Shown here one piece after another: positions 1 to 37,371 of a stretch of DNA of 37,371 bases. The notes under the pieces were generated by a model. It worked only from the letters and a program-made list of their open reading frames with translations, had not been told where the DNA came from and made no database searches. Location: the NCBI GenBank assembly GCA_002709525.1, contig PARE01000003.1, forward strand, positions 1 through 37,371, in the 5' to 3' direction. The stretch comes from Magnetovibrio sp. (GTDB lineage Bacteria; Pseudomonadota; Alphaproteobacteria; Rhodospirillales; Casp-alpha2). The stretch's first letter is position 1; each line of letters starts with the position of its first letter. The position numbers and the translations under genes were made by a program.

Positions 1-580
1 GAGGCGTCCATAGGAAAATGATGGCGAACAGCGCGATTGCGCCCCAACCGATATCTCCTGTCACCGCCGTCCAGCCGATCATCGGCGGGAAAGCGCCAGA
101 GGCGCCACCGATCACAATGTTTTGCGGCGTGCGGCGCTTTAACCATATAGTATAAATAAAAACATAAAATAGAATCGTGAATGCTAACAGAGTGGCAGCT
201 GCGAAGTTAACGAAGAGATGCATGTTGACGATGGACCCCACCGAAAGAAGACCACCGAAAATCAATGCTTCCTTTGGGTTCATCCGCCCGGCCGGAATCG
301 GCCGGTCCTGAGTACGATGCATAATTCGGTCGATATCCTTGTCGTACCACATGTTGATGGCGCCCGATGCACCAGCGCCGGCAGCAATGCAGATAACCGC
401 AATAATCGCTGTCTCTAGACCAACAGATCCGGGCGCCAAGATCAGTCCACAGAGCGCCGTAAACACAACCAAGGACATGACCCTGGGCTTCAGCAAGAGT
501 GCGTAGTCTTGTAGCCGAAAGTGCGGTTCTATAGTTGTATCAGTCTTGGTCTTTGGAAAATCCGTGGCGGTCTTGGGCAC
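1..580 (-). CDS. ctaB: Protoheme IX farnesyltransferase (heme O synthase), 3' end cut by window edge
   Basis: A UbiA-family membrane prenyltransferase that converts heme B to heme O, the precursor of the heme A used by the oxidase next door. The reverse strand encodes about 193 residues before the left edge, out of roughly 300 usual for the family. The first Asp-rich prenyl-diphosphate motif [15 protein letters not shown] is present, followed by RPIPAGRM and later [19 protein letters not shown], all typical of CtaB/COX10. The start is taken as GTG at 578-580, because the first in-frame ATG lies inside the first membrane segment and no other start codon was found upstream. It lies 74 bases downstream of the oxidase-like gene on the same strand and is probably the last gene of that divergent operon. 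The C-terminal part is not visible. Confidence 0.93.
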
Positions 581-654
581 GATTGAGCTTTCACATAATG
601 CCGAACGTGTTGATATATAATAAAAGCCCCGCCGCGTTTCCAGCACTCTTCACT

Positions 655-2058
655 TCATAGGTCGACGCGACGCAACAGCGCTACTCCGGAAATACAGATG
701 AACATTACACCGCCGACTACCGCGATGACTGCACCAATGCCCACACTGTAGAGGCCAATCTGCGCACCAAGAGCTTCGATTGTCTGATCATATGCGGCGG
801 TCTTGCGCGGCGCCCCATAGCCACTGGCCAGGAACAAGCCCAAAGAGTGTAGCGTTTGGCCCGTCGCGTAGAACCAAACGGACAAGAGCTGCGCCCGGCC
901 CGGTCTGAGGTTTCGGCCCATGAGCGGCAAGAAAAATCCGATAAAAAGGCCCATAAAGGCTAGATTAATTCCACCGATGACACCGTGATAATGGGCCGGG
1001 GTGCGAGTATCCGCGCCATCTACGAATATTCCTAGCATGCCACCAAGGCCAAAAACCGCGATGGACATCACTAAACAGAGGAATCGCACATCGGTCCACG
1101 TCCGCGTAGCGGCCAAAACCGTCTTACATCCAAGGAGGGCTACCAAAAGCGTCGGCGGCACAAAGGCATACTGCAACATGGTGAAGGCGCCAATCTGATC
1201 GCTGTCAAAAGGATCAAAAAGCACGAAAAATAGGGGCGCCAATAGAGCAGCGCCAATTAGAAAAACATGGGCAACGCCGTGTTGATTGGGCCTGACAAAC
1301 GGCGTTCCCAGCGCCAGACCACCCAACAAATACCAAGAAGTGATCAACAAGGCGACGTTCATGAATTGCAATACATGGCCACCGCCCCAGAACAGGTTTT
1401 CGAAGTAAGCACCATCTACCGGCGCTCCTATAAGGAGGTAACCCGCAATACCTACACACGCTAAAGCTGCCAAGAACAACAAGCCGCCATTAACGGCACC
1501 AAGCGATAGCGGCTCCAATGGCGCGTCCCGGCCAGCTACGGCGACAAAAAGACGCACCACTACTAGACACAGGGACACCGCCAATACAGCCAAACCAGCG
1601 TAATACAATGGATCCAAGATCATGGGGATGTAATTGTTTAAGCTGGGCTCACCCCGGTCCATGAGTGCAGGTAAGAACAACATTACCGACGCCACATATC
1701 CTAATCCAACGGCCGCCATGTTTAGTCCCCAGCCCTTCGGTTGGCTTCCACACATCCGGTATGCCGCCACTGTGGCCAAGGCACCGAACACACTTAGGAA
1801 CCAGACCACGAAGGAAAAAATAACATGAACCACCATGCCTTTACTGAAAAAAGCCACCGGCAGCGGCGCCAACTGCCCAAACCCAGGCACCCGTGAAAGC
1901 GCAACCAACAGCGCAAAAAAACCAGCTATCGCCAGCGCCGCGAGGGCTAAGCCGCACCAACCGCGCAATTCAGTCCGCGCCTGTTTTGACGACGTAGCAT
2001 CGGCGAATCCGGCATAGATATCCCAGCGCTGCGCCCTGGCGGGTTTGAAAGCGGCCAT
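655..2058 (-). CDS. Heme-copper oxidase subunit I-like membrane protein lacking most CuB ligands
   Basis: A 467-residue protein with about 12 hydrophobic segments, the number of the heme-copper oxidase core. By eye it aligns with CoxA in the same window. His78 (MVVHVIF) matches the helix II low-spin heme ligand. His356 and His358 (AHYHGVIGG) match the high-spin and low-spin heme ligands of HFHY. His228 (WGGGHVLQF) matches the first CuB His, but the Glu and cross-linked Tyr of HPEVY are absent. The helix VII His-His pair falls on Leu276-Phe277, and the K-channel Lys is also missing. I infer that it binds heme but is not a normal oxygen reductase; it could be an assembly or sensor paralogue, or an atypical NO-reductase relative. 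The start at 2058 is chosen because it follows the DUF420 stop by 5 bases, whereas a longer frame would overlap that gene by 85 bases. Confidence 0.8.
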   Translation of the reverse strand: MAAFKPARAQRWDIYAGFADATSSKQARTELRGWCGLALAALAIAGFFALLVALSRVPGFGQLAPLPVAFFSKGMVVHVIFSFVVWFLSVFGALATVAAYRMCGSQPKGWGLNMAAVGLGYVASVMLFLPALMDRGEPSLNNYIPMILDPLYYAGLAVLAVSLCLVVVRLFVAVAGRDAPLEPLSLGAVNGGLLFLAALACVGIAGYLLIGAPVDGAYFENLFWGGGHVLQFMNVALLITSWYLLGGLALGTPFVRPNQHGVAHVFLIGAALLAPLFFVLFDPFDSDQIGAFTMLQYAFVPPTLLVALLGCKTVLAATRTWTDVRFLCLVMSIAVFGLGGMLGIFVDGADTRTPAHYHGVIGGINLAFMGLFIGFFLPLMGRNLRPGRAQLLSVWFYATGQTLHSLGLFLASGYGAPRKTAAYDQTIEALGAQIGLYSVGIGAVIAVVGGVMFICISGVALLRRVDL

Positions 2059-2063
2059 TGCGT

Positions 2064-2516
2064 TTAAGACGAGTGAACCGGAAACATGTGGACTGCCATC
2101 ACGTAGACGACCACACCGGAGACCCCCACGTAAATCCACAAGGGCCAAGTCCAGCGCGCCAAACGCCGGTGCCGGTCAAACTCAGCCTTTAGCGCCAAGA
2201 GAACAGTCCATGGGACTAACGGAGTAATCGCTATGGCGCCCAGGACATGAACCACCAAAATGGTGAAATAAACCGGCCGGATCCAGCCTTCGCCTCCAAA
2301 CTTCGCAAACCCAGAATTCGCCTTATAGATCACGTAGAAGATCAGGAACAGCGCCGACACTGCCAGCGCCGAAATCATGGCCGCTCGATGTTTGTTACGA
2401 TCACCGTTACGAATAAACAGATAGCCAGCCAACAAACAAAGCACGGATAGACCGTTCAGCCCCGCCATCACATGGGTGAGGTCCTGGACATTGAAATTCA
2501 GGTTTCCAAGGATCAT
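2064..2516 (-). CDS. DUF420 (YozB/CtaM-like) membrane protein
   Basis: A 150-residue integral membrane protein with about four hydrophobic segments. Diagnostic DUF420 features are NKHRAAMISALAVSALFLIF, a central YFTILVVHVLGAI segment, and a C-terminal RHRRLARWTWPLWIYVGVSG segment with conserved His residues that could bind heme or metal. A Gram-positive member, CtaM, is known to be needed for maturation of a heme-copper oxidase. Here the gene sits between a tiny membrane protein and the oxidase-like protein, 3 and 5 bases from its neighbours, so co-translation is likely. A role in oxidase maturation is inferred from family and context. Confidence 0.88.
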   Translation of the reverse strand: MILGNLNFNVQDLTHVMAGLNGLSVLCLLAGYLFIRNGDRNKHRAAMISALAVSALFLIFYVIYKANSGFAKFGGEGWIRPVYFTILVVHVLGAIAITPLVPWTVLLALKAEFDRHRRLARWTWPLWIYVGVSGVVVYVMAVHMFPVHSS

Positions 2517-2519
2517 CTA

Positions 2520-2630
2520 TCAATACATCTTTACGAAGATGCCGAAGTACATGCCAAGTGCTGCCAAGGCCAAAACAGCTCCTAACGCCAAGTTACGGCG
2601 GCGAATGTCATTTTTGTCGTCATCGCTCAT
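2520..2630 (-). CDS. 36-residue single-helix protein, possible CoxF-like oxidase assembly factor
   Basis: A very short gene with a charged N-terminus (MSDDDKNDIRRRN) followed by one hydrophobic helix (about residues 14-32) and a basic end (FVKMY). Similar small proteins beginning with acidic and arginine-rich residues before a single helix occur in alphaproteobacterial cytochrome oxidase clusters near ctaB and ctaG, often annotated as CoxF or as small assembly proteins. The start at 2630 is supported by a GGAG motif about 10 bases upstream; the longer frame from 2723 has no recognisable content. It is the first gene of the divergent operon and ends 3 bases before the DUF420 start. Function is inferred from context only. 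Confidence 0.65.
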   Translation of the reverse strand: MSDDDKNDIRRRNLALGAVLALAALGMYFGIFVKMY

Positions 2631-2857
2631 ATCAACATCTCCGACGGCTGCGGTCAGTAAATAATCTCGATGGCAGTTGGTTACAACGAAAAGAGTGGGG
2701 AAAATTAGCTTCGCTCCAGCCAAGTTTAGACGATTTCCATGGTGCCAATGAGAATAATTGTTCTATGGCATTGATTGCCACTCCAGTGCTTGCGTGTAAG
2801 TGTCGGGGCGGATAAAAATACCTCTTCAAAGATGTCTCTGGCCTGATTATATACCTG

Positions 2858-2874
2858 ATAGTGAGTGTCACTAT
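2858..2874. promoter_or_regulatory. Inverted repeat upstream of coxB, candidate operator
   Basis: ATAGTGA and TCACTAT form perfect 7-base arms around a 3-base spacer. The repeat ends 27 bases before the coxB start, in the 271-base divergent region between the small-protein operon and coxB. That position suits a repressor or activator site acting on either operon. No regulator is encoded nearby and the arms are short, so the role is a guess. I could not assign promoter boxes in the rest of this divergent region with confidence. Confidence 0.3.
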
Positions 2875-2901
2875 GCAAACAGCTTTCGATCAAAAAAACG
2901 G

Positions 2902-3771
2902 ATGATGAGAATGCACAACAGACTGTTTGTCGCAATTTCAACAATGATCATAGGGATGTCGATGCATCCAGGAATGGCTTTGGCAGATAAGGTCGAAATG
3001 CGGTCCAAGCCGTGGCAAGTATTTTTTCAGGACCCTATGTCGCCCACAGCCGAGAAGATATATGATCTAAATGTATTCTTACTTTGGATAGAGGTCATAA
3101 TCACAGTTTTTGTTTTGGGTCTGATGGCATACATCTGCATCAGGTTTAGGGCCAAGGCGAACCCCACGCCGTCGAAAACAACTCACAACACGCCGTTGGA
3201 AGTTCTTTGGACGGGTGTTCCAATCCTTATTCTTGTAATTATCGCCGTCCCATCCCTTAAAGTTCTCTATTTTGCTGATAAAACGCAAGATGCCGAAATG
3301 ACGCTGAAGGTTATTGGCAATCAGTGGTATTGGACTTACGAATACCCGGATCATGAAGGTCTTACTTTCGACAGCTACCCTATCCCTGACGAAGAGCTCA
3401 AAGAGGGGCAACCAAGGCTTTTAAGTGTAGACAATCCAGTTGTGCTTCCCGCAAAAACCAATATTCGTCTACTAATGAGCTCAAATGACGTTATACATAA
3501 CTGGGGTATGCCCTCACTGGCAATCAAGCTTGACACAACTCCCGGGCGAGTAAACGAGACTTGGACCCACATCAATCAGCCAGGTGACTATTACGGGATG
3601 TGCTCCGAACTTTGCGGCGTCAACCACAGTTTTATGCCTATTCATATTAAAGCGCTCCCAAAATCGGAGTTCAATGAATGGATCGCCTCGGCGAAGAAAG
3701 AATTCGCTAACAACATAAAACTAGGAAATGATTTGCCGGTGCGTTCAGCGCAAGCTGCGGCGGCCAGATAG
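2902..3771 (+). CDS. coxB: Cytochrome c oxidase subunit II (aa3 type)
   Basis: Carries the binuclear CuA centre that accepts electrons from cytochrome c and passes them to subunit I. The product has 289 residues. It starts with a signal sequence (basic MMRMHNR, hydrophobic stretch, then GMALA before DKVEM), followed by two membrane helices (about 55-80 and 95-120) and a periplasmic cupredoxin domain. All CuA ligands are visible: His199, Cys234, Glu236 (backbone), Cys238, His242 and Met245, in the pattern [12 protein letters not shown]. The aromatic electron-entry patch [10 protein letters not shown] is intact. There is no C-terminal cytochrome c domain, so it is an aa3 rather than caa3 subunit. 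The start at 2902 is chosen to give a normal signal peptide; ATG at 2911 is also possible. Confidence 0.95.
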
Positions 3772-3818
3772 TAACAGACTTACAGATCGTCACCTGTATT
3801 CATCAAGAAGGTAATAAA

Positions 3819-5429
3819 ATGGCCGATATTGCGGAAGTCCACCAAGAAGATCACGACCACCACATGCCCGGGTTTTTTACTCGCTGGTTCTGTTCCACCA
3901 ATCACAAGGACATTGGGACACTTTACATACTTGTTTCTTTCGTAGCCGCGATTATAGGTGGAGCGATGTCTTGGTACATTCGCTTGGAACTAGCAGAACC
4001 AGGCGTCCAGTACATCGACGACTTTCAATTTTATAACGTGCTGGTTACTGCCCACGGCTTCTTGATGGTTTTCTTTGTTGTCATGCCGGCGATGATTGGG
4101 GGTTTTGGCAACTGGTTCGTGCCATTGATGATCGGCGCGCCAGATATGGCGTTCCCTCGGATGAACAACATATCTCTCTGGCTTCTTGTGGCAGCATTAA
4201 TCCTTTTGCTACTTTCGGCTGTAATTGGTGACGGGCCAGGTACAGGCTGGACAGTGTATCCGCCGCTGTCGAATCAGGATTATCATCCTGGTCCTTCGGT
4301 TGACCTCGGTATTCTGTCCCTACACTTGGCAGGCGCGTCCTCGATCCTTGGTGCTATCAACTTCATTGTCACCATTTTTAACATGCGCGCACCAGGAATG
4401 ACCATTCACCGCATGCCCCTGTTCGTCTGGGCGATGTTAGTTACAGCGTTTTTGCTGCTACTGGCTCTGCCAGTTTTGGCCGGAGCGCTAACAATGCTGC
4501 TAACTGACCGCAATTTCGGCACAGCATTTTTCGTTCCGGGCCAGGGTGGTGATCCAGTGCTTTGGCAGCATTTGTTTTGGTTTTTTGGCCATCCAGAGGT
4601 CTATATCATTATCATTCCAGCGTTTGGTATTGTAAGCCAAGTCGTTTCCACCTTCTCAAATAAGCCCGTGTTCGGTTACCTAGGGATGGCCTACGCCATG
4701 GCTGCTATTGGCGTTGTTGGATTTGTTGTCTGGGCCCACCACATGTTCACCATCGGTTTCGATGTTGGCACGCGGGCTTACTTCACGGCGGCGACCATGG
4801 TGATTGCCGTACCAACTGGCGTAAAGATTTTTTCTTGGCTTGCCACCATGTGGGGTGGATCGATCAAGTTTGAGGTTCCAATGCTGTGGGCGCTTGGCTT
4901 TATTTTTCTGTTTGTTGTGGGTGGTGTCACAGGTATCACTTTGGCTAACGCGAGTGCGGATCTCGTTTTCCACGACACTTATTTCGTGGTTGCCCACTTC
5001 CACTATGTAATGGCCATCGCAGCAATTTTTGCCATGTTTTCTGGCTATTTTTACTGGGTAGGAAAGATGAGCGGTCGCAAGTATCCCCGCGGCCTGGCAA
5101 TGGTCCAATTCTGGGTGTTTTTTATTGGCGTCAATGTTTTATTTTTCCCACAACACTTCTCAGGCTTCGCTGGCATGCCGAGACGCATACCAGACTATCC
5201 GACAGCATATGAGGGCTGGAACTACGTGTCATCCGTGGGCGCACTAATTACGATGATTGGAACAATCCTCTTTTTTATCATCGTGTGGCGCACGTACTAC
5301 GGGGTAAAAGCCGAAGCAAACGAGTGGGGTGAGGGCGCCAAAACGCTCGAGTGGACTGTTGCATCTCCTGCCCCCTGGCATACCCATGAAATCCTGCCGG
5401 ACATGACCGGTAAGGCTCCTGCAGAATAA
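3819..5429 (+). CDS. coxA: Cytochrome c oxidase subunit I (aa3 type)
   Basis: The catalytic heme a / heme a3-CuB subunit, reducing O2 to water and pumping protons across the inner membrane. The 536 residues carry the full ligand set: His79 (TAHGFLM), His258 in HPEVY with its cross-linking Tyr, the His307-His308 pair (WAHHMFT), and His393 and His395 (HFHYVM). The D-channel Asp ([12 protein letters not shown]), the helix VI Glu in HPEVY and the K-channel Lys (GVKIFSW) are all present, which marks an A-family proton-pumping enzyme. An AAGAAGG ribosome site lies just upstream of the ATG. The gene follows coxB by 47 bases. Confidence 0.98.
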
Positions 5430-5441
5430 AAATTTAGGATA

Positions 5442-6041
5442 ATGCAAGTGTCAACAATGGCTATTCGCAAGAAGAGCAACGGAAAGTTAGCGTTGGCCCT
5501 TGCAGGGTTCGTAGCTGCAATGGTGGGTTTAGCCTACGCATCTGTACCGCTTTATGAGTTATTCTGCCAAGTCACGGGATATGGTGGCACCCCACAGGTC
5601 GCTGCCGCGGCCCCCGGTCCCTTATCAAATGAGAAGATCACCATCCGCTTTGATGCAAACACCAATCCAAAATTACCTTGGAAATTTGAAGCTTCGCGAG
5701 GCGAAATAGCTGTGAGGCCGGGTGAACAAACCCTCGCCTTCTATAAAGCACAAAACCTTGGAGGTGAGAGTGTCACTGGAACGGCAGTATTTAACGTTAC
5801 ACCGCTGAAGGCTGGGGCTTATTTCTCGAAAATCCAATGCTTTTGCTTCACTGAACAAACCCTGACAGCTGGCCAGCAGGTCGACATGCCGGTGCAGTTT
5901 TTTGTCGACCCGGAGATCCTCTCTGACCCGGACACAAAAGACGTTAACACTATAACGCTATCTTACACGTTTTATCCCTCGAAATCGGAGGACAAATCCG
6001 TCAATACTGTCAAAAAAAATTACAACTGGAAGAAAAGCTAA
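5442..6041 (+). CDS. ctaG: Cytochrome c oxidase copper chaperone CtaG/Cox11
   Basis: A membrane-anchored copper chaperone that delivers copper to the CuB site of subunit I. The 199 residues show an N-terminal basic segment, one membrane helix (about 16-36, ending in YASVPLYELFCQVTGYGGT, a strongly conserved Cox11 stretch), and a soluble immunoglobulin-like domain. The copper-binding motif CFCF lies at residues 133-136, inside IQCFCFTEQTL. An AGGA motif precedes ATG 5442; ATG 5457 is an alternative start. It sits 12 bases after coxA, between coxA and coxC as is usual in alphaproteobacteria. Confidence 0.97.
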   Translation: MQVSTMAIRKKSNGKLALALAGFVAAMVGLAYASVPLYELFCQVTGYGGTPQVAAAAPGPLSNEKITIRFDANTNPKLPWKFEASRGEIAVRPGEQTLAFYKAQNLGGESVTGTAVFNVTPLKAGAYFSKIQCFCFTEQTLTAGQQVDMPVQFFVDPEILSDPDTKDVNTITLSYTFYPSKSEDKSVNTVKKNYNWKKS

Positions 6042-6070
6042 TTATTTAGCGCTTATCATGGAGACCCCTC

Positions 6071-6886
6071 ATGGCTAGCTCTGAGAGCAATCACCCGTAC
6101 CACATGGTAAAGCCCTCCAAATGGCCATTTCTTGGTTCATTGGCCGGGTTTATAATGGCTACGGGAGGTATCTATTACATGCACGGCGGCAGCATTTTCG
6201 CTTTACTCGCCGGTACAGCTTTAATGCTCTATGTCATGTACGGTTGGTGGCGTGATGTCATATTCGAGGCGGAGGGTGGCATCGACCATACAAGCGCTGT
6301 CAAACACGGGCTTCGGGTCGGCATGGTTTTGTTCATTACATCCGAAGTATTGTTCTTTTTTGCTTTTTTCTGGGCCTTTTTCGACGCGACGGTTCCGTTT
6401 ATCACGCGAACCGCTCATGAAGTGTGGCCACCGGAAGGCGTTGTGCCGTTCCCGGCATTTGGCATCCCGTTCTTGAACACGCTTATCCTACTGACGTCCG
6501 GCGCAACGGTGACCGTAGCACACCATAAAATTCTACACGGTGACCAGGCAGGTTGCGGTCGCTGGCTGGCTTATACTGTTTTGTTGGGCTTTTTTTTCAC
6601 CGGGTTGCAGGCCTACGAATATGCTCAAGCTACTTTCGGCTTCACTGATGGCATCTATTCGTCGACCTTTTATCTGGCCACCGGCTTTCATGGCTTCCAC
6701 GTCATCGTCGGCACTCTATTTTTGCTGGTATGCTATTTTCGTACCCAAAAGGGGCACTTCACAGCTGATACCCACATCGGGTTCGAGGCGGCCGCCTGGT
6801 ATTGGCACTTCGTTGACGTGGTCTGGCTTTTTCTCTTCGTCGCCATCTACTGGTGGGGCGGTTCAGGATACGTACCAGCATCCTGA
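6071..6886 (+). CDS. coxC: Cytochrome c oxidase subunit III
   Basis: The third core subunit, a seven-helix membrane protein that stabilises subunit I and helps proton uptake. The 271-residue length is normal. Typical stretches are the N-terminal HPYHMVKPSKWPF, then EVLFFFAFFWAFF with its helix III Glu, TGFHGFHVIVGT, and the C-terminal AAWYWHFVDVVWLFLF. A GGAG ribosome site lies about 8 bases before the ATG. The gene follows ctaG and overlaps or abuts the DUF983 gene. Confidence 0.97.
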   Translation: MASSESNHPYHMVKPSKWPFLGSLAGFIMATGGIYYMHGGSIFALLAGTALMLYVMYGWWRDVIFEAEGGIDHTSAVKHGLRVGMVLFITSEVLFFFAFFWAFFDATVPFITRTAHEVWPPEGVVPFPAFGIPFLNTLILLTSGATVTVAHHKILHGDQAGCGRWLAYTVLLGFFFTGLQAYEYAQATFGFTDGIYSSTFYLATGFHGFHVIVGTLFLLVCYFRTQKGHFTADTHIGFEAAAWYWHFVDVVWLFLFVAIYWWGGSGYVPAS

Positions 6887-7287
6887 AGAATTTGCCGATA
6901 GCGGATGAGTGCCCTGAACTCACTCTCGGGAAACTCATCCTTCGTGGCCTCCGAGGCCAATGTCCTAGATGCGGCCGGGGGCAAATTTTTTCTTCGTATT
7001 TGACCTTGGCCGATGCCTGTCCAAATTGTGGCCTTAAACTCACAGGCAGTGATGTCGGTGACGGCCATGTCGTCCCGGTCATAATGATGATCGGAGGGCT
7101 AATCATCGCTATGGCCACAGTGATGGAGTTAACGTGGCAATTACCATTGTGGCTCCATGCCATTCTTTGGTTTCCGCTGGCCGTTATTCTCGTCACCCTG
7201 ATCCTACCACCAATTAAGGGCCTCTTTGTCGCCATGCAACACCGCTATCGTTCAACCGAGGGGGATACCCTTCCTGGTGGGCAATAG
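6853..7287 (+). CDS. DUF983 membrane protein with zinc-ribbon motif
   Basis: A small membrane protein of the DUF983 family, regularly found right after coxC in alphaproteobacterial oxidase operons. The first half has two CxxC pairs, CPRC (37-40) and CPNC (56-59), likely binding zinc, followed by two hydrophobic helices (about 72-92 and 98-120). The GTG start at 6853 would overlap coxC by 34 bases; TTG at 6892, six bases after the coxC stop, is an equally plausible start and would lose 13 residues without touching the conserved part. The function is unknown, with an assembly role assumed from synteny. No SURF1 gene follows, although it often does in related operons. Confidence 0.85.
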   Translation: MGRFRIRTSILKNLPIADECPELTLGKLILRGLRGQCPRCGRGQIFSSYLTLADACPNCGLKLTGSDVGDGHVVPVIMMIGGLIIAMATVMELTWQLPLWLHAILWFPLAVILVTLILPPIKGLFVAMQHRYRSTEGDTLPGGQ

Positions 7288-7600
7288 GCAGACGAGGGGC
7301 GTGGGGTCTGATCTCAGACCATGAGACGAAGGCTTCGTCTGTATCGGTTATCGCACCATACCTTGCCTGGGAGAGGAGACAGAGGTGGTTTCAGCGGACC
7401 TTAGGTTTCAAACCGGAGCCAGCTTGATGGATCACTGTTTGTTAAAAGCCAAATGCATAGTTTCACGCAGATAATTTTAGCGCCAGACTTTGAGGGGGAC
7501 AACTTCAAGAAATAGGCAATCATCACGGGTTTCTGACCTACTGACACGAACAACGGGACAACATGGATTTTAGCGGCCCGGGGAGAGGAGTGACAGCGGC
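7288..7600. other. Convergent intergenic region with two palindromes
   Basis: This region lies between the end of the oxidase operon and the end of the minus-strand crotonase. It holds two adjacent short hairpins: GGTCTGA/TCAGACC at 7305-7320 and AGACGAA/TTCGTCT around GGC at 7324-7340. Neither is followed by a clear T-run in either direction, so they are at best weak bidirectional terminators or mRNA end-stabilisers. I see no convincing coding sequence in the rest. Confidence 0.4.
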
Positions 7601-8377
7601 TTAGCACTGCTTCCATTCAGCCTTACGCTTCTCAGTGAAGGCAGCCATCCCCTCTTTCTGATCTTCCATGGCAAAAGTGGAATGGAACATGCGGCGTTCA
7701 AACCGAATACCCTCCGCTAAAGTTGTTTCAAAGGACCGATTGACGGCCTCCTTGTTTATAAGAACAGCCGGACGGGACATACCTGCGATGGCGCTTGCTG
7801 CACCCATTGCTTCTTCCATGAGTTTATCAGCTTCAACGATGCGTGAGACCAGACCCGCCCGTTCTGCTTCTTCGGCACCCATCATACGACCCGTCAGGCA
7901 GAGGTCCATAGCTTTCGCCTTACCAATGGCACGGGTCAGACGCTGGGTGCCGCCAGCACCTGGCAAAGTGCCCAACTTTATCTCCGGCTGACCGAATTTA
8001 GCCGTGTCAGCAGCGATAATCATATCGCACATCATGGCTATCTCACAGCCACCTCCCAGCGCGAAGCCAGACACCGCCGCAATAGTGGGTTTTCGGCACT
8101 GCGCCAGCCGCTCCCAGCCGTCGGTTATGAAGTCACGTTGATAGACGTCCATGTAATTGAAGTTTTGCATTTCCTTGATATCGGCCCCGGCCGCGAACGC
8201 CTTGTCAGATCCCGTAACGAGAATACAACCAACACCGGCGTCAGCCTCAAATGCATCCAGGGCCTCGGTCAACTCTCGGATCAAATCCGCGCAGAGCGCG
8301 TTCAGGGCCTGAGGCCGGTTAAGCGTGATGATACCTACCTGGTCTTGGATATCAACGATGATATTTTCGTAAGCCAT
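7601..8377 (-). CDS. Enoyl-CoA hydratase (crotonase family)
   Basis: Hydrates trans-2-enoyl-CoA to 3-hydroxyacyl-CoA in beta-oxidation-type pathways in the cytosol. The 258 residues are standard. The oxyanion-hole motifs ([11 protein letters not shown] and ALGGGCE) are present, and both catalytic glutamates of the classical hydratase are visible: Glu112 ([11 protein letters not shown]) and Glu132 ([19 protein letters not shown]). The start at 8377 (MAYENIIV) is favoured by a GGAG motif about 10 bases upstream; the frame continues to 8464 but that extension has no family match. It is monocistronic and divergent from the operon starting near 8641, sharing a 263-base promoter region. Confidence 0.95.
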
Positions 8378-8640
8378 TGGAAATCTCCGTAATTTCGGCG
8401 TGGTACCGACTGAAATTGTGCAATGCAATAAAATAGTCTTAACTAACCAACAGTGCCGCGCCAAGCAAAGATTGGAGGAGTTCTAATTCTTTGAAAATCG
8501 CTCGAGGTTTTGTGCGAGCCTGTCAAACCTCTATTGCCATATCCAGCCTGTCTATTTCATATTGTGTGGTAAGACTCCTCAGCATTTTCAATGGCAGAAT
8601 TTTACCATGGCTTAATGCGTGGTCATTAGAAGCGAAAACG

Positions 8641-8790
8641 ATGCGTAAAAACCATAACGTAAATATTCTCGTCATCGGCGGCGAACCATATATCCGCCGC
8701 GCGATCAACCTAACGCTAAACAAACTGACCCTCAAAGTTATCCCCACGGAAGACGACGCCGTCGAACAACCTAGGCTTAACATTTTATGA
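8641..8790 (+). CDS. Small protein resembling the start of a response-regulator receiver domain
   Basis: A 49-residue frame whose centre, NILVIGGEPYIRRAINLTL, reads like strand 1 and helix 1 of a receiver domain (usual form ILVVDDEPxIRR), followed by a strand 2-like LKVIPTEDDAVEQ. The two acidic metal-binding residues of the receiver are replaced by Gly-Gly, and the protein ends before the phosphoacceptor Asp would occur. It ends by an ATGA overlap with the acyl-CoA synthetase, the same coupling used further down this operon, which argues that it is translated. It may be a vestigial or leader gene. The frame is open back to 8491, but that part has no recognisable content. The ribosome site is weak. 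Confidence 0.45.
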   Translation: MRKNHNVNILVIGGEPYIRRAINLTLNKLTLKVIPTEDDAVEQPRLNIL

Positions 8791-10907
8791 CGACTGAAGC
8801 CCTTAATCGCGCTCTTTTAAATCCCCGGACCGTCGCCTTGGTGGGGGCCTCCGGGGATCCTTACAAAAATACGGGTCGGCCGCAGAGGTTCCTTAAAGCA
8901 CATGGCTTTCAGGGGAAGGTCTTCCCTATCAACCCAAACCGTAAAGAGGTTCAAGGCCTTCCGGCCTACCCCAGTGTTGTCGATGCGCCGGGCCCCATCG
9001 ACCATGCCTTTATCATGGTGCCAGCACCGCATGTATCAGCCGTCATAACCGATTGTGCTGCCGCTAGTGTCCCAGTGTGCACAATATACTCCGACGGTTT
9101 CGCGGAAACAGGAGAAGCCGGCAAGGCCCTACAAGAGGAAATCGTTCAGATCGCGCGCAACTCCGGCATGCGTCTGATCGGACCTAATTCCATGGGCGTT
9201 ATAGATACACGTGCGCGCATGACACTGACCATCAATGCCTTTCTAGAGGATCCAGAATTAAAATCCGGACGCATCGGTGTCATCTCGCAAAGTGGCACCG
9301 TCATCGGTACAATGATGTCGCGGGGTTCCGCACGCGGCATCGGTTTCTCCAACTTGGTATCAATCGGCAACGAGTGCGACGTTGGCGTCGGCGAGTTATT
9401 AGGCTTGATGGTAGATGATGCTGGAACGGACGCAGTACTCTTATTCCTCGAGGGAATCCGGGACGCGGAGGCCCTGGCGGCCAACGCCCGGCGTGCCTTC
9501 GAGGTTGGCAAGCCGGTGATCGCTTACAAACTGGGCCGTTCTGACGTCGGACGGGAGCTGGCTGTATCACATTCCGGCGCGATCGCTGGACCAGATGCGT
9601 CCGTGGATGCGTTCTTTCGCCATCACGGTATCCTGCGAGTCGATATGCTGGAGACTTTGTTCGAACTGCCACCATTAATCATAAATGCTCGACCGACTCC
9701 TGGCCACCGGGTCGCCGTCGTAACCACCACGGGCGGTGGGTCCGCCATGGTTGTCGATCGCCTTGGCGCGGCTGGACTGGAGTTGGTCGCGCCATCAACC
9801 CGGTTAAAGGCGCGAATGGCTGACTTCGGTCTTGATCTTGGTAACCGCCGGGTCATTGATCTGACCATGGCTGGAACAGGTAAGGGCGTTTACGGCGCTG
9901 CATTGGACGTGCTTTTGAATGAGGATAAGTTGGACGCCGTGGTTGCCGTGGTCGGCACATCGGCCCAATTCCACCCTGAGGTCGCGGTTCAGCCAATCAT
10001 TGACGCGCCTAAGACGGGGAAACCCTTGGCAGTTTTTCTAGTGCCCCAGGCTGATCGCTCGTTGGAACTGCTGAAGGATGCAGGGATCGCCGCCTTCCGT
10101 TCGCCAGAAGCTTGCGCTGATGGTGTGCGGGCCTTGATCGATTGGCGCACGCCGGCCAATCAACCCGATCCGGGTCCGCTTTCGGATGCCGTTCGGCTCC
10201 TAGCGCAGGTGGATAGCGATAGCCTAAGCGAACGCAGTGCCGCCGCCCTTTTCGCCGCCCTAGGCGTGCCCATTGTACCCACGGTTGTTCTGGACGAGCC
10301 ATCAGCCAAATTAGACGCGGACATGACCTTCCCCGTGGCGGCGAAGGTTCTTTCCGCAGATCTCCCACACAAGACGGAAGCAGGCGCCGTAGCCCTCAAC
10401 ATCTCGGACGCCACCGCTCTTAAGCAACAGGCTCAAATAATTTGGGATGCAGCTCGCGCTAATGCTCCCGGAGCCCAACTGGATGGAATCCTTGTTCAGC
10501 CTATGGTCTCCGGGTTAGCGGAAGTGCTGGTTGGATATCGCCGGGATCCAGAAACTGGACCCATAGTGGTGCTCGGCATTGGCGGTGTCCTGGCAGAGCT
10601 TTACGGCGACGCTGCTGTGCGACCCGCCCCCGTCGATGCAGCAATGGCTCACGAGATGATCCATGAGGTCCGCGGTCTGGCTCCCATTCGAGGATACCGA
10701 AATATGCCAAGAGGAGACCTTGATGCCCTCGCAGAGGCGGTGGCCGCTGTCTCCCGATTGGCTAGTATTGAACGCCCCTGTATTCTGGAAGCGGAAATCA
10801 ATCCGCTTTATGTCGCCAAGATCGGTGAGGGTGTTCTTGCCGTTGACGCCCTCGTTCGCCTAGCTCCCCGAAAACTGGCAATAGCCCAAGAGGATGCCCC
10901 CCAATGA
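8787..10907 (+). CDS. NDP-forming acyl-CoA synthetase (acetate-CoA ligase family)
   Basis: Forms an acyl-CoA from acid, CoA and ATP (or GTP) through a phosphohistidine intermediate, releasing NDP and phosphate. The 706 residues fuse the alpha part (CoA-binding Rossmann domain with TVALVGASGDP, then two succinyl-CoA-ligase-like domains) to the beta ATP-grasp part (about 480-706, beginning LSERSAAALFAALGVP and including VAAKVLSADLPHKTEAGAV). The phosphorylated histidine is His262 in SHSGAIAG. The substrate acid is not predictable. It is coupled by ATGA overlaps to the mini-gene upstream and the hydrolase downstream. Confidence 0.9.
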   Translation: MTTEALNRALLNPRTVALVGASGDPYKNTGRPQRFLKAHGFQGKVFPINPNRKEVQGLPAYPSVVDAPGPIDHAFIMVPAPHVSAVITDCAAASVPVCTIYSDGFAETGEAGKALQEEIVQIARNSGMRLIGPNSMGVIDTRARMTLTINAFLEDPELKSGRIGVISQSGTVIGTMMSRGSARGIGFSNLVSIGNECDVGVGELLGLMVDDAGTDAVLLFLEGIRDAEALAANARRAFEVGKPVIAYKLGRSDVGRELAVSHSGAIAGPDASVDAFFRHHGILRVDMLETLFELPPLIINARPTPGHRVAVVTTTGGGSAMVVDRLGAAGLELVAPSTRLKARMADFGLDLGNRRVIDLTMAGTGKGVYGAALDVLLNEDKLDAVVAVVGTSAQFHPEVAVQPIIDAPKTGKPLAVFLVPQADRSLELLKDAGIAAFRSPEACADGVRALIDWRTPANQPDPGPLSDAVRLLAQVDSDSLSERSAAALFAALGVPIVPTVVLDEPSAKLDADMTFPVAAKVLSADLPHKTEAGAVALNISDATALKQQAQIIWDAARANAPGAQLDGILVQPMVSGLAEVLVGYRRDPETGPIVVLGIGGVLAELYGDAAVRPAPVDAAMAHEMIHEVRGLAPIRGYRNMPRGDLDALAEAVAAVSRLASIERPCILEAEINPLYVAKIGEGVLAVDALVRLAPRKLAIAQEDAPQ

Positions 10908-12169
10908 AACGTGCTGTATTGGTCATTTGCGACGGGCTGCGTGCAGACATGATCTGTCCGGAATGGACGCCAAATCTCTGTCGATTAGGCGCTGCCGGCC
11001 GTCGGTTCACCAACCATCGCAGTGTATTTCCATCTACTACGCGGACTACTTCGGCCTCCATTGCCACCGGTTGCCACCCTGGGAAACACGGTCTTGAGGG
11101 CAATGCTGTAGCCCTAGACGAGGGCAATGGCCTCGTGCCGTTATCCGTCGGCGCGCCTGATTTTCGTGACCGACTCAAGGCTGCAACAGGTCAGACTTTG
11201 CGCGTCCCGACTATGGCCGAACGTCTCAAAGACACGGATGGCAGTATCGTGTATTCCAATGTCTCACCCGGCGCCGCCTATTTTCAGGACCCCGATAATC
11301 ACGGCTACGTGTATCATCGAGCCGGCTCCTTCGGCCCGGGCGGCCACCCCATTTCTGGCGACGGCAGCCTAAATGTGACGCACGATGCAGAGGGTGACAC
11401 GGCTATGACCGAGCGTTTCTGCCAAGAGGTACTGGGCAATCGTAAATCGGCCCTCGCCGTGCTGTGGCAGTGTGAACCGGACCACTCTCAGCACTCCCAC
11501 GAGCTGGGCTCGCCAACGCACTTGGCGGCCATCGCAGCGGCTGACTTAAATGCAGTGACCGTGGCCAATGCCGTAGACAGGCTTAATGCTGCGGGTGAGG
11601 ACATTCTGCTTTTGATAGGATCTGACCATGGACACGAAACCGTTGGTGAAATCGTTGATCTAGATGTGGAATTGATCGCCGCCGGTTTCAAAGCACATAC
11701 CGACTCAAGTGACGTGGTCGTTGCCTCTCAGGGTTTCAGCGCATTTGTCTATCTGGCCGACGACCAGCGCCACAAGATGAGAGACATCGCCCTCTTCCTT
11801 GGCAATCTGGAGGGCGTCGGCAGTGTTTATGCGGGCGCTGATCTAGAGCGCATTGGACAGCGATCCGACGGCGCCCTGGCCATCGCTGTAGACGCCGCCA
11901 AATCTGATGCCAAAACGGCATACGGCGTTCCCGGCCTCAGCACCGCTTTCGCCAATCGGTTTTCTATGACTCTTGAGGCCGGAAAGGGCGAGCATGGCGG
12001 CCTTGGGAAATACGAGCAGAACCCATTTCTCATAGCAATAGGCGGAGGGTTTGTTGCTGGTTCTCAGACCGACCGAGAAACATCAGCTGTGGATATTGCA
12101 CCTACGGTTTTGCGACATCTAGAGCTACCTGCGGATGGCATGGACGGCGTCGCGCTCTCGCGTCAATGA
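10904..12169 (+). CDS. Alkaline-phosphatase-superfamily phosphodiesterase/hydrolase
   Basis: A 421-residue two-metal hydrolase of the type I phosphodiesterase / nucleotide pyrophosphatase class. Metal and active-site motifs appear in order: Asp10 (ICDGLRAD), a Thr nucleophile within FPSTTRTTS (Thr45 or Thr46), CEPDHSQHSHE, GSDHGHE, and GEHGG near the end. It has no signal peptide, so it should be cytosolic and act on an imported or internal phosphate ester, phosphonate or sulfate ester; which of these cannot be told. It overlaps both neighbours by 4 bases, tying it to the acyl-CoA synthetase and the two transporters. Confidence 0.85.
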   Translation: MKRAVLVICDGLRADMICPEWTPNLCRLGAAGRRFTNHRSVFPSTTRTTSASIATGCHPGKHGLEGNAVALDEGNGLVPLSVGAPDFRDRLKAATGQTLRVPTMAERLKDTDGSIVYSNVSPGAAYFQDPDNHGYVYHRAGSFGPGGHPISGDGSLNVTHDAEGDTAMTERFCQEVLGNRKSALAVLWQCEPDHSQHSHELGSPTHLAAIAAADLNAVTVANAVDRLNAAGEDILLLIGSDHGHETVGEIVDLDVELIAAGFKAHTDSSDVVVASQGFSAFVYLADDQRHKMRDIALFLGNLEGVGSVYAGADLERIGQRSDGALAIAVDAAKSDAKTAYGVPGLSTAFANRFSMTLEAGKGEHGGLGKYEQNPFLIAIGGGFVAGSQTDRETSAVDIAPTVLRHLELPADGMDGVALSRQ

Positions 12170-13365
12170 GCGGATCGATGAAGTCTAATCCCTGGTTGAC
12201 TCGGCTGCCGGTACTCGTAGCCGCTCACCTTGTAGGCACGGTCAACGTGGTCTCGGTTTTAGCCATGGCGCCGGTCATCTCCACCGAGCTCAATCTTACC
12301 GCAACTCAATTCGGCCTTTTTGTAACTGCATACTACATGGCCCAGGCTCTTGGCTCCCTGCCGGCCGGGGCTATGACCGACCGATACGGCATCGGCCGAT
12401 CTCTTTTCATGGGTCACATCCTGATGGCACTGTCAGCGGTAATGTTGAGCTATGCCGACGGTTATCACGAATGTCTCGCCGCCTTATTTCTCATGGGCCT
12501 TGGCTACTCTATGAACAATCCGTCCACAGCACGCGGCGTTTTCGACTGGTTCCCCCCGGAACGACGCGGTATTGCCATGGGGATCAAACAGGTAGGTGTC
12601 CCCGCAGGCGGTATCATCGCAGCGGGGAACGGTGCACTAGTAACCTTGGTTCATTGGCAGGACATCATGTTAGGCATTGCCGTCGCGATCGTGCTGAATG
12701 GCGTCTTGTGCCTACGTCTAGTGAAATTTAATCGGACTTTACCGTTCAACCAGCAGAAAAATCCACTCACCCATATCGGTGAGGTTATCCGAGACCCCAA
12801 CACTCATATTTTTTCATTCTCCAATGGGCTATTGAACGTGGGACAAACTAACTTCTTTGGCTTCCTTACCTTATTCCTAACCGAAGTGGCCCGCGCCAGT
12901 CAGCCCGTTGCTGGTTTCGCCATGGGCCTAGCGCAGACCGCGAGCTTCTTCGCTCGCATCTATTTTGGTGCCCTTAGTGACAAATTCTTTGGCCGACGGG
13001 TAGTGCTTTGTAATTGGATTTGTGGGACAGCGGCTGTGTTCCTTGCCGCCATGATCTGGGTGACTCCCGGCTGGGGACTCTGGTACGCCATGGCCTTGGT
13101 GTTAGTTCTTGGTGTCACTATCGCGTCCTTTGCGCCGGTTGGGCAAGCCATAGCTGTAGAGATGGTCGACCCGCGCCTGGCGGCATCGGCAGTAGGCTAT
13201 TCTATGGTCGGCGTGCATATTGGTGGCATGATGGGGCCGGTGATTTTCGGATACGTGGTCGATAATTGGGGTGGTTACGACAACGCCTGGCTTGTAACTG
13301 CAGGACTAGTTGCCATCGGTGTTGGGCTCTTGACCTTCAAATTCCGTGAGGGTCCGCCAGAGTGA
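12166..13365 (+). CDS. MFS transporter, first of a tandem pair
   Basis: A major facilitator with 399 residues and about 12 membrane helices. The loop 2-3 signature is visible as GAMTDRYGIGRSL, and the second half has GALSDKFFGRR. It shares a pattern of conserved residues with the next gene along its whole length, for example MAPVI near the start, MGLGYSMNNPSTARGV, and MGIKQVGVPAGG. It probably moves an organic anion used by the operon. It overlaps the hydrolase and the second MFS gene by 4 bases each. Direction and substrate are unknown. Confidence 0.92.
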   Translation: MSGSMKSNPWLTRLPVLVAAHLVGTVNVVSVLAMAPVISTELNLTATQFGLFVTAYYMAQALGSLPAGAMTDRYGIGRSLFMGHILMALSAVMLSYADGYHECLAALFLMGLGYSMNNPSTARGVFDWFPPERRGIAMGIKQVGVPAGGIIAAGNGALVTLVHWQDIMLGIAVAIVLNGVLCLRLVKFNRTLPFNQQKNPLTHIGEVIRDPNTHIFSFSNGLLNVGQTNFFGFLTLFLTEVARASQPVAGFAMGLAQTASFFARIYFGALSDKFFGRRVVLCNWICGTAAVFLAAMIWVTPGWGLWYAMALVLVLGVTIASFAPVGQAIAVEMVDPRLAASAVGYSMVGVHIGGMMGPVIFGYVVDNWGGYDNAWLVTAGLVAIGVGLLTFKFREGPPE

Positions 13366-14567
13366 TCAATACCCAACTCAATCCTTGGCGCGGCCGCATC
13401 GTGCTTCTCACCCTAGTCCACGTAGTCGGTACCATCGGCTACACCTCGGTGATGACAATGGCACCAGTGATCCGTGCCGATCTCGATCTGAACGCCACCC
13501 AGGTGGGCTCATTCATGTCGGCTTTTTATTTAGCACTGATCCTTGGCGCCATTCCCGCCGGCGTCCTGGCCGATCGACTTGGCGTTGCCCTATCGCTTAC
13601 ATTGGCGTCATTCTTGATGGCCGCCGGCGCCGTGCTGTTTGCAGCCATCTCCAGTTATGTGCCGGCAGTATTGGCCACGTTTACAATGGGTTTGGGTTAC
13701 GCACTGGTCAACCCAGCCACTGCGAAGGGGGTCCTTAACTGGTTCAAGCCAAAACATCGAGCCACGGCCATGGGGATCAAGCAGATGGGCGTTCCCATAG
13801 GCGGTTTGGTAGCGGCCGGCTTCGGAGCCATGGTGGTCTTCATGCCATGGCGCGTGGCGCTCTGGATTGCGGCGACGGCATCCGTGGTCATCGGCTTGAT
13901 TTGGTGGCGACTGATCCAACGGCGGACCATCGGCGGCGGCGAATTGAGAGCCACGCTACGCGAACTCAAATCGGTTATGACCGACGGCAACCTAATGAAA
14001 CTCAATTTAGCCAGTATCTCCTTCAACGCCGGTCAGCAATCTTTCATCACCTATCTCACCCTGTTTTTACGTGACGTAGCCGGCGCCAGTCAGCCGTTTG
14101 CTGCACTCTGCGTCGGCTTTTCACAAATCACGGGTGCCGCAGGACGGGTTTTTTGGGCCTTCTTCAGCGACCGCCTCGCCGATGGCCGGCGCAAGGGCGT
14201 CGTCGTCGGGATCATGACTACCGCCGCCGCCTTAGTATTCGTGTTCACGGCAGCGAGCCCGTCCTGGCACTTAGCTGTACTGGCGATCTTGGCTCTCGCA
14301 CTCGGCGGCACAATGCTGGCATACGCAGCTTTATTGCATACCATCTGCGCAGAAGCATTAAAACAAAGCCTGGCCGGCGCAGCTATTGGTTCGAATTTAT
14401 TCGCCACATCTCTGGGCGGCATGTTTGGTCCCATCATCTTCGGCCTAATCGTCGATAACGCGGGTGGCTACAGGGTGGCCTGGACAGCGACCGGGTTTCT
14501 GGTCCTGGCCGGCGCAATGCTGGTGGCGTTTGGGTTCAAAGAAGACAAATCGGCAAGTGAAAGCTGA
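13362..14567 (+). CDS. MFS transporter, second of a tandem pair
   Basis: A 401-residue, 12-helix major facilitator, paralogous to the preceding gene: MAPVI, MGLGYALVNPATAKGV and MGIKQMGVPIGG match at the same positions. The signature loops are GVLADRLGVALSL and AFFSDRLADGRR. The start is GTG, giving a GTGA overlap with the upstream stop. It is followed by an 82-base gap before the oxidoreductase. A gene duplication is the simplest origin; two separate substrates or a two-protein transporter are both possible. Confidence 0.92.
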   Translation: MINTQLNPWRGRIVLLTLVHVVGTIGYTSVMTMAPVIRADLDLNATQVGSFMSAFYLALILGAIPAGVLADRLGVALSLTLASFLMAAGAVLFAAISSYVPAVLATFTMGLGYALVNPATAKGVLNWFKPKHRATAMGIKQMGVPIGGLVAAGFGAMVVFMPWRVALWIAATASVVIGLIWWRLIQRRTIGGGELRATLRELKSVMTDGNLMKLNLASISFNAGQQSFITYLTLFLRDVAGASQPFAALCVGFSQITGAAGRVFWAFFSDRLADGRRKGVVVGIMTTAAALVFVFTAASPSWHLAVLAILALALGGTMLAYAALLHTICAEALKQSLAGAAIGSNLFATSLGGMFGPIIFGLIVDNAGGYRVAWTATGFLVLAGAMLVAFGFKEDKSASES

Positions 14568-14649
14568 CAGCCGGGCCGGGCAGGCTTGCACTTGAGATCA
14601 GGTTTTCGTCATAATCCAAGTGCATCAGAATGGAACCAGGACCTCGAGT

Positions 14650-16689
14650 ATGACCGGGACAACACAGAATTTCCCCACCATGTGCCCCATGAATTGCCAT
14701 CCTTCGCTTTGCGGAATGGTGGCGGAGGTCGCGGATGGGAAGCTGGTTAAAATCTCCGGCAATAAGGACAATCCCGACAGCCGGGGCTTTCTCTGCGTGC
14801 GGGGACAGGCTGCTGCTGAAATAATCGGCAATCCTGAACGCTTATTAAAACCCATGGTGCGCGACCAACGGGACGACACTTCTTGGCGCGAGGTGGATTG
14901 GGACCGGGCGCTCGACTTTATCGTATCTCGTCTCCAGGTCGCTGGGCGCGAACGGACGGCCATCTGGGCGGGGCATGGGATACTTGCCAATAATTACGGT
15001 CTTGCGTCCAGCGGGCAGCTGTTGGCACGCTTCGCCAATCTGTATGGGTGTCAATACTGGGTCCCCGCCATGATTTGCTGGGGCATGGGCGGCTTTGGCC
15101 TGGGGCTCACCGGCGCGCTGGAGGTGAATACAAAGGAAGACATCAGCGCCAACTCCAACCTTATCATCATGTGGGGCGCTAATTTTGCAAGCCAACCAAA
15201 CACCAGTCGCCACATCCGTAAAGCTCAAAATCGTGGAGCAAAGCTAATCACCATCGATATCCGATGCACTGAGGTAGCAGCACAATCGGACGAGGTGTTT
15301 CTTCTCAAGCCAGGCTCTGACTCGGCTTTGGCTCTTGGAATGATGCACGTGATAATTGCTGAAGACCTTGTGGATGCTGACTTCGTCGCCCGACACACAA
15401 TCGGCTTTCGTGAACTCCGTAACCATGTAGTGGACCTCACACCAGAATGGGCGGCCAACGAAACGGGGATCTCGGCGGACCGCATCTCGGCGCTCGCCCA
15501 TGATTACGCCAAAAATCAGCCGGCCGCCATAATCATGGGCGGCAGTTCCATCCACAAGGGCACCAACGCCTGGCAGCCGGCGCGCGCCATCTCCTGCCTG
15601 CCAGCCCTTGTGGGCGGCTATGGTTTGGCGGGTTCAGGCTTGGGGGAACGACATGGCGCTAGGGCGCACGGTGCTGGATTTCAATCAATCGCTGCCAACG
15701 AAAGGCGCAAACCCGGCACCTACGTGCCAAGCCAGATGTCAGAGATTGCTGCGGCTCTAGATGATGGCAGGGTTAGGGCCTTGTTACTTTTCGGATCAAA
15801 TTTCATTTCGTCTTTTGCAGATGCGACGCGGGCCGCAAGTGCACTTGAGAGACTGGATCTGGTCGTCTGCCATGATCTATTCATGAATGAGACAGCCCAT
15901 CGGTATGCGGATGTCATCCTTCCCGCAACCGCATGGTTGGAAGATGTGGGCTGCAAGGCCACCCATACGCATGTTTATCTCGCCGAAAAGGTGCTGGAAG
16001 CGGAGGGCGAGGCCCGGCCAGTACAAGACGTGGTCTGCGACCTTGCCGACCGTCTGGATGTCGACGATGTCTATCCCTGGGCGTCCCAAGAAGAGATGCT
16101 TGATACGGTCCTTAACCACCCAGGCACGGGATACGCGACTATTGCGAAACTGCGTAAAAACAGTGGCATGGCTCCCATGAAAATCTCCCACGTTGCGTAC
16201 CCAACCCGAGCGTTCGCGACGCCATCAGGCAAGATCGAGTTTTATTCGGAACGAGCCAAGTCTGTGGGTCTGGCGCCCCTGCCGTCGCACGATAAATTCC
16301 AGGCAGATGGCGACGCACACCCTCTATCGCTCTGCACGGGCCGTACGTTAACCCAATTCCATGCCTTTTATGATCATGGTCAGGCTCTACCCCTACTGGC
16401 CAAGCGAGATCCTGGGGGCAGGCTCTGGCTGTCTCCCGCAGACGCGACGGCACGCGAGATTGGGTGTGGCGATCCAATACGCATCTTCAACCACCTTGGC
16501 GCATTCGAAGCTCATGCGCATGTCACGGACCAAATCCCGAGCGGCGTCGTCTGGATGCGCGACGGGGTCGCTGGCTTGAATAACGTCACGTCGGGGGATA
16601 AGGTTCTTCCCGACAGCGCCCTAGACTTCTTTTACTTCACTGTCGGCAGCGCGGCGTTCGCGGCAAATGTCGAAGTAACAAAGGCCTAG
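14650..16689 (+). CDS. Molybdopterin-dependent oxidoreductase with 4Fe-4S site
   Basis: A DMSO-reductase-superfamily enzyme of 679 residues, using bis-MGD and one Fe-S cluster. The cluster cysteines are Cys12, Cys16, Cys21 and Cys49 (CPMNCHPSLC then FLCVRG). A Cys in PAMICWGMGG is a candidate molybdenum ligand. Later motifs include GANFASQPNTSRH, the cofactor-binding PGSDSALALGM, and a C-terminal molydopterin-dinucleotide domain starting near LCTGRTLTQFH. There is no Tat signal and no adjacent electron-transfer subunit, so it should be cytosolic and pair with a soluble partner. The start at 14650 has an AGGACC site upstream; the frame extends to a GTG at 14620. Confidence 0.9.
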   Translation: MTGTTQNFPTMCPMNCHPSLCGMVAEVADGKLVKISGNKDNPDSRGFLCVRGQAAAEIIGNPERLLKPMVRDQRDDTSWREVDWDRALDFIVSRLQVAGRERTAIWAGHGILANNYGLASSGQLLARFANLYGCQYWVPAMICWGMGGFGLGLTGALEVNTKEDISANSNLIIMWGANFASQPNTSRHIRKAQNRGAKLITIDIRCTEVAAQSDEVFLLKPGSDSALALGMMHVIIAEDLVDADFVARHTIGFRELRNHVVDLTPEWAANETGISADRISALAHDYAKNQPAAIIMGGSSIHKGTNAWQPARAISCLPALVGGYGLAGSGLGERHGARAHGAGFQSIAANERRKPGTYVPSQMSEIAAALDDGRVRALLLFGSNFISSFADATRAASALERLDLVVCHDLFMNETAHRYADVILPATAWLEDVGCKATHTHVYLAEKVLEAEGEARPVQDVVCDLADRLDVDDVYPWASQEEMLDTVLNHPGTGYATIAKLRKNSGMAPMKISHVAYPTRAFATPSGKIEFYSERAKSVGLAPLPSHDKFQADGDAHPLSLCTGRTLTQFHAFYDHGQALPLLAKRDPGGRLWLSPADATAREIGCGDPIRIFNHLGAFEAHAHVTDQIPSGVVWMRDGVAGLNNVTSGDKVLPDSALDFFYFTVGSAAFAANVEVTKA

Positions 16690-16692
16690 AAA

Positions 16693-17709
16693 ATGAATGA
16701 GGCGATCACCAACACAAGGGATGGGAGCGGCAATTGGCGCCCCGAAACAGCTATTGAGCCGGCACCCATCAATGCGTGGCCACCAGAACCCGTTAAGACC
16801 TTGAAGTGGTTTTTTGGCTGGCCCGGGTTCATCTGGCCGGAGAATATTCTATGGTTGGGCATTAGCACCCTATCTTGGATCTACATAACACCAGATCAAA
16901 CGAGCATGAAAACCTTCGAGCTTTGGTGGATCGGCGCACTCTTGGCGAAGAACTTCGCCCTCATATTGGCTCTGTTTGGTGGCCTTCATTATTACCTCTA
17001 TATCCGCCACGGCCAAGGCGAACGCCTCCGCTACACCACCAAGCCCTTCCCGACCGATAGCGGTCGATTCAAATTTCGCGATCAGGTTAAGGACAATATG
17101 TTTCATACCCTGGCCTCCGCAGTGCCAGTAATCACTGGATTTGAGGCTTTAACCTATTGGCTATTCGCCAACGGGCACCTGGGCTGGTTTAACTTTTCTG
17201 ACCCGGTCGCCTTTTGGGGTTGGTTCGTTTTCGCACTGGTGCTGGCACCCTTCATTCATTCCGTGCATTTCTATTTAGGCCACCGCCTTTTGCATACGAA
17301 GCAGCTCTATAAACGTTTTCATGCGCTTCACCACAATAACGTCCAGGTTGGGCCTTGGTCGGGGCTTTCTATGCATCCAGTCGAGCACTTGATCTATTTC
17401 TCTTCAATTTGCGTGCAGTGGGCAATTGCGCTGCATCCGCTTAACGCGCTTTATCAGTTGCACCTCGCGGCCTTCATGCCGGCGCCCGGCCATAGCGGAT
17501 TTGAGCGTACGGACATTTGCAAAGGCATCTTTTTAGCCGCCGGCAGCAATTTCCATTATCAGCACCATAAGTACTTTGAATGCAATTACGGTGGCAGTCT
17601 ATTGCCGTTGGATAAGTGGTTCGGCACCTTCCACGACGGCACGGAAGCGGCAACGGTGAAGCTGCGCGAGCAGGTACGAGCGAAGCGGAGAGCGAACGCG
17701 GTCTCCTAA
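16693..17709 (+). CDS. Sterol desaturase / fatty acid hydroxylase family di-iron membrane enzyme
   Basis: A 338-residue integral membrane oxygenase-type protein with several hydrophobic segments (about 50-66, 85-105, 140-160, 172-195). The His clusters expected for a non-heme di-iron site are all present: His192, His197 and His201 (HFYLGHRLLH), His210, His213 and His214 (FHALHH), His228 and His232 (MHPVEH), and His288, His291 and His292 (FHYQHHKYFECNYG). It would hydroxylate or desaturate a lipid-like or hydrophobic substrate using O2. It starts 3 bases after the molybdoenzyme stop, so the two are surely co-expressed. It is the last gene of the operon. Confidence 0.92.
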   Translation: MNEAITNTRDGSGNWRPETAIEPAPINAWPPEPVKTLKWFFGWPGFIWPENILWLGISTLSWIYITPDQTSMKTFELWWIGALLAKNFALILALFGGLHYYLYIRHGQGERLRYTTKPFPTDSGRFKFRDQVKDNMFHTLASAVPVITGFEALTYWLFANGHLGWFNFSDPVAFWGWFVFALVLAPFIHSVHFYLGHRLLHTKQLYKRFHALHHNNVQVGPWSGLSMHPVEHLIYFSSICVQWAIALHPLNALYQLHLAAFMPAPGHSGFERTDICKGIFLAAGSNFHYQHHKYFECNYGGSLLPLDKWFGTFHDGTEAATVKLREQVRAKRRANAVS

Positions 17710-18052
17710 CCTGTCAAATTAACCACCCGTGGTGCCCGACGTAAGCCAAGCCCAAAATTGTATTGCCCCAATCGCTCGATTAAGACACTGCCGAACGAAA
17801 TGACGGTGTATGCCCCTAAATTCAAGACCCAGTCGTTCTTCAACGCTAGTGCAACCGACCAGTCGGGAGATAAGGCGGTCGCATATCATCAAGATAAATC
17901 ACTTCGTCGACGTCGCCTGAACCAGTCAACAATGCTCCGTGGATCACGGTGGAAATTTGAAATGATTGCCTGATGCTTCTAATTTAGTGGGAATTGCGCC
18001 ACCTGGGAAAGGCCCTTAATCTGATTGCGGAGCTGTTCAGGGAGGCCCCAAC
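17710..18052. other. Intergenic region, no gene recognised
   Basis: About 340 bases between the hydroxylase and the RraA-like gene. A 71-codon open frame at 17758-17973 has a TTG start and no recognisable composition or domain, so I do not call it. No strong terminator hairpin or repeat was seen. The part just before 18053 must hold the promoter of the next pair of genes, but I cannot mark boxes reliably. Confidence 0.5.
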
Positions 18053-18553
18053 ATGAGCGACGCGCGCACCATCATCCGCACCGCTGATATCTGTGACGAT
18101 TACGAGTTTGAAGTCCGAGTATGCAATTTGCAGTTCCGCGATTTTGCCGCGCGCGAGGACTTCCATGGCGAAGTGGTGACCTTTTCCACCTTTGAGTCTA
18201 ACAAGGGGATCATGGACTTGATCAACCAAGGTGGCAAAGGCAAAGTTCTGATCATCGACGGTCGTGGCTCAGCTCGCCGAGCTCTCTGCGGCGGCAACAT
18301 TGCCACCGACGCGCAAGCGGCGGGCTGGGCAGGGCTGATCTTCCACGGCGCTATCCGCGACAGTCATGAATTCGCGGATCTAGATTTCGGCGTCAAAGCA
18401 ACGCATGTTACCGCCATGCGGCCCTTTCGCGGCAACGACGCCGGACGCGCGAACATCACCCTCAACATCGGTGGCATCCAAATCTGCCCGGGCGACTACT
18501 GTTACGCAGACCGCGACTGTGTGATCATCCTTGATAATCCTGTGCACGAGTAG
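18053..18553 (+). CDS. RraA-family protein with an aldolase-type motif
   Basis: A 166-residue protein close in length and sequence pattern to E. coli RraA, the RNase E inhibitor (shared: ELCD/DICD start, GRGKVLIIDG-like core, GDYCYAD end). However, it keeps Gly81, then exactly 20 residues, then Arg102-Asp103 and Glu106 (HGAIRDSHE), the G-x20-R-D-x2-E/D arrangement known from HMG/CHA-type class II pyruvate aldolases; E. coli RraA has Gln where Asp103 is. Its partner gene 11 bases downstream makes 2-oxo acids. I therefore consider aldolase or oxaloacetate-decarboxylase activity at least as likely as RNase E regulation. Confidence 0.85.
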   Translation: MSDARTIIRTADICDDYEFEVRVCNLQFRDFAAREDFHGEVVTFSTFESNKGIMDLINQGGKGKVLIIDGRGSARRALCGGNIATDAQAAGWAGLIFHGAIRDSHEFADLDFGVKATHVTAMRPFRGNDAGRANITLNIGGIQICPGDYCYADRDCVIILDNPVHE

Positions 18554-18564
18554 GTTCAGAGACA

Positions 18565-19689
18565 ATGGCCGAACAGAGAGAAAATTTCGAGATCGATTTA
18601 CCTAACGTGGAACTGCAAGACTACGAAACCTTGCACGAGTTCGCCAAGGCGGCAAAGACGAAGTTGGACCAAAACAGCTGGGACTATCTTTTTGGCGCGG
18701 CCTACACGGAGACCACCTGCCGACGCAATCGCCAAGCCCTTGATAGCACGGCCTTCCGACCGCGTGTGCTGCGCAACGTAGAGCATGTGGACGCAAGCGC
18801 CCAATTCCTGGGTCAGAAACTCCGCCTACCAGTAGTTTTGGCACCTATCGGGTCCATGCAGGACTTTGATGTTGAGGCCGGCGCGGGCCCGACCAAAGCA
18901 GCGGCCGAGTTTGGTTGTTTGCATATGCTGAGCTCCGTCTGTGCGCCTGGCCTTGAGGCCGTGGCCGCTGCCGCACCAAACCATCCCAAGATTTTCCAAC
19001 TCTATGTACGCGGTGATGCCAACTTCGTTGATGACCATGTAAAACGAGCGTTGGATAACGGCTACATTGCCTTCGCTTTTACAGTCGATCTGGATTACTA
19101 CTCCAAGCGAGAGCGCGACCTAGCTAAACGCTACGTGACCACCGGCCGGCGCCTTGCCGGTTATAACGAAGACCATCAAATGCGTTTCAGTTGGGACGAT
19201 GTGAAGCGTGTCCAGGACAAATTCGATATTCCAATTATTCTAAAGGGTATTGCCACGGCTGAGGATGCCCATGCATGTGTCGAAAATGGGATCGACGTAA
19301 TCTATGTATCCAACCACGGAGGCCGACAACTGGACCACGGACGCGGCGGTCTGGATGTATTATCCGAGGTTGTCACGGCCGCGGATGGTAAGGCCAAGGT
19401 TATGTTGGACGGCGGCATTATGCGCGGTGCCGACTTGGTGAAAGCCATGGCGCTAGGCGCCGACGCGGTGGGCATGGGACGATTCCAAGGCATGGCCATC
19501 GCTGCTGGCGGTGCCCCGGCTCTGGTCCGCGCATTAGAGCTCTTGGAAGACGAGGTCCGCGCGGCGCTCGGCATGCTTGGCGTTACCAGCTACGCAGAGC
19601 TGGACGCCTCGTATCTTCATCCAAATGCCGTCGAGGTACGTGAGCCGCACGTTTTGAGTTGTTTTCCTCTTATAGAGGAAGGCTACTAA
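18565..19689 (+). CDS. FMN-dependent alpha-hydroxy-acid oxidase/dehydrogenase
   Basis: A TIM-barrel flavoenzyme of 374 residues that oxidises an (S)-2-hydroxy acid to the 2-oxo acid. The family signature SNHGGRQLD contains the catalytic His251 and Arg254. Further FMN-site features are PVVLAPIGS, FQLYVRGD, IILKGIATAEDA and the C-terminal VMLDGGIMRGADLVKAMALGADAVGMGR (quoted in part only: DGGIMRGAD). There is no membrane segment in the usual insertion loop, so it is probably soluble. The substrate is not predictable (lactate, glycolate, mandelate or larger acids). It is translated with the RraA-like gene 11 bases upstream. Confidence 0.92.
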   Translation: MAEQRENFEIDLPNVELQDYETLHEFAKAAKTKLDQNSWDYLFGAAYTETTCRRNRQALDSTAFRPRVLRNVEHVDASAQFLGQKLRLPVVLAPIGSMQDFDVEAGAGPTKAAAEFGCLHMLSSVCAPGLEAVAAAAPNHPKIFQLYVRGDANFVDDHVKRALDNGYIAFAFTVDLDYYSKRERDLAKRYVTTGRRLAGYNEDHQMRFSWDDVKRVQDKFDIPIILKGIATAEDAHACVENGIDVIYVSNHGGRQLDHGRGGLDVLSEVVTAADGKAKVMLDGGIMRGADLVKAMALGADAVGMGRFQGMAIAAGGAPALVRALELLEDEVRAALGMLGVTSYAELDASYLHPNAVEVREPHVLSCFPLIEEGY

Positions 19690-19751
19690 TCCGCTTCACG
19701 CCCTGCGATGAGAACAGCGAGAGCCAGTGCCCGCCTTTCAGACCACGGCTT

Positions 19752-20483
19752 TCAACTGCGCACAGCGCCATCAACCACAAATTCATGACCGGAACAGTAG
19801 GCCGCGTCATCGGAGGCGAGGAATAGAACCAAGCGAGCGACCTCGGTGGCGTCAGCCATCCGGCCCAAAGGCACTTTGTCAGCCAGCGTTTCGCGGAGCG
19901 ATCCGAACTCATCGAGCATCTAGGTATCAATGAACCCCGGGTGCACTGAGTTTACTCGAATACCCGATGGGCCAAGCTCGACGGCGGCAGATTTGCTCAT
20001 ACCTCGAATTGCCCACTTGGTCGCCGAATATGCGTGGGCCTGAGCCGAAGCCACTAGCCCAGCAATAGAGGAGATATTCACTATCGCCCCGCTACGCTGT
20101 TCCTTCATCACTGGCGCTACCGTACGCATTCCCAAGAAAACTCCCGTCTGATTGATGGCTACCAGTTCATTCCAGACAGCTAGTGGCGTCTCCTCCAATC
20201 CGAGAACGCGAAAAATCCCCGCGTTGTTAACCAAGACATCGATGCGTCTATATCGATCAACCACATCCCCGACCACTCGGACCCAGGCCTCTTCTGACGC
20301 TACGTCATGTGCCATAAATTGGCATGATGCGCCCAACCGCTGAGCTGTGGCTTCACCTCCTTCAATGTCCACATCAGTGATTACGACCTGCGCGCCAGCG
20401 GCTATGAACAATTCCGCTTCGGCAGCACCCTGACCGTGGGCACCGCCCGTAACGACAGCAATCTTATTGTCGAGGCGGTTCAT
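19752..20483 (-). pseudogene. SDR-family dehydrogenase interrupted by one amber codon
   Basis: A classical short-chain dehydrogenase: NAD-binding TGGAHGQGA near residue 12, NNAG at 86-89, catalytic Ser in NISSIAG and Tyr152-xxx-Lys156 (YSATK). Codon 188, right after HPGFIDT, is TAG (19920-19922). The same frame continues with MLDEFGSLRETLADKVPLGR and ends VVDGAVRS at 19752, so the intact gene would encode about 243 residues, normal for the family. No frameshift is needed. The start at 20483 has GGGAG 8 bases upstream. It may be a recent pseudogene, a sequencing error, or a readthrough case. It is the last gene of a three-gene minus-strand operon. Confidence 0.85.
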
Positions 20484-20533
20484 AGTCAGCACTCCCATCC
20501 GTTAGTGTCGTTCGTTAGAGCTCGACCCTAATC

Positions 20534-21397
20534 TCAGGGCTCATCTCGAAGATGCCTGTATACCATGGTAATGTCGGAACCCGGAAGGGCGTCGTTGGTT
20601 TTGTCCCAGACTTCGGTGATTGCTTCAGCAATCTTAGTTGGCGTGCCTGCTTCCCGAGCATTGTCGACAAACAAGTTCACATCCTTTGTCAACAACGCCG
20701 TAGCAAAACCCGCATCGAAGGTCTCTGTTAGTATGCGCCTCGGGAACTTGTCCGCCGTTGCCGTATTCTGACCGGTCGAAACATTAACAACATCCAGTAT
20801 GGTTTTCATGTCGATGCCTTGCGACAGGCCATACAGTACTGCTTCAGTGCTGGCCACCATGGCAGTCCCAGAAAGGAAGTTGTTCAAGATCTTGACGGCC
20901 TGCCCCTGACCCGGTTCCTCACCAACATGGAAAACGTTTTTGGTGAACCCACTCAGCACATCTTGGTGAAGGTCCACCTCAGCTTTGGGCCCGGCAAGCA
21001 TGATTGTGATGGTTCCAGCGCGGGCACCTGCCTGGCCGCCACTGACCGGGGCGTCAATGTAGGTGATGCCAGCCGCTTTGCATCGGGCATTGGCCTCGCG
21101 CGCAGCAGCGGGACCGATAGTAGAGAGGTCGATGATCACGGAGGTACGACGGTCCACGCTTGCGATGATCTCGTTGACAACGATCAGCGACACCTCTCCG
21201 TCGGGAACCGAGAAGAACACCGTGTCCGCGATACGGGCCACATCGGCAGCGTCCGCTCCCAACTGAGTACTCTCCGGGGCTAAACCTTGTGTTCCGGCCT
21301 TGTCGTACACCGTGAGCGGGAAGCCATTGGCAGCAATGTTCCCTGCCATAGGTCCACCCATTTGGCCGAGGCCAATAAAACCAAATTGTTCAGGCAT
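20534..21397 (-). CDS. Beta-hydroxyacid dehydrogenase (3-hydroxyisobutyrate / tartronate-semialdehyde type)
   Basis: An NAD(P)-dependent oxidoreductase of 287 residues that interconverts a beta-hydroxy acid and its semialdehyde. The dinucleotide fold GFIGLGQMGGPMAGN is at the N-terminus, the substrate-binding DAPVSGGQAGARAGT is around residues 115-129, and catalytic Lys169 sits in GQAVKILNN. The start at 21397 lies 5 bases after the upstream stop with AGGGTGA as ribosome site; GTG at 21406 is possible and would overlap. It lies between the carboxymuconolactone decarboxylase-like gene and the broken SDR, suggesting a route that makes or uses small aldehydes or hydroxy acids. Confidence 0.92.
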   Translation of the reverse strand: MPEQFGFIGLGQMGGPMAGNIAANGFPLTVYDKAGTQGLAPESTQLGADAADVARIADTVFFSVPDGEVSLIVVNEIIASVDRRTSVIIDLSTIGPAAAREANARCKAAGITYIDAPVSGGQAGARAGTITIMLAGPKAEVDLHQDVLSGFTKNVFHVGEEPGQGQAVKILNNFLSGTAMVASTEAVLYGLSQGIDMKTILDVVNVSTGQNTATADKFPRRILTETFDAGFATALLTKDVNLFVDNAREAGTPTKIAEAITEVWDKTNDALPGSDITMVYRHLRDEP

Positions 21398-21402
21398 CAC
21401 GA

Positions 21403-21804
21403 TCACCCTGGATCCATTGTCGAGGTGTCGATGTTCATGTCTTCCAAAACTTCGCGGGCGTTGCGGAAAGCTTCAACACCAGCCGGAATACCGCAATAAA
21501 CGGCAATTTGAATTAGCACCTCACGCAATTCCTCTAAGGTCAGACCATTGTTGATTGCGCCCCGGAAATGTAATTTGAATTCCTGCGACTTGCCGAGTGC
21601 CGCGAGCATTCCAAGATTAAGAATAGAGCGGTCCCTGCGCTCTAAGACACCGCGACCCCAGGTTCCACCCCAACAATATTCAGTGACGATCTGTTGAAAA
21701 TCGCGATTAAAATTATCCGCCCCCGCGACGGCCCTTTCAACATATTCCGGCCCCAAAACCTCAGTCCGTTCCTTTAATCCAGCATCGTATTGATCGCTTG
21801 TCAT
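21403..21804 (-). CDS. Carboxymuconolactone decarboxylase family protein (PcaC-like)
   Basis: A 133-residue all-helical protein resembling gamma-carboxymuconolactone decarboxylase of the protocatechuate pathway. The signature LHFRGAINNGLTLEELREVL with the following IQIAVYCGIPAGVEAF is clear. No other ring-cleavage genes are in the window, so the substrate could be another lactone or acid; many family members also act as peroxidases, but the CxxC typical of AhpD is absent. A GGAG ribosome site precedes the ATG. It is first in a minus-strand operon, divergent from the peptide importer. Confidence 0.9.
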   Translation of the reverse strand: MTSDQYDAGLKERTEVLGPEYVERAVAGADNFNRDFQQIVTEYCWGGTWGRGVLERRDRSILNLGMLAALGKSQEFKLHFRGAINNGLTLEELREVLIQIAVYCGIPAGVEAFRNAREVLEDMNIDTSTMDPG

Positions 21805-22058
21805 CGGGCTTCTCCTCGCTCCGCTGATGGGATGATTGGGATATAACTCGCTTTCATAATGAGTCCAAACAGAGCCTATTTCAAAACACCAAAATTAAGG
21901 TCTGGAGCAGATCCACTCTGTGAAACGCTAAGCATAGGAATTTTCTCAATTATATGTTGTAAAACGACGATCCGCGAACCATTTGACATCGGCGAAGACG
22001 AACTCTACGGTCATGCAAATTGTGCGATAGAACGCCCTAAAATTGGGCCGGCACGAAA

Positions 22059-22064
22059 GGGAGG
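22059..22064 (+). promoter_or_regulatory. Strong ribosome binding site that fixes a TTG start
   Basis: GGGAGG lies 4 bases before TTG 22069. The open frame continues upstream to 21859, but the protein similarity to importer ATPases begins at LLEIDRL right after this TTG. The site therefore decides the start of the ATPase gene. Confidence 0.75.
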
Positions 22065-22068
22065 TTCA

Positions 22069-23067
22069 TTGGCGACTCTACTCGAGATCGACCGACTTAA
22101 GACGCAGTTTTTTACGTCTGCAGGCGTTGTCAAAGCCGTCGACGGTGTGTCTTACACAGTTGACGAAGGCGAAACGGTGGCGGTCGTTGGGGAGTCAGGC
22201 TGTGGCAAGTCAGTTACAGCTATGTCCATACTTCGCCTCATTCCTTGGCCACCAGGTAAAATCACCGATGGCGAGATCCGGTTCGCAGGTAGGGACTTGT
22301 TGGCGCTCTCGGAAGAAGAAATGCGAAATGTCCGTGGCAAGGATATTTCAATGATATTCCAAGAGCCAATGACGTCATTGAACCCGGTACTTTCCATCGG
22401 CATGCAGCTTACTGAGACCATGCTGGCGCACACCGATATATCTGAAGAAGACGCTTACAAACGCGCGGTAGACCTTCTGGGTATGGTTGGCATCTCTGAA
22501 CCAGAACGCCGGTTAGCGCAGTATCCGCATCACCTCTCAGGTGGCATGCGCCAACGTGTTATGATTGCTATGGCACTATCATGCGAGCCAAAGTTGATAA
22601 TCGCCGATGAGCCAACGACGGCCTTAGACGTCACGATCCAGGCGCAAATTCTTGAACTCATGAAAAATTTGACCCGCGATCTCGGTGTGGCAATGATCAT
22701 CATCACTCACAATTTGGGCGTAGTCGCGCGTTACGCAGATCGTGTGAACGTGATGTACGCGGGAAAGATCATTGAGAGCGGAACCGCCGCTGACATTTAT
22801 TATCGTCCGCATCACCCGTATACGCTCGCACTTCTGAAATCCGTGCCGCGTATGGACCAGCAGCGCCAGGCGCAATTGGATCCGGTTGAGGGCCAACCTC
22901 CAGATTTAACAATGTTAGATGAAGGCTGCGCTTTCCGGCCACGTTGCCGGTTTGCGACTGAGGAATGTGCTCATAGCTTCCCGTCTCTGGAGACATTCGC
23001 TGACGGCCATGCTACAGCATGCTTTCACATGGATCGAGTTGCTGCGAGCATGAAGGAGGCCTCATGA
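22069..23067 (+). CDS. Peptide ABC importer ATPase, OppD/DppD type
   Basis: The first of two ATPases powering a dipeptide/oligopeptide importer. The 332 residues show Walker [10 protein letters not shown]-loop [11 protein letters not shown], signature LSGGMRQR, Walker [13 protein letters not shown], the switch His in ITHNLG, and the C-terminal oligopeptide/dipeptide extension with the Cys pattern [14 protein letters not shown]. The start is TTG. The gene ends in an ATGA overlap with the second ATPase. The order ATPase-ATPase-binding protein-permeases differs from the common Opp/Dpp order but is a known variant. Confidence 0.95.
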
Positions 23068-24098
23068 GCCCGCCTAACGAAGCTGTCGCGCGTGACGATG
23101 CCCAATTTCGCGGCGTGCCAACAGACGATGTGTTGATCGACGTAAAGAACTTGAAAATGCACTTTCCAGTCACGGAGGGCGTTTTTATTCAAAGCGTGAT
23201 CGCGCACGTGAAGGCCGTCGATGGCGTCAGTTTCAAAATTATGAAGGGCGAAACCCTCGGTTTAGTAGGGGAGTCTGGTTGCGGCAAGACCACAACGGGT
23301 CGTTGCATTCTCAAACTGGAAGACCCAACCAGTGGCGAAATCATCTTTCACGGCCAGGACCTCATGGACCTAGACAACCAAGAGATGATTGAGATTAGGA
23401 AGAAAATCCAGGTGATTTTCCAAGATCCGTTCAGCTCACTGAACCCACGTATGAAGATTGGTGAGATTATTTCAGAACCTATGCGAGTTCACGACATCAT
23501 CTCGGATGAGGAAGCCCGCAACGATCGGGTTGTCGAACTGCTGACCACATGCGGCTTGAAGGCCAACTTCGCCGACCGTTATCCCCACGAGATGTCCGGT
23601 GGCCAACGCCAGCGAGTAGGCATCGCCCGGGCCTTAGCCATGAATCCAGAGTTCATCATCTGCGACGAGGCGGTCTCCGCTCTAGACGTGTCAATTCAGG
23701 CCCAGGTTGTAAACCTTCTAGAAGATCTCCGCGAGGAATTCGGCCTTACATACTTGTTTATCTCACACGATCTTAGTGTAGTGCGTCACATTTCGCATCG
23801 TGTCGCGGTGATGTACCTGGGGCACATGGTAGAATTGGCGGAGTGCGACGAGTTGTTTGACAACCCGCTGCATCCCTATACTCGTGCGCTCCTAGAGGCT
23901 GTGCCAATTCCGGACCCGGATTTGGAGAATGGCCGCGCACACAAGATCATAAAAGGAGAGATCCCAAGCCCCATCAATCCGCCTTCTGGCTGCGTGTTCC
24001 ATCCGCGCTGCCCTTTGGCACACGACGGGTGCAAAAAGGAATTTCCCGAGTTTCGGGAAGTGAAGCCAGGTCACTGGGTGGCCTGCACGGAAGTGTGA
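23064..24098 (+). CDS. Peptide ABC importer ATPase, OppF/DppF type
   Basis: The second ATPase of the importer, 344 residues. Motifs: Walker [11 protein letters not shown]-loop [11 protein letters not shown], signature MSGGQRQR, Walker [13 protein letters not shown], His switch ISHDLS, and C-terminal [14 protein letters not shown]. The start at 23064 has AAGGAGG directly upstream, inside the end of the first ATPase gene, so translation is coupled. An in-frame upstream extension to 23019 is not supported. Confidence 0.95.
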
Positions 24099-24117
24099 CT
24101 CGCCCAAATTTCAGGCG

Positions 24118-24149
24118 TTGCATGCAAAAATGGAACTTGGAAGTTCCAT
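24118..24149. repeat. Two palindromes upstream of the binding-protein gene
   Basis: TTGCATGCAA (24118-24127) is a perfect 10-base palindrome. It is followed at once by ATGGAACTT and AAGTTCCAT, 9-base arms around GG (24130-24149). They lie in the 75-base gap between the second ATPase and the binding protein, 24 bases before its start. They may act as an operator or as an mRNA processing or stabilising hairpin that raises binding-protein levels. There is no T-run, so a terminator is unlikely. Confidence 0.45.
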
Positions 24150-24173
24150 GGTTAACTGGGAAGGAGAGTTAAA

Positions 24174-25778
24174 ATGACCCATCTGACCACCAAACTGGCG
24201 CTGACAGCCCTTATCGGGGTTGGTCTCGTTATCGGCAGTCATGCCGAGGCGGCGCCAAAGAGCGGCGGCGTGCTCAACTACGTCGTTGGCTCCAAGATCC
24301 CGTCTTATGACGGGCACGTCGAATCGACATTCGGAATGATCCATCCGATCCGTCCATTCTACTCAACGTTGATACGCGTCAATCCAAGCAACCCTGCCGA
24401 CCCGTCAGACTTTGTCTGTGACGTTTGTGAAGGCGAGGTGCCAAAAGGCGAAGAGGGTGGCACCAAGTTCACTTTTAAAATTCGCAAGGATGTAAAATTC
24501 CATGACGGCACGCCTATGACGGCGCATGACGTGAAAGCCACCATGGATAAGATCGTGTTCCCACCGAAAGGTGTTGCGAGTAATCGTAAAGCTTTCTTCC
24601 GGGCCGTAGAGTCTATCACGGCCGACAACGACTATCAGGTAACTTTCAAGCTGAAGTTCCCGACGGGAACCTTCATTCCAGCCTTGGCTTTGCCGTTCAA
24701 CTTCATCTATGCGAAGAAGGATTTGGATGCCCACGGTTATCAGTGGCACAAAAAGAACATCAACGGCACCGGTCCGTTCAAGTTTGTGCAACACCAAAAG
24801 GGTTCTTTCGTAGAGGGCGTGAAAAACCCCAACTACCACTTTAAGGGGCAGCCCTACCTGGATGGCATCAAGGCCATTTCCGCGCCAAAACTAGCCGTTC
24901 GCGTGCAAGCTATCCGCGGTGATCGTGCCGCGATTGAATTCCGTGGTTTTCCGCCAAAACACCGCGACGATCTCGTCAAAGCGTTGGGCGACAAGATCAC
25001 GGTGCAAGAAAGTGACTGGAACTGCGTCTTGATGATGACGCCGAACCACAAAGTCAAACCCTTCGATGACGTCCGCGTTCGCCGGGCCCTTACGCTGGCT
25101 ATTGACCGCTGGGGCGGGTCGAAATACCTCAGCCGTATCGCTATCGTGAAGACCGTTGGCGGCGTCGTGTACCCGAATCACGCTTTCGCGGCTACACAAG
25201 AAGAGCTGGTAAAGTTGGCCGGTTACTCGAAGGACATCAAGGCCAGCCGTGCACAGGCTAAAAAGCTTTTGAAAGAAGCTGGCGTTAACCTAAACTTCGA
25301 GCTGCATAACCGTGGCGTCGACCAACCTTACAAGGTGGTTGGCACCTGGTTGATCGACCAGTGGAAGAAAGGTCTGGGCGCGAAAGTGAAACAGCGCGTG
25401 CAACCTTCACCGCCGTTCTACGCGACTCTGCGTAAGAAGAAGGACTTTGAGGTGTCCATCGACTTTAACTGCCAATCGGTCATCAACCCGATTGCGGACA
25501 TTACCAAGTTTCTCTCTACCGCCGGGAACAACTACTCGCAGGGTGGTGACGCGAAAGCTGATGCAATCTATGCGAAGCTTGAAAAGTCCGCTGATCCAAA
25601 GGAACAGCGGGCCCTTATCCGTCAGTACGAAAAGCGCGTGATCGACGAAGCTATGGTCGCCGCAATCACCCTCTGGTGGTACAAAATCAACCCACACCGC
25701 TCCTATGTGAAGGGTTGGAAAATTGCGCCTAGCCACTACTTGAACCAGCACCTCGATAACGTCTGGCTGGAAAAGTAA
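24174..25778 (+). CDS. Peptide ABC importer periplasmic binding protein (SBP family 5)
   Basis: The solute receptor of the importer: 534 residues, with a signal peptide ending SHAEA before APKSGG (no lipobox Cys). Family 5 features include the N-terminal GGVLNYVVGS, the KFTFKIRKDVKFHDGTPMTA stretch where the bound backbone is held, NGTGPFKF, and VRRALTLAIDR. The high Lys content is unusual beside its acidic neighbours. An AAGGAG ribosome site precedes the ATG. The ligand cannot be predicted; dipeptides, modified peptides or other amides are possible. Confidence 0.95.
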   Translation: MTHLTTKLALTALIGVGLVIGSHAEAAPKSGGVLNYVVGSKIPSYDGHVESTFGMIHPIRPFYSTLIRVNPSNPADPSDFVCDVCEGEVPKGEEGGTKFTFKIRKDVKFHDGTPMTAHDVKATMDKIVFPPKGVASNRKAFFRAVESITADNDYQVTFKLKFPTGTFIPALALPFNFIYAKKDLDAHGYQWHKKNINGTGPFKFVQHQKGSFVEGVKNPNYHFKGQPYLDGIKAISAPKLAVRVQAIRGDRAAIEFRGFPPKHRDDLVKALGDKITVQESDWNCVLMMTPNHKVKPFDDVRVRRALTLAIDRWGGSKYLSRIAIVKTVGGVVYPNHAFAATQEELVKLAGYSKDIKASRAQAKKLLKEAGVNLNFELHNRGVDQPYKVVGTWLIDQWKKGLGAKVKQRVQPSPPFYATLRKKKDFEVSIDFNCQSVINPIADITKFLSTAGNNYSQGGDAKADAIYAKLEKSADPKEQRALIRQYEKRVIDEAMVAAITLWWYKINPHRSYVKGWKIAPSHYLNQHLDNVWLEK

Positions 25779-25798
25779 GAGAAGCCTAAGCATGGACC

Positions 25799-25828
25799 CC
25801 ACCCGCCGTCGTGATCGGCGGCGGGTGG
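25799..25828 (+). promoter_or_regulatory. Intercistronic GC-rich hairpin after the binding-protein gene
   Basis: CCACCCGCCG and CGGCGGGTGG form a perfect 10-base stem around a 10-base loop, 20 bases after the binding-protein stop and 32 before the first permease. There is no T-run, so it is more likely a 3' stabiliser or attenuator that keeps binding-protein mRNA more abundant than permease mRNA, as is common in ABC importer operons. Confidence 0.7.
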
Positions 25829-25860
25829 TTCCATGAAAATTAAGGGACCGGGAACTACCG

Positions 25861-26832
25861 ATGTCTAAGTATATTCTAAAGCGCTTATTGATGTTGATCC
25901 CGACGCTGATCGGCGCTGCTATTTTTGTTTTTTTCCTTTTACGCCTGGTCCCGGGCGATGTCTGCGAATTGCGTCTCGCTGGCACCGGCCTTTACGCAGA
26001 TCCGGCCGAGATCGCGCTTTGCCAGAAAAACCTTGGGTTAGATCAACCACTCATCGTTCAGTTTTTTGACTTCCTTTGGGGTTACGTTGTCTTTGACCTC
26101 GGCGATTCTATGTGGACCGGCTTCCCTATTGTTCATGAAATCGGCCTACGGTTCGAGCTCTCCTTGCAAGTGGCCATAATGGCTACAGCTGTCGCGGTCA
26201 TCATTGCCATTCCACTTGGCGTTATTTCCGCCGTCAAACAGGACACCTGGATCGACTATGTGGTCAGGACTTTCTCGATCGCTGGCATTGCCATGCCATC
26301 CTTTTGGCTCGGCATCCTAATCATCTTAGGCCTGTTGATATCGACACAGCATTTTCTGGGCGAGCCCTGGATGCCACCCATCGACTACGTGCCCATTTGG
26401 GAAGACCCCATGCGTAACCTGTCCCAGTTGATATGGCCGGCAGTGGCGACCGGATACCGCTACTCTGCCGTCGCAACACGGATGACACGGTCAGCACTTC
26501 TTGAGGTGCTGCGAGAAGATTATGTCCGCACGGCTCGCGCCAAGGGCCTCATAGAGAAAATCATCATCAACAGGCACGCGCTTAAAAATTCACTTTTGCC
26601 GGTTGTCACCATTATTGCTATTGAGTTCGCCTTTCTCATGGGCGGATTGGTGGTTACTGAACAGGTATTCAACTTGAACGGTCTGGGCAAGCTTTTCGTG
26701 GAGTCCGTAGGCAACCAAGACTTCAACATGACACAGCAGTTAGTCATGCTTGTGGTGGTCATCTTTGTATTCACCAATCTGTTTGTCGACGTGCTGTACG
26801 CGTGGTTAGACCCGCGTATTCGATACAGCTGA
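25861..26832 (+). CDS. Peptide ABC importer permease, DppB/OppB type
   Basis: A 323-residue inner-membrane channel subunit with six helices. The N-terminus is typical (KRLLMLIPTLIGAAIFVFFLLRLVPGD, cited in part: LIPTLIGAA), and the cytoplasmic EAA loop that docks the ATPase reads RTARAKGLIEKIIINRHAL. It pairs with the DppC-type permease 10 bases downstream. Confidence 0.95.
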   Translation: MSKYILKRLLMLIPTLIGAAIFVFFLLRLVPGDVCELRLAGTGLYADPAEIALCQKNLGLDQPLIVQFFDFLWGYVVFDLGDSMWTGFPIVHEIGLRFELSLQVAIMATAVAVIIAIPLGVISAVKQDTWIDYVVRTFSIAGIAMPSFWLGILIILGLLISTQHFLGEPWMPPIDYVPIWEDPMRNLSQLIWPAVATGYRYSAVATRMTRSALLEVLREDYVRTARAKGLIEKIIINRHALKNSLLPVVTIIAIEFAFLMGGLVVTEQVFNLNGLGKLFVESVGNQDFNMTQQLVMLVVVIFVFTNLFVDVLYAWLDPRIRYS

Positions 26833-26842
26833 GGATTTGGTT

Positions 26843-27781
26843 ATGACGCCGCCATCAGAAACTGCCGCTGCAGAGATTCAAGTCGAGGCCGATTTTGAAG
26901 AATTAGCCGAGCAAAAACCGTGGCACACCCGCACTATCGAGATGGCACGCCGACAACCACTGGCTGCATCGGGTTTCGTCATCATTATCCTCATGCTTCT
27001 GATGGCGATCTTTGCCGACTTGCTGACCGTCTTTCCTGCAGAGGATAATGACCTCGAATACATGCTCGCAGAGCCTGGCACCGTTCACAGTGACCTCGAA
27101 TTGTCATTTTTATTGGGCGCCGACCAATTTGGCCGCGATCTCTTGACCAGAATCATATACGGAGCGCGGACAGCACTGTTTGTGGGCTTTACCTGCGCCA
27201 TAATTGGATCAACTCTGGGTTTGATCCTGGGTGTCGCCAGCGCCTATTTTGGGGGCTTGTTTGATCTGATCGTGCAGCGCATCGTCGATGTGGTCATGGC
27301 CTTCCCACTCATCATCTTGGCCCTCGCCGTCGTCGCGACTTTGGGCCCTGGAACCCAAAACGTGATCATAGCGATCACTATACCGTTCATTCCACAATGC
27401 GCGCGCGTGGTACGCTCAAATGCCCTGGCAATTCGTGAAATTCCCTATGTGGATGCGGCTCGCGCGCTTGGGTTTTCAAACGCGCGCATCATCATGCGCC
27501 ACATGGTGCCCAACGTGATGGCACCCTACTTGATCATGCTGACTTCCTTTCTTGGTCAGGCTATTTTATTGGAGGCATCCTTGAGTTATTTGGGCATGGG
27601 CGTGCAGGAACCAACTCCTGCTTGGGGCCTCATGCTGCAGGGCGGCGCTGAAGAATTTGCTGAATCTGCACCTTGGGTAGCTATTTGGCCTGGGGTTGCC
27701 ATTTCCCTCGCCGTGTTCGCCTTCAATCTGTTTGGAGACGGTGTCCGCGATACCCTGGACCCGAAACTGCGCTCGCGCTAG
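26843..27781 (+). CDS. Peptide ABC importer permease, DppC/OppC type
   Basis: The second channel subunit, 312 residues. It has a cytosolic N-terminal segment, then six helices, an extracytoplasmic loop with LLGADQFGRDLLTRIIYGAR (diagnostic GADQFGRD), and the EAA loop YVDAARALGFSNARIIMRH. ATG 26843 is chosen because GAGGA lies 7 bases upstream; an in-frame TTG at 26837 is less likely. It is the last gene before the intrinsic terminator at 27808. Confidence 0.95.
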   Translation: MTPPSETAAAEIQVEADFEELAEQKPWHTRTIEMARRQPLAASGFVIIILMLLMAIFADLLTVFPAEDNDLEYMLAEPGTVHSDLELSFLLGADQFGRDLLTRIIYGARTALFVGFTCAIIGSTLGLILGVASAYFGGLFDLIVQRIVDVVMAFPLIILALAVVATLGPGTQNVIIAITIPFIPQCARVVRSNALAIREIPYVDAARALGFSNARIIMRHMVPNVMAPYLIMLTSFLGQAILLEASLSYLGMGVQEPTPAWGLMLQGGAEEFAESAPWVAIWPGVAISLAVFAFNLFGDGVRDTLDPKLRSR

Positions 27782-27807
27782 AAAATAGCCTCGGGATTCT
27801 CAATAAG

Positions 27808-27834
27808 GCCCTGGTCAGTTGACCAGGGCTTTTT
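27808..27834 (+). terminator. Rho-independent terminator of the importer operon
   Basis: GCCCTGGTCA and TGACCAGGGC pair perfectly around GT, followed directly by TTTTT (27830-27834). It lies 26 bases after the last permease stop and separates the importer from the exporter gene. Confidence 0.93.
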
Positions 27835-27902
27835 CATTTGCATATGAGAGCTATACACTAAAGTTGTGTCAGTCTGTCATCAGTATTTTTACAGGAGATA
27901 GT

Positions 27903-30900
27903 ATGTACTTTGACTCTCGCCTTTGGACGTTCACTGAAGGTGTACGCGACCGCATCGCTTATGCAGTTTTGATCGGCCTTCTCGCGACATCCACGGGGAT
28001 TGCACGCCTGGCATTACTGGGCTGGGTCATCGGCAAGGTATTCAATGGCGCACACTTTGATGAAATCCTTCTACCCGCAGTCATGGTGGCACTGACCATG
28101 GTCGCACGCGGCGGCCTAGAATACTGGCGCAACATGGTCGCCCATGAGACTGCGGCGCTGGTGCAGCGCCATATTCGCCGCGTTATTTATGCCAAGATCG
28201 TTCAACTAGGCCCGGCTCATTTTGGCCTACAGCGCACCGGCGATGTCTTGGTATCCCTGGTTGACGGTGTGGAGCAGTTAGAAACCTATTTTGGGCGCTA
28301 TCTACCGCAATTATTCGTAGCAGCGCTGACACCATTGCTAATCCTCGTTTTCGTCGTCTACTTGGATTGGTTAGTCGCCCTTGTGCTAACCGGCTCGGCC
28401 TTGATTACCTTGGTCGCGCCCATGACCTTCCATGCCATCGACAAGAATAACTCGCTCGCGCGCTCCAAATCGTACAAGGCCTTCGCTGCTGACTTCCTTG
28501 ATTCCATCCAAGGATTGGCAACTTTAAAAGCCTTTGGCCAGTCTACGCCCAAGATTAATGAACTGGCTGTTCGAGCCCGTGACTTGTTCCGCTCCACGAT
28601 GTGGGTGTTGGCTACAAACGCTGCTGCGCGCGGCATCACCGATACGGGGATCACCGTCGGCGCAGCGGCGGCTTTGGGCGTCGGTGCATGGCGGGTGACC
28701 GGTGGGAACATGACGCTCGAAGTTCTGGTCATCGTCCTAATGCTGGGTACGGAGGTTTTCCGTCCGCTTCGCGACCTTCGTTCCCTTCTGCACAGCGGCA
28801 TGGTGGGTATGTCGGCGGCACTGGGCATATTCCAAATTCTGGACGCCGAGCCTCTCGTCACGGATGCCGATGGTTTAGAGGTCGATCAACTCGACCCGAC
28901 GATTTCATTTGATCACGTGGCGTTCCGCTATCCGGGAAATCCGGACGTGGCACATCAAAACATCACCTTCGATATTGAAGCTGGGGAGCGGATCGGGGTC
29001 GTCGGTCCGTCAGGTTCCGGCAAGTCGACAATCTTGAAACTTTTATTGCGCCTTTACGAGCCTACGACTGGCACCATTCGCGTTGGCGGCGAGGATATTC
29101 GGGATTTAAGCTTTGCCGCACTCCGCCGCCACATGGCCGTGGTCAGCCAGGACACCTACTTGTTTCATGGCACCGTGGAAGAGAACCTAAGGTTCGGCAA
29201 ACCCGATGCAACGCCGGAGGAACTTGAGATTGCCATCCGCAACGCCAACGCTCATGAGTTCATCAGAAAACTCCCGGAGGGACTAGCTACCGTCATCGGT
29301 GAGAGGGGAATCAAATTATCCGGTGGCCAACGCCAGCGGATCGCCATTGCACGCGCACTGTTACGCGACACGCCGATCCTAATGCTCGATGAAGCGCTTT
29401 CGGCCGTTGATGCGGAAAACGAATGGATTATCCAAGACGCCCTTGACCGCCTAATGGAGGGGCGCACCACATTGATCTTTGCGCACCGCTTGTCCAGCGT
29501 GATCGACGCAGACCGCATCCTCGTTTTGGAGGGAGGGCGCATTGCCGACCAGGGGACCCATCCGGAGTTGATTTCTCGTAAAGGTGCATATCGCACACTG
29601 ATGGCGGCCCAGGCCGCCGAGGGCAGCGGCGCAACCGTTCTTTTAGGTACGGAGCGGGACGTAAACAATCCGGGACCAGATGAGACGGGGGGGTTTTTCA
29701 GCGCCTCAAACGAAGGCCCTACTGATGCTATTATTCGTGCCGAGGGATTAACCTGGAGTTCAGCCTTCAAGAAGCTTTTGACCCATATGTATCCATGGAA
29801 GGTAAAATTCTGCCTAACCTTATTCTTCGGGGTCACCCGGGTCTTTGCCTATATCGGTGTCGGCGTCGTGAGTGCTCTGGCTGTAGCCGCGGTCAAGTCA
29901 GGACAGCCTTTCCTTCCCCATATCGTCTGGCTTTGTGTACTGGCGCCTATCGCTGGGCTGTTCCATTGGCTCGAGTCCTGGATTGCCCATGATATGGCCT
30001 TTCGCATGCTATCGGAGATGCGGATAGAGCTATTTCGAAAACTCGATAAGCTCGCTCCCGCTTATCTCCTGACTCGACGTAGCGGTGACATGGTGGGTAT
30101 GGCAACCCAAGATGTGGAAATGGTGGAGTACTTCTTTGCTCACACGGTGGCGCCGGCGTTCGTTGCACTTTTGGTCCCGGCCCTGGTGATGATCTTCTTA
30201 GGAACTATGGGATGGCCCCTGGCACTGGCACTGTTTCCGTTTCTAGCCTTGGTCGCCATCAGCCCCTTTCTTGCCCGGAAACGGCTCGACAGCCTGGGTT
30301 CGCAAACGCGAGAGTCCCTCGGTGAGCTCAACGCGCATGCTGTCGATACGGTCCAGGGCCTTGCCGAGGTCGTTGCCTTTCAGAAGGCGGATGCTCGGGG
30401 GCAGGAATTCGATCACAAGGTTGGCCACTACCTGACTGTTCGCCTTCCTTTCTTCCGAGATCTCACCTTTCAAACCTCACTTTTAGAAACCGTTACTGGC
30501 CTTGGTGGCGTGGCCGTGGTTATCACTGGGGCATCCTTAGTCCAACAAGGCCACTTGGACGGCGGTCTCCTCCCGTTACTTGTCATCCTTGCCATGGCCG
30601 CGTTCCTGCCGGTTTCAGAAATCGCCCACATCGGCCGTCAACTCGCGGATACGCTGGGTTCAGCCCGACGCTTGCACGCAGTTGAGCACGAAAGGATTCC
30701 TGTTGCCGATGGGCCCGGCATCGATCAGGCTATTTCCGCAGAGCTCTGTCTAAAGCGGGTTTCTTTTACCTACCCAGGACGCACATTGCCGGCCTTAGAC
30801 GAGGTTAATCTCTCGATTGAACCAGGTCAGACATTAGCCCTGGTAGGTCCATCGGGAGCCGGCAAGACTACGCTCGCGCACCTTCTTCTTCGGTTCTGGG

Positions 30901-31478
30901 ATCCACAGTCTGGACATATTATTTTTCAGGGCTACAACCTCAAGGAACACCGACTCGATGATCTTCGGGCGCGCATGGCGCTGGTGGCGCAGGACACCTA
31001 TTTGTTCAACGCAACGCTCCGGTCTAACATTCTGTTAGCCCGGCCGGATGCGGACGAATTTGCGCTTGAACAGGCCATCCAGCGCGCAGCGCTGAACGAT
31101 TTTATCGCTGGCCTGCCAGACGGGTTGGATACGCCTGTTGGCGAGCGCGGCATGCGACTATCTGGTGGCCAGCGACAGCGAGTGGCTATTGCGCGCGCCT
31201 TCCTTAAAGATGCGCCGATCTTGATTTTAGATGAGGCGACGTCACATCTGGACGCCGTAAGCGAACGAAAGGTTCGCCAGGCTCTGGAGGAGCTCATGCA
31301 CGACAGGACTACAGTGATTATAGCACATCGCTTGTCCACAGTTCGTGATGCGGACAAAATTGTCGTCATGAAAGATGGACGCATTGCCGAACAAGGGTCA
31401 CATGACGAACTCTTGGCCAAGGGCGGTCTCTACACCCATTTAGTGCAGCGCCAGATGACAGGTGCGGCGGCTGAATAA
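27903..31478 (+). CDS. Fused double ABC exporter, CydDC-like (two TMD-NBD modules in one chain)
   Basis: A 1191-residue type I (exporter-fold) ABC protein with both half-transporters on one polypeptide. Module 1 has membrane helices up to about 310 and an ATPase with Walker A GPSGSGKST (about 368), signature LSGGQRQR (471) and Walker B ILMLDEALSAVD (491). Module 2 has helices about 630-920, Walker A GPSGAGKTT (981), signature LSGGQRQR (1084) and Walker B ILILDEATSHLD (1106). Both ATP sites look competent. The transmembrane parts recall CydD and CydC (thiol/heme-related exporters), but no cydAB is present. AGGAGA precedes the ATG; an in-frame extension to 27819 would run into the terminator. 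Confidence 0.9.
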   Translation: MYFDSRLWTFTEGVRDRIAYAVLIGLLATSTGIARLALLGWVIGKVFNGAHFDEILLPAVMVALTMVARGGLEYWRNMVAHETAALVQRHIRRVIYAKIVQLGPAHFGLQRTGDVLVSLVDGVEQLETYFGRYLPQLFVAALTPLLILVFVVYLDWLVALVLTGSALITLVAPMTFHAIDKNNSLARSKSYKAFAADFLDSIQGLATLKAFGQSTPKINELAVRARDLFRSTMWVLATNAAARGITDTGITVGAAAALGVGAWRVTGGNMTLEVLVIVLMLGTEVFRPLRDLRSLLHSGMVGMSAALGIFQILDAEPLVTDADGLEVDQLDPTISFDHVAFRYPGNPDVAHQNITFDIEAGERIGVVGPSGSGKSTILKLLLRLYEPTTGTIRVGGEDIRDLSFAALRRHMAVVSQDTYLFHGTVEENLRFGKPDATPEELEIAIRNANAHEFIRKLPEGLATVIGERGIKLSGGQRQRIAIARALLRDTPILMLDEALSAVDAENEWIIQDALDRLMEGRTTLIFAHRLSSVIDADRILVLEGGRIADQGTHPELISRKGAYRTLMAAQAAEGSGATVLLGTERDVNNPGPDETGGFFSASNEGPTDAIIRAEGLTWSSAFKKLLTHMYPWKVKFCLTLFFGVTRVFAYIGVGVVSALAVAAVKSGQPFLPHIVWLCVLAPIAGLFHWLESWIAHDMAFRMLSEMRIELFRKLDKLAPAYLLTRRSGDMVGMATQDVEMVEYFFAHTVAPAFVALLVPALVMIFLGTMGWPLALALFPFLALVAISPFLARKRLDSLGSQTRESLGELNAHAVDTVQGLAEVVAFQKADARGQEFDHKVGHYLTVRLPFFRDLTFQTSLLETVTGLGGVAVVITGASLVQQGHLDGGLLPLLVILAMAAFLPVSEIAHIGRQLADTLGSARRLHAVEHERIPVADGPGIDQAISAELCLKRVSFTYPGRTLPALDEVNLSIEPGQTLALVGPSGAGKTTLAHLLLRFWDPQSGHIIFQGYNLKEHRLDDLRARMALVAQDTYLFNATLRSNILLARPDADEFALEQAIQRAALNDFIAGLPDGLDTPVGERGMRLSGGQRQRVAIARAFLKDAPILILDEATSHLDAVSERKVRQALEELMHDRTTVIIAHRLSTVRDADKIVVMKDGRIAEQGSHDELLAKGGLYTHLVQRQMTGAAAE

Positions 31479-31492
31479 AAAAGGACAAAACC

Positions 31493-33016
31493 ATGAAAAA
31501 ACGAATTGCCCTCATGGGTATGCATTTAGAAGCCAACGCCTTCGCACCTGTGTCGACGGAAGCCGATTTCCGCTCCGCTGGCTACTACGTGGGCGAAGAA
31601 ATCACAAACGACTTGGCACAGGCTAACCCCCGCACGGCCGCTGAACTCTCCGGTTTCATCACAGAAATGGACGATCAAGGCATCGCTTGGCAACCGGTGC
31701 CGATCCTCATCACCGGCTCCGAACCGGGTGGGCCCGTAGACCATGCCTTTTTCGAACGTACGATGGCCGAGATGAGATTTCACCTCAAAGCGGCACTACC
31801 TTTAGATGGCGTTTTTTTCTCCGCCCACGGCGCAATGACGTCGACGGATACCACTGATCCTGATGGCGCACTTTTTGAGATGGTACGCGATGTGATCGGC
31901 CAAGACACACCTCTGATAGCTACCCTTGACCTGCATGCAAATATCTCCGATCGGATGGTAGAGAAAACAGATATCCTTGTCGCCTATATCACCAATCCGC
32001 ACGTAGACCAGCGCGAACGTGCGGCAGAAGCAGCTAATCTAATGGTCGAAATGTTTGACGGCATGAAACCAGAGGCCGTATTCATCCGCGTCCCCATGGT
32101 TTCACCGCCTGTAACTCTTTTATCGGCCCGCGGCCCCTATGCGGACCTGATCAACTACGGCCAGGAACGCAAAAATAACGCCATTGCAAACGTCTCCTTG
32201 TTGGCCGGTTTCGCCTACGGAAACACTCCCGAGAATGGCCTCTCCGTGATCGTAACCGGGCGAGACGATCGCAGCAGCGCGAAGGCCCTGGCACAGGATA
32301 TCGCACAGCGTGCCTGGGACAGCCGAGAACAGTTCGCGATTTCCCTCACGTCCATTCCCGAGGCTGTCGCTCAAGCAAAGGCCTGTGGCGAGGATGCCGG
32401 TCTTCCCGCAGTAATCATGGCAGATTGCGCCGATAATCCGGGCGGTGGCGGACGCGGCAATACTCCGCATATACTCCGCGCCCTTATGGAGTCCGATGTG
32501 CAGAGTTGCTACGCCGGTATATTCTATGACAAAGCCTTGGCCGCGGAAGCGCACGAGTTGGGTTTGGGAGCTCAGTTTTCCGCAGTCCTCAATAGGACCT
32601 CGGAGAACGAATTTTCTGAACGCTTTGAATTCGACGCCGAAGTTGTTGGGCTTCATGATGGTGTCTGCGTCGGCACACTGGGGATTTACGCAGGCCGAAC
32701 GGTAGACTTGGGGCCGTCAGTGCATTTGAAGATTGGAGGAATAGACCTAATCGTTGTATCCAGACGGAAGCAATGTGGCGATCCCGAATTCTTCCGTATG
32801 TTTGGCCTTAAGATGGAAGACGCGAGAAGCGTTTTGGTGAAATCTCGCGGCCACTTCCGGGCGGGCTTTCTGCCCTGGTTCTCTCCGGAGCAAGTCATTG
32901 AAGTGGATGCGCCTGGACTAACTTCCAATATCTTTGCCAACTTTTCTTTTGATGGCTACAAGCGACCCATATACCCACTTGATAAAGACATGGACTGGGA
33001 AGTCCCGACCGGATGA
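31493..33016 (+). CDS. M81-family metallopeptidase (MlrC/microcystinase C-like)
   Basis: A 507-residue zinc hydrolase of the MlrC family, the founding member of which finishes microcystin breakdown by cutting a linear tetrapeptide. The metal ligands Asp146 and His148 (ATLDLHANIS) and His170 (NPHVDQRER) are in place, as are EANAFAPV near the start, SAHGAM, and the C-terminal-domain stretch ADCADNPGGGGRGN. It has no signal peptide and so should be cytosolic. It follows the exporter by 14 bases with an AAGGA ribosome site. Family members beside peptide importers are common, so cleavage of unusual amides or peptides brought in by the upstream importer is a reasonable inference. Confidence 0.92.
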   Translation: MKKRIALMGMHLEANAFAPVSTEADFRSAGYYVGEEITNDLAQANPRTAAELSGFITEMDDQGIAWQPVPILITGSEPGGPVDHAFFERTMAEMRFHLKAALPLDGVFFSAHGAMTSTDTTDPDGALFEMVRDVIGQDTPLIATLDLHANISDRMVEKTDILVAYITNPHVDQRERAAEAANLMVEMFDGMKPEAVFIRVPMVSPPVTLLSARGPYADLINYGQERKNNAIANVSLLAGFAYGNTPENGLSVIVTGRDDRSSAKALAQDIAQRAWDSREQFAISLTSIPEAVAQAKACGEDAGLPAVIMADCADNPGGGGRGNTPHILRALMESDVQSCYAGIFYDKALAAEAHELGLGAQFSAVLNRTSENEFSERFEFDAEVVGLHDGVCVGTLGIYAGRTVDLGPSVHLKIGGIDLIVVSRRKQCGDPEFFRMFGLKMEDARSVLVKSRGHFRAGFLPWFSPEQVIEVDAPGLTSNIFANFSFDGYKRPIYPLDKDMDWEVPTG

Positions 33017-33139
33017 CAAGAGAGAGACCTGGGTGTATGTTCTACCTATTCATCACAATAATGTTTCCACCTGAGAGATTAAGTATTTGTCCCAACACGT
33101 GAACAGTCTCAGCTTATAGCTTTTCCAAGGAGAATTTCA

Positions 33140-34051
33140 ATGACGTCAGCCCTTACTGGCCCTTTCCGCTCGTTGTTATTCGCACCAGGCAACCATCCGC
33201 GCCGGGTCGAAAAGGCCCTCGGACTAAGTGCTGATGTGGTGATCCTTGACCTAGAGGACGCTGTGGCGATTGCCGAAAAAGTGGCAACACGTTCCATCGT
33301 CGTCGATGCCTTACAGGGCGAACGGACCGGCTTAGGTTATGTGCGAGTTAACGCTTACGACACCGATTTTTGTTTTGGTGATCTGCTGGTAGTAGTCGCC
33401 GAAGGCGTTGATGGCATCGTTTTACCCAAAGTGGAAACACCGGCACAGCTGCAGTCGGTTGACTGGGTAGTTGGTCAGTTGGAGCGTGAGAAGGGCTTAC
33501 CCGAAGGTGGCATAGATATCATTCCGATCATCGAGACCGGAAAGGGTGTTGCCAGTGTGCACGACATTGCCTCCACCAGTACCCGAATCAAACGCCTTTC
33601 CTTCGGCGCTGGCGACTACACCAAGGATATGGCCATGCGTTGGACTCGTCACGAGAGTGAATTGGCGCATGCGCGAGCCGAAATCGCCGTCGCCAGTCGT
33701 GCAGCCGGTCTGGAAGCTCCACTGGATACAGTCTGGATCCACATAAAGGAAACGGAGGGATGCATTAAATCAGCAGAACTCGTTTGCGATATGGGCTTCC
33801 AGGGCAAACTGTGTATACATCCGGATCAAGTGGACCCTGTAAATGCCGTTTTTACGCCTTCCGATGAAGATGTGGCCTTTGCCAAGAAGGTGGTCAAGGC
33901 ATTTGAAGAGGCTGAAGCTCAAGGCCTCGCATCCATCCAGGTAGACGGGTATTTCGTCGACTATCCGATCGTCGACCAAGCCCAAAGAACCTTGGACCTG
34001 ACCGACAAGATACGCGAAAAGCTATTCGTCAACCCGCGGGTCTTATCATAA
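33140..34051 (+). CDS. HpcH/HpaI aldolase - citrate lyase beta (CitE-like) family lyase
   Basis: A 303-residue TIM-barrel C-C lyase. Family features are the N-terminal RSLLFAPGNHPRRVEKA, DVVILDLEDAV with the metal-binding Asp/Glu region, GIVLPKVET, IPIIETGKGV, the FGAGDYTKDM segment, and GKLCIHPDQVDPVN. Members cleave malyl-, citramalyl- or similar CoA thioesters, or hydroxy-oxo acids. No citrate lyase alpha or gamma partners are nearby, so it probably acts alone as a malyl-CoA-type lyase or thioesterase. AAGGAG precedes the ATG. It sits 123 bases after mlrC, possibly in the same transcript. Confidence 0.9.
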   Translation: MTSALTGPFRSLLFAPGNHPRRVEKALGLSADVVILDLEDAVAIAEKVATRSIVVDALQGERTGLGYVRVNAYDTDFCFGDLLVVVAEGVDGIVLPKVETPAQLQSVDWVVGQLEREKGLPEGGIDIIPIIETGKGVASVHDIASTSTRIKRLSFGAGDYTKDMAMRWTRHESELAHARAEIAVASRAAGLEAPLDTVWIHIKETEGCIKSAELVCDMGFQGKLCIHPDQVDPVNAVFTPSDEDVAFAKKVVKAFEEAEAQGLASIQVDGYFVDYPIVDQAQRTLDLTDKIREKLFVNPRVLS

Positions 34052-34232
34052 ATCTATCACGGTTTCTTCGCCTTGAACGATAAACCACGATTATATTCGC
34101 AAACGCTTAACAGACAACGGCATCAACAGCGTAATGGTTGATGAGCGATATGTTAATTAACGTTTGTCCACACTTAGTCAGTGGAGGGCGAGGGGGAAAG
34201 CAAAAATATGACAAACCACCCTTTGTATGAGC

Positions 34233-34991
34233 TCACACGCCGTAGTATACTCCGCCATTGACATGCATCGTCTGACCAGTGATGTAGTCAGCCTCGGGCA
34301 GGCAGAGATAATGTATCATGCCAGCGATCTCCTCAACGACGCCAAGCCGATTGATCGGCGGGGACATGCCCGCGGACGGTCGCGGGCCAGCCGATTTGGG
34401 GCGATCCGTCTCAATATGGCCAGGCGCGACGATGTTGCAAGTGACGTTGTGCGGCGCTAGTTCAGTGGCGAGCCCCCGCATAATCCCTACTAGGCCGGCC
34501 TTCGCGGCGAGCACATGGAGACGCTTGGCCATGCCCAAATTCGACGACATGCCACCTAAGCCAATAATTCGACCCCAGCGGTTCTCAATCATGAAAGGAG
34601 CGACTGCGCGCGCGCAGAAGAAAGCACCATTTAGCGTCACGGCAATGGTATGATGCCATTCCTCGACGGTAATTTCCTGAAAGGACTTTTGGGCCCTGAC
34701 TGAAGCGTTGCAAATCAGAATGTCGACTGAACGAAAAGCCTTTGCCCCGGTTTCCATCATCGTGTTGACAGCATCTTCATTGGTGACGTCGGCAATGTGG
34801 GCCAGTGCCTTACCCCCGGATTCAAATATCTCATGGGCTACAGCATCTGCGGCTTCACGGTCCTGGACAGCGTTGACCACCACAGAGGCACCGTAGCTGG
34901 CGAGGCGCTTTGCCGTGGCACGGCCAATGTTGCGGGCCGCGCCCGTGATCACAGCAACCTTGCCGTTCAAAGGGGCTTCGGAGTTATCCAT
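34233..34991 (-). CDS. Atypical SDR-family protein without the catalytic Tyr
   Basis: A 252-residue Rossmann-fold protein with the SDR cofactor motif TGAARNIGRA (residues 17-26) and the C-terminal ITGQTMHVNGG. The active site departs from the norm: YxxxK becomes Val160-xxx-Lys164 with His159 just before it (RLHVLAAKAG), and NNAG is CNAS (95-98). A subgroup of SDRs with an RxHV...AAK pattern seems to exist, so this may be a stable variant rather than decay. The start at 34991 follows the crotonase stop by 19 bases; the frame extends to 35045, overlapping that gene. It is the last gene of the minus-strand operon. Confidence 0.88.
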   Translation of the reverse strand: MDNSEAPLNGKVAVITGAARNIGRATAKRLASYGASVVVNAVQDREAADAVAHEIFESGGKALAHIADVTNEDAVNTMMETGAKAFRSVDILICNASVRAQKSFQEITVEEWHHTIAVTLNGAFFCARAVAPFMIENRWGRIIGLGGMSSNLGMAKRLHVLAAKAGLVGIMRGLATELAPHNVTCNIVAPGHIETDRPKSAGPRPSAGMSPPINRLGVVEEIAGMIHYLCLPEADYITGQTMHVNGGVYYGV

Positions 34992-35010
34992 GGTCGATTT
35001 TCTCTTTCTA

Positions 35011-35829
35011 TTATTTTCCCGTGAATTTGGGTCTTCTTTTAGCATTAAAGGCGGTAACGCCCTCGTTGAAATCGTCGGTCACGGCACAGTCGGCAAACGC
35101 CGCACTTTCAGCATTCAGCTGCTGGTGCAGGGTATTAGAAAGGGATTCGTTCATGAGGGCTTTGGTGCGAGCATAAGCGTAGGTTGGGCCAGCAGCAAGG
35201 CGCGCAGCTAAAGCCTCGGCCTCTGAATCCAATTCGCAGTCACTCACAACTCGGTTAACAAGGCCCCAACGTTCCGCCGTCGCCGCATCAAACCGATCAC
35301 CCAACAGCGCAATTTCCATGGCCCGCTTCATGCCAGTCGCGCGGGGTAATGAAAAAGTTGATCCGCCATCAGGACTGGTTCCCAAATTACAATACGCGAG
35401 TGTATAGAAAGAACTCTCTGTCGCCACTACCATGTCACATGCCAGCATAATGCTAACGCCGGCACCAGCCACCGCGCCGCGCACGCTGGCGATAATAGGC
35501 TTCGGCATCGCGCGCATATAAAAAACGGTCTCGTGAAAGCCGTTGATCATGGCTTCAATTTCATGGCGAAAGGCCGTCCGATCGGAAACCTCTCCCAGGC
35601 GTGTGCCGAAATGCTTGATGTCTCCGCCCGCCATAAAGTGATCACCCGCGCCGGACAGAACAACACAGCGGATACTGTCATCATTGCTGATATCACGCAT
35701 GACCGACGCCATGGTGTCCATCAGTTCAAGATTAAGTGCGTTCAACGACTTGGGCCGGTTCATAACGACCTTGCAAACCGAACCTTCGACGTCGACGAGA
35801 ATGGAAGAGCTAGTGGACGTTACAGGCAT
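35011..35829 (-). CDS. Enoyl-CoA hydratase/isomerase family protein
   Basis: A 272-residue crotonase. The oxyanion-hole residues are present (HFMAGGDIKHF and RGAVAGAGVS). Of the two hydratase acids, the first is replaced by Ser (GAGVSIMLACD) and the second is Asp154 (LGTSPDGGSTFSLPR), the arrangement seen in isomerases such as PaaG rather than hydratases. It may shift a double bond or open a ring on a CoA thioester. AGGAGTGG precedes ATG 35829. It lies between the CoA-transferase and the SDR. Confidence 0.92.
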   Translation of the reverse strand: MPVTSTSSSILVDVEGSVCKVVMNRPKSLNALNLELMDTMASVMRDISNDDSIRCVVLSGAGDHFMAGGDIKHFGTRLGEVSDRTAFRHEIEAMINGFHETVFYMRAMPKPIIASVRGAVAGAGVSIMLACDMVVATESSFYTLAYCNLGTSPDGGSTFSLPRATGMKRAMEIALLGDRFDAATAERWGLVNRVVSDCELDSEAEALAARLAAGPTYAYARTKALMNESLSNTLHQQLNAESAAFADCAVTDDFNEGVTAFNAKRRPKFTGK

Positions 35830-35904
35830 AAGGCCACTCCTGGAACCAGAGTTCAAGATATAGCCCAAACGTACCCCATCAGTGCGCCGACGCAAGTAGG
35901 CAGG

Positions 35905-37086
35905 TCATTCGGGAAGGTAAACCGCACCCTCCGCAACAAGAGCTTCGATGGCTTCGGAATCTATTCCTAATCCAGTCAGGACGTCGCGTCCGTGTTCGCC
36001 GATAGCCGGGAACAACTGGTCCGTATTGGCATCACGGGGTGTGGTCCCCGGTACGATCGGGAACGGTATGCAACCAATACCGGCTTGTTCCACTTCCGGC
36101 GCCATGCCAGTTTCGATTGTGTGAGCGTCATTCAGCCAATCGTCCGTTGAATTGATTCGTTCGGCCAATATGTCTGACTCGCGCATGATCTGGACCCATT
36201 CGTCGGCAGTCTTCTCTTTAAACCGAGCTTCGAATACCGGTTTCAGCGTATTGAAATTCTTAGCGCGAAGTTCAAAATCCACGTACCGAGGATCATCCCG
36301 CACGCCTTCCAGACCCATGGCATCACAAATACGTGCATATTGATCTTCTTTAACAAGAGCCAAACCGATATACCCACCATCGCTTGTCTCATAGCTACCT
36401 GCAGGCGCGTTCAATATGCGCGGTTCGCCGCCAGCCAAGACCCGCTCAATGATCTTTGGTGCTAAAAATGCACCCATGGCCTGGGCCAGACTAAGATCCA
36501 AATGAATGCCTTCCACTTCATCCCCTCGGCCCGCCAAGGCCGCCGCTACCGCCTGATGAGCGTAGACGCCAGTAATGGTATCCGGTACCAACATGCCGAC
36601 GCGGTGCGGTATTTCGTCATTACCCTTATTCACCGCAACTAGGCCCGAGAAAGATTGTAGGACCGTGTCCGACCCAGGTCGGCGTGCATAGGGGCCAGTT
36701 TGACCGAACCCGCTGACAGACCCGTAGATGATATTCGGGTTTATTTTCTTAATTTCGTCGAAACCAACGCCCAAGCGCGCTGACACTCCAGGCCGGAAAC
36801 TCTCAAGAAAAACATCAGCATCGGCGGCAAGCTTATGAACGATGTCACATGCCGCGTCAGATTTTAGGTTAAGTGCAATCGAGCGCTTGTGCGGATTAGC
36901 TACCATGCCCAGTGGGGTTTGCCCACCGTAGCTCTCTCCGATAGCTCGGATCCAATCCCCTTCGAATGGCTCAACCTTGATTACATCAGCACCATATAGG
37001 GCAAAAATACCGGCGCAATATGGTCCTGCAAAACCTTGCGAAATATCGACGATCTTTAGACCAGCGTAGGGTGTAGCGTAGCTCAT
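35905..37086 (-). CDS. Class III CoA-transferase (CaiB/BaiF family)
   Basis: Transfers CoA between carboxylic acids, activating a substrate for the crotonase downstream. The 393 residues follow the family: LKIVDISQGFAGPYCAG at the N-terminus, GADVIKVEP, the NPHKRSIALNLK segment, FRPG, and the catalytic Asp140 in RRPGSDTVLQSFSGL. A GGGAG ribosome site precedes the ATG. It heads the minus-strand operon CoA-transferase, crotonase, SDR; the gap to the crotonase is 75 bases. The acid substrate is unknown. Confidence 0.94.
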   Translation of the reverse strand: MSYATPYAGLKIVDISQGFAGPYCAGIFALYGADVIKVEPFEGDWIRAIGESYGGQTPLGMVANPHKRSIALNLKSDAACDIVHKLAADADVFLESFRPGVSARLGVGFDEIKKINPNIIYGSVSGFGQTGPYARRPGSDTVLQSFSGLVAVNKGNDEIPHRVGMLVPDTITGVYAHQAVAAALAGRGDEVEGIHLDLSLAQAMGAFLAPKIIERVLAGGEPRILNAPAGSYETSDGGYIGLALVKEDQYARICDAMGLEGVRDDPRYVDFELRAKNFNTLKPVFEARFKEKTADEWVQIMRESDILAERINSTDDWLNDAHTIETGMAPEVEQAGIGCIPFPIVPGTTPRDANTDQLFPAIGEHGRDVLTGLGIDSEAIEALVAEGAVYLPE

Positions 37087-37371
37087 GATTACAGATCTCC
37101 CTGGACTGTGCGAAAAATCTTATACCGAGGCCCTGAGACGTCGGCAAACACCAGCGCGACGCTACTTCGATAAATGAAATAGCGCTATCGCTACGGCGGC
37201 GCGGCGTGAGCCAATACGATCAGCTGCCTAGCCTATAAATTTAGTAATTAACTTTGACTTGATGGGTTATCTTATCGGAGCGACTCCTGAGACAGCATCT
37301 GACGTTAATGAGGATATCGCATGCGTCGCAAGCCCCGCATGTCTTAATACTCCATCTGATCTAAGATGAGG
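37087..37371. other. Right-edge intergenic region
   Basis: The 285 bases upstream of the CoA-transferase should hold its promoter. I see a short palindrome ATAGCGCTAT around 37180 and AT-rich sequence near 37240, but no gene or RNA that I can support. Confidence 0.4.

What the first reader, a model, noticed from the sequence alone, without database searches (positions are those of the whole stretch)
655..2058. Heme-copper oxidase homologue that keeps heme ligands but has lost most of CuB
Compared by eye with CoxA in the same window, this 12-helix protein keeps the three heme His (78, 356, 358) and one CuB His (228). It lacks the helix VII His pair (Leu276-Phe277 instead), the HPEVY Glu/Tyr and the K-channel Lys. 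It sits in an operon with ctaB, DUF420 and a tiny membrane protein, divergent from the real oxidase. It could be a heme-loading or sensing paralogue, or an unusual NO-reductase relative.
Basis: partly seen in the sequence, partly recalled or inferred. Interest (0 to 1): 0.62.

Follow-up and report, generated by a model that had tools for sequence, protein, structure and literature searches.

The report
Copper-less oxidase look-alike, likely heme loader
Many bacteria that breathe with the mitochondrial type of oxidase carry a second, crippled-looking relative of its main subunit that keeps the heme pockets but has lost the copper site, and it occurs mostly where the usual heme-loading helper SURF1 is missing, so it is probably an alternative way of loading heme into the real enzyme.

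Summary
Window 655-2058 (minus strand; 'HCOx') encodes a 467-aa, 12-helix heme-copper oxidase homologue. It keeps the three heme histidines (78, 356, 358), the propionate Arg-Lys pair and one CuB histidine (228), but lacks the helix VII His pair, HPEVY Glu/Tyr and K-channel Lys. It is not one decayed gene: 63 of 63 aligned homologues keep H78, H228, H356 and H358, and none has the His pair. In the window's order it lies in DUF420-HCOx-ctaB near the aa3 operon (DUF420 at 44 of 45 loci); in other Pseudomonadota often beside ctaA. Among 302 CtaA-positive genomes of a 397-genome phylum sample, 34 have HCOx without SURF1, 256 SURF1 without HCOx, 5 both, 7 neither. Best explanation (about 0.5): a catalytically dead COX1 relative that handles heme A for the real oxidase and usually stands in for SURF1. 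Heme binding and transfer are inferred. The counts are not corrected for kinship, large surveys scored only the best candidates, and in three genomes both genes lie close together. The nearest statement found in print is a remark on a 'deranged' COX1-like gene clustered with ctaB in Acetobacter.

The parts
655..2058 (-). HCOx: 467-aa CuB-less heme-copper oxidase (COX1) homologue
   Evidence: open frame; Pfam COX1 2.8e-19; AF2 pLDDT 92.6, COX1 fold; homologues
1825..1827 (-). codon of His78 (helix II, low-spin heme ligand)
   Evidence: maps to CoxA H79; 63 of 63 His
1375..1377 (-). codon of His228 (the one CuB-type His kept; motif GHxLQ[FY])
   Evidence: maps to CoxA H258; 63 of 63 His, Q231 63 of 63
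1222..1233 (-). codons 276-279 (LFFV) where the CuB His-His pair would be
   Evidence: no His here; column 277 is His in 0 of 63, column 278 in 11 of 63, all outside the window's order
985..993 (-). codons of His356-Tyr357-His358 (high-spin and low-spin heme ligands)
   Evidence: map to CoxA H393/H395; 63 of 63
802..807 (-). codons of Arg418-Lys419 (heme-propionate pair)
   Evidence: map to CoxA R455/R456; R 61 of 63, K 61 of 63
2064..2516 (-). DUF420 (CtaM family) membrane protein, 5 bp upstream of HCOx
   Evidence: Pfam DUF420 4.7e-41; directly upstream at 44 of 45 homologous loci
2520..2630 (-). 36-aa one-helix peptide (Coa3-like, weak)
   Evidence: sequence printed, where tblastn finds it at 6 of 45 loci; the longer 67-aa frame has a sub-threshold match to Coa3_cc, E 0.0056
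2..580 (-). ctaB, heme O synthase (cut by the window start; start codon chosen by eye)
   Evidence: Pfam UbiA 1.3e-48; downstream on the same strand at 42 of 45 loci
2800..7287 (+). divergent aa3 oxidase operon: coxB 2800-3771 (start uncertain), coxA 3819-5429, ctaG 5442-6041, coxC 6071-6886, DUF983 6853-7287; no surf1 listed
   Evidence: Pfam/NCBIfam; no SURF1 match in the assembly G000, which is 82% complete

Best explanation
HCOx is a catalytically dead COX1 relative recruited as a heme A handling factor for the aa3 oxidase. It keeps a COX1-like pocket for a low-spin heme (H78/H358) and a high-spin heme (H356) with the propionate-binding Arg-Lys, while the CuB/tyrosine site is dismantled so that it cannot reduce O2. 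It most likely receives heme A (or O) from CtaA/CtaB, holds it in the membrane and helps pass it to newly made COX1, taking over in most lineages that have it the role otherwise filled by SURF1. In the window's order it works with the CtaM-type protein DUF420. Shown here: predicted fold, ligand pattern and its conservation, gene neighbourhoods, co-occurrence with CtaA, near-exclusive occurrence with SURF1 in the sample. Inferred: that hemes are bound, that one is heme A, and the direction of transfer.
For: Heme ligands 63 of 63, CuB His pair 0 of 63. DUF420 directly upstream at 44 and ctaB downstream at 42 of 45 loci; aa3 coxA or coxB at 39 of 45. ctaA lies within about 270 bp of HCOx in 21 of the 39 CtaA+ genomes of the 41-genome set, in 7 families (coordinates). 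CtaA present in 39 of those 41; SURF1 in 6 of the 41 against 261 of 397 in the phylum sample. In 302 CtaA+ genomes: HCOx only 34, SURF1 only 256, both 5, neither 7; outside the class 32/115/1/2. By family outside the class, CtaA+ genomes only: HCOx only 9, SURF1 only 29, one family with both. In the window's order SURF1 is in 3 of 61, while three genomes of the order's family f26 have SURF1 and no HCOx. In family f179 nine genomes have both CtaA and HCOx and the four listed without CtaA are not among the HCOx hits. A TPR-tailed branch lies with CcsA/ResB-like heme-handling genes.
Against: SURF1 lies 1.1-2.6 kb from HCOx in G040, G049 and G657, and both genes occur in G034, G107, G153, G580, G626 and G637: not a strict replacement; in the class 4 of the 6 HCOx+ genomes of the phylum sample have SURF1. 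Seven CtaA+ genomes of the order's 52 and seven of the sample's 302 have neither; G039 (99% complete) has coxBA-ctaB-ctaA with neither. G364 and G401 have HCOx without CtaA; G401, and G343 by frame length, match only with the TPR-type copy. The sister group of three-His oxidases also lies near ctaA/ctaB/SCO, so adjacency alone could mean a heme A/O-containing enzyme. A cupredoxin-like gene (Pfam tested for L120 only) with a CuA-like motif lies upstream of HCOx at L120, L122 and L123 and in L102, so a subunit II partner is not excluded there. Counts follow kinship: outside the class the families separate completely but for one, and HCOx genomes there have CtaA genes scoring higher on the Pfam model than most SURF1 genomes, so few switches may underlie the table. 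DUF420 was not surveyed outside the order and could be the real substitute there. The 2026 proposal for CtaM/DUF420 is copper export, not heme (PMC13344008).
Confidence: 0.5

Rival explanations
1. HCOx is a two-heme membrane electron carrier that feeds electrons to CtaA (heme A synthase), whose bacterial donor is to my knowledge unclear, rather than a heme carrier.
For: Beside ctaA in seven families; low-spin and high-spin heme sites kept, no catalytic site.
Against: Does not explain the near-exclusive occurrence with SURF1; in the window's order the gene goes with ctaB/DUF420, not ctaA; G401 has an HCOx (TPR type) without CtaA.
Confidence: 0.18
2. HCOx is a structural partner that stabilises CtaB or CtaA or acts as a COX1-shaped template, without needing its own hemes (the role suggested in print for a COX1-like gene clustered with ctaB in Acetobacter).
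For: Linkage to ctaB (42 of 45 loci) or ctaA; passage in PMC10715153.
Against: All heme ligands are invariant in 63 of 63 sequences, which a pure scaffold would not need; the Acetobacter protein is described as lacking all metal ligands, and its orthology was not tested.
Confidence: 0.12
3. HCOx handles copper or redox: with DUF420/CtaM it reduces or hands over copper for CuB of the real oxidase.
For: Of 49 genomes of the order with either gene, 47 have both HCOx and DUF420; CtaM is proposed to export or reduce copper in B. subtilis (PMC13344008, passages); 11 of 63 homologues keep a second CuB-type His.
Against: No Cys or Met column is invariant or nearly so; outside the order the common neighbour is ctaA, though SCO genes lie within about 5 kb at several loci.
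Confidence: 0.1
4. HCOx is an enzyme after all (NO or O2 reductase of a divergent type) or a gas/redox sensor.
For: Nearest relatives are tyrosine-less three-His oxidases, a kind suspected of NO activity in print; Tyr at position 232 in 8 of 63 and one His kept; a CuA-like gene near HCOx at a few loci.
Against: Two of three CuB/FeB ligands, the HPEVY Glu and the K-channel Lys are absent; at most loci no subunit II other than that of an aa3 set was found; CtaA in 39 of 41 HCOx genomes.
Confidence: 0.1

Closest known systems
Tyrosine-less, three-His 'degenerate B-type' oxidases (my 'Q group', GH[SA]SQQI; possibly 'ba3-a1' of PMC6431628, identity not tested)
   Same: Sister clade in a tree rooted on two CoxA sequences, 100% ultrafast bootstrap; heme ligands; Gln at His+3; some also near ctaA/ctaB/SCO
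   Different: They keep the helix VII His pair and are about 560-600 aa; HCOx lost it and is about 467 aa
B-family ba3 oxidase of Thermus thermophilus (solved structures)
   Same: Best solved relative by profile (E 1.7e-21) and by Foldseek; same fold and heme ligands
   Different: ba3 has CuB (three His) and the cross-linked Tyr (recalled); HCOx has one His and Phe
CoxA (A1 aa3 oxidase) of the same window
   Same: Fold family, heme His, propionate pair
   Different: 21% identity over 345 aligned columns; CuB pair, Tyr and K-channel Lys absent in HCOx
SURF1 (heme A chaperone)
   Same: Same apparent niche: genomes that make heme A
   Different: No SURF1 match for HCOx at E up to 1; SURF1 has two membrane spans and a large outer domain (PMC9145763), HCOx twelve
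'Deranged COX1-like protein' clustered with ctaB in Acetobacter (PMC10715153, citing a 2014 paper not held)
   Same: A COX1-like gene kept in a cluster with ctaB, thought to have lost its own catalysis
   Different: Described as lacking all metal ligands; HCOx keeps all heme ligands; orthology not tested here

Membership tests
Heme-copper oxidase superfamily (COX1, PF00115) | 12-helix COX1 fold | tested here: met
   AF2 pLDDT 92.6, 12 long helices; Z 29.9-32.3 in the 50 rows shown; Pfam 69.7 bits, cut-off 34.8. Some distant relatives fall below that cut-off
Heme-copper oxidase superfamily (COX1, PF00115) | bis-His low-spin heme site and proximal His of the high-spin heme | tested here: met
   H78/H358 and H356, 63 of 63 sequences; by alignment only, heme itself not shown
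Catalytic oxygen reductase (A, B or C type) | three His ligands of CuB | tested here: not met
   H228 only; helix VII pair absent, 0 of 63 have it
Catalytic oxygen reductase (A, B or C type) | cross-linked Tyr near the CuB His | tested here: not met
   F232 at the HPEVY position; F 54, Y 8, A 1 of 63; the helix VII position used by C-type enzymes (recalled) was not examined apart
Catalytic oxygen reductase (A, B or C type) | own subunit II or electron-entry subunit | tested here: inconclusive
   the coxB of the window belongs to the aa3 operon; no coxB match near most ctaA-linked copies, but a cupredoxin-like gene with a CuA-like motif near HCOx at L120, L122, L123 and L102
NO reductase (cNOR/qNOR) | FeB site with three His plus Glu (recalled) | tested here: not met
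   same missing His pair
SURF1 (PF02104) | SURF1 sequence domain | tested here: not met
   no match at E up to 1
SURF1 (as a role) | binds heme A and promotes its insertion into COX1 | not testable with these tools
   only phyletic and neighbourhood evidence
Degenerate B-type (three-His, Tyr-less) group | helix VII His pair with Gln in place of Tyr | tested here: not met
   separate clade, both clades 100%; pair absent

The most novel reading that the evidence does not exclude
A CuB-less COX1 relative is the second general solution of Pseudomonadota to loading heme A into cytochrome oxidase: a 'dummy COX1' that accepts heme A from CtaA/CtaB in a COX1-shaped pocket and hands it to the real COX1, replacing SURF1 across nine sampled families outside the class and most of an order of Alphaproteobacteria, with a TPR-tailed branch serving other heme routes.
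Probability: 0.4. Interest if true: 0.85.

Novelty: new variant of a known kind. Interest (0 to 1): 0.72.

Why it matters
[quoted passage not shown] A protein that keeps the COX1 heme pockets, lacks the catalytic copper site and occurs mostly in heme A-making genomes without SURF1 gives a direct handle on that question: trapping a COX1-shaped heme A intermediate, or rescuing a SURF1 deletion with an unrelated protein, would show what the step needs. It also warns that a COX1-family match need not mean an oxidase.

Tried and rejected
NO reductase or oxidase function for HCOx: not preferred, because the CuB His pair is absent in 63 of 63 sequences. Pseudogene or assembly error: rejected, open frames in many genomes with invariant ligands. 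Strict dependence on DUF420: in the order one HCOx genome lacks DUF420 (G047) and one DUF420 genome lacks HCOx (G013, its DUF420 in a different neighbourhood); outside the order not surveyed. Strict SURF1 replacement: rejected as a rule because of the overlaps and the genomes with neither. Search of plasmid records for named carriers: no match. A first FastTree run held five wrong reading frames for the sister group and was discarded; it was redone (one search stopped on a thread setting after building the alignment). The motif scan for the small peptide returned 8 of 45 loci, of which only two (L017, L019) look alike by eye.

Limits of the counts. In the phylum and class surveys at most 4 or 6 candidates per genome were scored for HCOx, so HCOx genes may be missed in genomes with many oxidases; in the relatives survey all were scored. 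G051's weak match (5e-6, 27% identity) was not counted, leaving 48 of 61: the window itself, 45 fetched loci, and two fragmentary ones not fetched (G008, G048). Two of the 41 phylum hits (G401; G343 by frame length) are of the TPR type only; without them 'HCOx only' would be 33. One SURF1 and one CtaA hit lie under the Pfam cut-off; the CtaA one (G393) is among the seven with neither. A1 has 37 rows: P0001 and 36 of the 45 loci, nine left out to thin the set (all 45 are in the alignment, where the same ligands are kept). A2 has 63 rows; L111, L117, L124-L127, L129, L131, L132 and L136 were left out as extended or cut frames (motifs). The tree has 90 rows. Handles and family numbers for searches were copied from call outputs; list lengths equal the tool tallies (41, 261, 302). 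The figure 21 of 39 for ctaA was read by eye from the coordinates.

Papers: PMC9145763 (passages and one section), PMC10715153, PMC8239418, PMC6431628, PMC13344008, PMC8879329, PMC4013037 (passages), PMC5249081 (abstract and outline). The 2014 Acetobacter paper was not seen, only its reference. Searches that listed no paper I recognised as describing this family or linking it to SURF1: (open-access PMC only; listings, not full texts).

Full report
What is there. The minus strand of window 655-2058 encodes a 467-residue protein, called HCOx here. Pfam COX1 matches it at 2.8e-19, no NCBIfam model matches at E up to 1, and phmmer finds no PDB chain at E up to 1; a profile of 63 relatives finds Thermus ba3 oxidase at 1.7e-21. 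The AlphaFold2 model (mean pLDDT 92.6, pTM 0.93) has 12 long helices; its best Foldseek match is Thermus ba3, and the 50 rows shown by VIA-align, Z 29.9-32.3, include COX1, cbb3, NOR and ba3 chains, too close in Z to rank.

Metal sites. Against the window's CoxA, the low-spin heme pair (H78, H358), the high-spin heme His (H356), one CuB His (H228) and the propionate pair (R418, K419) are kept; the HPEVY Glu and Tyr are L230 and F232, the K-channel Lys is V306, and the helix VII His pair falls in L276-F277-F278-V279, none of them His, with a one-residue uncertainty of register between alignments. Over 63 homologues H78, H228, Q231, H356, Y357 and H358 are invariant, R418 and K419 are in 61 of 63 each, column 277 is never His, and column 278 is His in 11 of 63, all outside the window's order. 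So a partial remnant of the copper site survives in some relatives, while the heme scaffold is invariant. That hemes are bound is inferred from these residues.

Neighbourhood in the order. 48 of 61 relatives, the window's genome included, carry HCOx (the weak match in G051 is not counted). In the 45 loci fetched, DUF420 is directly upstream at 44 and ctaB lies downstream on the same strand at 42, with aa3 genes coxA or coxB in 39, mostly divergent as in the window. DUF420 and HCOx are spaced by about -76 to +31 bp, and ctaB follows within 500 bp at 40 of the 42. HCOx and DUF420 occur together in 47 genomes; one has only HCOx, one only DUF420, 12 neither. The 36-aa peptide before DUF420 is found by tblastn at 6 of 45 loci.

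Elsewhere. In an even sample of 241 genomes of the class HCOx proper is found in 4 (the window's own, G107, G238, G153; the other 11 genomes listed are weaker matches to the three-His sister group). In 397 genomes of the phylum 41 have a match at 1e-45 or better, two of them only of the TPR type described below. Outside the order the neighbour is often ctaA: within about 270 bp in 21 of the 39 CtaA-positive genomes among the 41 (coordinates; fetched loci; Pfam identity). DUF420 is near HCOx at L103, L114 and L134. A separate branch carries a C-terminal TPR stretch (Pfam-tested for L127, by eye for L124-L126 and L129) and lies beside CcsA- and/or ResB-like cytochrome c biogenesis genes at L124-L128. 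In a maximum-likelihood tree of 90 sequences, rooted on two CoxA proteins, HCOx including this branch is one clade (ultrafast bootstrap 100), sister to a group of three-His, tyrosine-less oxidases (100).

Relation to heme A synthesis and SURF1. In the window's order SURF1 is found in 3 of 61 genomes and CtaA in 52 of 61. In the class sample SURF1 is in 189 of 241. In the phylum sample SURF1 is in 261, CtaA in 302 and HCOx in 41 of 397. Among the 302 CtaA-positive genomes 34 have HCOx only, 256 SURF1 only, 5 both, 7 neither (Fisher p 1e-32, not corrected for kinship); outside the class the figures are 32, 115, 1 and 2; within the class 2, 141, 4 and 5. No SURF1-positive genome of the sample lacks CtaA; two HCOx-positive ones do (G364, G401). 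Counting families of CtaA-positive genomes outside the class, 9 have HCOx only, 29 SURF1 only, one has both. So outside the class 147 of 150 heme A-making genomes sampled have exactly one of the two. Inside the class the pattern is weaker: four of the six HCOx-positive genomes of the phylum sample also have SURF1. In the order's 52 CtaA-positive genomes 42 have HCOx only, 3 both, 7 neither and none SURF1 only; the SURF1-only members of the order come from the phylum sample.

Checks within groups. In the window's order the family f26 (G283, G572, G575) has SURF1 and no HCOx hit; in G283 one of its two SURF1 genes lies at the end of a canonical coxBA-ctaB-ctaG-coxC-DUF983 operon. In family f179 nine genomes have both HCOx and CtaA, and the four listed without CtaA are not among the HCOx hits. 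Against the simple reading, SURF1 lies 1.1-2.6 kb from HCOx in G040, G049 and G657, G580 has both with its SURF1 beside a cox operon on another contig, G039 has neither although its cox operon with ctaB and ctaA is there, and the sister three-His oxidases also lie near ctaA, ctaB or SCO in several loci. A cupredoxin-like gene with a CuA-like motif (motif recognised from memory) lies upstream of HCOx at L120, L122 and L123 and in L102, so a subunit II partner cannot be excluded there.

How it most likely works. SURF1 of Paracoccus binds heme A and is suggested to modulate heme A synthase, store heme A and chaperone its insertion, but a 2022 review says the role is unclear and the insertion step unknown (PMC9145763, section read). 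A protein with COX1's two heme sites, no copper site, and genes beside ctaA or ctaB fits a heme A handling role: take heme from the synthase, keep it in a native-like pocket, pass it to apo-COX1. The order of maturation given there (low-spin heme a, then heme a3, then CuB) is compatible with a partner that stops short of CuB. DUF420 (CtaM) is needed for oxidase assembly in Bacillus although heme a and a3 form without it, and was proposed in 2026 to export copper (PMC9145763 and PMC13344008, passages), so the window's operon may pair a heme step with a copper step. All of this paragraph beyond the cited statements is inference.

What is known. [quoted passage not shown] I could not test whether that gene is an HCOx; HCOx differs in keeping every heme ligand. 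A related group described tyrosine-less B-like oxidases of unknown function (PMC6431628, passage), which may be the sister group found here. The listings of nine searches showed no paper that I recognised as describing HCOx as a family or linking it to SURF1; the library holds open-access papers only.

Verdict. The feature is real, conserved and widespread. It is a new variant within the heme-copper oxidase superfamily, not a catalytic member by its residues, and the SURF1 pattern makes a specific, testable proposal. The main weaknesses are kinship in the counts, incomplete scoring of candidates in the large surveys, the untested distribution of DUF420 outside the order, and the lack of any measured heme.

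Noticed in passing
L124-L129 (L127:6245-8167): HCOx-like proteins of one branch: five of six carry a C-terminal TPR-like stretch (L124-L127, L129; Pfam-tested for L127 only; L128 is cut by its contig end), and five of six (L124-L128) follow CcsA- and/or ResB-like cytochrome c biogenesis genes; four (L124, L125, L127, L128) also have a conserved large protein (CxxCH motifs in the one printed) and three of these a lipoprotein with NHL-like repeats (name recalled).
   Followed up: partly
L062-L068, L072-L083: Three-His, tyrosine-less oxidases (GH[SA]SQQI, HH kept) form the sister clade of HCOx; of L062-L068, six of seven have a ctaA, ctaB or SCO match in the stretch fetched.
   Followed up: partly
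window 27819-31478: A 1219-aa ABC exporter with two transmembrane and two ATPase domains fused in one chain (two stretches each of PF00664 and PF00005).
   Followed up: no
window 31493-33016: M81-family metallopeptidase of the MlrC (microcystinase C) type, downstream of what look like oligopeptide ABC transporter genes (by eye).
   Followed up: no
L102, L103, L104, L106, L108, L109, L112, L115, L116, L130, L137: Eleven HCOx relatives outside the window's order keep a His at the second helix VII position, so two of three CuB-type ligands; copper binding there is not excluded.
   Followed up: partly
G039 (L142), G081/G191/G577 (L148-L150): Genomes with CtaA but neither SURF1 nor an HCOx hit; G039 has a coxBA-ctaB-ctaA cluster, so a third solution, or none being needed, is possible.
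   Followed up: partly
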